Assembly: GCF_022953055.1 (NCBI RefSeq)
Contig: NZ_JALJEJ010000002.1
Location: 124,001 to 188,000 of the forward strand
Direction of reading: 5' to 3'
Source: Mucilaginibacter straminoryzae
GTDB lineage: Bacteria; Bacteroidota; Bacteroidia; Sphingobacteriales; Sphingobacteriaceae
DNA length: 64,000 nucleotides
Each line of letters opens with the position of its first letter. Position 1 is the first letter of the stretch. Below the pieces are notes generated by a model. The model saw nothing but the letters and a program-made list of their open reading frames with translations. It did not search any database and was not told the DNA's origin. A program made the position numbers and the translations under genes. Below, in pieces: positions 1-64,000 of this stretch.

Positions 1-1
1 C

Positions 2-235
2 AATGTGATGGATACCCTCCCCTTTTTTTGCGATAAAACCGGCAATAGCACTATTTTCTGCCGTTGCCTCCAGCAGTTCAATCTTATTTGGGCCGGTTTG
101 CAAAAAGGCAGTGCGCACAAATTCGCTCGCTACTTCTTCTGTCTTGTAAACGTTTGTATTCAGCAGTTTTTCGTACAATTTGCCAGCTGCAGCAAGGTCT
201 TTTACCGCTATCCCGATATGTTCTATCTTTGTCAT
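2..235 (-). CDS. mce: Methylmalonyl-CoA epimerase, N-terminal part (cut by window edge)
   Basis: The minus strand encodes 78 residues from an ATG at 235 and stays open to the window edge. The protein begins MTKIEHIGIAVKDL, the opening of the glyoxalase-fold methylmalonyl-CoA epimerase family, whose early histidine (here H6) binds the metal. This is followed by the KLYEKLL helix and the NKIELLEAT strand with its conserved glutamate, then GEGIHHI. The enzyme interconverts (S)- and (R)-methylmalonyl-CoA in propionate metabolism. Full members have about 130-140 residues, so roughly 55 lie outside the window. It is divergent from iscS across a 124-bp gap. Confidence 0.85.
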   Translation of the reverse strand, partial: MTKIEHIGIAVKDLAAAGKLYEKLLNTNVYKTEEVASEFVRTAFLQTGPNKIELLEATAENSAIAGFIAKKGEGIHHI

Positions 236-332
236 AGACTTCACTAAAATTACGTATCCAAATATTGCAAATTAATGACTGCAAACGTACATTTAGTAAA
301 GCCTGCAAGGGTGAATCCGGCAAAAGTTTATT

Positions 333-340
333 TATCTTTG
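333..340 (+). promoter_or_regulatory. Probable -7 box of the iscSUA operon
   Basis: TATCTTTG matches the Bacteroidota -7 consensus TAnnTTTG exactly and lies 20 bp before the iscS ATG, giving a leader of about 15 nt. No good TTG -33 box is visible at the usual 19-21 bp spacing, so the call rests on the -7 box and position. Confidence 0.5.
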
Positions 341-359
341 CATTGTTAATACGAAGATT

Positions 360-1571
360 ATGAACATTCCTGTATATTTAGATAACAACGCTACCACTCC
401 GATGGATCCAAGGGTGCTGGAAGCAATGATACCTTACTTTACCCAGAAGTTTGGTAACGCTGCAAGCCGTAACCACCATTTTGGATGGGTTGCAGAAGAA
501 GCCGTTGATTATGCCCGCGAACAAGTAGCCAAACTGATTGGTGCGAACGAAAAAGAGATCATCTTTACTTCAGGCGCAACAGAATCAGACAACCTTGCCA
601 TCAAAGGTATTTTTGAAATGTATAAGGAAAAAGGCAACCACATTATCACCGCGGTTACCGAGCACAAAGCAGTATTAGATACCTGCAAACACCTGGAGAA
701 ATTGGGCGCTAAGGTTACTTACCTTCCTGTAAAAGAGGATGGCCTTGTTGATCTGGAACAACTGGAAGCAGCGATGACTCCTGAAACCATCCTGGTTTCG
801 ATCATGTATGGTAATAACGAGATCGGCGTTATCCAGCCTGTTAAAGAGATTGCCGCTATCGCACACAAACATGGCGCATTGTTCATGACAGACGCTACAC
901 AAGCGGTTGGTAAGATCCCGGTAGATGTAAATGCTGATGGCATTGACTTGCTGGCGCTTTCTGCACATAAAATGTATGGCCCAAAAGGCGTAGGTGCTCT
1001 TTACGTTCGCCGTAAAGGACCACGTGTTAAGGTTACTGCCCAGATGGACGGTGGCGGCCACGAGCGCGGCATGCGTTCTGGCACTTTAAACGTACCTGGC
1101 ATTGTTGGTTTAGGTAAAGCATGCGAGCTTGCCCGTTTAGAAATGGACAGTGAAGCAGCACGTTTATCTCAGCTGCGCGATAAATTACAGGCTTCATTAA
1201 CAGAGCTTGAAGAAAGCTATGTTAACGGTAATGTAGAACATCGCTTACCACACGTTGCCAACATTTCATTCAAATATGTTGAAGGTGAAGGCCTGATGAT
1301 GGCGATGAAAGACCTGGCAGTATCTTCTGGTTCTGCGTGTACTTCGGCTTCTCTGGAGCCTTCGTACGTGTTGAAATCATTAGGTTTATCTGATGACCTG
1401 GCACACTCTTCTATCCGTTTCGGTTTAGGCCGTTTCACTACTGAAGAGGAAGTTGACTATGCTATTGAAGTAACAAAAAAAGCTGTTAACCACCTTCGCG
1501 AACTTTCTCCTCTGTGGGAAATGTTCAAAGAGGGCATCGACCTTAACTCTATTGAGTGGGCAGAACACTAA
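360..1571 (+). CDS. iscS: Cysteine desulfurase IscS
   Basis: This 403-residue protein is almost the same length as E. coli IscS (404) and aligns from the first residue ([19 protein letters not shown]). The PLP-binding lysine is K204 in [11 protein letters not shown]102 stacks on the cofactor, and the mobile catalytic cysteine is C327 in [10 protein letters not shown]. It takes sulfur from cysteine as a persulfide and passes it to the scaffold IscU, encoded next. The order iscS-iscU-iscA forms a short Isc operon. No IscR-type regulator, HscA/HscB or ferredoxin gene follows, which is usual for Bacteroidota. The gap to iscU holds a 16-bp-period repeat. Confidence 0.97.
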
Positions 1572-1576
1572 ATTGA

Positions 1577-1618
1577 TTTGTAGATGTGCTGATTTACAGA
1601 TGTGCGAATTGGCAGATT
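1577..1618. repeat. 16-bp-period tandem repeat, about 2.5 copies, between iscS and iscU
   Basis: Units TTTGTAGATGTGCTGA (1577-1592) and TTTACAGATGTGCGAA (1593-1608) are followed by a partial unit (TTGGCAGATTTT). A second low-complexity stretch of CTGACAACT/CAACTGATAACT character follows at about 1647-1673. No coding potential is seen. The repeats occupy most of the 116-bp gap inside the operon. Confidence 0.7.
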
Positions 1619-1687
1619 TTTTAGAAATAATATACGAGGAGCAGGAAACTGACAACTCGCAACTGATAACTTAAAATTTTAAAAGCT

Positions 1688-2101
1688 ATGGCTTATTCAG
1701 ATAAAGTAATTGACCACTACACCAACCCACGTAACGTTGGCACCCTTGATAAAGCAAGTAACCAGGTTGGTACCGGTTTAGTTGGTGCGCCAGAGTGTGG
1801 CGACGTAATGCGCCTGCAAATCCAAGTTGACGATAACAATGTAATCACCGACGCGAAGTTTAAAACTTTCGGTTGCGGTTCTGCAATTGCATCATCATCA
1901 TTAGCTACAGAGTGGTTAAAAGGTAAATCAATAGACGAAGCAATGACTATTGATAACATGGATATTGTGGAAGAATTGGCTTTACCGCCGGTAAAAATCC
2001 ACTGTTCTGTTTTGGCAGAAGATGCAATTAAAGCTGCTATTAACGATTATCGCGTTAAGAATGGCTTAGCACCTATCGAAACTGAAAAGTCTCACCATTA
2101 A
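1688..2101 (+). CDS. iscU: Fe-S cluster assembly scaffold IscU
   Basis: The 137-residue protein has the three cluster-ligand cysteines at the same positions as E. coli IscU: C37 (APECGDVM), C63 (TFGCGSAI) and C106 (KIHCSVLA), with D39 and H105 also conserved. It receives persulfide sulfur from IscS and iron to build [2Fe-2S] clusters for transfer to apoproteins. It lacks only a recognisable LPPVK chaperone motif in its exact form: the equivalent stretch reads LPPVKIHC, so the motif is in fact retained at residues 99-103. It is the second gene of the isc operon. Confidence 0.97.
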   Translation: MAYSDKVIDHYTNPRNVGTLDKASNQVGTGLVGAPECGDVMRLQIQVDDNNVITDAKFKTFGCGSAIASSSLATEWLKGKSIDEAMTIDNMDIVEELALPPVKIHCSVLAEDAIKAAINDYRVKNGLAPIETEKSHH

Positions 2102-2107
2102 TTTTAG

Positions 2108-2220
2108 AAACAGGAATCAAGAGCCAAGAAACAAGACAAAAAATTATTTCTTGCCCTTATTTCCTGTTCTGATATTGATTGTTTATTAGTCGAGAGATGA
2201 TGATCTTGACTCTTGATTCT
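2108..2220. repeat. CAAGA-family inverted repeat inside the isc operon
   Basis: The left arm (about 2108-2141) is built from GAATCAAGAGCCAAGA-like words. The right arm (about 2203-2220) is their complement, TCTTGACTCTTGATTCT. The arms could fold into a long imperfect hairpin on the iscU-iscA mRNA. The same word family recurs at 10911-11030 and 14637-14801. No start codon for iscA lies in it except a possible TTG at its right edge. Confidence 0.7.
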
Positions 2221-2227
2221 ACTAAAA

Positions 2228-2554
2228 ATGGTAACAGTAACTGATAAAGCGAAAGATAAGATTGAACATTTAATGCAGGACGCGGGTTTAGACCCTTCAT
2301 ATTTCCTGCGTGTATCTGTTCAAGGTGGCGGTTGCTCCGGTTTATCATATAAGCTTGATTTTGATAACGAAGAAAAAAAGGGCGACCAGTTTTTTGAAGA
2401 TAAAGGCGTACGCATGGCCCTAGACATGAAATCGTTCCTTTACCTGGCCGGTACAGAACTTGATTTTTCGGATGGCTTAAATGGCAAAGGCTTCAATTTC
2501 CACAACCCGAATGCTTCACGCACCTGTGGTTGCGGCGAGAGCTTCTCGGTGTAA
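2228..2554 (+). CDS. iscA: Fe-S cluster carrier/assembly protein IscA
   Basis: From the ATG at 2228 the protein has 108 residues. An upstream TTG at 2213 would add only five residues that come from the repeat, so it was not used. The A-type carrier cysteines are present: C36 in GGGCSGLSY and C100/C102 in the C-terminal CGCGESF motif. A-type carriers take clusters from IscU and deliver them, typically as [4Fe-4S], to target enzymes. It closes the isc operon and is followed 22 bp later by a strong terminator hairpin. Confidence 0.95.
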   Translation: MVTVTDKAKDKIEHLMQDAGLDPSYFLRVSVQGGGCSGLSYKLDFDNEEKKGDQFFEDKGVRMALDMKSFLYLAGTELDFSDGLNGKGFNFHNPNASRTCGCGESFSV

Positions 2555-2575
2555 AAGGAATTAACACAAATTATT

Positions 2576-2606
2576 CAAAGGCGCTTTTAAAGCGCCTTTG
2601 CTGTTT
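2576..2606 (+). terminator. Rho-independent terminator after iscA
   Basis: A perfect 12-bp stem (CAAAGGCGCTTT and its complement, separated by one T) spans 2576-2600 and is followed by GCTGTTTT. It ends the isc operon before the lipoprotein gene at 2633. Confidence 0.85.
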
Positions 2607-2632
2607 TAGACGAGATTTGCCTATCTTTCATA

Positions 2633-3292
2633 ATGAAACCTTTTACAACCTTACTCATATCTATTTCCATCCTATTAATCTTTAGCTGTGGTAAATCCAA
2701 TGAAATTAATTACAGCCGCAGTTTAAAGGCTATAGCAATTGATACAAGCAAGTATTCATATTTAAAAAAAGAGTTCAAGCTATTGTCAGTTGATAAAGCA
2801 GATTACCTTGGAGGATTAATACCACATTACGAGATAGCTTCCGGGTTTAAACGAATTAACAACAGGGATTCTATATCACAATACGATTGGTTGAATGAAG
2901 GGATGTACTTCGGTAGCCGCGTGTTAATTATCAAAAAAGATAACAATTATCTGCTGATAAAAAACCGGCGACAGTTGCAGAAACTATTTGCTCCGATAAC
3001 TTCCGATACCGAGGCGATAAGTTATGCGATTGCAGCATACCGCTTGTTCCCTATACTTAACAAGAGCTTTTATAAACGTTCTTTTGTTTATGAAGTAGAT
3101 AATCCCGGCTTAACTTACGTTGAGAAGGAAAAAGATTCCTACATCGTGCATCTATTTGATTACGATGTGTTCGGTTGCAGTCATCCGTATTATAAAGTTA
3201 CTGTAAGAGTGGATAAAAATGGTGATATGGGGCTATTAGATAAACAAAATGCTTTTAGAGATACAACCGAAGATAGTCTGTGTGTCGATTAA
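2633..3292 (+). CDS. Hypothetical lipoprotein
   Basis: The 219-residue protein has a lipoprotein signal peptide (KPFTTLLISISILLIFSC, lipidated cysteine C19 followed by G-K-S), so it should be anchored in the envelope. I do not recognise the family of the mature part. It is mixed alpha/beta in character, rich in tyrosine and aspartate, with no obvious metal or catalytic motif. Base composition is more AT-rich than the isc genes. It stands alone between the isc terminator and a bidirectional terminator shared with lysS. Confidence 0.75.
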   Translation: MKPFTTLLISISILLIFSCGKSNEINYSRSLKAIAIDTSKYSYLKKEFKLLSVDKADYLGGLIPHYEIASGFKRINNRDSISQYDWLNEGMYFGSRVLIIKKDNNYLLIKNRRQLQKLFAPITSDTEAISYAIAAYRLFPILNKSFYKRSFVYEVDNPGLTYVEKEKDSYIVHLFDYDVFGCSHPYYKVTVRVDKNGDMGLLDKQNAFRDTTEDSLCVD

Positions 3293-3298
3293 ATCTAA

Positions 3299-3341
3299 TA
3301 AAGAAGCCGTCCCTAACTCATTCAGGAACGGCTTCTTTTAC
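3299..3341. terminator. Bidirectional terminator between the lipoprotein gene and lysS
   Basis: Arms AAGAAGCCGT (3301-3310) and ACGGCTTCTT (3328-3337) form a stem with A and T runs on both flanks, so it can stop transcription from both sides at this convergent junction. Confidence 0.85.
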
Positions 3342-3373
3342 GATACTTTTATCGCTTTTTTAACTTAGACGAG

Positions 3374-5098
3374 TTATTCAAACCAAGCCATCACCACTTC
3401 TTTAGCTGGCATAGTTAAGTCGAGTTTTAGCTTCTTGCGCATACCGCCCAGGTCATTAAATACTTTATTAGGGTTAGCAGCTTTAAGTTCTTCAGGCGTA
3501 TTGAAACCCATTTTATTTAATACAGGTACCCATTCTGCAGGGATGCCTAGTGCCACAAAATCATCAATGGTAACCAGTTTTGCTTTCTTCTCAGGGCGCA
3601 TCTGCGGGAAGAACAAAACTTCCTGAATGGTGCTTTGATTGGTCATCAACATTACCAAACGGTCAATACCGATCCCTAATCCTGATGTAGGCGGCATGCC
3701 ATATTCCAGGGAACGAAGGAAATCTTCGTCCATCGCCATGGCTTCTTCGTCACCGCGGCCTGCTAATAAAAGCTGCTCTTCCAGGCGTTCACGCTGGTCT
3801 ATCGGATCGTTCAGTTCAGAGTAAGCGTTGGCAATCTCTTTTCCGTTTACAAACAATTCAAAGCGCTCTACCAGCCCGTCCTTGGTACGGTGTTTCTTGG
3901 CAAGCGGCGTCATTTCCACGGGATAATCGGTGATGTAGGTCGGCTGGATCAGGTTTGCTTCAACCTTCGCACCGAAGATCTCGTCTATCAATTTACCTTT
4001 ACCCATGGTATGGTCAACCTCGATAGCCAGGTCGCGGCAGGTTTGGCGTAAGGCTGATTCATCCATCTGCGACACATCGATGCCGGTATATTTCAAAATG
4101 GAATCATACATGCTTAAGCGCTCGTATGGGCCAGCAAAGTTAATCTGCTTATCACCTACCTGCACCAGTGCCGAACCGTTCACTTCAGTTGCCACGCGTT
4201 CCAGGCATTGTTCTACCATCTCCATCATCCAGATGTAGTCTTTATAGGCAACATAAATCTCCATGGAGGTAAATTCCGGGTTATGGGTACGATCCATCCC
4301 TTCGTTACGGAACATTTTCCCAAACTCATAAACACCATCAAAACCGGCAACGATCAGCCTTTTCAGGTAAAGTTCGTTAGCGATACGCAGGTAAAGCGGC
4401 ATATCCAACGTATTGTGGTGCGTTGCAAACGGCCGGGCCGCCGCGCCACCATGCACAGGTTGCAGGATTGGGGTTTCCACCTCAAACCACCCCTGCTCGT
4501 TAAAGTAGTTCCGCATGGTGCTGATCACCTTGGTACGTTTGATAAAGATCTGTTTGAACTCAGGGTTTACCGTAAGATCCACGTAGCGCTGACGATAGCG
4601 CATTTCAGGGTCAGTAAATCCGTCGTACACATTGCCGCTTTCGTCGCGCTTCACCACCGGTAGCGGTTTTAAAGATTTAGCCAGGATAGTTAATTCCTGC
4701 ACGTGTACAGAAATTTCGCCGGTTTGGGTAAGAAATACAAAGCCTTTAACGCCGATGTAGTCACCAATGTCTAACAGCTTTTTAAATACGGTATTGTAAA
4801 GCGTTTTATCTTCACCAGGGCAGATGTCGTCGCGCTTCAGGTAAACCTGAACACGACCGGTTGAATCCTGGATTTCGGCAAATGAAGCATTCCCCATAAT
4901 TCGGCGCGTCATGATACGGCCTGCAATCTGTACCTGCTGGTAAGCTTCAGGGTTGCTGTTGAAGTTTTCTTTAATATCATTTGCCCAGGCATTCACCGCA
5001 TAAGCTTCGGCAGGGTAAGGCTCGATACCTAATGCCCGCAGTTGCTGTAAAGATTCGCGACGAAGAATTTCCTGTTCTGATAAAGCTGCAATAATCAT
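3374..5098 (-). CDS. lysS: Lysyl-tRNA synthetase, class II
   Basis: The 574-residue protein shows an OB-fold anticodon-binding domain (about 50-160; motif [19 protein letters not shown]) and a class II catalytic core. Motif 1 lies near RYRQRYVDL, motif 2 is [14 protein letters not shown] and motif 3 is [12 protein letters not shown]. It charges tRNA-Lys in the cytoplasm. It is about 70 residues longer than E. coli LysS because of a C-terminal extension (about 510-574) rich in lysine and leucine, with an [15 protein letters not shown] segment that looks like a helical-hairpin module. Similar tails occur in other Bacteroidota LysRS to my knowledge. Confidence 0.96.
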
Positions 5099-5155
5099 TA
5101 TTGTGTACTCAAATTAAGGCTGCAAAAATACGCATTTCCTTTGTTAGTTCATTAC

Positions 5156-5222
5156 GGATTAGTCATTGGGGCATTTCATCATTTGACATTAGTAATTGGT
5201 CATTAGTCATTGTATCAATGGT
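5156..5222. repeat. GTCATT-family repeat upstream of lysS
   Basis: The stretch repeats words such as TTAGTCATTG, TTGGTCATTAGTCATTG and CAATGGTCAT. It occupies the middle of the 234-bp gap between lysS and the acetyltransferase gene. The same words form the larger inverted repeat at 25632-25815 and a short copy at 60631-60643. No gene is seen here. Confidence 0.6.
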
Positions 5223-5305
5223 CATACGCGATGCCAACGGCCCGACCGGACAATTTTACAGCGATGATAATAACCCAGAGACAGGAATAAGTCCCTGGTA
5301 AGCTT

Positions 5306-5332
5306 AAAGCCTTCTTTTTAAGGGAGGCTTTT
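5306..5332 (-). terminator. Hairpin just after the acetyltransferase gene
   Basis: AAAGCCT and AGGCTTT arms surround a TTCTTTTTAAGGG loop region that can itself pair in part. It abuts the stop codon of the minus-strand gene ending at 5333. The U-run on the minus strand is short, so it is a weaker terminator candidate. Confidence 0.5.
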
Positions 5333-5884
5333 TCACTTTAATTTTCTGATCACCTTGGCCGGGTTGCCCACCGCTAAGGAATCATCCGGAATGTCTTTGG
5401 TAACTACAGAACCCGCGCCGATTACACAGCGGTTACCAATAGTGACGCCGGGGCAAATAATTGATCCTCCGCCGATCCAGCAATCGTCGCCGATGGTAAC
5501 CGGTTTCGCAAATTCTGTACTACGTCGTTCAATAGCATCAAGCGGGTGAGTGGCGGTATAGATCTGTACGGCTGGTGCACAGAAAACATTATTGCCTATG
5601 CTTACCTTCATTACATCCAGTACCACACAGTTTACATTGAAGTATACATTTTCACCAGCATAGATATTATAACCGTAATCGCAATGGAAAGGTGGTTCGA
5701 TATACAAATTGTCGCCGGCGTTTGGGATCAGCTGTTTCAATATCCCGCGCGAGTTATCGTTCATCAGGTATTCCTGGTTCAATTCTCGCAACAGCCTTTT
5801 TGCATTGTTGCGTTCGGTAAGCAATTGCTCGTCCATCGCCAGGTAAGGCTCGCCAGCCAGCATTTTTTCTTTTTCGGTTTTCAT
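5333..5884 (-). CDS. Maltose/galactoside O-acetyltransferase family protein
   Basis: The 183-residue protein has the family layout: an N-terminal helical Mac domain (about 4-58, starting EKEKMLAGEPYLAMDEQLL) followed by left-handed beta-helix hexapeptide repeats (about 65-180). The acceptor-activating histidine is in YTATHPLD and the C-terminal signature is GAGSVVTKDIPDDSLAVGNP. It transfers an acetyl group from acetyl-CoA to a sugar hydroxyl. Length and motifs match E. coli Maa/LacA (183/203 residues). It lies 81 bp downstream of the orphan gene ending at 5966. Confidence 0.92.
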   Translation of the reverse strand: MKTEKEKMLAGEPYLAMDEQLLTERNNAKRLLRELNQEYLMNDNSRGILKQLIPNAGDNLYIEPPFHCDYGYNIYAGENVYFNVNCVVLDVMKVSIGNNVFCAPAVQIYTATHPLDAIERRSTEFAKPVTIGDDCWIGGGSIICPGVTIGNRCVIGAGSVVTKDIPDDSLAVGNPAKVIRKLK

Positions 5885-5965
5885 TGGGTAGCAGTTTCGA
5901 GGAAAGTAAAGTTATAAAAAAAGCGTTCCGGTTAGGGGAACGCTCTTTTTGATAACAACGCTCAC

Positions 5966-7204
5966 TCAAGCTATTTTTAGGTGCTTGGCTTTTATCCATT
6001 TAAACCCTTCTCCCTTTGTAATAACTGCAATATCAACTGGCCCTCCAACACTTTGTATATTGCTGGAAGTTTTTCGTTTAAGGGAGGTTATACTTATTAA
6101 AGATTCGGCTATTTCAATCAAATCCTCTTTACGAAAGGTATCAATAGTGTCTATTATAGGAGTTATATATTCATCTTGCGAAATCTTCGTGATTTTTTTA
6201 TGTATTCTGTTTATAGATTCATTTAGAAAATTTTCAAGGTGTTCTTTCTTTTTCTCATCTAATCGAAAATTCTTATTAATGTAGTCATCAATTTCACTAT
6301 ATTCATCCTCGAGTGTTTCAATTATTTTTGAATATAACTCGGTATCCACCCCCCTAAAAAACACATCAGACATATCACGCTGAGCGAAAGGTCTAACTAT
6401 AGCTGTAATTTCATTATTAACAGAAGTGCTTTTTATCTTTCTCCATCGCAGCGTGTCATTAATAACTCCGTTTATATGCAATTCTATGTAGCCTGGATAA
6501 ATTTCATCTTCTCCAAAACCAGCTATAATGATACCTGTAAAATCATCATCGCTATTAATTTCTCGGACACTATCATAATAAATAATTTCAGTTATTAAGT
6601 CGGTAAATTCAGCATTGAAAGATAGTTGATGGTGGGTATTATGCAAATCAATTATGCTAGAAATTAACTCTTGATAATCTTGTTTAAAACTATCGTAATC
6701 GTACTTCTTCAAATCCTCCTGTATTTGTGTTTTTTTCAGATCTTCAAGGATATATTTGGCAACTTCAAGATGTAATTCTATCTTTTTTTTTGCCAAATCT
6801 TTCTTACTATTTGATTTTATATTTTCACTAATACTATCCGACACTGATTCAGTAATTGAATCTAATGTTAAATAGGTGTTTATCTCAACGCCATTTTTTA
6901 CCTGTTCTTTTGTGACATGTTTTTTTAAAAAAGTTGATAAAAAATTCAAAAAACTGTCACTATAGTCTACAAGATTTCGACAAGTTGCTGTTTGTTCGAT
7001 TGAATAAAGTCGAATAATAGTTTCAACTGGTATCTCCATAATATTTGCGTTATTGTAGATCATGATACCAATATGATTACAATGTTTTAAGGAATAAATC
7101 TTATTTGCATTGTTATAAACTTTATTTCCTTGACCGATAGTCACTGCACTATCTGCAGCGATGACCACAGCACTTTTATTAAGTAATCCAATTTCAGCAG
7201 TCAT
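5966..7204 (-). CDS. Orphan proteasome/HslV-like Ntn-hydrolase homologue
   Basis: The 412-residue protein starts Met-Thr. If the Met is removed, Thr becomes residue 1 and the rest follows the beta-type proteasome/HslV pattern: TAEIGL strand, VVIAADSAVT with Asp at mature position 17, and Lys at mature position 34 in NNANKIYSL (33 in HslV). The last strands also fit: GIIIAGFGEDE with YIELHINGVI (about 225-255), and VDIAVITKGEGFKWI near the C-terminus. A helical, lysine/serine-rich insertion of about 150 residues lies between, and another (about 290-370) precedes the last strand. No HslU, Mpa or Pup gene is nearby. The gene is much more AT-rich than its neighbours, suggesting transfer. The substrate is unknown and peptidase activity is inference. 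Confidence 0.7.
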   Translation of the reverse strand: MTAEIGLLNKSAVVIAADSAVTIGQGNKVYNNANKIYSLKHCNHIGIMIYNNANIMEIPVETIIRLYSIEQTATCRNLVDYSDSFLNFLSTFLKKHVTKEQVKNGVEINTYLTLDSITESVSDSISENIKSNSKKDLAKKKIELHLEVAKYILEDLKKTQIQEDLKKYDYDSFKQDYQELISSIIDLHNTHHQLSFNAEFTDLITEIIYYDSVREINSDDDFTGIIIAGFGEDEIYPGYIELHINGVINDTLRWRKIKSTSVNNEITAIVRPFAQRDMSDVFFRGVDTELYSKIIETLEDEYSEIDDYINKNFRLDEKKKEHLENFLNESINRIHKKITKISQDEYITPIIDTIDTFRKEDLIEIAESLISITSLKRKTSSNIQSVGGPVDIAVITKGEGFKWIKAKHLKIA

Positions 7205-7254
7205 TTTGTGTAAGGTTTATTGTTAATAGGATATTGTTTACAAAAGACAATTCA

Positions 7255-9168
7255 TTAAAATTCTTCGCTTGGCGCCATATACATTTCGTTAATAGCATCA
7301 GCATATTTATTCTCGATCACTTTACGTTTGGCTTTCAGGGTTACGGTAAGCTCCCCTTCTTCCATGCTGAACGGATTACGTTTCAGTTTGAAATTCTTGA
7401 TACGTTCGAATTTAGCCAGTTCGTTCGAAAGCTTCTTTACATCCTGGTTCACCCAATCAATAATGTGTTGATCTTCGATAAACAAATCCGGCAGTTCAAA
7501 ATATTGATCAGCAAGTCCGAAGGTTTCCTGTAGCAGTTCGCGCGAAGGGACGATGATCGCCGTGATGTGCTCGCGCTTGTCGCCTACTAAAAATATCTGT
7601 TCTATTTTAGGGCTTTTCAGATAAGTATTCTCCACCGGGGTAGGGTAAATATTTTTACCATAAGCATTTACCAGCATGTTCTTCAGCCGGTCGGTAATTT
7701 GCAGGTAGCCCTTATAAAAACGGCCGATATCCCCGGTATGCAGCCAGCCATCCGCATCTATGGCGGCCTTGGTTTCTTCTGGCTTGTTCCAGTAACCCTT
7801 CATTACGGCTACGCCACGGATGATGATTTCCCCTTCGGGGCATTCGAAGTTAGAGTCGAAGCTGTCATGTGTCTGAACGGTGTAAATTTGGCCGGTTTCT
7901 ACATTCTGTATACCTGTTTCGGTACCCTTTAAAATTCGACCCACGGTGCCATAAACCTGACGCTCGAATTCCGTCACCACCATTGGCCCGGTTGTTTCAG
8001 TCAGACCATAGCCCTCCAGAATCGGAACGCCGAGGTTGCCAAAGAATTCACCCACGTTTTTAGGCAGCGCACCACCGCCAGAAATGAGGAACTTTAACCT
8101 TCCACCGGTTTTCTCAATGATCTTGCTAAATACCAGCTTGTGTGCTATTTTATATTGGCGGGTTAAGATCAGTCCGGGCTTTTTACCTCCTTCTTTTGCC
8201 TGGCGGTATTTCTGACCGATACCCATTGCCCAAACAAATATTTTAGTTTTGATGCCACCTGCACTCATGCCATTCTTGTTGGCCTTATCATGGATACGCT
8301 CCAACAAACGCGGCACGCAGTTCATGATAGTCGGGCGAACTTCCGTCATATTTCGGGCTAACAGCTCCAGGCTTTGCGCGAAAGCAATGGTAGCGCCCGT
8401 TCCGCAGCAGATATAATAGGTTGCACAACGTTCGAACACGTGCGACAATGGCAGGAACGAAAGAAAGGTATCGTCAGCGTTCACAATCGAAATCTGATCA
8501 AGACCGTAGCGCACGGTTTCTACAAAGTTGCTATGCGTAAGCATTACGCCTTTAGGCGTACCTGTTGTACCTGATGTATAAATTAAACAGGAAAGATCTG
8601 AAGGCAGGATCGCTTCGCGTGCAATGTTGATAGTTGTACGGTACTGGTCAACCAATGTCCGGCCTTCGGCGATTACCTCATCGAAACTGATTACACCGGC
8701 AGCAAGGCTTACCTTATCTGTAAACTTTTCAAAGTCGTCAAACGCGGGGATGATCCGGATGAGGTGCGGGCAGTTATTCGCAACTTTCAGCACCTTCCGC
8801 AGTAAGAAGGGATTGCCTATGAGCAAGGTTTTCGTACACGAATCATTTAAGATATACTCGATCTCCGCCTCTGTAAGCGTCGGGTAGATAGAGGTATTCA
8901 CCGCGCCGATCTGCTGTATCGCCTGGTCGTAATAAATATATTCTGGGCCATTCTCGATGATCAGCCCCAGCATGTCACCTTTTTTTACACCAATGTTCAG
9001 GAACCATGCAGAAATAGCATCCGCTTTCTCCAGCACCTCGCGAAACGAAATTTCATTCCAGGTGTCTTTAACCTTGTGTTTTAAAAAAGTGTGTGTTTCA
9101 GGATGAATATTTTTAACCACATTCCTGAGCATATCAGGAACAGTTTTTACTTCTGCACTAAGATTCAT
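7255..9168 (-). CDS. Long-chain fatty acid-CoA ligase, AMP-forming
   Basis: The 637-residue protein belongs to the ANL superfamily, FAA1/COG1022 branch. The P-loop-like A3 motif is IYTSGTTGTPKGVMLTHSN. The A5 motif is EGYGLTETTGP, A7 is WLHTGDIG and the hinge is DRLKNMLVNAYGKNIYP. It activates fatty acids as adenylates and then thioesters, for beta-oxidation or lipid remodelling, probably on the inner face of the membrane. Length is within the usual 600-660 range. It is divergent from the small gene at 9356 and shares no operon with the AT-rich gene below it, 50 bp away. Confidence 0.92.
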   Translation of the reverse strand: MNLSAEVKTVPDMLRNVVKNIHPETHTFLKHKVKDTWNEISFREVLEKADAISAWFLNIGVKKGDMLGLIIENGPEYIYYDQAIQQIGAVNTSIYPTLTEAEIEYILNDSCTKTLLIGNPFLLRKVLKVANNCPHLIRIIPAFDDFEKFTDKVSLAAGVISFDEVIAEGRTLVDQYRTTINIAREAILPSDLSCLIYTSGTTGTPKGVMLTHSNFVETVRYGLDQISIVNADDTFLSFLPLSHVFERCATYYICCGTGATIAFAQSLELLARNMTEVRPTIMNCVPRLLERIHDKANKNGMSAGGIKTKIFVWAMGIGQKYRQAKEGGKKPGLILTRQYKIAHKLVFSKIIEKTGGRLKFLISGGGALPKNVGEFFGNLGVPILEGYGLTETTGPMVVTEFERQVYGTVGRILKGTETGIQNVETGQIYTVQTHDSFDSNFECPEGEIIIRGVAVMKGYWNKPEETKAAIDADGWLHTGDIGRFYKGYLQITDRLKNMLVNAYGKNIYPTPVENTYLKSPKIEQIFLVGDKREHITAIIVPSRELLQETFGLADQYFELPDLFIEDQHIIDWVNQDVKKLSNELAKFERIKNFKLKRNPFSMEEGELTVTLKAKRKVIENKYADAINEMYMAPSEEF

Positions 9169-9355
9169 TCAGTTATTAATCCGGGGTTTATAATTAAGCT
9201 AAATTAATTATTAAAAAGATAAAGGCAAGGATATAAATTTAACAGTAACAGTTGTTTGACAGACGTTAGAAAAAACGCTTATGCTAATCGCTCCGTTCTC
9301 CCAATTACAATTTAACTAAAATTTAAAGCAGGGCTAACTTTCTGTTTATTCCGAT

Positions 9356-9604
9356 ATGATAGATTTACTTTCGACCAACAATATTTTTATGGCAATGACA
9401 TTGGAAATCACGGATCAGGAATACCTGATCAAATTAGATAGGAAAAAATTCGGCTTAGCGTTTATCCGCAGCCTGTTAAAACAAGTGGAAGTTGAAAACT
9501 TAACAGAGGACGATCTGTACCTGTCAGAAACCCGCCCTTCTATAAAAGATAAAGACACCAACGCCAGCGAACCTGATTATTTTGGTTCTATCGACGAGAA
9601 ATAA
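9356..9604 (+). CDS. Small hypothetical protein
   Basis: The 82-residue ORF ends 6 bp before a convergent gene. The first ATG is used, but ATGs at 9389 and 9395 (before ALTLEITDQEY-like sequence, here TLEITDQEYLIKLDRK) may be the real start because the first residues look less protein-like. The product is a short acidic soluble protein: a beta strand plus helix (EYLIKLDRKKFGLAFIRSLLKQVEVE), then a charged tail. I do not recognise the family. It is not obviously paired with a toxin. Confidence 0.6.
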   Translation: MIDLLSTNNIFMAMTLEITDQEYLIKLDRKKFGLAFIRSLLKQVEVENLTEDDLYLSETRPSIKDKDTNASEPDYFGSIDEK

Positions 9605-9610
9605 CTATTG

Positions 9611-10156
9611 TTAATAGTTACGGAAACCACGCTGCACTTGTTTATCAAATTGCGCCAGCTGTGATTTCATCATCTTGATCTGATCGGCCAGTAACTTGTT
9701 TTTATCGTCTTTGGCAGCTTCCTGGATATATTGCTGCGCTTCGCGTTTGTTTCTTTTTGCCAACGAAATGCCTGCCAGGCTAAGTTTAGCCAGTGCATTA
9801 TTGTGCGACATGCGCATACCTAACGAAAGCGATTTCTTGAAATATTTTTCAGCCTTCATTGGCGCCTTGCGCGATTCAATCATACCCAGCAACAGGTTAT
9901 AATAACCCCACTGCTTTTTATTCAGCTCTTTTTCGTAATCCTTAATTTTCAGCAACCACTTTTCAGCCTCATCCTGGTTTTCTTTACGCAGGTAAAACTG
10001 CGCAACAATCATCTTCTCGTTGAAAAAATAAGTAAGCAGTACCAAACCGCCAATTAATAATACTAATATCCCCCATCCCCAAAATCCAAACGCCGAGAGG
10101 GCAACAGCAGCTCCAAGTATCACGCAGGCTATTACCAGCCTAACAATATTCGACAT
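9611..10156 (-). CDS. Membrane protein with TPR-like repeats
   Basis: The 181-residue protein starts with two adjacent membrane segments (about 5-25 and 27-47) followed by a cytoplasmic helical domain. Helix pairs such as ENQDEAEKWLLKI, KAPMKAEKYFKKSLSLG and ISLAKRNKREAQQYI look like degenerate tetratricopeptide repeats. Such domains hold partner proteins, but the partner is unknown. Its start lies 73 bp from divergent ung. Confidence 0.7.
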   Translation of the reverse strand: MSNIVRLVIACVILGAAVALSAFGFWGWGILVLLIGGLVLLTYFFNEKMIVAQFYLRKENQDEAEKWLLKIKDYEKELNKKQWGYYNLLLGMIESRKAPMKAEKYFKKSLSLGMRMSHNNALAKLSLAGISLAKRNKREAQQYIQEAAKDDKNKLLADQIKMMKSQLAQFDKQVQRGFRNY

Positions 10157-10229
10157 AACAGTGTTAATCTATTTTTGAAGCGCAAATATCCGTTTATTTG
10201 TACGTTTAAACAAAAATACCATAACATTT

Positions 10230-10907
10230 ATGGCAATAAACCTTGAACCGGGATGGCTGCAGATTTTGGAGCCCGAATTTGATAAGGAATACATGAAGCA
10301 ACTGCGCGCTTTTCTGCAGCAGGAGAAAGAACAAGGGCAAGTGGTATACCCTAAAAACGTTGATATATTTAATGCATTTAACACCACGCCATGGGACAAG
10401 GTAGAGGTGGTGATCCTGGGGCAGGACCCCTACCATGGCCCTAACCAGGCGCATGGTTTATCGTTTTCGGTACAGAAAGGCATTGCCCTTCCGCCATCAC
10501 TCCGCAACATCTATAAAGAACTACTCACCGATATTCCCGGTTTTAAAATGCCCCCGCATGGCAATTTAGAATACTGGGCAAAGCAAGGTGTGTTATTGCT
10601 AAACGCGACACTGACCGTTAGAGCAGGACAGCCGGGATCGCACCAGAAAAAAGGATGGGAGATTTTTACCGATACGGTGATCCAAAAACTATCTGAACAG
10701 AAAACCGGGTTGGTGTTTATTTTATGGGGAGCTTACGCGCAATCAAAGATCCCGTTGATAGACCAAACCAAGCATCATATCATCAAATCTGTTCACCCTT
10801 CGCCCATGTCTGTAGAACGTGGGTTCTGGGGATCTAAGCCCTTTTCAAAGACCAACGAATACCTGGTTAAAGAAGGTAAAAAGCCGATTGATTGGCAAAT
10901 AGTTTAA
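10230..10907 (+). CDS. ung: Uracil-DNA glycosylase, family 1
   Basis: The 225-residue protein carries the family 1 water-activating motif GQDPYHG with catalytic D66, and the leucine-loop/histidine motif HPSPMSVERGF. The uracil-recognition region reads LLLNATLTVRAG. It removes uracil from DNA as the first step of base excision repair. Length matches E. coli Ung (229). A perfect TAnnTTTG box (TATTTTTG) lies at 10170-10177 and could be its promoter. Confidence 0.97.
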   Translation: MAINLEPGWLQILEPEFDKEYMKQLRAFLQQEKEQGQVVYPKNVDIFNAFNTTPWDKVEVVILGQDPYHGPNQAHGLSFSVQKGIALPPSLRNIYKELLTDIPGFKMPPHGNLEYWAKQGVLLLNATLTVRAGQPGSHQKKGWEIFTDTVIQKLSEQKTGLVFILWGAYAQSKIPLIDQTKHHIIKSVHPSPMSVERGFWGSKPFSKTNEYLVKEGKKPIDWQIV

Positions 10908-10910
10908 TTA

Positions 10911-11030
10911 GAGGCAAGAGACAAGAGTTCAGACATTTTAAACTTTGATCAAGACGTTTAGAATAACAAGATGGAAAACTTTCATCTGAAAGAAATTGTC
11001 TTGGTTCTTGAATCTTGACTCTTGTTTCTA
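10911..11030. repeat. CAAGA-family inverted repeat between convergent ung and lrp
   Basis: The left arm (10911-10934) reads GAGGCAAGAGACAAGAG and so on. The right arm (about 10997-11030) is the complement in kind: TGTCTTGGTTCTTG, AATCTTGACTCTTG. The arms pair imperfectly and the centre is unique sequence. It fills the 126-bp gap between two convergent genes, so it could also act as a terminator. Confidence 0.7.
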
Positions 11031-11033
11031 AAC

Positions 11034-11504
11034 CTAGTATTCCAGCGGCACGATGGGTTCCTTTTTACTGGTAGACATGATCATCATCGTCTGGAAGGTT
11101 TTCACCACGGGTATGCGGCTGATCTTTTCCATAATCAGTTGCTCATACGATTTAATATCGCGCACATAAACCTTTAATAAGAAATCGCACTGCCCGGTTA
11201 CGTGATGGCATTCGGTCACCTCTTTTATTTTCTGGATCTCGTCCAGAAAAACCTGGATGGTATTGCTTTTATGAAAATCCAGCGAAACCTGGATAAAGGT
11301 CTTAATTCCCAAGCCTAGCTTCTCTTCATCAACCAGCGCATGGTAGCTTTTAATGTATTCGGCATTTTCCAGCTTACGCACCCGCTCCAATGTCGGTGCC
11401 GGCGATAAACCTATTTCGTTAGAGAGCTGCAAATTGGTGATGCGGCCGTTCTCCTGTAATATCTTTAGTATCTGAAGGTCTATTTTATCTAATTCTGATC
11501 CCAT
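11034..11504 (-). CDS. Lrp/AsnC family transcriptional regulator
   Basis: The 156-residue protein has an N-terminal AsnC-type winged helix (LDKIDLQILKILQENGRIT, then LSNEIGLSPAPTLERVRKLE) and a C-terminal RAM ligand-binding domain (about 75-150, motif CHHVTGQCDFLLKV). Lrp-family proteins form octamers that sense amino acids. The GXD motif of the effector pocket reads TGQCD. Which amino acid it senses cannot be told. It is divergent from mntR across 124 bp. Confidence 0.95.
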   Translation of the reverse strand: MGSELDKIDLQILKILQENGRITNLQLSNEIGLSPAPTLERVRKLENAEYIKSYHALVDEEKLGLGIKTFIQVSLDFHKSNTIQVFLDEIQKIKEVTECHHVTGQCDFLLKVYVRDIKSYEQLIMEKISRIPVVKTFQTMMIMSTSKKEPIVPLEY

Positions 11505-11589
11505 GGGCTACAAATATAAAAATGCCTTTCAAACAAAATATAATTTTTTAATAAAGCAGTAAAACAAATAATAATTTCAGCCGTAGTAA

Positions 11590-11623
11590 AATTTAGATTA
11601 GTCTAAATTATTTATTAGATTTG
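11590..11623 (+). promoter_or_regulatory. mntR-mntH promoter with overlapping DtxR/MntR-type operator
   Basis: AATTTAGATTAGTCTAAATT (11590-11609) is a dyad with 8-bp arms and resembles the DtxR-family operator core TTAGGTTAGCCTAA. It is followed by TAGATTTG (11616-11623), an exact TAnnTTTG -7 box. The dyad covers the -33 region, so metal-loaded MntR would block RNA polymerase. The ATG starts 6 bp after the box, which implies a leaderless or nearly leaderless mRNA. Confidence 0.75.
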
Positions 11624-11628
11624 TTTAA

Positions 11629-12285
11629 ATGCAGACTTTTACCGAGGAAAACTATCTGAAAACCATCTATCATCTGTCTGTGGATGACCAAACCGTAAGC
11701 ACCACGCAGTTGGCTTCGCTACTGAAAACCAAGGCGGCTTCGGTAACGGATATGCTGAAGAAGCTATCGGAAAAGAAGCTTATTGATTATACCCGTTATT
11801 ACGGCGTTAACCTAACGGCAGCCGGGAAAAAGGTAGCGGTAGATGTTGTTAGAAAGCACCGCCTTTGGGAATATTTCCTGGTAGAAAAGTTAAAATTTAA
11901 ATGGGACGAGGTACATGCGATGGCCGAGGAACTGGAGCATATCTCTTCCGCAGAATTAATTAACCGGCTCGACGAATTCATGGGTTTCCCGGCTTATGAC
12001 CCGCACGGCGATCCGATACCCGACAGGGACGGAACCTTTCAACAACAAACTTTTCAACCGGTAAGCATACTGCAGGTAAACGAAGGCGGAAAAATCTGCG
12101 GCGTTAAAGAGCACTCGGCTGCTTTTTTACAGTACCTGGAAAGACTGAACCTGCTGATCGGAAACAAAATTAAAGTATTGGAGATTCTGGAGTACGATCA
12201 GTCGGTCGTGTTAACCATTAATCAATCAGCAAACAGGGTGATCATCAGCCGCGATGCGGCACAAAATATTTTGATAAGCATATGA
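11629..12285 (+). CDS. mntR: Metal-dependent transcriptional regulator, DtxR/MntR family
   Basis: The 218-residue protein begins TEENYLKTIYHLS, the opening helix of DtxR/MntR proteins. A winged helix (about 1-70, AASVTDMLKKLSEKKLI) is followed by the dimerisation/metal domain (HRLWEYFLVEKLKF, EAEELEHI-like AEELEHISSAEL) and a C-terminal FeoA/SH3-like domain (about 145-218). It should bind Mn(II) or Fe(II) and repress its own operon through the dyad at 11590. The stop overlaps the mntH start by 4 bp (ATGA), indicating translational coupling. Confidence 0.93.
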   Translation: MQTFTEENYLKTIYHLSVDDQTVSTTQLASLLKTKAASVTDMLKKLSEKKLIDYTRYYGVNLTAAGKKVAVDVVRKHRLWEYFLVEKLKFKWDEVHAMAEELEHISSAELINRLDEFMGFPAYDPHGDPIPDRDGTFQQQTFQPVSILQVNEGGKICGVKEHSAAFLQYLERLNLLIGNKIKVLEILEYDQSVVLTINQSANRVIISRDAAQNILISI

Positions 12286-14156
12286 GCGAATCTTTAGGAA
12301 ATGTACATGGTTCTGTTTCTACCGATAAAAGTACCGGCTGGCGAAGGTTTTTAGCCTTTATTGGTCCGGCTTACCTGATAAGTGTAGGCTACATGGACCC
12401 AGGTAACTGGGCGACAGACCTTGCCGCGGGCAGTCAGTTTGGTTACAAGTTGATCTGGGTTTTGCTATTATCCAACCTTATTGCATTGCTACTGCAATCG
12501 TTAAGCGCAAGATTGGGTATCGTGCGGGGGTTAGATCTGGCCCAGGCCTCAAAACATGCGTATAACCGTTTTGTAAATTTCTGCCTGTTCATCCTGGCGC
12601 AAATTGCGATTGTAGCCTGCGACCTGGCCGAGATCATCGGGATGGCTATTGGCTTAAACCTGCTTTTCGGACTGCCGCTGATCTGGGGTGTATCTATTAC
12701 CATGCTTGACACCTTGCTGATCCTGTTCCTGATGAACAAGGGGGTCCGTAAGCTCGAAGGGTTTATCGTGTCGTTGGTTTTCATTGTCGGTGTATCTTTC
12801 CTTACAGAAATGTTTATTGCCAAGCCAGATGTGGTTGAGATTGCTCAAGGCTTTGTGCCTTACAATATCTCCGGTAGTGCGCTTTACATTGCCATCGGTA
12901 TCTTAGGTGCAACGGTAATGCCACATAACCTTTACCTGCACTCGTCGCTGGTACAAACCCGTAAGATCAGCCGAACGTCAGAAGGGATCAGAAGCGCCAT
13001 CAAGTTCAACCTGTTTGATACCACCATCGCCCTCAACCTCGCCTTTTTCGTGAACGCCGCAATACTAATACTGGCTGCAAGCGCCTTCTTTAGGAATGGC
13101 TACCACCAAGTAGCAGAAATACAGGACGCCCATAAACTGCTGAACAAAATCTTTGGTTCGATGGCCCCTACCCTTTTTGCCATCGCTTTGATCGCTTCAG
13201 GGCAAAGCTCTACAATTACCGGTACGCTTGCCGGGCAGATTGTAATGGAGGGGCACATTAATCTGCGTATTGCACCGTGGTTACGCCGCCTAATTACCCG
13301 TTTATTAGCTATCATTCCTGCTTACTTAACATTGATCTATGCGGGTGGCGATGCCCTTGGCCATCTGCTGGTACTTAGCCAGGTAGTGCTCAGCCTGCAA
13401 TTAGGGTTTGCTGTTATCCCGCTGATCCATTTTACGTCTGATAAAGCCAGGATGGGCGAATTTGTGATCAGGAACTGGGTGAAAGTGCTATCGTGGATAT
13501 GTGCGGTTATCATTGTGGCCTTAAACGTCAGGCTGGTCATCCAAGAGATTGACAGTTGGGGGCAAAGCGGTGCGGTGACACCTTTTGTACTACAATGGAT
13601 AATTATCCCTATTGCCATTGTCATCGGTATACTTTTACTTTATATCACCGTTAAACCAATGCTGGTTGTTGCTCCCGACAAGCCAAATAACGTTCCGCAT
13701 GGTATCGCCAAGGCTGTACATAACATAGACCAGATTAATTACAATCATATCGGCATCGCGATTGATTTTTCTAAAAACGATTGGGAATCTATCCGACATG
13801 GGATTATGCAAGGTGGACCGGAAGCCAAATATACCTTGATTCATGTGGTGGAAACCGCTGGCGCACGATACTATGGCGAACAGGTAATGGATATGGAAAC
13901 CCAAAGCGATGCAGATAACCTGGAACAATATGCGAAAGAACTTGTTGGTTTAGGCTACGACGCTGTTGCAGAAATTGGTTATGGAGCTACTGCTACAGCG
14001 ATAGCGCAGATTGTAAACAGGGAAAACATAGATTTTGTGGTAATGGGTTCGCACGGGCACCGGTTTTTGAAAGACCTGATATTTGGCACCACCGTCAATT
14101 CGGTGCGGCATATGGTAAATGTTCCGGTGTTGATTGTTAAACCCCAAGGTAAATAA
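12282..14156 (+). CDS. mntH: Nramp-type Mn(II)/Fe(II) transporter fused to a UspA domain
   Basis: The 624-residue protein is an Nramp transporter (about 20-440, eleven or so membrane segments). It carries the TM1 metal-binding motif MDPGNW and the TM6 motif TVMPHNLYLHSS. A C-terminal universal stress protein domain (about 475-622) contains the nucleotide-binding signature VMGSHGHRFLKDLIFGTTVNS. Nramp proteins import Mn(II) with protons. The cytosolic UspA domain may let nucleotides gate transport, which is inference. Standard MntH proteins end near 410-430 residues. It is co-transcribed with mntR, so uptake is under metal control. Confidence 0.93.
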   Translation: MSESLGNVHGSVSTDKSTGWRRFLAFIGPAYLISVGYMDPGNWATDLAAGSQFGYKLIWVLLLSNLIALLLQSLSARLGIVRGLDLAQASKHAYNRFVNFCLFILAQIAIVACDLAEIIGMAIGLNLLFGLPLIWGVSITMLDTLLILFLMNKGVRKLEGFIVSLVFIVGVSFLTEMFIAKPDVVEIAQGFVPYNISGSALYIAIGILGATVMPHNLYLHSSLVQTRKISRTSEGIRSAIKFNLFDTTIALNLAFFVNAAILILAASAFFRNGYHQVAEIQDAHKLLNKIFGSMAPTLFAIALIASGQSSTITGTLAGQIVMEGHINLRIAPWLRRLITRLLAIIPAYLTLIYAGGDALGHLLVLSQVVLSLQLGFAVIPLIHFTSDKARMGEFVIRNWVKVLSWICAVIIVALNVRLVIQEIDSWGQSGAVTPFVLQWIIIPIAIVIGILLLYITVKPMLVVAPDKPNNVPHGIAKAVHNIDQINYNHIGIAIDFSKNDWESIRHGIMQGGPEAKYTLIHVVETAGARYYGEQVMDMETQSDADNLEQYAKELVGLGYDAVAEIGYGATATAIAQIVNRENIDFVVMGSHGHRFLKDLIFGTTVNSVRHMVNVPVLIVKPQGK

Positions 14157-14176
14157 TTTGCATATTTGCAGCTACG

Positions 14177-14626
14177 ATGAGTCAGGATCTGTATATCAAG
14201 AATAAGAAAGCGTATTTTGAATACCACATATTGGACAAATATGTGGCAGGCATTAAACTTTTAGGGACAGAAATTAAATCGATACGCGAAGGGAAGGCAA
14301 ACCTGAATGATGCGTTCTGTACCTTCATCAGCAACGAACTGTATGTGCGCAACCTGCATATATCTGAATATTCGCACGGCTCTTTCTATAACCATGAAGC
14401 CAAGCGCGACAGGGTGTTGCTTCTCCACAAAAAAGAACTGAAGAAGCTACAGACCCGTACGGAAGAAAAAGGGTTCACCATTGTACCCTTGGCCTTATTT
14501 GTGAACGAACGCGGTTTCGCCAAACTAGAGATCGGACTGGCACAAGGTAAAAAAGCTTTTGACAAGCGCGAAACAATTAAAGAACGCGAAAGCAAGATAG
14601 AGCTGAACCGGATTATGAAACGGTAA
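14177..14626 (+). CDS. smpB: SsrA-binding protein SmpB
   Basis: The 149-residue protein has the family core: NKKAYFEYHILDKYVAGI, the G-T-E-I-K-S motif, and the SFYNHEAKRDRVLLLHKKE segment, ending in a basic tail (DKRETIKERESKIELNRIMKR) that enters the ribosomal A site. It delivers tmRNA to stalled ribosomes. Its length fits the family (150-160). No ssrA gene is seen in the window. It starts 20 bp after mntH. Confidence 0.97.
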   Translation: MSQDLYIKNKKAYFEYHILDKYVAGIKLLGTEIKSIREGKANLNDAFCTFISNELYVRNLHISEYSHGSFYNHEAKRDRVLLLHKKELKKLQTRTEEKGFTIVPLALFVNERGFAKLEIGLAQGKKAFDKRETIKERESKIELNRIMKR

Positions 14627-14636
14627 TAAATAGACG

Positions 14637-14801
14637 CAAGAATCAAGAGCCAAGAATCAAGATAGCTGCATCATTCCTGTAGTTATTCTGAACGAAGTGA
14701 CCTGTCCCGAACTTATTTCGGGAAGAATCTGAGCACTTAACGACCTTAAAAGAATTATAATTTCTTTCTCTTGATTCTTGTCTCTTGGTTCTTGATTCTC
14801 C
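14637..14801. repeat. CAAGA-family inverted repeat with an inner ATTCTGA/CCCGAA repeat, between convergent smpB and pcm
   Basis: The left arm (14637-14665) reads GCAAGAATCAAGAGCCAAG and so on. The right arm (14765-14801) is its complement in kind (CTCTTGATTCTTG, CTCTTGGTTCTTGATTCTC). Nested inside at 14685-14734 is a second element, ATTCTGAACGAAGTGA...AGAATCTGAGC, with the small hairpin TCCCGAA-cttat-TTCGGGA. Elements of this second type are common between genes in Sphingobacteriia to my knowledge. Confidence 0.75.
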
Positions 14802-14806
14802 TAACA

Positions 14807-15463
14807 TCACCATGCTTTATCGCCTACCAACGGCACGAACCTGAAGGTGTCCAGTACAATTTTCTCGTAGTCAGTCTCGCTAACTTTAAGTACGGTCACC
14901 ATTTTCTGGGTTTCTTCATCGCCGACCGGGATCACCAACAAACCACCCACGTTCAACTGCTTCAATAAAATATCCGGCACCGTGGGCGCACCCGCGGTTA
15001 CAATGATCTTGTCATACGGTGCATGTTCCGCAATTCCCCTTGAACCATCTCCTAAAAAGAATTGCGGCTTATAGCCCATATAAGGCAACACCTGGATGGT
15101 ACGCTCGTACAATTTTTCTTGCCGCTCTATGGTGTAAACATTGGCCCCCAACTCTAACAGCACACAGGTTTGATAGCCGGATCCGGTGCCAATTTCCAGC
15201 ACCTTATCCCCCTTTTTAATATGTAGCAACTGGCTTTGGTAAGCAACGGTGTAGGGTTGCGATATGGTTTGACCTTCGCCTATCGGGAATGCGATATCTT
15301 TATAAGCCTGGTTCCAAAAGGTTTCGTCGAAAAAGTAATGGCGGGGAACTTTGCCAATGGCCTCAAGGACGCTCTTATCTTCAATACCCTTTTTCTCTAA
15401 AATTTCTACCAACCTTTTCCGGGCACCCTTTTCACGATAATTGTCAATAAACTTGTAGGCCAT
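14807..15463 (-). CDS. pcm: Protein-L-isoaspartate O-methyltransferase
   Basis: The 218-residue protein has the PCMT motifs: VPRHYFFDE, the substrate loop GEGQTISQPY, and SAM motif I VLEIGTGSGYQTCVL, followed by the motif YDKIIVTAGAPTVPDILL. It methylates isoaspartyl residues so that damaged proteins can be repaired. Length matches the family (about 210-220). It ends in the repeat region shared with smpB. Confidence 0.96.
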   Translation of the reverse strand: MAYKFIDNYREKGARKRLVEILEKKGIEDKSVLEAIGKVPRHYFFDETFWNQAYKDIAFPIGEGQTISQPYTVAYQSQLLHIKKGDKVLEIGTGSGYQTCVLLELGANVYTIERQEKLYERTIQVLPYMGYKPQFFLGDGSRGIAEHAPYDKIIVTAGAPTVPDILLKQLNVGGLLVIPVGDEETQKMVTVLKVSETDYEKIVLDTFRFVPLVGDKAW

Positions 15464-15606
15464 AGCTATGCAAATTTAACTAAAAAGCCCGCGGTTAACT
15501 TATCGCACTTTCCCTAAAACTACTGACGGCTGGAAGTCAGTAAATTATTTTGTCAACACTGTAGCAATTGAGTTCGGCGCACCGTAACAACAGAAAGCTT
15601 TACCAG

Positions 15607-15933
15607 ATGAGAAAATCTCTACTATCTATCGCAATTATTTTATTCGTTTTTATTCTCGCAGGATGTAAAAAAGACAGCAATTACCTGGTAGCCGATGCCA
15701 TTATTAAGGATGCAGGATTACCCGCTGCTGATGGTTGCGGATGGCTAATTCAGACTGTTGCCGACGACTGGTTTCAGGCTGAAAACCTGCCTGAGAAGTT
15801 TAAGGTAAACAATCTGCAAATCCATATGACCTATACGCTCACCGGGAAAAGATACACTTGCGGATGGGTTGCCCCAACACCACAGAATCCCGGCAGCCCG
15901 GTGATCAATATCCATAGCATCGAAAAGCAATAA
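15607..15933 (+). CDS. Small hypothetical lipoprotein
   Basis: From the ATG at 15607 the protein has 108 residues. The upstream TTG at 15568 would place extra residues before the signal peptide, so it is unlikely. The signal peptide MRKSLLSIAIILFVFILAGC ends in a lipobox, followed by the KKDSN typical of outer-membrane lipoproteins here. The mature part keeps a DGCGWLIQ motif and a second cysteine in YTCGW, so it may form one disulfide. The fold resembles small beta-rich lipoproteins, but I cannot name the family. It ends at the stop of convergent priA. Confidence 0.8.
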   Translation: MRKSLLSIAIILFVFILAGCKKDSNYLVADAIIKDAGLPAADGCGWLIQTVADDWFQAENLPEKFKVNNLQIHMTYTLTGKRYTCGWVAPTPQNPGSPVINIHSIEKQ

Positions 15934-18423
15934 CTAATAAGGATCAACATCCGGCTGTACTATGCTACCCTTGCTTAGCTTCGTGGTTTCATATTGCAGC
16001 ACAACCGCGCGGATGGCCTCTTTTACCTTATTGAGGGAGATAGAATCGCGCTCAAACTTTAAGTTAATGGTGCGGATATAGTAATTGCGGATGCGACTAA
16101 TGAGCGGCTGTTCCGGCCCGATCACTCGTTCTCCAAAGTGCTTTCGTAACTCGCCCGCTAAGTACTCTGCCTGCTGATACAGCAGATCCGGATCTTTATG
16201 CTTCACATCCAGCTGGATCATGCGGTAATAAGGCGGGTATTTAAAGGTCTTACGTTCGCTGATCTCGTTACGGTACAAGTCGGCATAATCATTTTCAATC
16301 ACCTGGCGGATCACCCGGTGCTCAGGGTCGTAAGTCTGAATCACTACCTTACCCTGCTTACCCCTTCTACCCGCGCGACCGCTAACTTGTGCCAGCATCT
16401 GAAAGCTCCGTTCGTTGGCACGGAAGTCCGGGTACTTTAAAAGGCTGTCTGCGTTGATGATCCCTATGACGGTCACATCCGCAAAGTCGAGCCCTTTAGC
16501 CACCATTTGCGTGCCTACCAATATATCGATCCGCTTTTCTTCCAGGTCATTCAAAATATTTTGGAAAGCATTTTTCGACCGTGTGGTATCCATATCCATC
16601 CGCATGATGCGCGCATCGGGTAGCAGTATACTTAGCTCATCTTCTACCTTTTCGGTACCAAAGCCTTTGTATTCCAGGTGGGCGGAGCCGCATGCCGGGC
16701 AAACCGTGGGCGAATCTTCCTTATAGCCACAATAATGGCAATGTAGCTTACCACTGCTTTTATGAAACGTAAGGCTCACGTCGCAGTTGATGCATTTCGG
16801 CGTATAAGCGCAGGTACGGCAAAGCATCACAGGTGCATAACCGCGGCGGTTCTGGAATAAAATCACCTGCTCTTTCTTATCCAGCGCTTCCTGCATATCA
16901 GTCATCAATACACTGGTAAAATGCGATTGCATCGTTTTTCGCTTCGACTCCTCGGCAATGTTCACCACCTCTATCTGCGGCAGCTCCACCCCTCCGTAAC
17001 GATTCTTCAATTCTGCAAAACCATATTTACCTGTTTGGGCGTTAAAATACGACTCGATTGATGGTGTAGCCGAACCCAATAATACTTTAGCCTGGTGCAT
17101 CGCACCCAGGTAAATAGCCGCATCACGCGCATTGTATCGCGGAGCAGGATCAAATTGTTTGTAGGAAGTTTCGTGTTCCTCATCCACTACAATCAACCCC
17201 AGATCTGCAAAAGGCAGAAAAACAGACGAACGCGCACCCAACACGACTTTGTAGCTGCCGTTCAACACCTTCTGCCACACTTCTACCCGTTCGTTATCGT
17301 TAAATTTAGAATGGTAAACACCAATATCTTCGCCGAAATATTTGCGTAAGCGCTCTATGGCATGTGTGGTTAAAGCAATCTCGGGCAACAGGTATAATAC
17401 CTGTTTGCCCCGGGCCATCACATCTTCTATCAGTTTGATATAAAGTTGTGTTTTCCCGGACGAGGTAATCCCGTGCAGCAACACCACATCCTTTTCTTCG
17501 AACTGCCGGCGCATGCTATCTAATGCCTCCTGCTGTTCTTCGCTTAAAACTACGCCGGTATCTATATCAATCTCACTATCATCATATAGGCGACTTACAT
17601 TAACTTCCTCGGCAATAAGGATCTCTTTTTCGACCAGCGATTTAATGATGGCGGTACTTGCGCCGGATGCTTCAACCAATTCATTCCGGGATACCTGCTG
17701 CCCGTTGCGCGAAAGGTTGATGTAAGCCAATAGCACATCAGCCTGCTTAGGGGCACGGCGTTCCAGTATTTCAAAAAGTTCTTTTAGCTGATCTTGCTGA
17801 TAATAAATGGGGTTCAGCTTAATAAATGTCCGTTTACGCGGCTTGTAGCGATCATTGACAGTCTCGGAAATACTGATCAGGTTCTTCTCGAACATCAGCT
17901 TCAAAATCGGCATTACGGTTTTCTGCCCCAGCAGTTTGGCGATATCGCTTACCGTTAGCTCGGGTTGAATTTCCAGCGCATCCACGATCAGGTATTCTTT
18001 ATCGTGCAGGGCAGCCCTGTCTATTTCGTAATCCTTATTCAGAACGATCTTGGTTTCGCTCGCCAGTTTTAACGCTGAGGGCAAAGCAGCATTCATCACC
18101 TCGCCGGTGTGGCAGAGGTAATAAGCCGCCATCCACTCCCAGAATTTCAGTTGCAGCTCGTTCACCACCGGCTGATCGTCCAGTACATCTACCAGGTATT
18201 TTGCTTCGTATTTCTCCGGCGCCTGCTCTCCTATTGCGGCAATAATGGCCGTATAAAGTTTACTTTTACCAAATTGCACTACTAACCTTTTGCCTACTGC
18301 TACCTGCGCGTTCATTTCATAAGGCACACGATAGGTGTAGTTTTTGGCAATGGCCAGCGGCAGAATTACCTCAACAAAGAGGGTTTTCCGCCCGGTGTAA
18401 TCAGTATTGGTAAACTCTAACAT
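15934..18423 (-). CDS. priA: Primosomal replication restart helicase PriA
   Basis: The 829-residue protein shows the PriA order: an N-terminal 3'-DNA-binding domain (about 10-115), a winged helix, a superfamily 2 helicase core with Walker A GITSSGKTQLY and Walker B VDEEHETSYK, and a zinc-binding module of eight cysteines (from CRTCAYTPKCINC through CHYCGYKEDSPTVCPAC). Motif V/VI read GTQMVAKGLDF and VSGRAGRRGK. It reloads the replisome at broken forks. It is longer than E. coli PriA (732), largely in the N-terminal half. It lies 4 bp after the DUF423 gene and is probably co-transcribed. Confidence 0.97.
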   Translation of the reverse strand: MLEFTNTDYTGRKTLFVEVILPLAIAKNYTYRVPYEMNAQVAVGKRLVVQFGKSKLYTAIIAAIGEQAPEKYEAKYLVDVLDDQPVVNELQLKFWEWMAAYYLCHTGEVMNAALPSALKLASETKIVLNKDYEIDRAALHDKEYLIVDALEIQPELTVSDIAKLLGQKTVMPILKLMFEKNLISISETVNDRYKPRKRTFIKLNPIYYQQDQLKELFEILERRAPKQADVLLAYINLSRNGQQVSRNELVEASGASTAIIKSLVEKEILIAEEVNVSRLYDDSEIDIDTGVVLSEEQQEALDSMRRQFEEKDVVLLHGITSSGKTQLYIKLIEDVMARGKQVLYLLPEIALTTHAIERLRKYFGEDIGVYHSKFNDNERVEVWQKVLNGSYKVVLGARSSVFLPFADLGLIVVDEEHETSYKQFDPAPRYNARDAAIYLGAMHQAKVLLGSATPSIESYFNAQTGKYGFAELKNRYGGVELPQIEVVNIAEESKRKTMQSHFTSVLMTDMQEALDKKEQVILFQNRRGYAPVMLCRTCAYTPKCINCDVSLTFHKSSGKLHCHYCGYKEDSPTVCPACGSAHLEYKGFGTEKVEDELSILLPDARIMRMDMDTTRSKNAFQNILNDLEEKRIDILVGTQMVAKGLDFADVTVIGIINADSLLKYPDFRANERSFQMLAQVSGRAGRRGKQGKVVIQTYDPEHRVIRQVIENDYADLYRNEISERKTFKYPPYYRMIQLDVKHKDPDLLYQQAEYLAGELRKHFGERVIGPEQPLISRIRNYYIRTINLKFERDSISLNKVKEAIRAVVLQYETTKLSKGSIVQPDVDPY

Positions 18424-18427
18424 TCAC

Positions 18428-18814
18428 TTATTTATTTCTGATCGCGGCAAATACCAGGGTGATCCATCCGGCAATGAACAATAAGCCGCCTACGGGTGTC
18501 ACCGGCCCTAACCAGTTTAACCAGCTCCAACCCAGTATCGTACGGCACGAAAGCAGGTATAACGAACCCGAAAAAAGCACGATACCCAAAGTAAACAGCC
18601 AGTAAGCCGTAAAGATGACATTGTTTTTAAACCTGCCAAAAGTAGATAGAAACAGTAGTGCGAAAACGTGGTAGAACTGGTACTCAACCGCGGTATGCCA
18701 TGTTTGCAATGCAGCGGGCGGAACCAGGCTTTTTAACCCATGCGCGCCGAAAGCCCCCGTAATAACGGCCAGCATGCCGAGCAAAGCCCCGGTGATAACA
18801 ATTTGTTTATTCAT
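18428..18814 (-). CDS. DUF423 (YgdD-like) inner membrane protein
   Basis: From the ATG at 18814 the product has 128 residues. An upstream TTG would add ten residues without support. Four membrane segments are visible. The DUF423 signatures are present: GAFGAHGLK near residue 20, then WHTAVEYQFYHVFALL with histidines facing a membrane helix, and GSLYLL...WLGPVTPVGGLLFIAGW in two parts. The function of the family is not established. It sits directly upstream of priA. Confidence 0.9.
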   Translation of the reverse strand: MNKQIVITGALLGMLAVITGAFGAHGLKSLVPPAALQTWHTAVEYQFYHVFALLFLSTFGRFKNNVIFTAYWLFTLGIVLFSGSLYLLSCRTILGWSWLNWLGPVTPVGGLLFIAGWITLVFAAIRNK

Positions 18815-18903
18815 GATGTGATGGGCTAAATTAACCAATTGTAAGTATTACTTCGTGGGTGTGAGGTAAAAATCTAACTTTGTAGTATTACCTACCCCCG
18901 ATT

Positions 18904-20475
18904 ATGAAACAGATTATTGCCACTATTTTTTTGCTGGCTGCGGCAGCAGCGGTAACAGTGGTATATTTCAAAAGCATTCATAATCCGGCTACGCCAACAG
19001 AACTGATGCGGTATATCCCTGCCGATGCTGCTTTGGTTGCCGAATTTAATAACGACGATATTTTTTACGAAGCCTACAGCGGCAACCCGATATTAGCCAA
19101 TGTCGCCGGCGCTTCAAAAACCGAAGAGTTAAAGGCGCTCTACACCCAGGTTTTACAAAACGCCGCCTATAAAGACGCTTTTGAAAACGAACGCATCTAC
19201 CTTTCGCTGCACCCATCAGATGCCGAACAAACAGACCTGTTAGTCACTACAGCTTTTAAAGAAACTTTTAAGGAGCAGGACCTGGTTAATGCGAAAGCAT
19301 TTTCGGGCAAACAATTAAAGATAGAGGGGAAACCTGTTTATCAACTGCATATCAACGGCATTCAACGCCCATTTTACCTGTTCAGCCCGCAAAAACAGGT
19401 CTTAAGCGGTAGTTTTTCTGAAGAAGTATTGAAAGATGCCATTCACCACGACCCTAAAAACGCCGATAAAAATTTTGCAACAGTTTCTGAACAGCAGCAT
19501 AATAATGCCCTTTCTATACTCTATGTAAACTTCGCGCAGCTTCAGCCTTTATTTAAACAGTGGTACAAAGCAGCTAACCCTGAATTGTTCAGACCACTAA
19601 GGTTATTAAGCGCTAAAGCAGCACTTAGCTTAAATTATAAGACTGATGCCTTTATGTTTAACGGCACCACATCAATAGATGAAGGAAAGCCGCTGAGTTA
19701 CCTTAACCTGTTTACCCGCCAGAAACCTATTGTTAACCACCTTAAAGATATTTTCCCGGCGGCTACCGCATATAGTATGTCCTTCGCCGTATCTGACAGC
19801 AAAAGATTTACCGCTGATTTAGCAGACTGGCTAAGCAAGAGCAAAGCAGACGGCAATAAACAGCGACTGTTTCAGCAAATAAAACAAGAGACAGGAATAG
19901 ATATCCAGCGCGAGTTTAACACCTACCTTTCTAAAGAATTTGCGGCAGTCACCACTCGATTTGATGAAAAGCTCGCAATCATTGAAGTAACTAACGGGCA
20001 ATTGCTGTTCCCCGCGCTGATGAATATCAGCAATATGGCAGACGGGCAGATCGGCCAGTTTAAGTATGCCAAGCTTCCGTTTTATCTGCTCGGAGACGCC
20101 TTCAGCATTTTCAACCGCCCTTATTTCACCATCATTAACAACTACCTTATACTCGCCAACAGCGCTTCAGAACTGCGCACGTATACAGACATCTATAACA
20201 ACCAGCGTTTCTTAAGCCGTACAGAATCTTACAACGATTTTAACAACCTGCTTTCCGAACAAAGCAACGCCGCGTTTTACATCAATTTTAAAAACAGCAG
20301 GTTCCTTTTCAGGCGCGATTTAAAGAAGCCGTTCTATGAGTCTTTCAACGATGACCATAGCGGATTGAAAAATTTTTATGCCGCTTCTTTTCAATTAATT
20401 GCGGCAGATAGAGATTTTTATACTAACTTTTCCATGCAATTGGCCGCAAAAGACACAGTCAATACGCACAAATAA
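18904..20475 (+). CDS. Membrane-anchored hypothetical protein
   Basis: The 523-residue protein has one N-terminal hydrophobic segment (about 4-22) that acts as an uncleaved anchor or signal. The large periplasmic part starts MRYIPADAALVAEFNNDD, a pattern seen in DUF3352-like proteins of Bacteroidota, where a repeated alpha/beta unit begins with 'P-A-D-A-x-x-V'. No catalytic motif is apparent. It is followed 83 bp later by a DUF5723-like outer-membrane protein, so the two may work together in the envelope. The family assignment is tentative. Confidence 0.75.
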   Translation: MKQIIATIFLLAAAAAVTVVYFKSIHNPATPTELMRYIPADAALVAEFNNDDIFYEAYSGNPILANVAGASKTEELKALYTQVLQNAAYKDAFENERIYLSLHPSDAEQTDLLVTTAFKETFKEQDLVNAKAFSGKQLKIEGKPVYQLHINGIQRPFYLFSPQKQVLSGSFSEEVLKDAIHHDPKNADKNFATVSEQQHNNALSILYVNFAQLQPLFKQWYKAANPELFRPLRLLSAKAALSLNYKTDAFMFNGTTSIDEGKPLSYLNLFTRQKPIVNHLKDIFPAATAYSMSFAVSDSKRFTADLADWLSKSKADGNKQRLFQQIKQETGIDIQREFNTYLSKEFAAVTTRFDEKLAIIEVTNGQLLFPALMNISNMADGQIGQFKYAKLPFYLLGDAFSIFNRPYFTIINNYLILANSASELRTYTDIYNNQRFLSRTESYNDFNNLLSEQSNAAFYINFKNSRFLFRRDLKKPFYESFNDDHSGLKNFYAASFQLIAADRDFYTNFSMQLAAKDTVNTHK

Positions 20476-20558
20476 ACTATTTAATTTTCGCGACAAAGCA
20501 TCGGTTACAGAAGTTAATATCATTTACTGTTAATTGATGTGTTAATTTTTACCCTAAA

Positions 20559-21941
20559 GTGTTTAAACGACTAACCCTTATTCTCGTATTTACCGTTTCC
20601 GTATTGCCTTCTATCGCACAACGGTATTCCCACTACTTTACTAACACCGTATTCGAATCTTTTGAGAACCCGGCCCAGCCTGTTTTTTTGATGGATACCA
20701 CACGCAGCATGGCTTTCAACCTGCTGATACCAAATTTTACGGTCAATGCTGCGTTACGGGGTAATTCACAATTAACCTTAAAACAGCAAGCATTCCTGGG
20801 TGCTACCACGTATAACAATCTCACCATAGGCGAAGGCAGGGGAAACAGAGTATTTTTAAATGCGAATGTGTACTGGGCAATGGCGAAATTCTACCTGGGC
20901 GGAAAAGGCAAACAAGAGATAGGCTTTTCTGCACAAATTAAAAGCGAGGGTACTGCTTTTTATACAGACGAAACAGCAGCCTTACCCAATGGAAGCGGCT
21001 CTTTTAATAAACAGCAGTATATCAACCTGTTCAATGATAACTTTAAATCTCAAAGCTACCATCAGCTTAGCCTCACTTATCGCAGTACCATAGACTCTTA
21101 CTGGTCATGGGGAGTTAAGGCAAGCGCACTGTCTGGTGTACTCTACGCCCGTGGCAGGGTAGATCAGTCTTCTGTTACGTTCAGTAACCCCGATAACGCT
21201 TCCATTTATATACTTGGGGAGTATCGTACCAATACAGATCCCGGCTCTGTACAAAACGACCAGCTTTACAAGATTTTTAAAAATCCCGGTGCATCATTTG
21301 GGTTAAACGCAGCCTATCACAGCGAAACCGGCTATAAGTTTCAATTTAACTTAAAAGATGTAGGCTTCATCCGCTGGAATAATCAATCCAATATATACAC
21401 CCTTAACGGTACAGCATTCGTTAGAAATATATCCGGGCCAAATGGCGGAAACCGCGCCTATGACGCTATTGATTCACTGGCGCAACGCAACGGCGTAAAA
21501 AAGGGCTTTACAACCACTACAGATGGACGCTTTGAAGTGAGTGTTACCCATTCCTATTGGTTAGACTGGGAAAAAGAATACCAGTATAAGCCTGTGGCGA
21601 TTGTATCTACACCTTTATTTTACAAAGGCATTTCGGCAGCAGTGGTCAATAATTTCCAGTATCATAATCATACCGTCGGCGTTATCACGTCATACGATAA
21701 TATCGGCCACCTGAACCTGGGCGGACAGTATATGTACAAAGCGCCTAACCTGGAGTTCTTTATCGGTTGCGAACAGCTATACCCGGGTTACAGTATTGCG
21801 CTTGCGGCTTTAGGAAGCAATAGTGCGCGAAATAAAACAACGCCTACAGCAGCAGCCGGATTCTTTTTGGGGATGGCATTCAAATTCGGCAAAAACCTGG
21901 AGAGCATGCACAATAGTAGCGATATTCCGATGGGGAATTAA
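20559..21941 (+). CDS. DUF5723-like outer-membrane beta-barrel protein
   Basis: The 460-residue protein starts at a GTG (no ATG fits before the signal peptide MFKRLTLILVFTVSVLPSIA|Q). The mature chain is made of alternating amphipathic strands with aromatic ends, for example GNRVFLNANVYWAMAKFYLG and QSYHQLSLTYRSTI, typical of a beta-barrel. The segment FESFENPAQPVFLMDTTR agrees with the DUF5723 family, whose function is unknown. Its length fits. Partner genes may include the anchored protein upstream. Confidence 0.8.
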   Translation: MFKRLTLILVFTVSVLPSIAQRYSHYFTNTVFESFENPAQPVFLMDTTRSMAFNLLIPNFTVNAALRGNSQLTLKQQAFLGATTYNNLTIGEGRGNRVFLNANVYWAMAKFYLGGKGKQEIGFSAQIKSEGTAFYTDETAALPNGSGSFNKQQYINLFNDNFKSQSYHQLSLTYRSTIDSYWSWGVKASALSGVLYARGRVDQSSVTFSNPDNASIYILGEYRTNTDPGSVQNDQLYKIFKNPGASFGLNAAYHSETGYKFQFNLKDVGFIRWNNQSNIYTLNGTAFVRNISGPNGGNRAYDAIDSLAQRNGVKKGFTTTTDGRFEVSVTHSYWLDWEKEYQYKPVAIVSTPLFYKGISAAVVNNFQYHNHTVGVITSYDNIGHLNLGGQYMYKAPNLEFFIGCEQLYPGYSIALAALGSNSARNKTTPTAAAGFFLGMAFKFGKNLESMHNSSDIPMGN

Positions 21942-21947
21942 CAGCGA

Positions 21948-22643
21948 TCAGGAATTTGCCTTCTTACCTGCGATAAACTCTTTAAGGTAATAAGGCTCAA
22001 AGTAGGCCACATCCTCAAACAACCCAGCAGCAAACCTATCTGCTGCCAGGTGGGTCATTTGCGCAGCCGAGTTGCTAAATTCGGGTAGCAGCAGCACTTT
22101 ATTTCTGATGCTTAAAATGTCGGCACATTTTTCGGCGCCATCACCAAAGAGTACCAATTGACGGCCATTAATTTCGTTTTCAAAACTAGCCTCCTCGATA
22201 ATTTCGGCGGCAACAGGCTTTAGCATTTTCCCGGAAGTATCGAATAGCGCAGTATAAACCTCCATCCTCCGTGCATCTATCATTGGGCATAGCAAAGCAT
22301 CACTTTTAAACCGGGTTTGAAATTCAGAAATCGCACCACCGGCCATAGCCGCAAGGGTATCTACCGCTATCAGCGGCTTATCCAGCGCAAAACAGATACC
22401 TTTAGCTGTTGAAACCCCGATACGCAGCCCGGTATAAGACCCCGGGCCCTTGCTAATGGCAACTGCATCCAGATCATGCAAATCTATGCCTGCGCTTTTA
22501 CATGCTTCTTCGATAAAAACAGTAATCTTTTCGGCATGTATATTACGCTCGTTCACTTCTGTAAGCGCAATTACCTCGCGGTTATTTGCAATGGCTACAG
22601 AACAAACGGTGGTAGCAGTCTCTATTTGGAGTATTAAGCTCAT
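21948..22643 (-). CDS. tsaB: tRNA threonylcarbamoyladenosine biosynthesis protein TsaB
   Basis: The 231-residue protein has the ASKHA-fold TsaB features: ILQIETATTVCSVAI at the N-terminus, the VSKGPGSYTGLRIG-type motif (AISKGPGSYTGLRIGVS), and MIDARRMEVYTALFD. TsaB is the non-catalytic partner of TsaD in making t6A at position 37 of ANN-decoding tRNAs. It lies 8 bp after yidD and is probably the last gene of the rpmH-rnpA-yidD-tsaB series. Confidence 0.95.
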   Translation of the reverse strand: MSLILQIETATTVCSVAIANNREVIALTEVNERNIHAEKITVFIEEACKSAGIDLHDLDAVAISKGPGSYTGLRIGVSTAKGICFALDKPLIAVDTLAAMAGGAISEFQTRFKSDALLCPMIDARRMEVYTALFDTSGKMLKPVAAEIIEEASFENEINGRQLVLFGDGAEKCADILSIRNKVLLLPEFSNSAAQMTHLAADRFAAGLFEDVAYFEPYYLKEFIAGKKANS

Positions 22644-22651
22644 GATTGAAT

Positions 22652-22894
22652 TCAGGGTACAGGATCATGACCGTGCCCTCCCCAAGGGTGGCAGCGGCCA
22701 ATTCGTTTCAAAGTTAACCATCCGCCTTTAAAAGGACCATATTTTTTTATAGCCTCTGCCCCATATTGCGAGCACGTGGGCGTATAGCGACAAGAAGCAC
22801 CTAGTATCGGTGAGATTGCCAGCTGATAAATTTTTATCAGCAGCAGAAAGAAACTACCTATTATAGTTTTAATTATTTGCAGCACCTTGCCCAT
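22652..22894 (-). CDS. yidD: Membrane protein insertion efficiency factor YidD
   Basis: The 80-residue protein shows an N-terminal amphipathic/membrane helix ([19 protein letters not shown]) and the family motif [19 protein letters not shown], then [21 protein letters not shown]. YidD assists YidC-mediated insertion of membrane proteins. Its start lies inside the 3' end of rnpA (26-bp overlap), as in many bacteria. The usual yidC gene does not follow; tsaB does. Confidence 0.95.
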
Positions 22895-23276
22895 GGCTGA
22901 TCATGTCTGTAAGCTGCAAAAATACCTTTAACAGTTTTTTTTCTATCGTCTGGTAAGGAAGAATTTCTTTGCCAACGTAACTAAGAGAAAGCACCAAAGT
23001 TACTTCAGACTGCCCGAGCGATTGATACAAATACTGCTGCTTGTTGAGGCGATAGGCCTCCTTTATTCGCCTGCGGATCTGGTTACGCTGAACGGCACGC
23101 TTAAAACGCTTACGTGCTACAGGGAAAACCACCTGTACCGGATAATCCCCCGGAGGGAGTGCCGTAACCAGGTAGGATACGCGGAAGGGATAACATAAAA
23201 AAGAAGAACCCTTGTGAAAAAGCTCATCAAGGAGCTTCTTATTACGCAAACGTTCTTCTTTTTTAAAAGTATACAT
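22869..23276 (-). CDS. rnpA: Ribonuclease P protein component
   Basis: The 135-residue protein has the RnpA fold: [18 protein letters not shown] at the N-terminus and the RNR-type RNA-binding motif in [20 protein letters not shown], then IKEAYRL. It binds the RNase P RNA and helps cleave 5' leaders of pre-tRNAs. It is co-directional with rpmH (72-bp gap) and overlaps yidD. Confidence 0.95.
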
Positions 23277-23348
23277 AGTTGCCCGGTCTACTGAACCTAA
23301 TTAACTAAATAACCGGTTCAAATCCAGTTACGCAAGCAACCAGAAAAT

Positions 23349-23507
23349 TTATGCTTTATGACGACGCTCGTCAGAAACAGATAATTTCTTTCTGCCTTTT
23401 GCTCTTCTTGCTGCTAAAATCCTTCTACCGTTAGCGGTCGCCATACGTTCGCGAAAACCGTGCTTGTTTCTTCTTTTACGCTGAGAAGGCTGAAACGTTC
23501 TTTTCAT
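23349..23507 (-). CDS. rpmH: 50S ribosomal protein L34
   Basis: A 52-residue basic protein encoded from an ATG at 23507 to a TAA at 23349. It reads [20 protein letters not shown] then [19 protein letters not shown], the near-invariant bL34 sequence, with a short C-terminal tail [13 protein letters not shown]. It is a structural protein of the large subunit. The rpmH-rnpA-yidD order is conserved among bacteria. dnaA is not adjacent here: mscL lies upstream. Confidence 0.97.
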
Positions 23508-23598
23508 AACTCTATTATTGTATTCGTTGCTTTAAAAAATAAGAGCGCAAATTTATCATTATTTTAATATAATTCAAACACTCTTTAGGATAATATTT

Positions 23599-23991
23599 TT
23601 AGCGAGAAGATTTTGACAGGATATCGCGTATCTCGGTAAGCAAAATCTCCTCTTTAGTAGGTACAGGAGGGGCCGCAGGTGCAGCTTCTTCTTTCTTTTT
23701 AAAATGGTTCATTCCCTTAATAATCAGGAATAAAGCAAATGCGACAATGATAAAAGAAATTACCTGCGCTATAAAATTACCATATTTAATGGCCGTACCC
23801 GGAATTACCAGCTGGCTTAAATTATTCAGATGCGCGGCTTTTAAAGCCGGGGTAAGAATAGCCGGGGTAATTACATCTTCTACCAGCGAGGTAACAATTT
23901 TACCAAACGCACCACCAATAACTACTGCAACGGCCAGGTCAACCACGTTGCCACGCATTGCAAACTCTTTAAACTCTTTAAAAAAGGCCAT
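23599..23991 (-). CDS. mscL: Large-conductance mechanosensitive channel MscL
   Basis: The 130-residue protein has the MscL layout: N-terminal amphipathic helix FFKEFKEFAMRGNVVDLAVA, TM1 continuing to VVIGGAFGKIVTSLV, a periplasmic loop and TM2 (NFIAQVISFIIVAFALFLII), then a cytoplasmic C-terminal helix KEEILLTEIRDIL. It opens under membrane tension after osmotic downshock. Its length fits (about 130-150). It is divergent from rpoN. Confidence 0.96.
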   Translation of the reverse strand: MAFFKEFKEFAMRGNVVDLAVAVVIGGAFGKIVTSLVEDVITPAILTPALKAAHLNNLSQLVIPGTAIKYGNFIAQVISFIIVAFALFLIIKGMNHFKKKEEAAPAAPPVPTKEEILLTEIRDILSKSSR

Positions 23992-24135
23992 AGCAATTAT
24001 AATTTATGCTAATATAAAAGTATCTTGGTTAGATCGCTATTTTTTTAATCCAAGTAAAACATTTATGTAATCTGCTGTTTAAATCCATATACACGCCCAA
24101 ATTACTATCCGCTTTTATTTTATAGTTAATTGATG

Positions 24136-24143
24136 TAATTTTG
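24136..24143 (+). promoter_or_regulatory. Probable -7 box of rpoN
   Basis: TAATTTTG is an exact TAnnTTTG match 15 bp before the rpoN ATG, which gives a leader of about 11 nt. The -33 region at the usual spacing reads TTTTA, only a partial match. Confidence 0.5.
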
Positions 24144-24157
24144 GCCCTTGTCTAATT

Positions 24158-25633
24158 ATGCTGAAACAAAATCTTCAACAGAAACTTTTACAAAAACTTT
24201 CTCCGCAACAGATACAATTTATCAAACTGTTACAGGTACCTACTGTATCGCTTGATACCCGTATTAAAGAAGAGCTGGAAGAAAACCCTGCGCTTGAAGA
24301 TCTCAGCCTGACCAACTTAAATGAACCAGAAGAACAATATCCGGACCGCGACCCTGATGAAGACACCTATAACAGTGACGAGGAAAGCGGCGAGTATGAC
24401 GAGTTTAACATAGACGAATACTTACAGGAAGATAACGTTAACGACTATGGTTCCAGATATGACCAGAACGGCGACGATGAGGAAGACCGTAAAGAAATTC
24501 CGATAGCGATACAAAATTCTTTTTTTGAAAACCTACAGGCCCAGCTTGATCTGCTCCCACTTTCTGACCATGATTTCAGGATCGGACAGCAAATTATCGG
24601 CAGCCTGGATGACGATGGTTATTTACGCCGCCCGATTACTTCCCTTACCGACGACCTTGCTTTCTCGCAGAATGTAATGGCCGAAGATGAGGAGGTGGAG
24701 GAAATGCTGAAAGTGATCCAGACGTTTGACCCTCCCGGTGTTGGCGCCCGTACCCTGCAGGAATGCTTATTACTACAGCTGCGCAGGAAAGACCAAAGCG
24801 ACCCGATTATCAAAAAAGCGACGCTGGTAGTTGAAAACTATCTTGAAGAGTTTACCCGTAAACATTACGATAAACTGGAGCGCTCTTTAAATATGAATTC
24901 GGAAGAGTTGCGCGCAGTTATTGGTGAGATATTAAAGCTTAACCCCAAGCCGGGCGATGCCAGCAGCGTTACAACCAAACAGCTACAGGTAATTCCAGAC
25001 TTCCACATTACTAATAATGACGGCAGGCTGATACTTACACTTAATGCTAAAAACGCCCCGGAACTACGCGTAAGCCGCTCATACCAGGAAATGTTTGAGC
25101 ATTACGATAAGGCTTCACAAAAGGATAAGAAGATGAAAGAGGCCGTGCAGTTTGTAAAGCAAAAGCTGGACTCTGCAAAATGGTTTATCGATGCGATTAA
25201 GCAACGCCAGCAAACGCTGCTTAAAACCATGAATGCCATTATGCAGTATCAATACGACTTCTTCCTGACCGGCGATGAGCGTAATCTAAGGCCGATGATC
25301 CTGAAAGATATTGCAGACCGTATCGGGATGGATATTTCTACCGTATCACGCGTGGCCAACTCAAAATACGTACAAACCGAACATGGCACCTTCCTGCTAA
25401 AATCTTTCTTCTCTGAAGCCATACAAACTGAAAGCGGCGAAGAAGTTTCTAATAAAGAGGTGAAAAAAATCCTGGAAGAATGTATTGGTGGGGAAGACAA
25501 ACGCCACCCGCTTGCCGATGAGAAGCTAACCGAGATTCTGAAAGAGCGAGGCTATAACATTGCCCGCCGTACGGTAGCCAAATACCGCGAACAAATGAAC
25601 ATCCCGGTAGCCAGGTTAAGAAGAGAAGTCTGA
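24158..25633 (+). CDS. rpoN: RNA polymerase sigma-54 factor RpoN
   Basis: The 491-residue protein has region I rich in Gln and Leu (QNLQQKLLQKLSPQQIQFIK) that contacts the activator ATPase, an acidic region II (about 55-115, EEQYPDRDPDEDTY and similar), the core-binding region III, and at the C-terminus the RpoN box ARRTVAKYREQ that reads the -24 element, preceded by the DISTVSRVANSKYVQT helix-turn-helix. It directs transcription from -24/-12 promoters that need enhancer-binding ATPases. None of those activators is encoded in the window. Confidence 0.97.
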   Translation: MLKQNLQQKLLQKLSPQQIQFIKLLQVPTVSLDTRIKEELEENPALEDLSLTNLNEPEEQYPDRDPDEDTYNSDEESGEYDEFNIDEYLQEDNVNDYGSRYDQNGDDEEDRKEIPIAIQNSFFENLQAQLDLLPLSDHDFRIGQQIIGSLDDDGYLRRPITSLTDDLAFSQNVMAEDEEVEEMLKVIQTFDPPGVGARTLQECLLLQLRRKDQSDPIIKKATLVVENYLEEFTRKHYDKLERSLNMNSEELRAVIGEILKLNPKPGDASSVTTKQLQVIPDFHITNNDGRLILTLNAKNAPELRVSRSYQEMFEHYDKASQKDKKMKEAVQFVKQKLDSAKWFIDAIKQRQQTLLKTMNAIMQYQYDFFLTGDERNLRPMILKDIADRIGMDISTVSRVANSKYVQTEHGTFLLKSFFSEAIQTESGEEVSNKEVKKILEECIGGEDKRHPLADEKLTEILKERGYNIARRTVAKYREQMNIPVARLRREV

Positions 25634-25815
25634 TTGGTCATTTTTCACTACTTCATTTAGTCATTAATTTTTTCATTAGTCATTAGCGACATTATCTAAT
25701 AACTGCTACAAGCAAAGCATGCTGTGTAGTTGCTTAAATGATTGGTTACTACCAATGTTAGTCGATATTCAACAAGAATACTGACTAATGACCAATAAAT
25801 AGTGACTGACTAAAA
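25632..25815. repeat. GTCATT-family inverted repeat between convergent rpoN and the SprF gene
   Basis: The left arm (about 25634-25686) reads GATTGGTCATTTTTCACTAC, then CATTTAGTCATTA and CATTAGTCATTAG. The right arm (about 25781-25813) is the complement in kind: CTGACTAATGACCAATAAAT, AGTGACTGACTAAA. The unique centre spans about 25690-25780. It fills the 176-bp gap and just overlaps the 3' ends of both genes. Confidence 0.7.
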
Positions 25816-26826
25816 CGTCCTCATTGGGCAGGTTACTTTATACCTATTGTTGAGCAACAAGCCGATCACTATTTCGTGCGTGCCGTTACTTACTGTACGT
25901 AAGGCCGATGTGGTAAAATCGTAGGAGTAACCAACATTAATCAGCGAACTGATATTGATACCGGCAATAGCCGCTACCGCATCATTTCTACGATATGCTG
26001 CACCTATCCAAAAACGATCCCGAAAGGCCAGCTTTCCGTTGATATCAAACGTGGTAGGTACCGGGTTAATCACCTTTACCAAAACAGACGGCATAAAGGT
26101 GATATCATCTGTCACATACAGCTTTACACCTGCGGTAAAAAAGAAATGGGGCACTGTCTGGCTTTGGTTATAAGCGCCATTGGTGCTGAAATACAGATTT
26201 TGCTTAAGCAATTGCTGAGCAGATGCACCTACATAATAATCAGCAGAATACAGCCATACGCCCATGCCCAAGTCGGGTTTTATCTGGCTCACGTTACTGT
26301 TTGCAATAGCAGGATCATCTGCAAAATCGCCCAGCTGAATTTTAGACCGATCAAGGCCGATATTATTAATACCTGCTGATACACCTACCGCCAGGTTTAA
26401 CTTTGGCGCCAGGCCAAGGTGGTACGCATAGGTGGCGTTGATGGTAGTTTGGGTAATTGGCCCTGTCCTATCCCCTACCACCATTAAACCTACGCCATGG
26501 TGTGGTTCTGCGGCCATATACTCTTGCGTATAAGAGCGGCTTAGCGGATTGGTGCCGCCTGCTGCTGGCATCGCGGTAGCATCACCATCTATAAACTTAG
26601 CACCGATAGGCATATTCGCGGTAAGGTAAGTGGTAACGGGTGCACCATCCAGGCCCGTCCACTGCCTGCGATAGCCTGCTTTCACGTCCAGATAGTTTTC
26701 TATACCGCTCACCGCCGGGTTCAACAGGTAGTTATTAAAAACGTATTGGGTGTACTGGGGTTTCTGTTGCGAATACACACTTACCGTTAACAAACATAGC
26801 GCAACAAAAATGTAAATTTTTCTCAT
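25810..26826 (-). CDS. PorP/SprF family type IX secretion system outer-membrane protein
   Basis: The 338-residue protein has a signal peptide (MRKIYIFVALCLLTVSVYSQ) followed by the PorP/SprF opening QYTQYVFNNYLLNPAVSGIE, and RRQWTGLDGAPVTTYL, which are diagnostic of the family. The rest is an outer-membrane beta-barrel. SprF-type proteins serve as cell-surface attachment or export partners for particular T9SS cargo. Its ATG overlaps the stop of the upstream giant gene by 4 bp, so this barrel is very probably dedicated to that cargo. Confidence 0.93.
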   Translation of the reverse strand: MRKIYIFVALCLLTVSVYSQQKPQYTQYVFNNYLLNPAVSGIENYLDVKAGYRRQWTGLDGAPVTTYLTANMPIGAKFIDGDATAMPAAGGTNPLSRSYTQEYMAAEPHHGVGLMVVGDRTGPITQTTINATYAYHLGLAPKLNLAVGVSAGINNIGLDRSKIQLGDFADDPAIANSNVSQIKPDLGMGVWLYSADYYVGASAQQLLKQNLYFSTNGAYNQSQTVPHFFFTAGVKLYVTDDITFMPSVLVKVINPVPTTFDINGKLAFRDRFWIGAAYRRNDAVAAIAGINISSLINVGYSYDFTTSALRTVSNGTHEIVIGLLLNNRYKVTCPMRTF

Positions 26827-29800
26827 CTGATAATTGTGATAGTTCCGGCAACTGTTTTACGGCGGTTACCCGGGGTTATGATGTAATAATAAACACCAGC
26901 AGGTAAGTTAGCATTTTTATACGTTCCATCCCAGGGAACACTATATCCTGATGAAAAATAAATTTTCTGCCCGTTCCTGTCAAAAACCTCTACAGTAGCT
27001 CCGGGGTAGTTATTTAGATACTTAATATCCCAGAAATCATTTACCCCGTCATTATTAGGTGTAAACGTATTAGGAATTTCAGGTGCTTTTAAAACATAAA
27101 CATTTACCGAAGACATGGCCGTACAACCGTCTGCGGATGTTACCGTAAGCGTGTATTGGGTATCCTCTGTCGGCGTGGCAATAGGCTGTAATACGTCATC
27201 CCGGTTTAAACCTACAGATGGTGTCCATTTATATTTCAGATTGTTGCCGCTTGCCGTAGCGTCAAGGGTCGCCGTTTCTAAACCTTCAAGATAATGCTTG
27301 TCCGGGCCAGCATTAACCGTTGGCGTAGGATATACTACAATATTCATAGAGCTACTGTAAGTACAACCGGTATTATCTGCCGTAAACAAATAGTTGATAT
27401 TAGCAGTACCCGCACCTGCATCCGCAGGACTAAACAACCCGGACGCGCTTACCCCCTTGCCAGTAAAGACAGCCGTACCTGAAAACCCGTGGGTATCCGG
27501 CGTGATCTGGAACGGCGCGGTCTCGGCACAAACCGGCGCAATAGCAGGCAGATCTGCGTAAGGATTTGCATTAACGACAATATTGGTAACTGGCGTTATA
27601 CTGAAACAGCTTTGCCCGGAATATACCGCCATTTGTACTGCAAAGGTCTTGGTAAGCGGCGAGTTAAAATAGCCGTAGTTATGGGTATATTTTCCGTCTG
27701 CAGGTATCTGCCCTTTGCTGCGGTAAAAAACAGTGGTATCGTTAGGGTGATTGTTATAATCAAACCACCATACCACCTTGGTGATATTACCAAAATCAAC
27801 CGTAGACTGATCATCAAATATCACATCATTCGCACTACATAAGGTATTCGCATTCTCCACTGCAAACTGTGCCTTCGGAATTGCACCGTTAACGGTAAGC
27901 GCCTGCGTTTTTACAGCCTTACAACCGTATTTAGAAGTGACTGTCAGCGTTACGTTATAAACCCCGGCGGCACTATATTTATGTGATGGAGATTGTGTTG
28001 TCGACGTATTGTTGGCAGGAGCAGCATTTTGATCGCCGAAATCCCACAAATAGGTAAACGCGCTCTCGGTATGATCCGCAATGGTACTTGTTCCCGTAAA
28101 TTTGGCAGATGCATCGGCAAGGCAGACGTCGGGTAGAACAAAATCAGGTACCGGAACGGGGTAAACATTAATATTTGTGGAAGTTGTGCTTATACAGCCC
28201 GTTTGCGAAGTAACCGTTAATTTAACCGTATAAGGCTGAGCGTTTTGATACGTATGTTTCGGGTTCTGTTCTATAGATGTTTGCCCATCTCCAAAATCCC
28301 AGTTCCATCCTGTCAAATTACCATCTCCCGGCGTCGATTTATCTGTAAAGGCAATTTCCTGTCCGGCACAATCTATCGGTGACAGGGTAAACGAAGCTAC
28401 GGGTAGTTTATTGATATGTACTTTAACAATTGATGATACGCCTGCACAATTGTTCTCATTGATGGTGGTTAACACTACATTATAGTCACCTGGTGCGGCA
28501 TAAACATGTTTAGGGTTCTGCAAATCAGAACTTGTTCCGTCGCCAAAATCCCAGTGCCAGCTTTTTATCGGCAGTAATGTGGCTACGCTGGTATCCCTAA
28601 AAGCGGTGCTATCACCAAAACAAGTAGCGCTGTAAGTAAAACCGGCCTTCGGCGGATCGGCTATATTAAAATCGAATTCTACCTCTTCAGTAGCGCCGCA
28701 GTCTGATGCGGTTGGATTAAAAACACTGGCAATAACCGTATAATTACCCTTGGTAAAGGTTTTTGAATTGGTATAAGTATAGGTATACAAGGTTTGGCCG
28801 TTCTTTTGGCTCACCTGCGGTGTCAGGTTGGTCTGTACAACCGGGGCCGAGCCATCTTTAAAATCCCAGGAAATATTTGTCGTCTGGTACGGCAACGTTA
28901 TTTTAAGCAGATAAGTAACAGCCGAACAACCTGCGGTAAGCTGGCTGGTGCCCGAAGGCTCCTGCAGCGAAATGTATTCGTTTAGATTTTTTAGGTCTGT
29001 ACCTGCCGCGTAGCCATAAGATTCTACATTTCCGAAACCGTAGGCAATGGCGTTAAAACTTTCTGACGAACTGATATTATGCGTACCCGCCGCCACGCTG
29101 ATCTGCGCATAAGCATAAGCGCTATTGGCAGGCACCGGGGTAAAGGTATTATAAGCAGCGCCATCAAGTTTAAAAGAAGAAACACCCGTAGTTGGTATTA
29201 CTACGTTGATAAATTGCTTAGTAATGGCATAGTGCGGTGTGGAATAAAGCGTAACGTGATCCAGGCTTTGTTCCAGCGGGTTCAGATAGATCATCTCCGG
29301 GTCGCCGGTAGTTTCAGTTATTCTTGTACAATTTGGCCCGTTACCTTGTGATGGTGTGTACTGCACCACCTGCACCGGTTTATCGGCAGATATAGTTTTT
29401 GCGGTTGTACCGTCAAACTCATAATATAAGCCGCTGTATTGCGATTTCGGAACAGCCTGTCCGTCTACGGTAATGTTAGTAGTTGAATCTGTCATTACTA
29501 CCCGGTAAACGTCAAACGCCCTGCTGGCCAGCGGCACAGTGATATAGTTTTTACCCCATGACGAGGTTGGATATACCTGCTGGAAAAGATTATCGGCAGT
29601 AATAGCCGTAGTACATGAAATAGAGATTTTACTGCTGCCCGAAAAAACGGCTATCCTCTTACAACCGCTATTGTTAACATTTACGGTTTTAATGTGGGTA
29701 GAAGTAAGGTCGTTTGCGGATAAACCCTGGTAAACCTCACCTTTTTGTAACGTAACGGTAAATGTCGTTCCCTTCAAATGCCCTGAAAGCAAATCAGCAG

Positions 29801-30329
29801 AGGGGGTAATTTCTACCGTAGTATTATCTTCTACCGCAATAATATTAAATACAGAATATGTAGGGCGAGAAGCTGGTTCATTAGAACGCTGCGTATAATT
29901 GATAGACTGGTAGTCTTTACCCAGGGTACTCACCGGCAGTAATAACGTAGCCCCTGATACTGCTTGCGCATAAATATGCGCATAAACGGCAATGGCTTTA
30001 TCCGAGGTAATGTGGATACCTTTTAAGAATTGCCCTTCGGTTCCGCCGAGATAAGCCGTTGACGGAATCGCTACCTCTGTAACGCTATTCGCTTGTACCG
30101 TAAATGTTTGCGAATAATTGATTCCCGGAATTTCAACCACCCCGGATGTGTTCACATCAGAAGTAATATATAACGCCATCTGGCTGGGTTGGTTGCCGGT
30201 AACACCGGCGACATGGATCATGTAAGCCGTCCAAAACTCTGTACCCTTATTGGTAGTACTTTGTGCTGACGCTTTATTGAGGTTGAATAAACAAACTAAA
30301 AAAATAGCAAAACCGGCACAAAGCTTCAC
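26823..30329 (-). CDS. Giant secreted PKD-repeat protein, IgGFc-binding-like N-terminus, T9SS type B sorting domain
   Basis: The 1168-residue protein has a signal peptide ending near residue 22 (NKASAQ). Next comes an N-terminal region (about 25-480) with the IgGFc-binding-domain opening GTEFWTAYMIHV. Then come about four PKD-type beta-sandwich domains (about 560-930) with repeated WDFGDG motifs (WHWDFGDGTS, WNWDFGDGQTS, YLWDFGDQN), each followed by P-K/S-H-x-Y. The last 85 residues are the gliding-type sorting domain (IPNTFTPNNDGVNDFWDI, VEVFDRNGQKIY, LPAGVYYYII). It should be exported by the T9SS and held at or released from the cell surface, probably as an adhesin. The partner barrel overlaps its 3' end. 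Confidence 0.92.
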   Translation of the reverse strand: MKLCAGFAIFLVCLFNLNKASAQSTTNKGTEFWTAYMIHVAGVTGNQPSQMALYITSDVNTSGVVEIPGINYSQTFTVQANSVTEVAIPSTAYLGGTEGQFLKGIHITSDKAIAVYAHIYAQAVSGATLLLPVSTLGKDYQSINYTQRSNEPASRPTYSVFNIIAVEDNTTVEITPSADLLSGHLKGTTFTVTLQKGEVYQGLSANDLTSTHIKTVNVNNSGCKRIAVFSGSSKISISCTTAITADNLFQQVYPTSSWGKNYITVPLASRAFDVYRVVMTDSTTNITVDGQAVPKSQYSGLYYEFDGTTAKTISADKPVQVVQYTPSQGNGPNCTRITETTGDPEMIYLNPLEQSLDHVTLYSTPHYAITKQFINVVIPTTGVSSFKLDGAAYNTFTPVPANSAYAYAQISVAAGTHNISSSESFNAIAYGFGNVESYGYAAGTDLKNLNEYISLQEPSGTSQLTAGCSAVTYLLKITLPYQTTNISWDFKDGSAPVVQTNLTPQVSQKNGQTLYTYTYTNSKTFTKGNYTVIASVFNPTASDCGATEEVEFDFNIADPPKAGFTYSATCFGDSTAFRDTSVATLLPIKSWHWDFGDGTSSDLQNPKHVYAAPGDYNVVLTTINENNCAGVSSIVKVHINKLPVASFTLSPIDCAGQEIAFTDKSTPGDGNLTGWNWDFGDGQTSIEQNPKHTYQNAQPYTVKLTVTSQTGCISTTSTNINVYPVPVPDFVLPDVCLADASAKFTGTSTIADHTESAFTYLWDFGDQNAAPANNTSTTQSPSHKYSAAGVYNVTLTVTSKYGCKAVKTQALTVNGAIPKAQFAVENANTLCSANDVIFDDQSTVDFGNITKVVWWFDYNNHPNDTTVFYRSKGQIPADGKYTHNYGYFNSPLTKTFAVQMAVYSGQSCFSITPVTNIVVNANPYADLPAIAPVCAETAPFQITPDTHGFSGTAVFTGKGVSASGLFSPADAGAGTANINYLFTADNTGCTYSSSMNIVVYPTPTVNAGPDKHYLEGLETATLDATASGNNLKYKWTPSVGLNRDDVLQPIATPTEDTQYTLTVTSADGCTAMSSVNVYVLKAPEIPNTFTPNNDGVNDFWDIKYLNNYPGATVEVFDRNGQKIYFSSGYSVPWDGTYKNANLPAGVYYYIITPGNRRKTVAGTITIIR

Positions 30330-30411
30330 TGTGAGTTGTCTTAATTAGGGGTGAATAATAATAACAATAGCTTGTGCCAATATAGCTATATTATTACTAT
30401 AAAAGAAAATA

Positions 30412-30858
30412 TCACTGCGGTTTTGCCAGCCCTTGCAGGGCTGCGTTGGCTTGCTTCAGCTTTTGCATCAAATCGCGGTTTTCTTTGCGAAGGTGGTAGA
30501 TTTCCATCGCATTCTGGATATACATTTTCAGCTCTTCATTCTGCCAGGGCTTTACCAGGTATTTATAAACCTGGCCGCGATTAATAGCATCCATTACGGC
30601 ATTGATATCTGCAAATCCGGTAAGTAATATTCTGATGGTATCTGGGTAAACGGGTAAAATACTCTCTAAAAATTCGATACCTGTTACGGTAGGCATACGC
30701 TGGTCTGTAATAATTACGCCGATCTCGTTGTTATCGAGTATTTTACGGCCTTCGCGCGCAGATTGCGCGGTAAAAATTGTGAAATCGCGCCTGAAAGCAG
30801 CCTTAAAGCTGTTTAAATTGTTAATTTCGTCGTCAACGTACAGTACGCCGTATTGCAT
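30412..30858 (-). CDS. Stand-alone response regulator receiver protein
   Basis: The 148-residue protein is one receiver domain: acidic pair D9/D10 (VLYVDDE), phospho-acceptor D52 (VIITDQRMPT), T79 (LLTGF) and K102 (YLVKPW). The D-Q-R-M-P pattern is the RpfG/HD-GYP-associated receiver subtype, but no output domain follows, only a C-terminal coiled coil (about 118-142, LRKENRDLMQKLKQANAAL). It is divergent from a histidine kinase gene 104 bp away, so the two probably form one pathway. It likely acts through protein binding. Confidence 0.92.
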   Translation of the reverse strand: MQYGVLYVDDEINNLNSFKAAFRRDFTIFTAQSAREGRKILDNNEIGVIITDQRMPTVTGIEFLESILPVYPDTIRILLTGFADINAVMDAINRGQVYKYLVKPWQNEELKMYIQNAMEIYHLRKENRDLMQKLKQANAALQGLAKPQ

Positions 30859-30962
30859 AAGTTCATCTTAATTAAGCACTTAACCCAACTACGATTTTTA
30901 CGCAACAGGGTTAATTAGGTTCTTTAAATTTACGTTTTTAACTGCGATTAATTGTCTTCGGG

Positions 30963-33095
30963 ATGAAAAAACTGTTTTTAGTGTTAATGCTGCTATCTTT
31001 TGCGGTGCAACTGCGGGCGGCAGACACGCTAACGGTACGCGAAAATGATGCAATCCTGATCAGCAAGAAGTTTTACGAAGAACTGGAAGACCCCAAGGCG
31101 TTATTGCAGGCCAGGGAAATTATCAATAACCCACGTTTTCATCAACCGGATGACGAACTGCCAGAGATAAAATACGACGAGGCCGCCATTTGGCTGAAGG
31201 TTAAGATACGAAATAAGACGGCGCAACCTTTTATTCCTATTACCATCAGCGGCAGTGTTATTGATGAATTTGACCTCTATTTCGTCGGGACCAGTAAGCG
31301 TTTGCTCCATCTAAAATCGTCTAACCCAAAATTCAATTCCAACCAGCTTCAATCTAACCTTACCAATATCAATTTTGCACTACTACCAGATTCTACCCGC
31401 ACCATCTACCTGCGTATCAAGAGTAGTGCAAACACGGTCATTCCCGTTCAGGTGCATAGCGCTACTTACTTCCTTCAATCTATCAGCACTCAAAACTTAA
31501 TTCTCGGCGCTTTTATCGGTATGGTGCTCGTGATGGCGGCTTATCACCTGCTGCTTTTCTTCACGGTGAAAGATATCAGCTACTTCTATTACACCTTATA
31601 TATTATTTCGCTTGCGTTAACGCAAATTCTTTTAAGGGGGGTCGGCACCAATTTATTTCAAAATAATCAGCAGCTTTTGAATGATATTGTCCAGCCCATC
31701 ACACGGATGATGCTTGGCATCACCATCATTCTTTTTGTATATGAATTTCTACAGATCAAGAATCGTGGAAAAACCCTTCAGGTATATTTCAAGGGTATGT
31801 TCATTTTCTATTGCCTGCCTTTGTTATTTGTAATCACCGGCTTGCCGCATATTGCCTATAACATCATTTCAGTAAGCGCACTGATGGTCTCCGTTTCACT
31901 ACTGGTTATCGGTGGCTCGCTTTACTTTAAGGGTTATACCCCTGCGAAATATTTTATGCTTGCGTGGACACTGTTCTTTGTTTCCATTATTGTTACTGTG
32001 CTGCGCAACCAGGGCCTGGTTCCTTACAACAACTTTACCCTTAATATTGTGCTCTATAGTTCAGCCATTGAATTTGTGCTGTTCTCTGTCGCCCTGGCAG
32101 ACCGCATCAATTTCTACAGACAACAACATAACCAGGCACAATCGGCGGCGCTGGCTATTGCACTTGAAAACGAACGGCTGATCACCGAACAAAACCTGAT
32201 ACTCGAAAGAAAAGTAAACGAACGCACCGTAGAGCTAATAGAAAGTAACAAAACCCTGCAGGTGAGCCTGGAAAACCTTCAGGCCACCCAGTCACAACTG
32301 ATCGCGACGGAAAAGATGGCATCCCTGGGGCAACTTACAGCCGGGATAGCCCATGAAATTAACAACCCCATTAATTTTGTAAGCGCCAACGTACAGCCGC
32401 TGCGACTTGATTTCCTGGAAGTGTTTGACCTGATAGAAAAATACATTGCATTTGAGCACGAACCTGATAATGGCGCACTGAAAGATGAGGTAAACCGTTA
32501 TCGCCAGCAGATCGATGTTGATTATATCAAACAAGAGATCCTCACGCTTTTAGAAGGCATTGAAGAAGGCGCTTTGCGTACCAAAGAAATTGTGGACAGC
32601 CTGCGGACGTTCAGCCGCACAGACGAGCAATCTTTAAAAGCAGCAGATATTAATAAGGCTATTTTAAGCACATTAGTTATCCTGCGCAGTGCTATCCCCG
32701 CCTATATATCCATACAGCCGGTACTGGATAAACTGCCATTGATCAATTGCTACCCCGGTAAGATTAGCCAGGTATTCATTAACCTTATCTCAAATAGCAT
32801 TGATGCCATCAAGGCAAAAGATACGCATGAGAACGAGTTTATCCTGATCACGACATCGGATTATGAAAAAGAAATAGAGATCCGAATAAAAGATACCGGA
32901 ACCGGCATATCCCCCGAGGCTAAGCACCGCATTTTTGACCCCTTTTACACCACTAAAGAAGTTGGTGAAGGAACAGGCCTTGGCCTTTCCATTGTATTTG
33001 GTATCATAGAAAAGCACCAGGGACATATAGAAGTGGAATCGGAGCCCGGCGTAGGAACTACAATAACGGTCAGGCTACCCAAAAACCTTAATTAA
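30963..33095 (+). CDS. 7TMR-DISM sensor histidine kinase
   Basis: The 710-residue protein has a signal peptide (about 1-20), a periplasmic 7TMR-DISMED2 beta domain (about 25-175; EAAIWLKVKIRNKT), seven membrane helices (about 180-385), a coiled coil (about 390-440), a HisKA domain with the phospho-accepting histidine in LTAGIAHEINNPINFV, and a HATPase domain with N box LISNSIDAI, G1 IKDTGTGIS and G2 GEGTGLGLSIVFGI. DISMED2 domains resemble carbohydrate-binding modules and may sense glycans. The divergent receiver at 30412 is the likely partner. Confidence 0.94.
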   Translation: MKKLFLVLMLLSFAVQLRAADTLTVRENDAILISKKFYEELEDPKALLQAREIINNPRFHQPDDELPEIKYDEAAIWLKVKIRNKTAQPFIPITISGSVIDEFDLYFVGTSKRLLHLKSSNPKFNSNQLQSNLTNINFALLPDSTRTIYLRIKSSANTVIPVQVHSATYFLQSISTQNLILGAFIGMVLVMAAYHLLLFFTVKDISYFYYTLYIISLALTQILLRGVGTNLFQNNQQLLNDIVQPITRMMLGITIILFVYEFLQIKNRGKTLQVYFKGMFIFYCLPLLFVITGLPHIAYNIISVSALMVSVSLLVIGGSLYFKGYTPAKYFMLAWTLFFVSIIVTVLRNQGLVPYNNFTLNIVLYSSAIEFVLFSVALADRINFYRQQHNQAQSAALAIALENERLITEQNLILERKVNERTVELIESNKTLQVSLENLQATQSQLIATEKMASLGQLTAGIAHEINNPINFVSANVQPLRLDFLEVFDLIEKYIAFEHEPDNGALKDEVNRYRQQIDVDYIKQEILTLLEGIEEGALRTKEIVDSLRTFSRTDEQSLKAADINKAILSTLVILRSAIPAYISIQPVLDKLPLINCYPGKISQVFINLISNSIDAIKAKDTHENEFILITTSDYEKEIEIRIKDTGTGISPEAKHRIFDPFYTTKEVGEGTGLGLSIVFGIIEKHQGHIEVESEPGVGTTITVRLPKNLN

Positions 33096-33182
33096 TTTAG
33101 GGTGCCCGCCCTTTTCTCAAATGGAGACTTTGCGGGTTAGCAACCGCCAGACACGATCAGAAAAGCCGCTTAAGCTTTATCC

Positions 33183-33896
33183 TTAATTATCTGACAGCAA
33201 TTTATCCGGGTTGGGCACAAAATTCAGGAACGATTCGAAATTCTCGAGATATTCCTCTTTGTTTAACCGGTAATAAAACGCGCCTTTTTTTGAGGTTTGC
33301 TTATCCTTTTCGGGTAGCTTAATCAGCAACCCGGTAGAAAGCACCTTGCGGCTGAAGTTGCGGTCGTCAAACTCGGTCTGATAGATTCCCTCATATAATG
33401 CCTGCAGTTGGGGAATAGTAAATCGGTCTGGCAGCAGGTTGAACAGTATGGGATGAAGGGCTGCCTTGTAGCGCAATTGCTTTTTGGCCAGGCGTACCAT
33501 TTCATTATGGTCAAAGATCAGCGAAGGCGCTTCATTCAGCAGGAACCACTCGGCATGAGCATCATCATTCAACTGGTTTTCATACCGGTGAATATCTATC
33601 AAAGCAAAATAAGCGATAGAGATGGTACGCTCTACCGGGTCGCGGTTTGGGTCACCGAAAACCTGCAACTGCTCCAGGTAAACATCTTTCAACCCGGTAC
33701 GAAGCTCGAGCACCCTATTGGCGGCATCATTTGGGGTTTCATCGGCTTCAATGAAACCTCCCATTAAACTCCATTTTCCTTTATTGGGCTCAAAAGAGCG
33801 CTTTACTAATAACAGCTTAATATGCTGCCCGTCGAAACCGAATACGATACAATCGACAGCAATTAAAACTCTTTTCTGGCCGGTATACTTTTGCAT
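33183..33896 (-). CDS. NrtR-like regulator: Nudix domain plus winged helix
   Basis: The 237-residue protein has an N-terminal Nudix fold (about 8-145) and a C-terminal winged helix (about 155-225, with FTIPQLQALYEGIY and DRNFSRKVLSTGLL). This is the layout of NrtR-family transcription factors. The Nudix box keeps the first Gly and Glu (GFIEADE) but the catalytic REUxEE stretch reads RVLELR, so two of the metal-binding glutamates are lost and hydrolysis is unlikely. It probably binds a nucleotide or sugar ligand and controls carbohydrate genes, as known Bacteroidota NrtR-like regulators do. Its target is not obvious here. Confidence 0.9.
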   Translation of the reverse strand: MQKYTGQKRVLIAVDCIVFGFDGQHIKLLLVKRSFEPNKGKWSLMGGFIEADETPNDAANRVLELRTGLKDVYLEQLQVFGDPNRDPVERTISIAYFALIDIHRYENQLNDDAHAEWFLLNEAPSLIFDHNEMVRLAKKQLRYKAALHPILFNLLPDRFTIPQLQALYEGIYQTEFDDRNFSRKVLSTGLLIKLPEKDKQTSKKGAFYYRLNKEEYLENFESFLNFVPNPDKLLSDN

Positions 33897-33962
33897 AGCT
33901 TATTGTGCTATGCAATTATATAATAAATTGTCATTAAAACAATAAATCCTTAACACACAACG

Positions 33963-34733
33963 TCAGCTCTTGATGATATAAGTCTTCATAACCGGTTTAA
34001 TCAATAGTGTGTTTGCGCATTTGATCTGCCAGGTATTCTTATCCTGCACATATAATATAATCCGGAGATTACTTCCGCGCATATCATCTGGTATGGTTAA
34101 CTGCACGGAACCACTTCGCTCCCCTTTTACGGTTTTAAACACCCTTACCACATTAACATGGCTGATGGTTGTTCCTTTATTTTCGCCGGCGGCTACCCTG
34201 CTGACCGCACGTTCCTGAACAAGGGCAACGTTTATCAACTCTTTATCACTGAAGTTTTCTAACTGGTAATTAACGTTCAACTCGCGGTTTTTGAATGATG
34301 CCGAGCAAGCGATGGAATTATCCGGCACCCTGCGGATGTTCGCATTGATCAAGTTATGCAGCGTGCCAGACTGCGAACCAATCAGTTCTTTCTGCCCGTT
34401 AACAATAGCCTGGGGAGTGTAAATACTGGCCCCAAATAACTGCCCATAGCGCTGCTGCCGCTGGGTAAAGGCCGAATTACTGAACGGGTCTTTCCAGCCC
34501 AGGTTATCCCAATAGTCCACATGAAAGCTAAGCAGGTATAACGTTTTGCCGGCGTATTCAAGATTAAGCTTCACCAGAACGTCATCCGCAGGTGGACAGC
34601 TTGAGCAACCTTCAGAAGTAAAAAGCTCTACCACTGCAAAGCCGGTCATCGGGACTTGGCCTACAGACCTTACAGGCAGCAATGCCATTAATAGCATCAA
34701 TGGAATACATAGAACAAGGCAGCTGTTTTTCAT
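33963..34733 (-). CDS. DUF1223 secreted thioredoxin-like protein
   Basis: The 256-residue protein has a signal peptide (about 1-25, ending SVGQ) and the DUF1223 signature VVELFTSEGCSSCPPADDVL, whose C-S-S-C lies where thioredoxins carry their redox pair. HVDYWDNLGWKDPFS and the IYTPQAIVNG cis-proline-like segment are also family marks. A beta-sandwich C-terminal part follows. Family function is not established; periplasmic redox work is inferred from the fold. Confidence 0.9.
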   Translation of the reverse strand: MKNSCLVLCIPLMLLMALLPVRSVGQVPMTGFAVVELFTSEGCSSCPPADDVLVKLNLEYAGKTLYLLSFHVDYWDNLGWKDPFSNSAFTQRQQRYGQLFGASIYTPQAIVNGQKELIGSQSGTLHNLINANIRRVPDNSIACSASFKNRELNVNYQLENFSDKELINVALVQERAVSRVAAGENKGTTISHVNVVRVFKTVKGERSGSVQLTIPDDMRGSNLRIILYVQDKNTWQIKCANTLLIKPVMKTYIIKS

Positions 34734-34774
34734 AACTTAAATATAAATCCCGCTTGAATGACTTTATTGAATTA

Positions 34775-35413
34775 TCATCCAAGCAGACCGTTTCGTTCAA
34801 AATATTTCTGCAGCGTATCTGGTGCCGTCATTAAAAAGGTTTGGATACCCAATTGCTGTGCCGAGGCAATATGTTGCGGACTATCGTCAATAAATAATGT
34901 TTCCGATGCCTCAAGGCCATTCTCTTCCAACACACGTTTAAATAAAGCATGCTCTGGTTTACGCAGGCCGGTAAAATGAGAATAGTAAACCTTCTCGAAA
35001 AGGTGATCGTTACCCTCAAAATCAAACTCGCGCTTCAGGTAATCCATAATGTAGTTGTAATGGATCTCGTTAATGTTACTCAACAGGAAGGTACGGTAAT
35101 GCTCCTTTACGCGCAGCAAAAGATCATGGTTACCTTCGGCAATACCTATTAGAATGCTGTTCCAGGCTTTATCAATCTGCTCATCCGTCAAGTCGGGGTT
35201 GCCTGCCCTTTCCCGGATACGTGCCCTGAACTCAGCTGCGGTGATCTGCCCTCTTTCCAGCAGATCAAAAATTGGGTCTTGCTGCAGATGACCGTAGAAA
35301 GCATCGACATCGTTGATGCCGATATCTTTCAGTGCCTGCTGAACGCGTTTAAAATCTATGGCGAAGATTACATTGCCATAATCGAAAATGATATTCTTAA
35401 TAGCGGTTGACAT
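34775..35413 (-). CDS. HAD-superfamily hydrolase, YihX-like
   Basis: The 212-residue protein has HAD motif I FDYGNVIFAIDF. The second acidic residue of the usual DxD is replaced by Asn, as in YihX, which is an alpha-D-glucose-1-phosphate phosphatase in E. coli. Motif II is LLSNINEIH, motif III the lysine in GLRKPEHALF and motif IV FIDDSPQHI. The helical cap (about 15-95) is of the C1 type. Phosphatase activity on a sugar phosphate is likely, but the substrate is unproven. It lies 41 bp upstream of the DUF1223 gene. Confidence 0.9.
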   Translation of the reverse strand: MSTAIKNIIFDYGNVIFAIDFKRVQQALKDIGINDVDAFYGHLQQDPIFDLLERGQITAAEFRARIRERAGNPDLTDEQIDKAWNSILIGIAEGNHDLLLRVKEHYRTFLLSNINEIHYNYIMDYLKREFDFEGNDHLFEKVYYSHFTGLRKPEHALFKRVLEENGLEASETLFIDDSPQHIASAQQLGIQTFLMTAPDTLQKYFERNGLLG

Positions 35414-35706
35414 AATACGAAGATGCCTTTCCTTCAGCGGTAGTGCAAACGAAATATTTTTTAATTCCTACAAAAAATATTTACCGCAAAACAGCGCTCA
35501 AACATTGCATTAGCCGCTTATTCTGAAAAGTTGTTTGATTATGTATGGTATGGGCACTTCGCAGGGCAACATGTAGCATAAAATGTCCGTTATATAGTTA
35601 TTTGTCCCCATTTAGATACATCCCCTTTGGCAACTGTATCTATTTCTATCCATTTCTTCACACAAGCTAATATTCTGCCAAAAGTTAATTTTTTTAAAAT
35701 AATTTC

Positions 35707-35736
35707 TTGATTATTAAAATAATTAATCTACCTTTA
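35707..35736 (+). promoter_or_regulatory. Promoter of the PA14/beta-helix lipoprotein gene
   Basis: TTG (35707-35709), a 19-bp spacer and TACCTTTA (35729-35736) match the Bacteroidota consensus TTG-N19-TAnnTTTG in all but the last base. The start point would be near 35741, leaving a leader of about 125 nt. The 5' part of this 453-bp gap (35414-35700) is AT-rich and shows nothing else I can name. Confidence 0.6.
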
Positions 35737-35754
35737 AGTATTATTTAGAAAAAC

Positions 35755-35794
35755 GGAGCACCTGAGCTCAACCCCGATCAGGTTTAAGTGCCCC
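35755..35794 (+). promoter_or_regulatory. Hairpin in the long leader of the PA14 gene
   Basis: GGAGCAC/GTGCCCC form an outer stem with one mismatch, and CCTGA/TCAGG form the inner stem around a 12-nt loop, with a TTTAA bulge on the 3' side. It lies at about +15 to +55 of the predicted transcript. No known riboswitch class was recognised. It may stabilise or regulate the mRNA. Confidence 0.4.
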
Positions 35795-35866
35795 GATTAC
35801 ACTATATAATACCCCCTGTTAAGAATTAAGTAAACTATTGGTTAAACCCAACTCTAAAGGACAACT

Positions 35867-37903
35867 ATGTTAAAACGACTGAGACAGCGTGTTAGAAATG
35901 TTATCGTACTAACCGCCCTTACAGCCACTATCCCCTTTATCAGTTCTTGTAAAAAAGACGAGCTTACGCCCACTACAGACAGCACCCTTAGTGCAAACAC
36001 ATTAAGTGATGCCACTACCACCAGCTTGTCTTTAACATCTGCCAACGTTACCTGCGAAGAGTGGAGCAACGTTAGCGGTAATGATGTTGCACAGATCCCG
36101 GTGAGTACTACGCCAACCTCTACTAAAAGCATTTCTGCTTTCGAGGTAACCTCAAGCTCAACTGCTAATTTTGGCCGCCGCTTAAAAGGCTACGTAACTG
36201 CACCTACTACAGGTAGTTACACCTTTTGGATTGCTGCTGACGACGCTGCCGAGCTTTGGGTTTCAACCACTTCTGATGCGTCTAAAAAAGTAAAAGTAGC
36301 TTATACGCTGAGCTACACTAATTTCCGCGAGTTCACCAAATACTCGACACAAAAATCGGCGGCGATTACGTTACAGGCCGGCCAGAAATATTATGTGGAA
36401 GTTTTACAGAAACAAGGCGGCGGCGATAGCCACGTATCCGTACAATGGACATTGCCTTCAGGCGCTGTAGAGTGCCCGGTTGCCGGCTCAAGCCTTACAA
36501 CTGCTTCAGCAACAGCCACTACTACAGGCAAGATCACCTCAGAAACGTGGACCAATATTAGCGGAAACGATGTTAGCCAGGTTCCGGTTAGCACCACGGC
36601 AAACAGCAGCACAACTATAACAAGTTTAGAATTAACAAATAATACAACTGCAAACCAGGCACACCGGATCCGCGGTTATGTTACTGCACCTACAACGGGC
36701 AGCTATACCTTCGCTATCTCTGGCGATGATGCGGCCGAACTTTGGCTGTCAACCAGTACAGACCCTGCTAAGAAAGTAAAAATTGCCAGCTTCCTTAGCT
36801 GGACCAACTTCCGCGAATTCACCAAGTTTGCCACACAAAAATCTGCCGCAATTACGTTGCAGGCTGGTCAGCAATATTATATCGAGGTATTGCACAAACA
36901 AGGCGGCGGCGACGGGCATGTATCTGTTCAATGGACGGTACCTGGCGGCGCTACCGAAAGCCCTATCCCGGGTAACAGGTTATCGCCATATACCGGCAGC
37001 ACCAATTTAGCTGCTTCGGCAAGTTCAACATCATCTGCTTATACCGCAGCGGGTGTAATCTCTTATGAGAATGTGCATGATATTACCATCAGCGGCAAAG
37101 CTATCGCGGGCGGCAACGTGCCTTGTATCAGCCTTAAAAACTGTTACAATGTTCATATTACCAATTGTAAGTTATACAACTCAAGCGAAGTGGGTATCTA
37201 TTTGCTGAACTGTAAAAACATCACGGTAGATTACAGCTACTTTACCAATGTATCAACCGGTGTGTATGTAGATCATTCTACTGAAGGCGGCATTGTGGTG
37301 AACAACAACCAATTCCTGAACATGAAAGGCCCATTCCCACGCGGACAGTTTGTACAGTTTAACAACGTAAACGGACCGAACAGCTCTGTAAGCTATAATA
37401 AAGGCGAAAACGTTTTAGGCCAAAGCTATCCTGAAGATGCCATCAGCATTTACCAAAGCAACGGTACTACCAGCAGCCCCATCAAAGTAGCAGGCAACTG
37501 GATCCGTGGTGGCGGCCCAAGCCAAAGCGGCGGCGGTATTATGCTGGGCGATATGGGCGGTTCTAACGCTATCGCTTCTGATAACATCCTGGTAAATCCC
37601 GGTCAGTATGGTATGGCTATCGCGGGTGGTAACAACAACCAGATCCTGAATAACAAGATTTACGGTAAGCAGCAATCATTTACTAACGTAGGTATCTACG
37701 TAAATAGCATCAGCGGCTACAATGCAACCAACAGTACGGTAAAAGGTAATAAAGTACGTTTCTATAACGCCACCAATTACCAGAACAACGTTTGGTTATC
37801 GTCCAATGCGCAAAAACCTGCAGGTTGGGATACCGACAACGTTTGGGGATCATCTGATATGTCAGAATCTATGTTGCCAAGCACTTTCCTTACTTACAAA
37901 TAA
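35867..37903 (+). CDS. Surface lipoprotein: two PA14 domains and a right-handed beta-helix
   Basis: The 678-residue protein has a lipoprotein signal (lipobox FISSC, about C28, then KKDE). Two PA14 domains follow in tandem (about 60-205 and 220-370), each with the core YVTAPTTGSYTF, then DDAAELW and GHVSVQW or SHVSVQW. They are so alike that a recent duplication is likely. Residues about 395-640 form a right-handed parallel beta-helix with stacked N-x-x-I/V turns (CKNITVDYSYFTN, GNNNQILNNKIYG). PA14 domains often bind glycans and beta-helices often hold polysaccharide lyases or depolymerases. No catalytic set was identified. It has its own promoter, leader hairpin and terminator. Confidence 0.9.
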   Translation: MLKRLRQRVRNVIVLTALTATIPFISSCKKDELTPTTDSTLSANTLSDATTTSLSLTSANVTCEEWSNVSGNDVAQIPVSTTPTSTKSISAFEVTSSSTANFGRRLKGYVTAPTTGSYTFWIAADDAAELWVSTTSDASKKVKVAYTLSYTNFREFTKYSTQKSAAITLQAGQKYYVEVLQKQGGGDSHVSVQWTLPSGAVECPVAGSSLTTASATATTTGKITSETWTNISGNDVSQVPVSTTANSSTTITSLELTNNTTANQAHRIRGYVTAPTTGSYTFAISGDDAAELWLSTSTDPAKKVKIASFLSWTNFREFTKFATQKSAAITLQAGQQYYIEVLHKQGGGDGHVSVQWTVPGGATESPIPGNRLSPYTGSTNLAASASSTSSAYTAAGVISYENVHDITISGKAIAGGNVPCISLKNCYNVHITNCKLYNSSEVGIYLLNCKNITVDYSYFTNVSTGVYVDHSTEGGIVVNNNQFLNMKGPFPRGQFVQFNNVNGPNSSVSYNKGENVLGQSYPEDAISIYQSNGTTSSPIKVAGNWIRGGGPSQSGGGIMLGDMGGSNAIASDNILVNPGQYGMAIAGGNNNQILNNKIYGKQQSFTNVGIYVNSISGYNATNSTVKGNKVRFYNATNYQNNVWLSSNAQKPAGWDTDNVWGSSDMSESMLPSTFLTYK

Positions 37904-37930
37904 AAAATCATATCAATTATAAAAGCAAAG

Positions 37931-37967
37931 AAGCCCTTACAGCGAGTTAAACTGTAAGGGCTTTTTA
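37931..37967. terminator. Terminator between the PA14 gene and the metalloprotease gene
   Basis: AAGCCCTTACAG (37931-37942) and its complement CTGTAAGGGCTT (37952-37963) form a 12-bp stem with a 9-nt loop, followed by a T run. It serves the plus-strand gene and, with a weaker U-run, the convergent one. Confidence 0.9.
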
Positions 37968-37985
37968 ATTTTCGCCAGGGTTCGA

Positions 37986-40526
37986 TTAATAATCCTCTTT
38001 GCCGATGAAACTCATACCCGGTTGTATAGGTGCGCCGGGCGGCATATCCAAAGCAGGATGCGGTTGAAATTTATCTGGGTTGCTTTTGAAATCACCGATT
38101 TGCGACAAAGCATAATAAATGTTTGCTTTTTGCTCCGGGCTCGCTGTTTTCAATTTAACAGTCATCCAGTCTTTCAACTCGTTTATCTTCAACATAGCCT
38201 GGCCTTTTACCACTGCAGAAGCCTTTTTATCACCAGCCAGTTCCAGCAGATATTCCAGCACCAGGTTATTTACCATAGTTTGCAATTCGCCATGATAACC
38301 TGCCGGTAATGGTGCTTTCCAGGTTCTGTCGATCAATTTATCGGCAACGGCTAAAAATCCGGGTTGGGCGGCATCCCGTCCGTGGAATTCTATCAACCGT
38401 GCTGCACGTTCAGGGTCTAATAGCGATGATATGGTTTCGCCCGCGGCGGTTTCAGCAGCAGCAACGGGATCAAAAGTTGGCCCGGTGTAACCACTAAAGG
38501 TTTCCATGGTAGAAGGGTAACCGCTTGGTCGCGGCGGTATTTTGCCGATCAGCCTCTCGGGCAATGCAAGCGCATCCGGTGTAATAGTAGCCATCAGCGC
38601 ATCAAAAGCACGCCATTGTTCGGCAGGTGCCACCATCCGCGTAGGTATCTGCCCGTCGTTCTTTACTGCATGGGTAAAATAAAGTCCGCCCACTGATTTC
38701 GCCACGGCCTCTATCTGGTATCTGTGCAACAAGTACATCGGCACCAATACCTCTTCTATCGTCGCCATAGGCGCACCATCGGGAATGGCATTTTCAGAAA
38801 AATTATCCAGCACATGCCGCCTGATCTTCATCAGTTTATTCAGTTGATCAATTGGGTTTACGCCATCGTCCCACTGGTGTGAAGCCGGGTGTGTATACCC
38901 GCCAATATCCGGTATGTAAGCGAAGCCCTGTTTAAGGGTTTCCTGCATAATTTTATCCAGCTCTGCATCTTCATTTGCTCCTTGCGGAAATTCTGAATAT
39001 CCCCACATTACAGCACGTTTATCCCAGCTGCCAATACCTGTAGCATAAGCGTCGGAAAGGTCTATGGTGCCATCCGCTTTCAAATTAATACGCGGGAAAG
39101 GATAGTCCATTACAGAAGCACGGTCTTTAGGGCTGGCCGCGAAGTTATGGGTAAAACCCAGCGTATGGCCAATTTCGTGCGCAGAAAGCTGCCGGATACG
39201 GGCCAGCGCCATTTCTTCCATTTGCTTGCTTACCGCTTTGCCTTTATAGGGCTGTAATAATCCTTCAGCGATGAGGTAATCCTGGCGGTGACGGTCTGCA
39301 CCTAAAGTTACCACGCCTTTGATAATTTCGCCGGTACGCGGATCAGCGTAAGACGAACCATAAGAAAACGCCCGCGGATTTCCCGCGCGGTTCACCCAGT
39401 TCACTACGTTGTAACGGATATCCATTGGGTCTGCCCCTTCCGGAAGTTCTTTCACCTGGAAAGCGTTTTTATACCCGGCAGCTTCAAAAGCCTGGTTCCA
39501 CCAGGAACCACCTTCGATCAGCGCCTTTTTAATATTCTCCGGTGCCCCGCGATCGATATAGTAAACAATTGGCTCAACGGCTTCACTAACGGCCGCATTC
39601 GGATCCTTTTTCTCTAACCGGTGCCGCTGGATGAACCGTTTCGTGAGCGACTGGTCCATCGGTGCGGCAAAATCCATGTAGGTGAATTGAAAGAAGCCCG
39701 ACCGCGGATCGAACTTACGTGGTTTGTATTTATTGTCCGGCAGTTCTACGAACGACTGGTGCATGCGTATAGTGACCGCTGATGGATCGGGTGCTATGCT
39801 GTTACCACCATACCCCCTATCGCCCGCACCCGGGTTTGTGAAGGTGATCATCGCTTCAAACTCAGAATTCTTCGGGAAGTTTTTGGTATTAGGCAGAAAC
39901 ACGGCAGAGCGGGTTTCGTCTACCCGGTAACCGCCGCCCCCGGAAGAGCTTCCGGCTATGCCGCCCCTGCCGGCGGTGCCCGCAAAGCGATTTCCGCCGC
40001 CGATACGGCTGCCAATGTTCTGGCTGTCGCGCACGATAAACGGTGTCAGATCGATCAATACTTTATCCCCCTCAACAGCCACGGGCATAAATCCCCAGAT
40101 CACAGATTTTGCAAACGCACTTTCTACAGACTTTACCTGGTCCTGGTTATCCGTAACGGCACGATACCTTAAATTGGGTTCTATCAGTAATACTTTAGGG
40201 CCAACCTTAATAAACTTGGTTACTTCTGCCGAAGCCGTGCCACGCTCTGCACTTGCGCCTACACCATCCGTTAAGGAAGAGAAATACAGAAATTCCTTGT
40301 CGAACTTATCTACCTCGAGCAATACCTTGCCGGATTTTTCATCGTAATAAAAGTTAAAATAACCTTCAAATTTCTTCATGCCCTGGGTGGCTGCTGCGAT
40401 ACTTGAAGCCGGGAGAGCCGCCGTCCGGTTTGCAGAACCGGCAGCGCGGGGGTTATCCTGCGCAAACACGGCATTGCCAGAAGCCAGCGCGGTAATTAAA
40501 ATTGCAATGGGTAAGCTTTTATTCAT
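37986..40526 (-). CDS. Secreted zinc-dependent metalloprotease (DUF5117/DUF4953 type)
   Basis: The 846-residue protein has a signal peptide (about 1-22, ending VFAQ), a glycine-rich linker (about 165-190), an N-terminal DUF5117-like beta domain, and the metzincin motif HEIGHTLGFTHNF near residue 440, whose three histidines bind zinc. After it comes SVMDYPFPR, a Met-turn-like segment. A helical C-terminal region follows. It is probably periplasmic or surface-exposed. Members of this family are widespread in Bacteroidota, and their substrates are not established. Confidence 0.9.
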   Translation of the reverse strand: MNKSLPIAILITALASGNAVFAQDNPRAAGSANRTAALPASSIAAATQGMKKFEGYFNFYYDEKSGKVLLEVDKFDKEFLYFSSLTDGVGASAERGTASAEVTKFIKVGPKVLLIEPNLRYRAVTDNQDQVKSVESAFAKSVIWGFMPVAVEGDKVLIDLTPFIVRDSQNIGSRIGGGNRFAGTAGRGGIAGSSSGGGGYRVDETRSAVFLPNTKNFPKNSEFEAMITFTNPGAGDRGYGGNSIAPDPSAVTIRMHQSFVELPDNKYKPRKFDPRSGFFQFTYMDFAAPMDQSLTKRFIQRHRLEKKDPNAAVSEAVEPIVYYIDRGAPENIKKALIEGGSWWNQAFEAAGYKNAFQVKELPEGADPMDIRYNVVNWVNRAGNPRAFSYGSSYADPRTGEIIKGVVTLGADRHRQDYLIAEGLLQPYKGKAVSKQMEEMALARIRQLSAHEIGHTLGFTHNFAASPKDRASVMDYPFPRINLKADGTIDLSDAYATGIGSWDKRAVMWGYSEFPQGANEDAELDKIMQETLKQGFAYIPDIGGYTHPASHQWDDGVNPIDQLNKLMKIRRHVLDNFSENAIPDGAPMATIEEVLVPMYLLHRYQIEAVAKSVGGLYFTHAVKNDGQIPTRMVAPAEQWRAFDALMATITPDALALPERLIGKIPPRPSGYPSTMETFSGYTGPTFDPVAAAETAAGETISSLLDPERAARLIEFHGRDAAQPGFLAVADKLIDRTWKAPLPAGYHGELQTMVNNLVLEYLLELAGDKKASAVVKGQAMLKINELKDWMTVKLKTASPEQKANIYYALSQIGDFKSNPDKFQPHPALDMPPGAPIQPGMSFIGKEDY

Positions 40527-40754
40527 ACTGGGTTAGGGTTAAAAAACAGCTAAATTTTCACTCCCCAATATACCGAAACACCGTTTTAAATTCCCCTATC
40601 TACTAATTTTGTTACGAAACCGCTAACATTCATTGCGTTAAAGTACCGTATCGATATTATTACTAATTAAATTGTACATTCTACAGTTATTATTGCAAAT
40701 TAGCTGATACCAATTAGTATTGCATTTAATACGCAGCAATGCGCCTGAGCTGTT

Positions 40755-43145
40755 ATGAAGTACCATTTACTATTGTTTTTATTCATTTTACCAGTTGCTG
40801 TAAACTTTGCAAAGGCGCAGGATATTTCGCAGTACAACGTTGCCTGGACTACCCAAAGTAAAAACTCGTCCGAATCTATGCCCCTCGGTGGTGGGGATAT
40901 TGGCTGCAATGTTTGGGTAGAGAACAATGATATTATTTTCTACATTGGCCGCAGCGGCACGTTTGATGAAAACAGTTCGATGCTAAAACTGGGTAGAGTG
41001 AGGCTTAACCTATCCCCCAACCCTTTTAAAAGCAGTTTCCGGCAGGAACTGAAGCTGAAAGAAGGGTATATCGAGATCACCGGCGATCATCAGACAAAAG
41101 TGAAATTATGGGTAGAAGTTTTTCAGCCTGTCATCCATGTAAGTATTAACTCAGCGGATCAGCTTACCGCTAAAGTTACCTATGAGAACTGGCGTACAGA
41201 AGACCATTCCCTTTCTACCGAAGAGCGCCACCAGGCCTACGGCTACAGCAATACCACACCAGATAAGCTGACGGTGATCACCAGAAAAGACACCATTCGC
41301 CCTCAATCCTCAAGCCTGGTATGGTATCACCAAAACCGCAACAGCGAGATGATCATCGACCGCGAAGCCATTCAGCAGCATTTAGGCGACGCAAAAGCCC
41401 AGCTTTGGAACCCGATGAAAGACCTCATCTTTGGTGGCGAATTACTTGCTCCCGGGATGAAATTTACAGGCAACCTGGATAGCATCTATGTGGCTAACAA
41501 GTACCGGGGCTGGGTTTATCAAAGTGTAAAACCTGCCAATAAACTGCAATTTTCTGTCGTGCTGCATACTGCCCATGCATCGCCCACAGGCTGGATGCAA
41601 GGTTTGCAAAAAGCGGTGAACAGTTCTGCCGCGACAGACGCAAAATGGCAAAAGAACCTGCAATGGTGGCAGCAGTATTGGAACCGCGGGTATATCTACA
41701 TCAATACCGATAAAAAAGACCAGAGCGATAAAGGCTGGGAAGTTGGGCGGAACTATAATGTATTCCGTTATCAGTTAGCCTGCAATGCCTACGGCGAATG
41801 GCCTACCAAATTCAATGGCGGCTTGTTTGTATTTGACGCCGACTTTGTGAAGGGCGAATATAAAAACAAAGTTACGCCCGACTTCCGGCGCTGGGGTGGC
41901 GGCAACTTTACTGCCCAGAACCAGCGATTGGTTTATTGGCCCATGCTGAAATCCGGCGATTTTGATATGATGAAACCGCAGTTCGAGTTCTATAACCGGG
42001 CTTTGGATAATGCTACTCTTCGCACTAAAAAATACTGGGGACATAGCGGCGCATCACTCACGGAACAGGTAGAAAATTTTGGCTTACCTGCCGGGCATAC
42101 TTACGAACGTTTATGGGGAAAAGACCCGCATAGCCCGCGCTCAGACTCTTCGAGCACCCGCACGCTGGTCAATCAGAAAGGCGAGACGATGAAATTTATC
42201 GATTATGGTTTTCTGACGAACCAATGGGTGGTAGACCATTACGACGGTCAGCTGGAATTTTCTAAAATGATCCTCGACTATCAGCAGTATACCGGCGCAG
42301 ACATTTCTAAATACCTTCCTTTCATAGATGCCAGTGTCCGTTTTTTTGATGAACATTACCAGTACTGGTCGAAAAAGCTGAATGGTTACCCGCTGGATGC
42401 TAATGGAAAACTGATATTATACCCCGGTGCTGCTTTAGAAACTTACAAAGGGGCTACAAACGCTGTAAGTACGGTAGCCGGTTTAAAGACCGTATTAAAC
42501 GAACTGCTGGAACTCCCTTCGAAACAAGCCACAATTCAACAACGAACCTATTGGAAAGCGCTGCTCAACCGGATACCAACTATCACAACCCGCGAGCTGA
42601 ATGGACACACAGTGATTGCCCCCGCGGAAAAATGGGATGGGAAAGTCATCAACTCCGAATTGCCGCAGCTCTATCCTGTATTTCCATATCATATCTATGG
42701 TGTGGGCAAACCCGATCTTCAGCTGGCTATAGATACCTGGCATTTTGGCGCGGATAAGAAGAATCAGTACAGCATTATCAGCTGGCACCCCGACCCGATC
42801 TATGCCGCCGACCTGGGCCTTACCGAAGAAGCCAAAGACCTGACCACCCAAAAGCTTTCTAACGCCACATACCGCTTCCCTACTTTCTGGGGGCCGGGTT
42901 TAGATTGGGCTCCTGACCATAACTGGGGCGGAAGCGGTATGATTGCCCTGCAGGAAATGATGCTGCAAACCGATGGCAAAAAAACATACCTGATGCCCGC
43001 CTGGCCGAAAGACTGGAATGCCATTGTTAAACTCCATGCACCTTATAATACCACAGTGGAAGCAACCATTAAAAATGGCAAAGTAGAAAAGCTGAAAGTA
43101 ACGCCGCAGACGCGCACTAAAGACGTGATGGTGATGCAACAGTAA
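40755..43145 (+). CDS. Secreted DUF5703-domain glycoside-hydrolase-like protein
   Basis: The 796-residue protein has a signal peptide (about 1-21, FAKAQ). Residues about 25-290 form the DUF5703 beta-sandwich, beginning YNVAWTTQSKNSSESMPLGG and GDIGCNVWVE, a pattern shared with GH95-like enzymes. An (alpha/alpha)6-barrel-like region (about 310-680) follows, with FVFDADFV and VDHYDGQLEFSKMILDYQQY, and a short beta C-terminal domain. The family is linked to polysaccharide degradation. The catalytic residues cannot be named with confidence. It lies close to the GH30/SusCD/GH29 genes. Confidence 0.85.
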   Translation: MKYHLLLFLFILPVAVNFAKAQDISQYNVAWTTQSKNSSESMPLGGGDIGCNVWVENNDIIFYIGRSGTFDENSSMLKLGRVRLNLSPNPFKSSFRQELKLKEGYIEITGDHQTKVKLWVEVFQPVIHVSINSADQLTAKVTYENWRTEDHSLSTEERHQAYGYSNTTPDKLTVITRKDTIRPQSSSLVWYHQNRNSEMIIDREAIQQHLGDAKAQLWNPMKDLIFGGELLAPGMKFTGNLDSIYVANKYRGWVYQSVKPANKLQFSVVLHTAHASPTGWMQGLQKAVNSSAATDAKWQKNLQWWQQYWNRGYIYINTDKKDQSDKGWEVGRNYNVFRYQLACNAYGEWPTKFNGGLFVFDADFVKGEYKNKVTPDFRRWGGGNFTAQNQRLVYWPMLKSGDFDMMKPQFEFYNRALDNATLRTKKYWGHSGASLTEQVENFGLPAGHTYERLWGKDPHSPRSDSSSTRTLVNQKGETMKFIDYGFLTNQWVVDHYDGQLEFSKMILDYQQYTGADISKYLPFIDASVRFFDEHYQYWSKKLNGYPLDANGKLILYPGAALETYKGATNAVSTVAGLKTVLNELLELPSKQATIQQRTYWKALLNRIPTITTRELNGHTVIAPAEKWDGKVINSELPQLYPVFPYHIYGVGKPDLQLAIDTWHFGADKKNQYSIISWHPDPIYAADLGLTEEAKDLTTQKLSNATYRFPTFWGPGLDWAPDHNWGGSGMIALQEMMLQTDGKKTYLMPAWPKDWNAIVKLHAPYNTTVEATIKNGKVEKLKVTPQTRTKDVMVMQQ

Positions 43146-43258
43146 ATAGACGGTTATTAAGCCTTTTTGACATGTACTGTCGATACTGAACTGTTGTTTT
43201 TAGCGATCGCTAACGGTATATTTAGATCATTGGCGATCATAACCAACAATTTATCACA

Positions 43259-43696
43259 ATGAATAATTTCCTCTCAAGATTTAGTCCGGTAATATTCGTT
43301 TGCCTTTTACTCACAATTTTAATCTTCAGCAGTTGCCATGCTTGGTTTGCCAAAGATGAAACCAAAAAGGATTTGGCACCACCTCAACAGCGAGAATGGC
43401 TTAAACAAATAGCCTTGTGCGATTGCCTGAAACATGCTTTTCCAAAAGAAGATTGTATCAAAAACGACGTCAGCTTTTCAATTTTAGCCGAGTTTACGGA
43501 TTTCCGTCAGCATAACACCTATCAGCTAATAGATAGTTTGGCAAAATTAGCAGTTAAAAACATTGAACCGGCCCAACCGGCAGACTATGAAGGAAAGAAG
43601 CCTTACATGCTTGGTTGCATAGACTTTTATCACAGCAAAAGCCTCGATTCTTTAATTAAAGTAATTGAAAAAAGAAACCGTGGATCTAAAAAATAG
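43259..43696 (+). CDS. Small lipoprotein, possibly Tai4-immunity-like
   Basis: The 145-residue protein has a lipoprotein signal peptide (VCLLLTILIFSSC). The mature part has ALCDCLKHAF with C54/C56-type cysteines, a C in KEDCIKND, and GCIDFYHSKSLDSLIKVIEK at the C-terminus. This spacing recalls Tai4-family (type VI secretion amidase immunity) lipoproteins of Bacteroidota. No T6SS or amidase effector gene is near, so it would be an orphan. The family call is tentative. Confidence 0.7.
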   Translation: MNNFLSRFSPVIFVCLLLTILIFSSCHAWFAKDETKKDLAPPQQREWLKQIALCDCLKHAFPKEDCIKNDVSFSILAEFTDFRQHNTYQLIDSLAKLAVKNIEPAQPADYEGKKPYMLGCIDFYHSKSLDSLIKVIEKRNRGSKK

Positions 43697-43702
43697 TGCA
43701 TA

Positions 43703-43742
43703 AAGAAAGCCGTTGTCGCAAGAGGCAACGGCTTTCTTAAAT
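43703..43742. terminator. Bidirectional terminator between the small lipoprotein and GH30 genes
   Basis: AAGAAAGCCGTTG (43703-43715) pairs perfectly with CAACGGCTTTCTT (43726-43738), with A/T-rich flanks on both sides of a convergent junction. Confidence 0.9.
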
Positions 43743-43757
43743 TTATTTTCATTCAAA

Positions 43758-45134
43758 TTACCACACAAAAGTACCAACCGCTCCGGCATTTAGTTCTGCC
43801 TTTACCGATTTGCCTTTTGCAATGATATTGAATGCCCCCCTGTCGTTTCCGGTATTAATTACAATCAATACGGTTTTACCTTCGGGTGTTTTAAATGCCA
43901 CGTTAGGGAAGCTTTCCAAGAGGTTGGACGCGATACGTACCGAACCCGGCCTTACAAACTTAGACGCATGCGCAATGATGTAGTAAGCCACATTACGTTT
44001 GATATCCTGCTCAACAGTTACCGCGCCTAAACATTCTGTACAGCCCCCCGGAGTATGGGGTTCGTATTTAGAATCAGCAGCCAGGTTCCACTCCAGCACG
44101 TTGCGTGCCCAGTTACGCGTAGCGCCAACGATTAGCTGAGACACATGCCATTTTAAATTGCCCGGAAACTCGCCGGGGGCACCCACCCATTGCTCGGTAA
44201 AATAAACGTGTTTATTCGGATACGCATCATGAACGGTGCTTAACGCATCTATTTTACCGCCATAAAGGTGAAAGGCAGAGCCATCAACATACTTTGCTGC
44301 TTCAGGATCTTTTAAAATATCCATCGGGTAATCCGGCCTATCGCAATTATGATCATAAGTAATGATCTTGGTTTTGATGCCTGCTGCCTTAAAGGCGGGG
44401 CCCAATGCCGTTTTAATGAAAGCCGCTTCTTCCCCTGCTTCCATCACCATGCTTGGATTATTCTTAGGGTTCAAAGGTTCATTCTGCGGGGTGATGGCAT
44501 CAATCGCAATACCTTCTGCCTGCATCGCTTTTATATACTTCACAAAATAGCGCGCGTAAACATCATAATACTTTGGTAGAAGGTTACCACCCTTAGAACT
44601 ATTGTTGCTTTTCATCCATGAGGGTGCCGACCATGGCGTCCCTAATATTTTAATTTTAGGGTTCAGCTTCAGAATATCTTTCAGGATCACCACCATATCG
44701 CGGTCTTTAGCCAGGCTGAATTGTTTCAGTTGCTCATCAGTCTGGCCCTCGGGCAGATCATCATAAGTAAAAACTTCAGCATTAAGATCCGAAGCGCCAA
44801 TGCTGATACGCAGGTAGCTCACACCAATGCCATTACCTTTGGTCAGGAATAGTTCGTCCAGTAAGGCTTTTCGCTTATCTGCGGGTAATTTATTAATCAG
44901 CACTGCACTGCCGCCCGTTAGTGTGTATCCGAAGCCGTCTATCTGTTGGTATTTCTGCTGATCGTTAACAGTTATAGCAGGCAGGTTATTGGCAGCTTTA
45001 CCAAACTGCAGATTCTTTTGCTGTTGAAATAAAGCAGACTGATCTGGATTCGTCAGCCAGAAGCCTACCTGCGCTTTGGCCGGAACAATTGCCGCAACAG
45101 CAATTACTGCCGCCGCCTTAAAAAATTTGAACAT
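43758..45134 (-). CDS. Glycoside hydrolase family 30 (glucosylceramidase-type)
   Basis: The 458-residue protein has a signal peptide (about 1-21) and the GH30 opening KYQQIDGFGYTLTGGSAVLI. The TIM barrel shows ILGTPWSAPSWMK, the acid/base glutamate in ITPQNEPLNP and the nucleophile in YFTEQWVGAP, followed by a C-terminal beta domain (about 370-458). GH30 enzymes include beta-1,6-glucanases, glucosylceramidases and xylanases. The specificity is not fixed by sequence here, though the layout favours a beta-glucoside substrate. It is separated from susD by a terminator, so it is probably transcribed on its own. Confidence 0.93.
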   Translation of the reverse strand: MFKFFKAAAVIAVAAIVPAKAQVGFWLTNPDQSALFQQQKNLQFGKAANNLPAITVNDQQKYQQIDGFGYTLTGGSAVLINKLPADKRKALLDELFLTKGNGIGVSYLRISIGASDLNAEVFTYDDLPEGQTDEQLKQFSLAKDRDMVVILKDILKLNPKIKILGTPWSAPSWMKSNNSSKGGNLLPKYYDVYARYFVKYIKAMQAEGIAIDAITPQNEPLNPKNNPSMVMEAGEEAAFIKTALGPAFKAAGIKTKIITYDHNCDRPDYPMDILKDPEAAKYVDGSAFHLYGGKIDALSTVHDAYPNKHVYFTEQWVGAPGEFPGNLKWHVSQLIVGATRNWARNVLEWNLAADSKYEPHTPGGCTECLGAVTVEQDIKRNVAYYIIAHASKFVRPGSVRIASNLLESFPNVAFKTPEGKTVLIVINTGNDRGAFNIIAKGKSVKAELNAGAVGTFVW

Positions 45135-45187
45135 AGGGTAGTAAAGGTTTATCCGTTAAAAGTTAACCATTTTCATTTATAAAAATA

Positions 45188-45216
45188 AAAAGCGGGGGAA
45201 GTCCCCCCCGCTTTTT
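45188..45216 (-). terminator. Terminator after susD
   Basis: AAAAGCGGGGG (45188-45198) and CCCCCGCTTTT (45205-45215) form an 11-bp GC-rich stem flanked by A/T runs, 2 bp after the susD stop. Confidence 0.9.
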
Positions 45217-45217
45217 A

Positions 45218-46699
45218 TCAATAGCCCGGATTTTGCTTCAGGGCCGGATTTCTGTTCAATTCAGTTTGCGGAATCGGCAGTAATTCTTTTTCCTTCGTCA
45301 TGTTATAATTTACGCGCTGCCCGGTAACCAGGTTGGTTTCAACCAGATTGTTCATCACCGTTTCTGCACGTCCGTAACGTACCAGGTCATACCAGCGTTG
45401 CGCTTCCTGGGTAAGCTCCAGGCGGCGTTCGTTCTCAACAGCCAGGGCCATATCTGCCTGTGTTGTTGCAGTGGTATTTTGCAAGCCAGCACGTTTACGA
45501 ACAATGTTCAAGGTGGTTGCCGCTTCTGCCGGGCGACCAAGTGCGTTCTGCGCCTCTGCTTTTAACAGGATAATATCTGCCAAACGCAACAGGTACTGAC
45601 GGCTGATACTGTTACCATTAACAAAGTTGCGCCACTTGTAAGAGAACGGCACACTTCCGCCTACTTTGGTCGACCAGTATTCATCCGCCCACGGTGCATT
45701 TTCAAACAGTATGCTTTGATTTTTACGAACTACATCGCCTTGTGCATCAAACGCCTTTGCCAGATCACGTGAAGGGGTAATAAACTTCCTCCAGGTAGTA
45801 TTAGTGATAGATGGCGGCAGTAACAATCCCGGCGACCAGTTGCTGATGGTAGTGCCGTTAAACTGAACTTCTAAAATAGATTCAGAACTATTGTAATGCG
45901 CAGCATCCCAAAGGTCGCTGTAATTGGTAACCAAAGCATAACCTGCGGGGCTATTTATTACGGCATCACAATAGGTTAAAACCTTGTTGTAATCGCGGTC
46001 TGGGCGTTGTGCCCAAACTTTAGCTAACAAAGCATTAGCGGCGCCCTTGGTAGCGCGTGCCTTATTTACCGAAGCATCGCTTCCGTAGGTATCCGGCAGG
46101 TTATTTACCGCAGTTTGCAGGTCTGATACAATCTGGTCATACACCTGCGTAACCGATGCACGCGCGGTATTGGTTTCTGAAGGATCAGTCGTGCTGATCG
46201 GCGTTAGCACCAAAGGCACACCGCCCCAGTTGATCACCAACTGGTAGTAGTTAAAGGCACGCAAAAACGCAGCTTCGCCGATGATCTGGTTTTTCCTGGT
46301 AGCGGTTAATTTGGCATCAGTAATAGCAGGCACCTTTTGCAGCACCAGGTTCGCTTTCAAAATCGCATTGTACAAAGCCGCCCAGTCGCCGTAAACCTTA
46401 CTGTTTGTTGGCGAAATATTCAGCAGGTCTAACTGGTTAAACTCCTGGTTGTCACCGCCAGAATAATGGTTATCAGAGCGTACATCGCCGTAATAAACGT
46501 TATCCCAGATGTAATAGTCCTGCGAACTGAAAGTATTGTAAACGCCGGTAATGGCAGCCTCAGCATCATCAGCCGTGTTAAAAGAGTTGGTAGTGGTAGC
46601 CTGCGAGATCGGGTTAAGATCCAGGCCTTTTTTACAAGCTGATGCACCAATAGCAATAGATGCAGCCAGCATGTAGTTCAGTATATTTTTGTTTTTCAT
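45218..46699 (-). CDS. SusD/RagB-family surface glycan-binding lipoprotein
   Basis: The 493-residue protein has a lipoprotein signal (AASIAIGASACKKG) followed by LDLNPISQATT and the TPR-like helical SusD fold. SusD hallmarks include AFLRAFNYYQLVINWGGVPLV and the C-terminal LELTQEAQRWYDLVRYGRA and YLLRLADIILLKAEAQN-type segments. It caps the SusC barrel and delivers oligosaccharides. It starts 10 bp after susC, in the same operon. Confidence 0.95.
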   Translation of the reverse strand: MKNKNILNYMLAASIAIGASACKKGLDLNPISQATTTNSFNTADDAEAAITGVYNTFSSQDYYIWDNVYYGDVRSDNHYSGGDNQEFNQLDLLNISPTNSKVYGDWAALYNAILKANLVLQKVPAITDAKLTATRKNQIIGEAAFLRAFNYYQLVINWGGVPLVLTPISTTDPSETNTARASVTQVYDQIVSDLQTAVNNLPDTYGSDASVNKARATKGAANALLAKVWAQRPDRDYNKVLTYCDAVINSPAGYALVTNYSDLWDAAHYNSSESILEVQFNGTTISNWSPGLLLPPSITNTTWRKFITPSRDLAKAFDAQGDVVRKNQSILFENAPWADEYWSTKVGGSVPFSYKWRNFVNGNSISRQYLLRLADIILLKAEAQNALGRPAEAATTLNIVRKRAGLQNTTATTQADMALAVENERRLELTQEAQRWYDLVRYGRAETVMNNLVETNLVTGQRVNYNMTKEKELLPIPQTELNRNPALKQNPGY

Positions 46700-46709
46700 T
46701 GTTAGTCAA

Positions 46710-49649
46710 TTAGAATGATACGTTCAGACCAAAAATCAGGTTCCGGGTTTGCGGATAAGTACCATAATCGATACCGATAGCGCCATTGTTAGACAGGTTG
46801 TTGTTGGTTACAAAGGCATTCACTTCCGGGTCGAAGCCAGAATACTTGGTAAAGGTCAACAGGTTCTCGCCGGTCACATACAACCTTACGTTTGAAACGT
46901 GCAGTTTGGTAAGCAACGTTTTTGGCAGGGTATAACCCAAAGTAGCGGTACGCAATCTCAGGTATGAGCCATTTTCTACAAACCGGGTAGAGATCAAAGA
47001 GTTGTTGATGTTATCGCGTGATGCTCTCGGAACGTCTGTTACCTGGCCAGGCGCTGTCCATCTTCTCAGTACCGCGGTCGATTGGTTTTGCGGACCTGTC
47101 ATACCTTCGGTCTCGATACGTGTTGCATTGAAGATATCGTTACCCTGAGAACCCTGGAAGAAGATATTCAGGCTGAAGTTTTTATACGTCAGCGTGTTGG
47201 TTAAACCGTAAATAAAATCGGGATTAGGGTTGCCGATGATGGTACGGTCCGCCGCGCTTGGGGTAGCCGTAGTGCCGCCGCTTGCGGTTCGATAAAGCTC
47301 GTTACCTGTAGCCGGATCTACACCTGCAGCCACATAACCGTAGAACATGCCTAATGGCTGACCTTCCTGCACGATGCTTACGTTATCGCGACCGGAAATA
47401 CCACCTGCATAAATTTGCTGACCAACAATGCTCATTACCTTATTTCGGTTGAATGAAATGTTGAAGTCGGTGTTCCAGGTAAAGTCTGTTTTCTTAACGT
47501 TTACAGAGCTTACCATAAACTCTATACCGCGGTTACGCAGTTTACCGGCGTTAACGGTGGCGATATCAAACCCGGTTGAACGTGGCAAAGGCAGGTTCAA
47601 CAGCAAGTCGCTGGTATTTTTTTCGTATACGTCGGCAGTGAAATTCAAACGTGAATTCAATAAGCTCAGGTCGATACCGATGTTGGTTTGTTTGGTCTGC
47701 TCCCATTTCAGGTTGCGGTTCTCTACAGATGACGGATAGTTACCCGGCTGTACGCTGCCGCCGATCACATAGTTTGAACCGCTGCTGATTCGTCCAAGGT
47801 AGGAATACGGGTCGATCTGGTCGTTACCAACAATACCCCAACCTGCTCTCAGTTTCAGGTCATTGATGGCCTCTACATCTTTCAGGAAGCTTTCTTCAGA
47901 AAGTCTCCAACCGGCAGAGAATGATGGGAAGTAACCCCAACGCTTACCCGGACCAAATACTGATGAACCATCCGCACGAAAATTAGCCGTTAACAAATAT
48001 TTGCCGGCATAATCATAGTTGATACGGCCCAGCGCAGACATATTTGCTCTTTCTGCAATAGTATTGTTTGCTGTAATGGTAGACCCGGCGTTGGTTGTAG
48101 GGATATTGTTACTTGAAAAACCGGTGGCCTGGATATAGCCGTTTTCGTAACGGAATTTCTGATAAACATAACCAGCCAAAACGTTGAAGGAATGCTTATC
48201 AATCTTCTTATCGTAAGTCAGGGTGTTATCGCTGATCCAGTAGTTTGTCAGGTAAGTTTGGTTACGCGAGATACCTTTGTTCTGACGGCCGTAGCTGGTC
48301 AGGTATGGATCAAGGAAGTAATTGCTTACCGCATTGCTGTAATCTGTACCGATGCTGCTTCTGAACTTCAGGTCTTTGGTGAATTTAATTTCGCCATAGG
48401 CATTACCCAGCAAACGCTGGTTTTTGTACGGACGGGTAGAACCGTATAAACTAGCCAGCGGGTTTTCCCACTCCTGGAAAGGGTTAGCAGTGTAAGTACT
48501 ATTGGCATTGAAAACACCGATGTTTGGCGGCGTAGTTAACGCACCTAACAGCACACCACCCGAATTTACGTTGGCATTATCGGTAATGCTTACATCATTA
48601 TAGTTGGTATAAGTAAGGTTGGTACCTACGGTGAACCAGTTATTTACTTTTTGTTCAAGGTTCACCTTAAAGTTATAGCGCTGCATTTGTGAACTGCGAA
48701 TAACCCCTTTTTGTTGTGTCCAGCCGCCGGAAATGTAATAAGTGGTTCCGTCAGATTTTCCTGAAACGGCTAACTGGTAATTCTGCGAGATACCGTTACG
48801 GAAGATTTCGTCCTGCCAGTTGGTGTTATTGGTGTATTGGCTCCAGTCTGTAGTGTAACCCATGCTGGTTACCAGGTCGCGGTACTGGTCTGCGTTTAAA
48901 ACATCCAGTCTTTTACGTACAGACGAAAAACCGGTATAGCCGCTAAAATCAACACGTGGTTTGCCGGTACCCCTTTTGGTAGTGATCAGCACCACGCCAT
49001 TGGCACCCTGCGCACCGTAGATAGCAGCAGAAGAAGCATCCTTCAGGATCGAAATATTCTCGATATCTGCAGGATTCAGCGAACGGGTATCGGTCGTCGG
49101 CACACCGTCCACTACATAAAGCGGGCTGCTGCCTGCCGTGATGGAGTTAGCGCCACGTATCTTGATATTCAGGGTAGATGTAGGGCTTCCGGATGGCGAC
49201 ACCACTTGCACGCCGGCTGTTTTACCTTCAATCAGGTTACCGAATTGCGTGTTTGGCCGGGCATCCAGGTCTTTCTTACCTACTACGGCAATCGCACCGG
49301 TAATGTCGCCTTTACGCTGCGTACCGTAACCTACTACTACCACTTCGTTCAGGGCAGTATTGGCGTTAGCCAATGTAACGTTGATGGTCGTTCGTCCGGC
49401 AATGGGCTGTTCCTGGGTAGCCATACCGATAAAACTAAATACCAATGTGTTTTGCGGGCCGGTAGTAATGCTGTAGTTACCGTTAACATCGGTAGCAATA
49501 CCTGTTGTTGCCCCTTTAACCCTTACTGATACGCCAGGAAGGGTTTGCCCTGTTGGATCCTTCACCACTCCTTTTACCGTAATGTCCTGCGCGAAGGCCC
49601 AGGCAGCGGATAATAGGAATGCGAAGAATAAAGTAATTTTCTTTTGCAT
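46710..49649 (-). CDS. SusC/RagA-family TonB-dependent outer-membrane transporter
   Basis: The 979-residue protein has a signal peptide (about 1-20), a carboxypeptidase-like N-terminal domain (about 22-100; VKGVVKDPTGQTLPGVSVRVKG), the Ton-box region VVVGYGTQRKGDITGA, the plug (about 110-225) and a 22-strand barrel. It imports glycans bound by SusD with energy from TonB. There is no extra N-terminal FecR-interacting domain, so control is probably not by an ECF sigma/anti-sigma pair. The gene upstream encodes a membrane protein with a DNA-binding tail. Confidence 0.95.
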   Translation of the reverse strand: MQKKITLFFAFLLSAAWAFAQDITVKGVVKDPTGQTLPGVSVRVKGATTGIATDVNGNYSITTGPQNTLVFSFIGMATQEQPIAGRTTINVTLANANTALNEVVVVGYGTQRKGDITGAIAVVGKKDLDARPNTQFGNLIEGKTAGVQVVSPSGSPTSTLNIKIRGANSITAGSSPLYVVDGVPTTDTRSLNPADIENISILKDASSAAIYGAQGANGVVLITTKRGTGKPRVDFSGYTGFSSVRKRLDVLNADQYRDLVTSMGYTTDWSQYTNNTNWQDEIFRNGISQNYQLAVSGKSDGTTYYISGGWTQQKGVIRSSQMQRYNFKVNLEQKVNNWFTVGTNLTYTNYNDVSITDNANVNSGGVLLGALTTPPNIGVFNANSTYTANPFQEWENPLASLYGSTRPYKNQRLLGNAYGEIKFTKDLKFRSSIGTDYSNAVSNYFLDPYLTSYGRQNKGISRNQTYLTNYWISDNTLTYDKKIDKHSFNVLAGYVYQKFRYENGYIQATGFSSNNIPTTNAGSTITANNTIAERANMSALGRINYDYAGKYLLTANFRADGSSVFGPGKRWGYFPSFSAGWRLSEESFLKDVEAINDLKLRAGWGIVGNDQIDPYSYLGRISSGSNYVIGGSVQPGNYPSSVENRNLKWEQTKQTNIGIDLSLLNSRLNFTADVYEKNTSDLLLNLPLPRSTGFDIATVNAGKLRNRGIEFMVSSVNVKKTDFTWNTDFNISFNRNKVMSIVGQQIYAGGISGRDNVSIVQEGQPLGMFYGYVAAGVDPATGNELYRTASGGTTATPSAADRTIIGNPNPDFIYGLTNTLTYKNFSLNIFFQGSQGNDIFNATRIETEGMTGPQNQSTAVLRRWTAPGQVTDVPRASRDNINNSLISTRFVENGSYLRLRTATLGYTLPKTLLTKLHVSNVRLYVTGENLLTFTKYSGFDPEVNAFVTNNNLSNNGAIGIDYGTYPQTRNLIFGLNVSF

Positions 49650-49716
49650 AGATTTTTGTATGTGGTTTATAATATTTAAAGGATTGCCAGCTTTAGCAGA
49701 AATAAAAATGGCGGGT

Positions 49717-49748
49717 CAAATTTATGGATGAAAACGGCAAATAAACAA
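49717..49748 (-). promoter_or_regulatory. Predicted susC promoter
   Basis: On the minus strand, TTG (49748-49746), a 21-bp spacer and TAAATTTG (49724-49717) match the Bacteroidota consensus. Transcription would start about 64 nt before the susC ATG. Confidence 0.55.
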
Positions 49749-49797
49749 GCTTGTTTTTGATTAAATTATTGATAATTAGATATTTATAAAAATTTTA

Positions 49798-49816
49798 ATA
49801 CGGTTCAAAACCGTAT
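49798..49816. promoter_or_regulatory. Perfect 8+3+8 palindrome upstream of the susC promoter
   Basis: ATACGGTT-CAA-AACCGTAT lies about 50-70 bp upstream of the predicted -33 box and 137 bp after the regulator gene ending at 49953. Related words occur at 49863 (TACGGCAAGC) and 49891 (TACGGCTTAA). It could be an operator or a weak terminator hairpin (on the minus strand the stem is followed by TAAAATTTTT). Confidence 0.5.
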
Positions 49817-49952
49817 CATCCCGCTATGTTTACCTGTTGATTTTCAGCATAAAAGGTGGGGGTACGGCAAGCGTTAGCGTGAATAATTGATACGGCTTAA
49901 CACCTTGAAAAAATTTAACCGGCTATAAAAACAGATGAGTATGTGATGACAA

Positions 49953-51839
49953 TTAAGCTTCCAGAACCAGCTTGCTCCAGCCCTCTTTCGGTGCAGTGCG
50001 TAATTCTTTCTTCTTCTCCTCCATCAACTTTTTGATCTTCGCGGTATAGGTCCAGCAAGTTCCCTGCCGGATCTGCAGGATCTCTGATAATTTATGTGAT
50101 GATATTTTTCCCTTGGTAGAATACATCAGGAAAAGCAGATAGAAAGCTTTGTTGAGCGGAATACGGCCATTCTGAAAAATGGTGTAAGCGGTGGCTGATT
50201 CGTCATAGTCACATTTGGCACATCTCCTGCTATGCGGCGTATGCCCGGAAAAGTAGTGCGTATTGTTGCATTTACGACACTGGTAACCGTCTTTCCACTT
50301 CAAATCCGCAAGAAATAAATAGCAGCTTTCTGCGTCCGGATATACCCTGCTGAATTCGTCAAAATCAACCTCTTCAGACATTACGCGCTGGCGTGTTACC
50401 TTTTCTACATTGATATGCAGCACCTCGTTGTCTTTCTCGAGCAACACGTTCATGCGCGATATTTCTTCGGCCTGTTTTACCAGTAAATCGTTCTTTTCTT
50501 TTAGCTCGAGGTTTTGCGATTCAATAATGGCTGTTTTTTCTACTAATGACTGCGTACGCTGTGCTACCAGGGCCTCCAGTTCTTTGTTTAGTTTATCCTT
50601 CAGCCTGTCGTTTTCACGCATTTGCTTAATCATCAGCTTTTGCGCTTTATCTTTCTTACGCTTCAGCATACGCACGCTATCGCCTACCGCAAGGGAAAGG
50701 AAGATCATTTCTGCAAGGAAACTGATGGTGAGGCTATAATACGTAAAAGCATCAATGTTCAGCCAGTTATAGCCCAGCATGATCAGTATCTTCAAACTAA
50801 AGCCCAGGCACAGGCAGCCATAACCGATCACAAAGAATCTGGCAGGCCTGTAACCCTTGTTATTGATATAAATACCGGTACCCAACGCAAGTACCAAAGG
50901 CAAAAACTCAATGAACTTATAGGTTAACAAAGACTTATCAAACAGGAAGCAATAGCACAGAAACGCCAGTCTTAAGCCGATCACTGCCACCAGTACCTTA
51001 TCTAATACAGGTGCTTGTTCTTTAGTGCGCAACAATGCCCGTGTAAACATCAGGCAGAAGCAACTGATGGCACATAACGCAATAGCGAAGGCATACTGGT
51101 TCCATTGCGGCGAAGAAGGCCAGAGGTATTGGTAAGCAAGCCCATCTGAACAGAGTTCATACATGGCGATGCTTAACAGATACAACACATAATACAGGTA
51201 CTGTTTCTGGCGAACAGCAATGAACATCAGCAGGTTATAGAAACCAAAAACGAGGATCATGCCGTAAAACAGCCCAAAACTGAAGTACTCGTTATTCGTG
51301 TACCGCACAAACCAATTGACCGAGCGCAGCACCACGATGATATCCGCCCGCTCGTGCGATTGCACCTTGAAATAATAGATGCCATCTGCGGCCGTGTTCT
51401 TTAGCGGCAGCTCAAAATTTTTATGCTGAAATATCCGGTCAGCAAACGGGCGGGTATCGCCCAGGTTGGTCACGGAATAGCTATCGTTTGCTTGGGGAAT
51501 ATATGCCGTCAGGTGGTCTATCGTCTGGTCGAAGAATTCCAGTATCCAGTTTTTGCCGGTCTGGCCGGAAGCATCTATCCGGATGCGGTACCAATAAACA
51601 GAACTCGGCTTTCGCGTCTGCGGGGTGCTGGTCTTACTTGATTTGAAACAACTGGCAAAAGCCGGGCTGCTAACCTGCTGAAAAGTTAACTTTCCGCCAG
51701 CATCTTCATAAGCCTCAATTTCTTTAAAGGTAAAAATGTGCTGGTCCTGCTGATCATTGATCCTGACCGGTTGCTGGGCAAAAACCCAGGCAGGAAACCA
51801 TAGGGTAAAAAATAGAATTAGAATAAAAATCCTTCTCAC
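49953..51839 (-). CDS. 7TMR-DISM membrane receptor fused to an IS1595-transposase-type zinc ribbon/HTH
   Basis: The 628-residue protein has a signal peptide (about 1-22), a periplasmic 7TMR-DISMED2 domain (about 30-175), seven membrane helices (about 185-390) and a coiled coil (about 390-485). The C-terminal 120 residues read like the N-terminus of IS1595-family transposases: YPDAESCYLFLADLKWKDGY, then a CRKC and CAKC zinc ribbon, SATAYTIFQNGRIPLNKAF and a helix-turn-helix ending ILQIRQGTCWTYTAKIKK. The DDE nuclease part is absent. There is no kinase domain. The gene is just upstream of susCD on the same strand, so it may be a one-component membrane regulator of the glycan locus. The role is inference. 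Confidence 0.85.
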   Translation of the reverse strand: MRRIFILILFFTLWFPAWVFAQQPVRINDQQDQHIFTFKEIEAYEDAGGKLTFQQVSSPAFASCFKSSKTSTPQTRKPSSVYWYRIRIDASGQTGKNWILEFFDQTIDHLTAYIPQANDSYSVTNLGDTRPFADRIFQHKNFELPLKNTAADGIYYFKVQSHERADIIVVLRSVNWFVRYTNNEYFSFGLFYGMILVFGFYNLLMFIAVRQKQYLYYVLYLLSIAMYELCSDGLAYQYLWPSSPQWNQYAFAIALCAISCFCLMFTRALLRTKEQAPVLDKVLVAVIGLRLAFLCYCFLFDKSLLTYKFIEFLPLVLALGTGIYINNKGYRPARFFVIGYGCLCLGFSLKILIMLGYNWLNIDAFTYYSLTISFLAEMIFLSLAVGDSVRMLKRKKDKAQKLMIKQMRENDRLKDKLNKELEALVAQRTQSLVEKTAIIESQNLELKEKNDLLVKQAEEISRMNVLLEKDNEVLHINVEKVTRQRVMSEEVDFDEFSRVYPDAESCYLFLADLKWKDGYQCRKCNNTHYFSGHTPHSRRCAKCDYDESATAYTIFQNGRIPLNKAFYLLFLMYSTKGKISSHKLSEILQIRQGTCWTYTAKIKKLMEEKKKELRTAPKEGWSKLVLEA

Positions 51840-51984
51840 GTACTCGATACTTATAGGTGCGATGTATACGCTCCTTTTGCTGTTAAAACCTTTACAACTA
51901 AAAGAGTTACCGCAAACTTATCATTATTTAACGTAACAGCAGGGCATTATTAACTGTTATGACAAAGCAGTGAGCAGAAAATAA

Positions 51985-52014
51985 AAAGACCGCCAGTAGG
52001 CTGGCAGTCCTTTT
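51985..52014 (-). terminator. Terminator after the GH29 gene
   Basis: GACCGCCAG/CTGGCAGTC (51988-51996 and 52001-52009) form a stem with one mismatch. On the minus strand it is followed by CTTTTTATTTT, a good U-run. Confidence 0.85.
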
Positions 52015-52037
52015 CTAACGATACGATTAACCGCCGT

Positions 52038-53420
52038 CTACTTTAAAATCAGTTCAATGACCGGGATAACTGTATTGGGTTTGGTAACAGGCAGATCAAG
52101 GATCACATCATTTGCACCGGAATTTTCTGTGGTATGGCTGCCCGGCGTAGTGTTGGTAGTGAACCGCACTTCAGAAGCATCATTTAACAATTGGGCATAA
52201 CGTATCTTGCCTGCATACCCTTTCAGGTGTAAAGATTTAAAAGGCCACTGTAAAACATGGATATACAAGCGATTAGTTTTTGGGTTGTAAGTTAACAGGC
52301 AGTTATCTGGCTTCGCGAAACTATCAGGCGCCTGGGTGCAGCCATAAATAGAACGTTCGTTAAACTTCATCCAATCGCCCAAGCCTTTCAGGCGTTCATC
52401 TGCACGTTCATCAAATACACCGCGTGCAGTAGGCCCCACGTTTAGCAGTAAGTTCCCCCCTTTGCTGGTGGTTTCTATCAGCATTTCTACCAGTTGGTTA
52501 ATGCTTTTCCATGAATATTCGTCGCGGTAATACCCCCATGAGCCGGAGAAGGTCTGGCAGGTTTCCCAGGGAACTTTCACGCCATTAACTGTAGGCCATT
52601 CCTGCGGCATAAATTGTTCTGGTGTTTGATAATCCCAGCCGCCGGGTACATTGCTAAGGTCGAGCCGGTCATTCACGATGATCTGTGGCTGTAGTTTGCG
52701 GATCAGTTTCAGCAGGTTCTCCGAATCCCAATCTTCATGCCCTTTACCATCGTTCCCGGGGTACGAGAAATCCAGAAAAAGTTCATCTATCTTGCCATAG
52801 TTCGTCAGCAACTCGGTGAGCTGGTTTTTGATATACTGGCGATACTTGTTCATATCGCGGGTAGCATTTGTTTTTCTTGCAGCTGCATTATCGCGCATCG
52901 GGTGAACGCGGTCTATCGTAAAATCGGGGTGATGCCAGTCAATCAACGAATAATAAAACCCAACCCTTATCCCCTGTCTCCTGAACGCTTCGACGAAAGG
53001 CTTAAGCAGATCTTTACCATAGGGTGTGTTGGTTACTTTATAGTCGGTATATTTCGAATCCCAAAGGCAAAAACCCTCGTGGTGTTTCGTGGTCAAAACC
53101 ACATACTTCATCCCGGCTTGCTTCGCTTTCAGCGCCCATTCCTCGGGGTTATACAGATCGGGGTTATAATTATCGAAATACTTTTGGTAGGTACTATCAT
53201 TGATGCGTTCGTAATTCTTCACCCATTCGTGCCGGGCCGCCAAAGAATAAAGGCCCCAATGGATGAACATCCCGAAACGGGCGTCCGTCCACCATTGCAA
53301 ACGCGCTTTTTTCTGGGCAGGCGTTTCAACGGGCAATTGTGCCGAAAGCTTAAATGAATGTACCATCAGCAGTAAAAGCGCAATTACCATGTAAGGCTTT
53401 TTGTAAAAAGTATTTCTCAT
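52038..53420 (-). CDS. Alpha-L-fucosidase, GH29
   Basis: The 460-residue protein has a signal peptide (about 1-27, SFKLSAQ) and the GH29 opening WWTDARFGMFIHWGLYSLAA. It also has YVVLTTKHHEGFCLWDSKYT, and the nucleophile aspartate of the family lies in KIDELFLDFSYPG. NLLLNVGPTARG is the last family motif. It releases alpha-L-fucose from glycans, probably in the periplasm. It lacks the extra C-terminal carbohydrate-binding module of some relatives. It is upstream of the regulator and susCD on the same strand but ends in its own terminator. Confidence 0.94.
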   Translation of the reverse strand: MRNTFYKKPYMVIALLLLMVHSFKLSAQLPVETPAQKKARLQWWTDARFGMFIHWGLYSLAARHEWVKNYERINDSTYQKYFDNYNPDLYNPEEWALKAKQAGMKYVVLTTKHHEGFCLWDSKYTDYKVTNTPYGKDLLKPFVEAFRRQGIRVGFYYSLIDWHHPDFTIDRVHPMRDNAAARKTNATRDMNKYRQYIKNQLTELLTNYGKIDELFLDFSYPGNDGKGHEDWDSENLLKLIRKLQPQIIVNDRLDLSNVPGGWDYQTPEQFMPQEWPTVNGVKVPWETCQTFSGSWGYYRDEYSWKSINQLVEMLIETTSKGGNLLLNVGPTARGVFDERADERLKGLGDWMKFNERSIYGCTQAPDSFAKPDNCLLTYNPKTNRLYIHVLQWPFKSLHLKGYAGKIRYAQLLNDASEVRFTTNTTPGSHTTENSGANDVILDLPVTKPNTVIPVIELILK

Positions 53421-53493
53421 TAGGTTTAAATATGGTGTCTGCTAAAATTAGGAACTATTTCCTAAAGCCAATACCATCAATACTGATTAAAGA

Positions 53494-53527
53494 AAAAAGG
53501 CCTGTAAATTTCTTTACAAGCCTTTGA
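53494..53527 (-). terminator. Terminator after the DUF4468 gene
   Basis: AAAGGCCTGTAAA (53496-53508) and TTTACAAGCCTTT (53513-53525) pair with one mismatch. The minus strand then reads TTTTTTCTTT. Confidence 0.85.
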
Positions 53528-53572
53528 ACAACAATACAACCTCTCTTAATTACCCTTTGCGGGATAAAATTT

Positions 53573-54211
53573 TTATTTAGAACGGGCAACCTTATTTTCA
53601 TTTGCCATTGTCTGAACGTTACCGGTTTTTAGCGCATCTTCAATGCTTTTGAAGATACCGTTCACCTGGCTATTCAACTGGCTGAAAGCTAAGTCGGCAC
53701 GTTTATTATAGTTTTCGCGGCTTCTGAAAGAACCTTTTTTGTTTGCACCGCTCAAATAGCTATTGTATTCATCCTCTACCGGGATCTGAACCTCGCCAAA
53801 AGCATTGAAAACAGATTTTAAACTGCTAACTTTTACAATCGCTTTGCCATCAGCAACGGTAACGTCAAGCTGGTATTTCATCAGCGGGCTTACCGGGAAA
53901 TTATAAAAGGTAACATCCGGTAAGATCAAACAATTGGTAGCTGCAAAAACACCGTTGGTTTTATCGGCGGTTAAAACGCCTGCTTTTTTAGAAACCATGT
54001 GGTTTTTAAACCATTCTTGTGTAAGCTCAACAGTTTTTTCAGCAGTAGCGCCCATGTTTAATTGAATAGTATCTGTAAACATGATCTGCTCCTTTACGGC
54101 AGGTAAAGCAACCTTTTTAGCGGTGGTAGGTTTGTCTTCTGCAAATAGGATTGAAGGGATAGCAAATAAAGCGATAGAGAACAATAGTTTAGTAATAGGA
54201 GCAGTTTTCAT
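53573..54211 (-). CDS. DUF4468 domain-containing secreted protein
   Basis: The 212-residue protein has a signal peptide (about 1-24) and a DUF4468 domain with a TBP-like fold (about 48-140): VELTQEWFKNHMVSKKAG and VTFYNFPVSPLMKYQLDVTV. A charged helical tail (about 150-212) follows. The function of the family is not established. A 204-bp gap follows before the next gene and holds only an AT-rich stretch and a small GGGGAA/TTCCCC hairpin at 54363-54384. Confidence 0.85.
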   Translation of the reverse strand: MKTAPITKLLFSIALFAIPSILFAEDKPTTAKKVALPAVKEQIMFTDTIQLNMGATAEKTVELTQEWFKNHMVSKKAGVLTADKTNGVFAATNCLILPDVTFYNFPVSPLMKYQLDVTVADGKAIVKVSSLKSVFNAFGEVQIPVEDEYNSYLSGANKKGSFRSRENYNKRADLAFSQLNSQVNGIFKSIEDALKTGNVQTMANENKVARSK

Positions 54212-54415
54212 AATCTTAATTTTTTAATTTGTTTTAGTTGTAATTACTAATACAAATAATAAACCAAGTGGCAATAAAGCCATAAAACAGCCTTTTTATA
54301 TGATTTACAACAAATTCTTTAATAAATGCGGGAAACAAATTCCACACACTTCAACTTTTTGAGGGGAAAATCTTACAATTCCCCAATGTGGGTAATATAA
54401 AAATAGTAGCCGTAG

Positions 54416-55588
54416 CTATATCTTAAGTCTTAAATGCCTTTTCTCCATCCATCCTGCTATCTGTATCAGGATAAAAGACGTAAGAATTGAACGTAATAAC
54501 CCCGGCAGGCCTGAATTAATCACCGGGGGATACTTGATATTAAACAGCATCAATAGAAACACCTGGAAATAAGGCAGCAAATAGCAGGTAAGCGTACTGG
54601 TACCAGCTGGACTAATCCATTTGAGCAGATTTCTGTACCCCTTAACATCCATCAGGTAGATCATGAGTTCAAATACCAGGATGGTGATACCACCACAGAT
54701 AAAAACCCAGGCCGGTGTAGAGCGTATCTTTGAGATTCCTTCGGCATAAGGCCTGATCAAAAGCCCGGCAACAATGAACAACACGCCGGTAACGGCTAAC
54801 ACCGCCCATAGACGGGTTGTTTTCCCCGCATCATTCAGATAAGTGAACACACGCGAGATGATCACACCGCCCATTACCAGCGCTACAGATGATCCATCGC
54901 CAATGATCCAAAGCTTGCCTTTAGGCACTATCGTGTGGCAGATGATATTCAGCGCTACAAACAGCGCGTAAAATACGGTTAACCATTTCATGTTCCCGCG
55001 CGATAAAACATATATCAACGCGCAGGTTAAATAAGACCATCCGATAATCCCCAGGATCCCCCACCAGGAAGGCCTCATCCAATGTACATCAGTGCCCTCG
55101 CCACCTTTATAAATAATGGCCATTAAAACCAGCAATAGCACACCGGCTGCAACTAAAGCATAGCGAACAATTTTTTTCATCTTCTCCGGGTAATCCAACC
55201 AGATCAGGAAAAAAGCTACCGTAATGATCAGGGCCCAGGCGGCTTTGGGTATCAGGGACACGCTGCGGTTATATGATTCGAGATTTACATGGTAGAAGCC
55301 CATTACCAGCAGCGCAAAGCCGCGGGTGATCACATACAATAGCAGTTGCTTTGTACTATCGCCCTTTTTTATGCGGCTTTTAATAGCAAACTGAAGCGAT
55401 AGCCCCACAATAAATAAAAAGGCGGGGAATATGGTATCTGCAAAACCCATTGCATCGGCGTCTGCCTTCGCATGGTCAATCCATTCCGGAATGTGCTTTA
55501 CGCCGCTGGCATCATTTACAAAAATCATCAGAAACATGGTTAGTGACCTTAATGCATCAATGGACAGTAGACGTTTGGGTATTTGCAT
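54416..55588 (-). CDS. DUF5009/NagX-type membrane acyltransferase
   Basis: The 390-residue protein has about ten membrane segments and the family opening RLLSIDALRSLTMFLMIFVN, in which the aspartate is conserved, plus FPAFLFIVGLSLQFAIKSRI. It is related to heparan-alpha-glucosaminide N-acetyltransferase and YeiB-like acyltransferases, which move acetyl groups across a membrane onto sugars. A link to the glycan genes below is plausible but not shown. The 242-bp gap to the divergent kinase gene holds the dyad at 55813 and nothing else clear. Confidence 0.88.
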   Translation of the reverse strand: MQIPKRLLSIDALRSLTMFLMIFVNDASGVKHIPEWIDHAKADADAMGFADTIFPAFLFIVGLSLQFAIKSRIKKGDSTKQLLLYVITRGFALLVMGFYHVNLESYNRSVSLIPKAAWALIITVAFFLIWLDYPEKMKKIVRYALVAAGVLLLVLMAIIYKGGEGTDVHWMRPSWWGILGIIGWSYLTCALIYVLSRGNMKWLTVFYALFVALNIICHTIVPKGKLWIIGDGSSVALVMGGVIISRVFTYLNDAGKTTRLWAVLAVTGVLFIVAGLLIRPYAEGISKIRSTPAWVFICGGITILVFELMIYLMDVKGYRNLLKWISPAGTSTLTCYLLPYFQVFLLMLFNIKYPPVINSGLPGLLRSILTSFILIQIAGWMEKRHLRLKI

Positions 55589-55812
55589 GGAAGGAGTTAA
55601 TAACTGGTTAGCAGCGGGGTTTCTAATATAGCTTTTTGTTTAGTTAATATTTAAAATGATCTGACCTGGGGAAAGATTTTTCATCGATTTATCGGCCGGG
55701 AATCCACTTTGGCATCCAGGAGCATTAATTTAAAGTTAACCAAAAATGCCCGTCATCATTTTTTTTTCTGACAGTACTCATTTCAATCTGCGGCATTCAT
55801 TTATCATATTTG

Positions 55813-55824
55813 TGATAAAAATCA
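55813..55824. promoter_or_regulatory. CRP/FNR-type dyad overlapping the start of the FixL-like gene
   Basis: TGA-TAAAAA-TCA, extended as TTGTGA-N6-TCATAT, fits the CRP/FNR half-site spacing and ends 7 bp before the ATG. Its position is not that of an activator site, so if real it would repress. TTATCA at 55801 and TGATAA at 55813 also form an overlapping inverted repeat. Confidence 0.4.
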
Positions 55825-55830
55825 TATTTA

Positions 55831-57024
55831 ATGGAGAGTGGTGCGCTTTTAAAAGCCATAATAGAAAATGCTATCGACGGCATTATTACCATTGGTGAAA
55901 GAGGAATAATCGAAAGCATTAATCCTTCGGCCTGTAAACTATTTGGTTATCAGCCAGAAGAAGTAGTAGGCCGCAACATCTCCATGCTGATGCCACCACC
56001 TGACAGTGTTCAGCACGACGAATATATTAACCGGTACCAACAGACTGGCAAAGCGCATATTATCGGCATCGGCCGCGAGGTTAAGGGCCTGCGCAAAGAC
56101 GGCTCTATCTTTCCGTTCCGCCTGGGTGTGAGTGAAGTCCAATTCTCGGGACGAAAGATTTATACCGGTTTCATCCATGACCTTAGCCGCGAAAAGGACG
56201 CCGAAGAAAAACTGCGGGTATACGCCGCACACCTGGAAGAACTGGTAGAAGAACGTACGCAATCGCTGCAAAAATCACTGAAAGCGCTGGAGGTGGCTAA
56301 AGAGGAAGTGATCCAGACGCTTGAAAAAGAAAAGGAGCTGGGCCAGTTGAAAAGCCGCTTTGTCTCCATGGCTTCGCACGAGTTCCGCACACCGCTAAGT
56401 TCTATTCAGCTATCTGCTGTTCTGATAGAAAAATACGCGCAGGAGTTCAACAGCCCTAACATTGCCAAACATATTGCAAAAATTAAGAACTCTGTTGCCA
56501 ACCTCACCAGTATCCTGAATGATTTCCTATCGCTCGAAAAACTAGAGGCCGGCAAAGTAGCGCCTGTTTATACCACGTTTGATATTGTGAATTTCTCTGA
56601 AGAAATTACGGAAGAGATGCAGCTGATCGCCAAGCAAAACCAACACATCGTGTATCAGCACACAGGTACCAGCGGTATGGTAAGCCTTGACCAGGCACTG
56701 CTGAAAAACTGTATCATCAACCTCATCAGCAACGCCATCAAATATTCGGGCGAGAATACATTTATCGAGTTCAATACAGAAATTACGCCCCATGCCCTTA
56801 CCGTTGTGGTAAAAGATAACGGTATAGGCATACCCGAAGCTGATCAGAAACACTTGTTCGAAGCCTTCTTCAGGGCGCACAACACCGGCAACATACCGGG
56901 TACAGGCCTTGGCCTTAATATCGTGACACGTTATGCCGGACTGATGAACGGCCAAATTAAATTCGAAAGTAAAGTAAACAACGGTACATCCTTCACCTTA
57001 ACATTCCCTTTCAGCCATGAGTAA
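55831..57024 (+). CDS. FixL-like heme-PAS oxygen-sensing histidine kinase
   Basis: The 397-residue soluble protein has a PAS domain (about 5-120), a coiled coil (about 122-170), HisKA (phospho-accepting H183 in SMASHEFRTPLSS) and HATPase (N box NCIINLISNAIKYS, G2 GTGLGLNIVTRYAG). The PAS segment aligns with the heme pocket of rhizobial FixL: H62 is the proximal heme ligand, R68, H76 and I77 line the pocket, and R82 is the distal arginine that signals oxygen binding (HIIGIGR). The proximal region QHDEYINRY matches FixL closely. It lacks the N-terminal membrane segments of Sinorhizobium FixL. The start overlaps no other gene; the stop overlaps the next gene by 8 bp. Confidence 0.93.
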   Translation: MESGALLKAIIENAIDGIITIGERGIIESINPSACKLFGYQPEEVVGRNISMLMPPPDSVQHDEYINRYQQTGKAHIIGIGREVKGLRKDGSIFPFRLGVSEVQFSGRKIYTGFIHDLSREKDAEEKLRVYAAHLEELVEERTQSLQKSLKALEVAKEEVIQTLEKEKELGQLKSRFVSMASHEFRTPLSSIQLSAVLIEKYAQEFNSPNIAKHIAKIKNSVANLTSILNDFLSLEKLEAGKVAPVYTTFDIVNFSEEITEEMQLIAKQNQHIVYQHTGTSGMVSLDQALLKNCIINLISNAIKYSGENTFIEFNTEITPHALTVVVKDNGIGIPEADQKHLFEAFFRAHNTGNIPGTGLGLNIVTRYAGLMNGQIKFESKVNNGTSFTLTFPFSHE

Positions 57025-58069
57025 ATGCATCTTGATTATTGAGGATAACAATGACATTCGCGAAAGCACAGCAGAAATACTTGAACTAAGCGGTTACCAG
57101 GTATTGCAAGCCGCTAATGGTAAACTTGGTGTTGACCTTGCCGGCCAGCATAAACCAGACTTGATCCTTTGCGACATTATGATGCCCGAACTGGATGGCT
57201 ATGGTGTGCTTTACCTGTTGAATAAAAACCCCGACACAGCCTCTACCCCATTTATTTTCCTGACCGCCAAGGCAGAACGCGTGGATTTCAGAAAAGGCAT
57301 GGAAATGGGTGCCGATGATTACCTCACCAAGCCCTTTGATGATATTGAATTGCTGAACGCCATTGAAAGCCGCCTGGCAAAAAAGGAAAAGCAGCAGGCC
57401 TATTACAGCCGCTCTTTACAGAATATAGAAGGGTTGGCCAATAGCTCGAAAAACGGCACTGCAGAACTGCAGAATGTAATTGCCAGCAGAAAAATAAGAC
57501 AGATAAAAAAGAAACAGGTGCTGTATTACGAGGGTGATACGCCGCAGGGTATTTACCTGGTCCTCGAGGGCAGCATTAAAACCTTGAAATTGGCCGAAGA
57601 TGGCCGCGAGTTAATGACTGGGCTGTACAAGCCGGACGATTACCTGGGCGTGAATGCACTACTGCTTGACGAGACCTTTACCGATACGGCTGAAGCCATG
57701 GAAGATGCGGCAGTTTGTCTGTTGCCTAAAGATACCGTGCTCACGCTGCTTGACCGTTACCCCGACATCGGCCGACAGTTTTTAAAAATACTTTCTAACG
57801 ATATCCGCGAAAAAGAAGACCAGCTGATCGAATTGGCGTATAATTCAGTACGTAAACGCCTGGCTCAGGTACTGGTAAGGCTAAGCAAGCAGTCTGCAGA
57901 TCCCGCACATTTCAAAATTTCGCGCGAAGAGCTGGCTTCTATGGCCGGTATGGCTACCGAGACTGTAAGCCGTACACTTACCGATTTTAAAGACGAAGGT
58001 TTGATTGAAAAGAAAGGCGCAAACGTGCAGGTGCTGGACTTAAACCGCTTGATGAAAATGAAAAACTGA
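57017..58069 (+). CDS. Response regulator with receiver fused to a CRP/FNR-type DNA-binding protein
   Basis: The 350-residue protein has a receiver domain (about 3-120) with phospho-acceptor D53 (LILCDIMMPELD), T83 and K105 (YLTKPF). A linker follows (about 125-155), then a cyclic-nucleotide-binding-like beta-roll (about 160-260, LYYEGDTPQGIYLVLEGSIK) and a Crp-type helix-turn-helix (about 285-335, REELASMAGMATETVSRTL and TDFKDEGLI). It joins the roles of FixJ and FixK in one chain. No Fe-S cysteine cluster of FNR is present, so oxygen input should come by phosphorylation from the kinase. The two genes overlap by 8 bp, indicating coupled expression. Confidence 0.93.
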   Translation: MSKCILIIEDNNDIRESTAEILELSGYQVLQAANGKLGVDLAGQHKPDLILCDIMMPELDGYGVLYLLNKNPDTASTPFIFLTAKAERVDFRKGMEMGADDYLTKPFDDIELLNAIESRLAKKEKQQAYYSRSLQNIEGLANSSKNGTAELQNVIASRKIRQIKKKQVLYYEGDTPQGIYLVLEGSIKTLKLAEDGRELMTGLYKPDDYLGVNALLLDETFTDTAEAMEDAAVCLLPKDTVLTLLDRYPDIGRQFLKILSNDIREKEDQLIELAYNSVRKRLAQVLVRLSKQSADPAHFKISREELASMAGMATETVSRTLTDFKDEGLIEKKGANVQVLDLNRLMKMKN

Positions 58070-58088
58070 CGAAGGTCACTTTTTTGGC

Positions 58089-58131
58089 TGACCGGCCTCA
58101 CGCTCATTCTCTCAAAGTCAGGGTACTTTTG
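58089..58131 (+). promoter_or_regulatory. Predicted activated promoter of the ldh-hemN operon
   Basis: The dyad TGA-CCGGCC-TCA (58089-58100) is followed by a 23-bp spacer and TACTTTTG (58124-58131), an exact TAnnTTTG -7 box. No TTG -33 box is seen. The dyad centre would lie near -41, the class II activator position of CRP/FNR proteins. The same 23-bp spacing occurs at 63083-63125. Confidence 0.6.
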
Positions 58132-58159
58132 TATTAAGAAATAAAATGTCCTGAAAAAG

Positions 58160-59191
58160 ATGAAAGTGGTAGCATACAGTATCAAACCTTTTGAAAAAGA
58201 ATTTCTGGCGAAAGCGAATCAAAAAAAACACGATATCACCTTAATATCCAATCCGCTGGGACCCGATACTGCAATTTTTGCACAGGGAAAAGATGCCGTA
58301 GTTGTTTTCACCAATGATGATGTATCCGCCCCGGTAGTAGAAAAATTAGCAGATCTGGGGATAAAATACATCGCTACCCGCTCTGCCGGTACAGACCATA
58401 TTGATAAAGATGCAGCAGGCAAACGGGGGATAAAACTGGCTAACGTTCCGGCTTATTCACCGCAGGCTATTGCCGAGCATACCGCTGCGCTTGCCCTTTC
58501 TTTAAGCCGGCACATTGTAAAAGCAGATCAGCACAGCCACCATTTTGATTTTAAATTGGATGAACTGATCGGTTTTAACTTCTTCGGAAAAACGGTTGGC
58601 CTTATCGGCTTAGGCCATATCGGCCATGCCACTGCAGCTATATTCAAAGGCCTTGGCTGTAAAGTGATTGCCTATGACGTGGTAACGCCAGCAGATACAC
58701 AAGGCATTGAAATGGTATCGCTGGAAGAGCTCTTAAAAACGGCAGACGTTATTTCGCTGCATGCCCCACTTACGCCTCAAACCCGCCACCTGATCAACAA
58801 GGATACCATTGCACTGATGAAACCCGGTGTCATGTTACTGAACACCTCACGCGGTGCGCTGGTTGATACCGCCGCCGCAGTTGATGCCTTAGAACAGGGC
58901 CGCATTGGCTACCTTGGTTTAGACGTATATGAGAACGAAAAGGGCCTGTTTTTTGAAGACCACGAAAGGGATACCAACCACGATCCGCTATTGGCCCGTT
59001 TAATGGCGCACCCCAATGTAATTGTTACACCACACCAGGCTTTCTTAACCAACGAAGCCTTACAGCAAATAGCAGATCAGACGATTAAAAACCTTGATCA
59101 GTGGCAGAACAACAAATGCGTAGGCAACGCCTGCGTTTGTGCCAAAAACTGCAGGGTTGTACCTGTCAACATCGAAACTACTGTAAACTGA
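58160..59191 (+). CDS. D-lactate dehydrogenase / 2-hydroxyacid dehydrogenase
   Basis: The 343-residue protein has the D-2-hydroxyacid dehydrogenase fold: NAD motif VGLIGLGHIGHATA, catalytic arginine in LLNTSRGALVD, glutamate in YLGLDVYENE and histidine in VTPHQAF. ATRSAGTDHID is typical of fermentative D-LDH. It reduces pyruvate to D-lactate with NADH. Unusually it ends in a short cysteine-rich tail (CVGNACVCAKNC, four cysteines in 12 residues) that could bind metal or respond to redox state. It is followed 7 bp later by hemN in one operon, downstream of the oxygen-sensing pair. Confidence 0.92.
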   Translation: MKVVAYSIKPFEKEFLAKANQKKHDITLISNPLGPDTAIFAQGKDAVVVFTNDDVSAPVVEKLADLGIKYIATRSAGTDHIDKDAAGKRGIKLANVPAYSPQAIAEHTAALALSLSRHIVKADQHSHHFDFKLDELIGFNFFGKTVGLIGLGHIGHATAAIFKGLGCKVIAYDVVTPADTQGIEMVSLEELLKTADVISLHAPLTPQTRHLINKDTIALMKPGVMLLNTSRGALVDTAAAVDALEQGRIGYLGLDVYENEKGLFFEDHERDTNHDPLLARLMAHPNVIVTPHQAFLTNEALQQIADQTIKNLDQWQNNKCVGNACVCAKNCRVVPVNIETTVN

Positions 59192-59198
59192 AAAGGTA

Positions 59199-60566
59199 AT
59201 GATCGCCCCGCATAATTTAATTGATAAATACAACGTGGCCGCGCCGCGTTATACCAGCTACCCCACTGTACCCTACTGGGATAAGGGCGACTTTAACAAA
59301 GACGAATGGCGCAAATCGGTAAAGTTTTCTTTCGACGAAACGAACGAAGCCGACGGAATCAGCATCTACATACACCTGCCTTTCTGCGAAAGCTTGTGTA
59401 CCTATTGCGGCTGTAATACCCGCATTACCAAAAACCACCAGGTAGAAGAACCTTACATTAAAGCGGTACTGCTCGAATGGGCCATGTATTGCAACGTTTT
59501 CGGCAAAAAACCGGTGATCCGCGAAATTCACCTCGGCGGTGGTACGCCTACTTTCTTCAGCCCGGAGCATCTGCAGATATTGATAGACGGCATATTAGCT
59601 AATTCGATTGTACACCCTAAAGCCGAGTTTAGTTTTGAAGCACACCCCGGAAATACCACGCAGGAACATTTGCAGGTATTGTACAACCTGGGGTTCCGGC
59701 GTTTAAGCCTGGGGATACAAGATTTTGACCCGGTTGTTCAGTTTATTATCAACCGCATCCAAAGTTTCGAACAGGTAAAAACCGTAACGGAACAGGCACG
59801 CCAGATTGGTTATACGTCAATCAATTACGACCTGATCTACGGGCTGCCGAAACAAACCTTAAACGGCTTGCGCTGCACCATTAACCTGGTGAAAGAGCTG
59901 CAGCCAGACCGCATTGCCTTTTACAGCTATGCGCACGTGCCGTGGATTAAGCCCGGCCAGCGCCGCTACAGCGATGCAGACCTGCCCGATGCCCTTGAAA
60001 AACGGATATTGTACGAAGGCGGCCGCGAAATGCTGACGGCGAAAGGTTACCGTGAAATTGGTATGGACCATTTTTCGCTGCAGACCGACAGCTTATACCT
60101 GGCAGAGCAAAACGGCACGCTGCACCGCAACTTTATGGGCTATACGCACCAGTATACGCAGTTGATGGTGGGCCTGGGCGTATCGTCTATCAGTGATACG
60201 TGGTACGCATTTTCACAAAATGTAAAAACGGTGGAAGAATACGTGGCGTTGATTAACAATAATGAATTACCGGTATTTAAAGGCCATTTCCTGACACCCG
60301 AAGACCTGGTGATACGCCGCCACATCCTTAACCTGATGTGCAAAGGCCAAACCACCTGGCCTATAGACAAAGATTTTGAACCCGCATTATATGATGGCAT
60401 AGATAGAATGCATGCCCTTGCCGACGACGGACTGATCGACCTGACCTCGACAGGCGCTACGGTCACGCCACTGGGCAAACGCTTTCTTCGGAACATCTGT
60501 ATGGCCCTGGATGCAAGGCTCTGGGCTGATAAACCTACTTCTCAATTGTTTAGTATGGCAGGATAA
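59199..60566 (+). CDS. hemN: Oxygen-independent coproporphyrinogen III oxidase
   Basis: The 455-residue radical SAM protein has the cluster motif HLPFCESLCTYCGCNTR, where the first three cysteines bind [4Fe-4S] in a CxxxCxxC pattern and the fourth is typical of HemN rather than HemW. GGGTPTFF binds SAM and the length matches E. coli HemN (457). It makes protoporphyrinogen IX without oxygen, so heme synthesis can continue when oxygen is low. Placement in an operon with D-LDH behind the FixL-like system fits control by oxygen. Confidence 0.95.
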   Translation: MIAPHNLIDKYNVAAPRYTSYPTVPYWDKGDFNKDEWRKSVKFSFDETNEADGISIYIHLPFCESLCTYCGCNTRITKNHQVEEPYIKAVLLEWAMYCNVFGKKPVIREIHLGGGTPTFFSPEHLQILIDGILANSIVHPKAEFSFEAHPGNTTQEHLQVLYNLGFRRLSLGIQDFDPVVQFIINRIQSFEQVKTVTEQARQIGYTSINYDLIYGLPKQTLNGLRCTINLVKELQPDRIAFYSYAHVPWIKPGQRRYSDADLPDALEKRILYEGGREMLTAKGYREIGMDHFSLQTDSLYLAEQNGTLHRNFMGYTHQYTQLMVGLGVSSISDTWYAFSQNVKTVEEYVALINNNELPVFKGHFLTPEDLVIRRHILNLMCKGQTTWPIDKDFEPALYDGIDRMHALADDGLIDLTSTGATVTPLGKRFLRNICMALDARLWADKPTSQLFSMAG

Positions 60567-60587
60567 AAGGGAGTATCCTGGCACAAA

Positions 60588-60614
60588 AAGAGCGGCACAA
60601 GCCGCTTTTTTTGT
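60588..60614 (+). terminator. Terminator after hemN
   Basis: AGCGGC-ACAA-GCCGCT (60591-60606) forms a 6-bp stem preceded by A residues and followed by TTTTTTTGTG. Confidence 0.85.
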
Positions 60615-60630
60615 GTGGGCCGTTACCTTT

Positions 60631-60643
60631 AATGACCAATCAC
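60631..60643. repeat. Short GTCATT-family copy downstream of hemN
   Basis: AATGACCAATCAC repeats the words of the right arm at 25785-25800 on the plus strand. It lies in the 260-bp gap between hemN and the next gene. The remainder of that gap holds two hairpins and a cysteine-rich open frame without a start. Confidence 0.4.
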
Positions 60644-60766
60644 TGAATGAATAAAAAAAGTGGTGGCTGGCAAAAGCCAGTTAGCCACGTCTGCCAAAGT
60701 TACCACGCTGCCGCATTTACCGCATTCGCCACAGTTACCGGGCCGGCCACAGGTTTACTAACTTTT

Positions 60767-60808
60767 AAGGCCGGATTACCGCCATTATTTTGTCAGTAAT
60801 CCGGCCTT
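60767..60808 (-). terminator. Strong hairpin after the cysteine-rich gene
   Basis: AAGGCCGGATTAC (60767-60779) pairs perfectly with GTAATCCGGCCTT (60796-60808). It lies 18 bp after the stop of the minus-strand gene ending at 60827. The U-run beyond it is weak. Confidence 0.7.
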
Positions 60809-60826
60809 CGGGCAATAAAAATAAGC

Positions 60827-62617
60827 TTAACTGATCACCTGTCCCACCGCAGCGACATGCAATTCTGCCAGGAGTAATTGCTTTTGCATCTCCTCTCCTG
60901 CCGTCTTTACCGAATCTTTCAACGCCGGCAGCAGGTTTTTATAATAATTAATACCCTTCAGTAACTCTTCTTTAAACTTGGCCAGTTGCTTCCCTTTTTT
61001 ATTGCTCATCTCCTGTAGATACCCGGTCACCTCTTTCCTGAAGTAGTCGATATAGATATTCAGCTCATTCACAAACAAGTTGGGCCGGTTCACTTCAGCC
61101 AGCAAATTGCATGCACCATAAATATGCTTTACCATTTCGTCCAGCTTGTATATCCGGTTAAAATAAGCCAGGTTTGGTCCGGGGCAAATGGCAACAGCTT
61201 TGCTTTCTTTTCGCTTAAGCATATCGTTTTTGATGTAAGTAGAAGCACATAAACCTTCGCACAGACAGATCTTTTCGGTAATTGCCTTGTACTGCTCGCG
61301 ATATTCAGCTTCCGGCAGGCATTTATCTTTCAGCTCCGTAATCTTCAGGTTCTGGTATTGCCTGGAAGCGGTGCAGATCGGCTGTTCGGTAAATTCGGTA
61401 TTATTACATAACAGTTTCTTGGTACAGGGGCTTCCGGGCCTCCCTTCAATTACACGCTTTACCCGCTGCTCTTCTATGGTGCTATGCCTGAAGTTATTGA
61501 AGAGCACTCCCAGTGGCGACGCTGCACTCACATAAAAATCATCTTTCTCTGCTTCACTTAGCTTGTGCAGGGTATCTTCGTCTACGTTGGTCGCTTCCGG
61601 CACCAGCAGGAAGGGGCTGCCCCAACCGGTGGCATCCAGGCAGTAATATTTCAGCAGGAAATCATTCTCGCTCGAAGTACCGATACCGCCCTGGGCGCTC
61701 AGCTTCTGTTGCGGGATGTGTTTGGCATCGATACCCTTTGTGGTTAACGCCGCGCTGTACATCTCCCATAGTTCCGTGCGCATATCGCCGCGGTTCTGCT
61801 TAAACTCTTCCAATATAGGGCCAAGCAATAACCCATCTGTTGCAAAGGCATGGCCGCCACAGTTCAAACCGGATTCTACCCTGAATTCGGAAACCCATAA
61901 ACCCTTTTTCGCTAAAAATTTCGCCTGGATGAAAGCCGAACGGAAGTCGCTCACTTTAAGGATGATTTTCTTTTTCAGCTTACCGTCAGCATCAGGGAAG
62001 AAATCCGGGAAGTTTTCGAGGTAGCTGTAAAGTTTCGGGTTCATCCCTGCAGACAGCACCACAGATGATTCCAGCGTACTTTCGGCAAAGCCCCTCAATG
62101 CGGCAAGCGCGTCGGTATTGGTATCGCCGGTATATTCTCCGGTTGCGGTGTAATTCATCTTATCTACCTTAGACATGATGTTGCCGTCGATATCGCCTTT
62201 CTGCATTTTACTGCGCAGGATATCCTGAAAGATCTTTTTACTACCGGCATCTTCAAACTCCTGCATCAGCTCGTAGCCGTGGCGCAGCTGTGAATCGGGA
62301 GGCAGCAACTGAAAGTAGCGATCCAAATCGCTTTCGCCTGTAAATTCTTCTTTTTTTAACTGTTCGAACTGCTCGTCAACCAGTTGATGAAGCAAATCCA
62401 AATAAGCCGTAATGCGGCGCGCCCGCCGGTCTGGTGCAGACTTGGAGATCGCTTTAAAAGTTAATCCGTTTTGAATCGAGTGGTACTCGCGCATCCGCTC
62501 GCAAAGCTCGTCATCAACAATAGAAACCACGGACGAGATGCCGTAGCGGGCTACTTTTAAAGGGGTGTCGATTGAATAACCAAGCCCCAAAACGGGGATA
62601 TGAAATTTGTGAATCAT
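60827..62617 (-). CDS. Large cysteine-rich protein, nitronate-monooxygenase-like FMN barrel (tentative)
   Basis: The 596-residue protein is of no family I can name surely. It starts IPVLGLGYSIDTPLKVARYG, which resembles the entrance of nitronate monooxygenase or IMP-dehydrogenase-like TIM barrels. LNCGGHAFATDG (C253, H256) and LSAQGGIGTS (about 307-315) fit the FMN phosphate-binding loops of that fold. Residues 398-478 hold eight cysteines (398, 404, 415, 433, 451, 453, 457, 478), the densest being CLCEGLC, so an Fe-S cluster is possible. It ends in a helical region (about 480-596). It lies between hemN and genes associated with cbb3 oxidase, so a role in low-oxygen metabolism is likely but unproven. 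Confidence 0.65.
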   Translation of the reverse strand: MIHKFHIPVLGLGYSIDTPLKVARYGISSVVSIVDDELCERMREYHSIQNGLTFKAISKSAPDRRARRITAYLDLLHQLVDEQFEQLKKEEFTGESDLDRYFQLLPPDSQLRHGYELMQEFEDAGSKKIFQDILRSKMQKGDIDGNIMSKVDKMNYTATGEYTGDTNTDALAALRGFAESTLESSVVLSAGMNPKLYSYLENFPDFFPDADGKLKKKIILKVSDFRSAFIQAKFLAKKGLWVSEFRVESGLNCGGHAFATDGLLLGPILEEFKQNRGDMRTELWEMYSAALTTKGIDAKHIPQQKLSAQGGIGTSSENDFLLKYYCLDATGWGSPFLLVPEATNVDEDTLHKLSEAEKDDFYVSAASPLGVLFNNFRHSTIEEQRVKRVIEGRPGSPCTKKLLCNNTEFTEQPICTASRQYQNLKITELKDKCLPEAEYREQYKAITEKICLCEGLCASTYIKNDMLKRKESKAVAICPGPNLAYFNRIYKLDEMVKHIYGACNLLAEVNRPNLFVNELNIYIDYFRKEVTGYLQEMSNKKGKQLAKFKEELLKGINYYKNLLPALKDSVKTAGEEMQKQLLLAELHVAAVGQVIS

Positions 62618-62649
62618 GATTAAAATAGATTGCAGAAATAAATCAAGAA

Positions 62650-62676
62650 AAAAGCGGCACTGCGGCCGCTTTTCGC
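62650..62676 (-). terminator. Terminator after the three-helix membrane protein
   Basis: AAAAGCGGC (62650-62658) pairs with GCCGCTTTT (62665-62673). The minus strand reads on into TTTTTTCTTG, a good U-run. Confidence 0.85.
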
Positions 62677-62700
62677 TTTAGATCAATTAGGAAATTATAG

Positions 62701-63051
62701 TTAAAGCACAAAAATGAGTGTCATTACCAGGTGGATAAGTACGCTTGCGGCAAAGAAAGATAACGTTGCACGAATACCCGCACCGCCCATATTAGCGATC
62801 AGGTTTGCAAAGAAACAAACAAGGGTAATGCCTACCACATACTCTGGTGCATTGAAATAATATACCAGGGTAGCAGGTAAAGCCAGCAGGAATACGCCAT
62901 GCACCATCAGCGTGATAAAGAACCACAGCGTGCGGTTAGGGGCCTGGCTATCGGCAAAGGCCAAAAATCTTTCACGAAGGCTGGTTCTTGCTTCAGCGGC
63001 ATGTCCGTCTACTGTCCAGGTTGCAGGTGCTATAGTTTTTAAAGTTGCCAT
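62701..63051 (-). CDS. Small three-helix membrane protein
   Basis: The 116-residue protein has a soluble N-terminus (about 1-40, with TSLRERFLAFADSQAPNRT) and three membrane segments (about 42-62, 66-87 and 92-114). A histidine lies in the first segment (MVHGVFLLALPA) and another in the last (SVLIHLVMTLI). I do not recognise the family. Its promoter carries the same TGA-N6-TCA arrangement as the ldh-hemN promoter, so it is probably induced by low oxygen. Confidence 0.75.
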   Translation of the reverse strand: MATLKTIAPATWTVDGHAAEARTSLRERFLAFADSQAPNRTLWFFITLMVHGVFLLALPATLVYYFNAPEYVVGITLVCFFANLIANMGGAGIRATLSFFAASVLIHLVMTLIFVL

Positions 63052-63082
63052 GATTTTAAATATTAGTTGTTATTCTTTGATA

Positions 63083-63125
63083 CAAAGATGCCGCTTAGGC
63101 GAATGCCACCGCGTGACGGTAGTCA
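63083..63125 (-). promoter_or_regulatory. Predicted activated promoter of the three-helix membrane protein gene
   Basis: On the minus strand, TGA-CTACCG-TCA (63125-63114) is followed by a 23-bp spacer and CATCTTTG (63090-63083), a -7 box with one mismatch. The arms extend to a perfect TGAC/GTCA. The spacing is identical to that at 58089-58131. Confidence 0.6.
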
Positions 63126-63216
63126 GCTCAGAAAGTGATCTTTAGCACTTTAAAAGTAATACGGCAAATGACGCGATAAACAAAAGCCGCCAACGGCAGT
63201 TTAGTTAGAAAAGTAA

Positions 63217-63459
63217 ATGGTTATGAAAGCAAAATCAGCCTTGGGTACACTTACCGCGTACCTGGTGGTTTATACCGCCCTTTTCCAGTATCAGGGGCCG
63301 GCGCTTTTATTGGGCATCATGTTCTTGTTATCGCCGGTGTTACTGGTGTTAACCATATACCTGGTGCTGAAAGATGACAGCAGCGCCTATCCGGAACTAA
63401 ACAGCGGCGAAGAATGGGGATATGCGGATAAGCCTAAAAAAGACCTCGGGATTTTTTAG
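63217..63459 (+). CDS. Small two-helix membrane protein
   Basis: The 80-residue protein (start possibly at the second ATG, 63223) has two membrane segments (about 9-30 and 32-52) and a soluble tail with YPELNSGEEWGYADKPKK. I do not recognise the family. It is convergent with the SafE gene, with a 5-bp gap, and lies in the low-oxygen gene block. Confidence 0.65.
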   Translation: MVMKAKSALGTLTAYLVVYTALFQYQGPALLLGIMFLLSPVLLVLTIYLVLKDDSSAYPELNSGEEWGYADKPKKDLGIF

Positions 63460-63464
63460 AAAGA

Positions 63465-64000
63465 TCAGTGGCTGACGCAAATAACGCCGCCTGTTTGATC
63501 TTTCGCCGGGCTAAGGTAAGGGATATCTAACGCGAGGCCGCGTAGCACAAACCAAACACCCAAGCATAGCATAAAATAAGGTACAACACGGTTCATCCGG
63601 CGCCGTACGGTAGCATTTAAAAACCCGCTTGCGATGGCTGCGGCCAGCATCAGCGGCACCGTGCCGAGCCCAAAAAAGGCCATATATTTTGCAGAAGCCA
63701 ATACCGCACCGGTATTCACTGCACCAATCAGGGCCAGGTAAACAAAACCGCAGGGCAACAAGCCGTTAAGCATACCGATAACCAGGTGTCCAGCCCGGTT
63801 TTTCAGCGCAAATACCAACAGCTTATTAAACGGTTCGAGCAGTAACAGCCCAAGTTTACCTTTAGCTACCTTTAATTTAAAGAACCGGGAACCCGCTGCG
63901 AGTATGATCAGCACGCCGCTGATGATACTGATACTTTGCTGCAGGCCTGCCAGCCATAATTGCTTACCTACCAGGCCGACAAGCGTACCCAGAGCGGTAT
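63465..64000 (-). CDS. Sulfite exporter TauE/SafE-like protein, C-terminal part (cut by window edge)
   Basis: The reading frame is open to the window edge, giving 178 residues without the start. Membrane segments are visible, with the family motif MLNGLLPCGFVYLAL and GTVPLMLAAAIA. Upstream residues include ALGTLVGLVGKQLWLAGLQQ, typical of this branch. Proteins of this SafE/CcdA-like branch are usually encoded beside ccoG/ccoH in cbb3 cytochrome oxidase clusters and help copper or assembly steps. The remaining cluster would lie beyond 64 kb. The sulfite name reflects database usage rather than function. Confidence 0.85.
   Translation of the reverse strand, partial: TALGTLVGLVGKQLWLAGLQQSISIISGVLIILAAGSRFFKLKVAKGKLGLLLLEPFNKLLVFALKNRAGHLVIGMLNGLLPCGFVYLALIGAVNTGAVLASAKYMAFFGLGTVPLMLAAAIASGFLNATVRRRMNRVVPYFMLCLGVWFVLRGLALDIPYLSPAKDQTGGVICVSH

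Follow-up and report, generated by a model that had tools for sequence, protein, structure and literature searches.

D*, a putative membrane-embedded one-component regulator of a glycan utilization locus in Mucilaginibacter straminoryzae with an IS1595-type DNA-binding domain

The window, as we call the whole stretch of DNA that was analysed, comprises 64,000 nucleotides of Mucilaginibacter straminoryzae (contig NZ_JALJEJ010000002.1) and contains an open reading frame, here named D* (49953–51839, minus strand; GTG start at 51839, stop at 49953), which encodes a protein of 628 aa. According to Pfam, D* lies among genes of glycan utilization, all on the minus strand. Downstream are a susC-like TonB-dependent transporter (46710–49649), which is the predicted regulated gene, a susD-like glycan-binding lipoprotein (45218–46699), and a GH30 enzyme (PF02055; 43758–45134), whose best solved relative is BT3312 (5ngk). 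Upstream is a GH29 α-L-fucosidase (PF01120; 52038–53420), whose regulation is uncertain. The gap from D* to susC is 303 bp and that to GH29 is 198 bp. A preliminary description of this DNA had placed D* directly upstream of susC/susD and between the GH29 and GH30 genes, and all of these are found where it put them.

The D* protein starts with a periplasmic sensor domain of the 7TMR-DISMED2 type (residues 40–171, 51327–51722, minus strand; PF07696, E 1.2e-28), followed by a 7TMR-DISM seven-transmembrane (7TM) domain (residues 184–387, 50679–51290, minus strand; PF07695, E 6.7e-48). Both matches are far above the Pfam cut-off, and the combination of a 7TM domain with an N-terminal DISMED domain places D* among the 7TMR-DISM receptors, as the preliminary description had it. 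Between the 7TM part and the C-terminus, AlphaFold2 predicts a continuous signalling helix or coiled coil of approximately 118 unbroken residues (369–486; 50382–50735, minus strand), with low pLDDT at 457–475, and this helix corresponds to the coiled coil that had been proposed to follow the sensor. It is succeeded by the strands of an IS1595-type zinc ribbon (residues 502–545, 50205–50336, minus strand; PF12760, 27.0 bits against a Pfam cut-off of 25.4), containing C521, C524, C540 and C543, and then by a helix-turn-helix (HTH; residues 562–608, 50016–50156, minus strand) with the recognition helix ..IRQGTCWTY... For the full chain the mean pLDDT is 79, with low confidence within the long helix, and for the isolated C-terminal domain it is 87, mostly >90 across ribbon and HTH. 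Structure prediction had been named as the check on which the claim of a ribbon and an HTH at the C-terminus would stand or fall, and both appear in the model. Moreover, the four cysteines are invariant in the full-length D* alignment and in a diverse C-terminal alignment, in which 47 C-terminal domains with identity down to 28% retain every zinc ligand as well as the HTH. Kinase, receiver and DDE nuclease domains were sought with Pfam and none was found, in agreement with the earlier statement that D* has neither nuclease nor kinase. The protein therefore has the layout of a one-component system, namely a sensor and a DNA-binding-type domain in one chain without a phosphorelay domain.

The C-terminus of D* resembles the N-terminal part of IS1595-family transposases. 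L006, a complete IS1595 transposase of the same genome carrying PF12760 and PF12762, aligns with it at 30% identity over 117 residues (BLASTP, E 6e-18), and the alignment runs through both the zinc ribbon and the HTH. The NCBIfam model of IS1595 transposases matches residues 558–611 (the HTH) only, with E 1.7e-6, which is below the whole-protein cut-off. The ribbon, the HTH and the lead-in of the N-terminal half are common to D* and the IS1595-family transposases of the ISXO2 type, whereas D* is missing the DDE/ISXO2 nuclease (PF12762), is joined to a membrane receptor and adjoins glycan genes. In a maximum-likelihood tree of the domain, all examined D* DNA-binding domains form one clade (support 100/97), which also takes in one stand-alone zinc ribbon-HTH protein, and IS1595-type transposases lie outside it on several branches. 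With the D* domains in one clade and the transposases outside, one capture is the simplest reading, midpoint rooting being a caveat on the capture count, and the tree suggests that a single captured IS1595-type domain gave rise to the D* family. The homology to L006 and the tree position beside IS1595-type transposases support the descent of the D* C-terminus from the N-terminus of such a transposase, as well as the reading, put forward in the preliminary description, of D* as a membrane-bound regulator made from a transposase part. A search of PDB folds with the C-terminal model gave no match at E ≤ 0.001, and a profile search of PDB sequences with the C-terminus gave weak zinc-ribbon or HTH matches only. 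The stand-alone member of the clade (L227, 1194–1607, minus strand) has 137 aa and no nuclease. The IS1595-like N-termini closest to the D* DNA-binding domain are found in genome G473 (L249–L257), which has approximately 19 such genes of 310–340 aa; inverted repeats were sought around nine copies and no clear ones were seen, so these genes may not be ordinary insertion sequences.

The intergenic region between D* and susC contains two candidate operator copies on the minus strand, GGTGTTAAGCCGTATCA (49888–49904) and GGTTTTGAACCGTATTA (49796–49812), which are direct repeats in the same orientation, 92 bp apart from start to start. A predicted -33 box, CTTG (49746–49749, minus strand), lies 46 bp after copy 2, and a predicted -7 box, TAAATTTG (49717–49724, minus strand), lies 21 bp after the -33 box (CTTG-N21-TAAATTTG); both boxes are assigned by the Bacteroidetes consensus, which for the -7 box is TAnnTTTG. 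Such a pair is general in the family, as two direct copies of the 17-bp GGTAnnnAAGCGTATCA, 86–93 bp apart, occur in all 66 named D*-to-susC/GH30 intergenic regions when a loose search form is used, the chance expectation being, by our own arithmetic, <1 of 66 regions. SusC-type loci have the consensus GGTAnnnAAGCGTATCA, and GH30-type loci of Mucilaginibacter have G[TC]GAnnnAAGCGTATCA. When the first locus set (683 kb) is searched with a strict form, tighter than the loose one and missed by the window's own two copies, 21 pairs result, 20 being in promoters, and five shuffles of the set yield no pair. As the copies are spaced by 79–93 bp, both need not share one helix face. The -33 box is recognised in 55/87 loci. 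It follows copy 2 at 45–48 bp in 37 of them and at 57 bp in 16; these two distances differ by approximately one helical turn and together account for 53 of the 55. In addition, 27 loci have their first TAnnTTTG 70–72 bp after copy 2, where shuffles would give 0.9. We read these distances from copy 2 to the promoter as an activator-like geometry. Upstream of D* itself there is one weak half-site (52019–52034) and no pair that would point to autoregulation. Two other operator candidates were set aside. A 19-bp palindrome, perfect apart from its odd centre base (ATACGGTTCAAAACCGTAT, 49798–49816, overlapping copy 2), was the first candidate, but it is not conserved in relatives, whereas the direct repeats are. 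An origin of the operator from an IS1595 inverted repeat was rejected because the 24-bp repeat that flanks L005/L007 (AGAGTAATAGCCCAT...) is unlike the D*-associated site.

The D* family is large. A scan of GTDB-representative contigs with an alignment query gave 492 stretches encoding relatives (a single-protein query of contigs matched none), and the genera among the 80 that were kept include Mucilaginibacter, Pedobacter, Chitinophaga, Dyadobacter, Siphonobacter, Albibacterium and Nubsella, besides others. Two further full-length paralogues with 48–49% identity are present in the window's genome, and 94 of 150 Mucilaginibacter genomes have a D* gene. When a distant D* member served as the query, related receptors were found in 48/148 genomes of its order, with up to eight per genome, although some of the weaker matches do not reach the C-terminus and could carry other outputs; in 30 loci of this set the C-terminus was read, and it contains the zinc ribbon and HTH, with varying recognition helices.

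The neighbourhood of these genes is conserved as well. The next gene on the same strand after D* is susC in 49 of the 79 named loci and GH30 in 14, so that the homologues have the conserved genomic neighbours on which the preliminary description had made its reading depend, and the same pattern is seen in 33 separately fetched D* loci, partly from the same genomes. Further neighbours are GH3, GH5, GH16, GH2, alginate-lyase family and chondroitinase-B family genes. The conserved theme is SusCD with GH30/GH3/GH16, and GH29 is not a conserved partner. In one group of loci (L039–L041), two susCD pairs flank D* and an adjoining, divergent hybrid two-component regulator, so that two regulator types are found in one locus.

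The co-occurrence of D* and the tandem site has been examined across the 150 Mucilaginibacter genomes by genome-wide pattern searches. A strict site pair is present in 69/94 genomes with D* and in 7/56 without it (odds ratio 19, p 1.5e-13), in a comparison that is phylogenetically structured. A reversed-pattern control matches roughly a dozen of the 150 genomes, about the same level as that of the D*-less genomes. For 67/117 site matches, a D* gene is no more than 15 kb away. Among the unlinked sites in D*-bearing genomes, four precede GH30-GH16 operons (L209, L212, L213, L214) and two precede paired GH18 genes (L210, L211), a distribution that fits a regulon for fungal cell walls. The window's own genome also has an unlinked tandem TTGTGAACARAGCGTATCA pair (contig C7, L271, 1501–1586), which stands before an alginate-lyase-family gene (1773–2948, plus strand), and a D* paralogue on another contig (C21) adjoins two alginate-lyase-family genes; the gene on C7 is probably controlled in trans by a D* paralogue.

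The site also follows the recognition helix. No site pair was found beside D* proteins whose helix is other than IRQ-[SGN]-TCW in 16 loci from two families (f15, n=7; f36, n=9), even though SusC lies downstream in 6/7 of the f15 loci and SusC or GH3 in 9/9 of the f36 loci. Conversely, G311, from a distant family in which D* retains IRQSTCWAY, has the pair. One exception is L187, which has the IRQSTCW helix and no site nearby, and whose genome is without a match to a related pattern. Because the comparisons of site, helix and D* are phylogenetically structured, they are support for, rather than proof of, a D* binding site. Mutual information between protein columns and operator positions was dropped as evidence, since it mostly reflects clades. 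A search for an alternative tandem motif in f15 and f36 gave single common blocks and no convincing pair: AATGTTTTTT.. in the f15 loci (L179–L181), and TTGTTTTTTAGC in the f36 loci (L259–L267), both before SusC/GH3 and each being a possible operator of another helix.

The likely substrate is indicated by the GH30 enzyme of the window, which in a PDB sequence search is closest to BT3312 (E 1.3e-84), the GH30_3 endo-β-1,6-glucanase of the fungal β-1,6-glucan locus of B. thetaiotaomicron (PMC5481569). On this similarity, the substrate of the D* locus is probably β-1,6-glucan. A mechanism can be proposed in which the periplasmic DISMED2/7TM part of D* senses a ligand, probably an oligosaccharide freed from the target glycan and here presumably a β-1,6-gluco-oligosaccharide, the sensing role being suggested by the 7TMR-DISM family. 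The signal would pass from the 7TM part via the long, presumably dimeric helix to the cytoplasmic ribbon-HTH, which is predicted to bind the two direct 17-bp copies approximately 90 bp apart upstream of the susC/GH30 promoter. Bound D* would then switch on susC-susD-GH30, as the promoter geometry and the precedents of SusR and hybrid two-component systems (HTCS) suggest. Binding to the tandem site, a candidate interaction, is strongly supported by the association of the site with the gene, its presence across genomes and the recognition helix.

We hold it to be highly likely that D* activates the transcription of a glycan utilization locus as a one-component regulator embedded in the membrane, SusR-like in working and built from other parts. 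It has no other output domain, SusC/SusD/GH30/GH3 genes come next in several genera, and the tandem pair in 66 of 66 regions co-occurs with D* and goes with its recognition helix. Against this stand the partly phylogenetic nature of the co-occurrence, in which D* and the site could co-travel as parts of one locus, the lack of the strict pattern in 25 of the 94 D*-bearing genomes, the exception L187, and the PDB folds, none of which matched the C-terminal model significantly. It is conceivable that the site belongs to another regulator (an unlinked HTCS, a CRP-like or a sigma-dependent one) and that D* controls something else or only modulates, for sequence alone cannot tell which protein binds the site, the L039–L041 loci also carry a hybrid two-component regulator beside D*, and some sites are far from any D* gene. 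Such an arrangement is nevertheless unlikely, as D*-less genomes show the site at approximately the reversed-pattern background, the site vanishes with a changed D* helix though D* still precedes SusC or GH3, and in D*-bearing genomes the same site precedes GH30-GH16, GH18 and alginate-lyase-family operons.

A DNA-binding domain near a promoter would fit either sign of control, and D* might be a susC repressor released by its ligand. This seems less likely still, given that approximately 46 or 57 bp separate the copies from the predicted -33 box downstream, which leaves them outside the promoter in an activator-like position, and that comparable loci are activated by their SusR and HTCS regulators, which also use direct repeats (PMC3878776). 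The barely sufficient PF12760 score would fit a decayed or inactive transposase remnant without a DNA-binding role, but the retention of four zinc ligands and the HTH in 47 domains down to 28% identity, the high confidence of the C-terminal model and the association of the operator with the recognition helix make this very improbable.

As an activator, D* has its closest counterparts in the SusR-like regulators of Bacteroides, such as SusR (BT3705) and SusR3 (BT3309), which likewise have a membrane location, a periplasmic sensor, a cytoplasmic DNA-binding domain and linkage to SusC/SusD. BT3309 regulates the fungal β-1,6-glucan locus of B. thetaiotaomicron, comprising SusCD, GH30_3 and GH3 (PMC5481569), a gene theme that is also that of the D* locus. 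The predicted operators of SusR-like regulators are direct repeats whose centres are unusually far apart, at 67 or 77 bp (PMC3878776), and the longer D* spacing of 86–93 bp resembles theirs. By description, D* has the SusR-like layout of a membrane sensor-regulator linked to SusCD with a long-spaced direct-repeat candidate operator. The SusR DNA-binding domain, however, has been reported to be without significant similarity to other factors, and D*, with its 7TMR-DISM sensor and IS1595 ribbon-HTH, is set apart from SusR by that description. The HTCS of Bacteroidota are also membrane sensors that adjoin SusCD and use direct-repeat operators, but these are approximately 21 bp apart (PMC3878776) instead of approximately 90 bp, and D* lacks histidine kinase, receiver and AraC domains as judged by Pfam.

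Among the listed architectures of Proteobacteria is a 7TMR-DISM receptor fused to a DNA-binding domain of the ChiS family (PMC8092284). Like D*, these proteins connect the receptor to a DNA-binding domain, whereas that of D* is of the IS1595 type (Pfam, NCBIfam) and comes from another phylum, the ChiS proteins being compared by description. The 7TMR-DISM/ChiS-domain proteins are not known to be linked to SusCD. The 7TMR-DISM histidine kinases have the same sensor and 7TM domains as D* and a kinase output instead of the DNA-binding domain. The window also encodes a second 7TMR-DISM protein (30963–33095, plus strand), which has the sensor in common with D* and a HisKA/HATPase output.

SusR-like, HTCS and ECF sigma/anti-sigma systems are the classes to which regulators of Bacteroidota glycan loci are usually attributed (PMC3878776). 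Many glycan loci of soil Sphingobacteriales, Chitinophagales and Cytophagales could seem to have no regulator, and the D* class, with hundreds of members, would fill this gap; it comes, unusually, with a predicted operator and regulon. Judged from its sequence, D* very probably represents a new type of direct switch governing the use of glycans, here a fungal β-glucan, and it would clearly exemplify how part of a transposase can become the output of a membrane receptor. No earlier description of a D*-type regulator was found in the open-access literature searched, most subscription journals being outside the scope of the search. More broadly, it appears rather likely that membrane-bound one-component activators of this kind go back to a single ancient event, in which a 7TMR-DISM receptor captured the DNA-binding domain of an IS1595-type transposase. 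On this view, the class then spread through Bacteroidota, paralogues with differing recognition helices rose to as many as eight in one genome, and its members control glycan loci, in the studied branch via direct-repeat operator pairs approximately 90 bp apart. This would be a further membrane-tethered logic beside SusR and HTCS.

Two other regions of the window deserve mention. On the plus strand (55831–58069), a PAS histidine kinase is followed by a response regulator with a cyclic-nucleotide-binding domain and a Crp-type HTH. On the minus strand (26823–30329), a protein of 1168 aa contains an IgGFc-binding-like domain, PKD domains and a type IX secretion signal.
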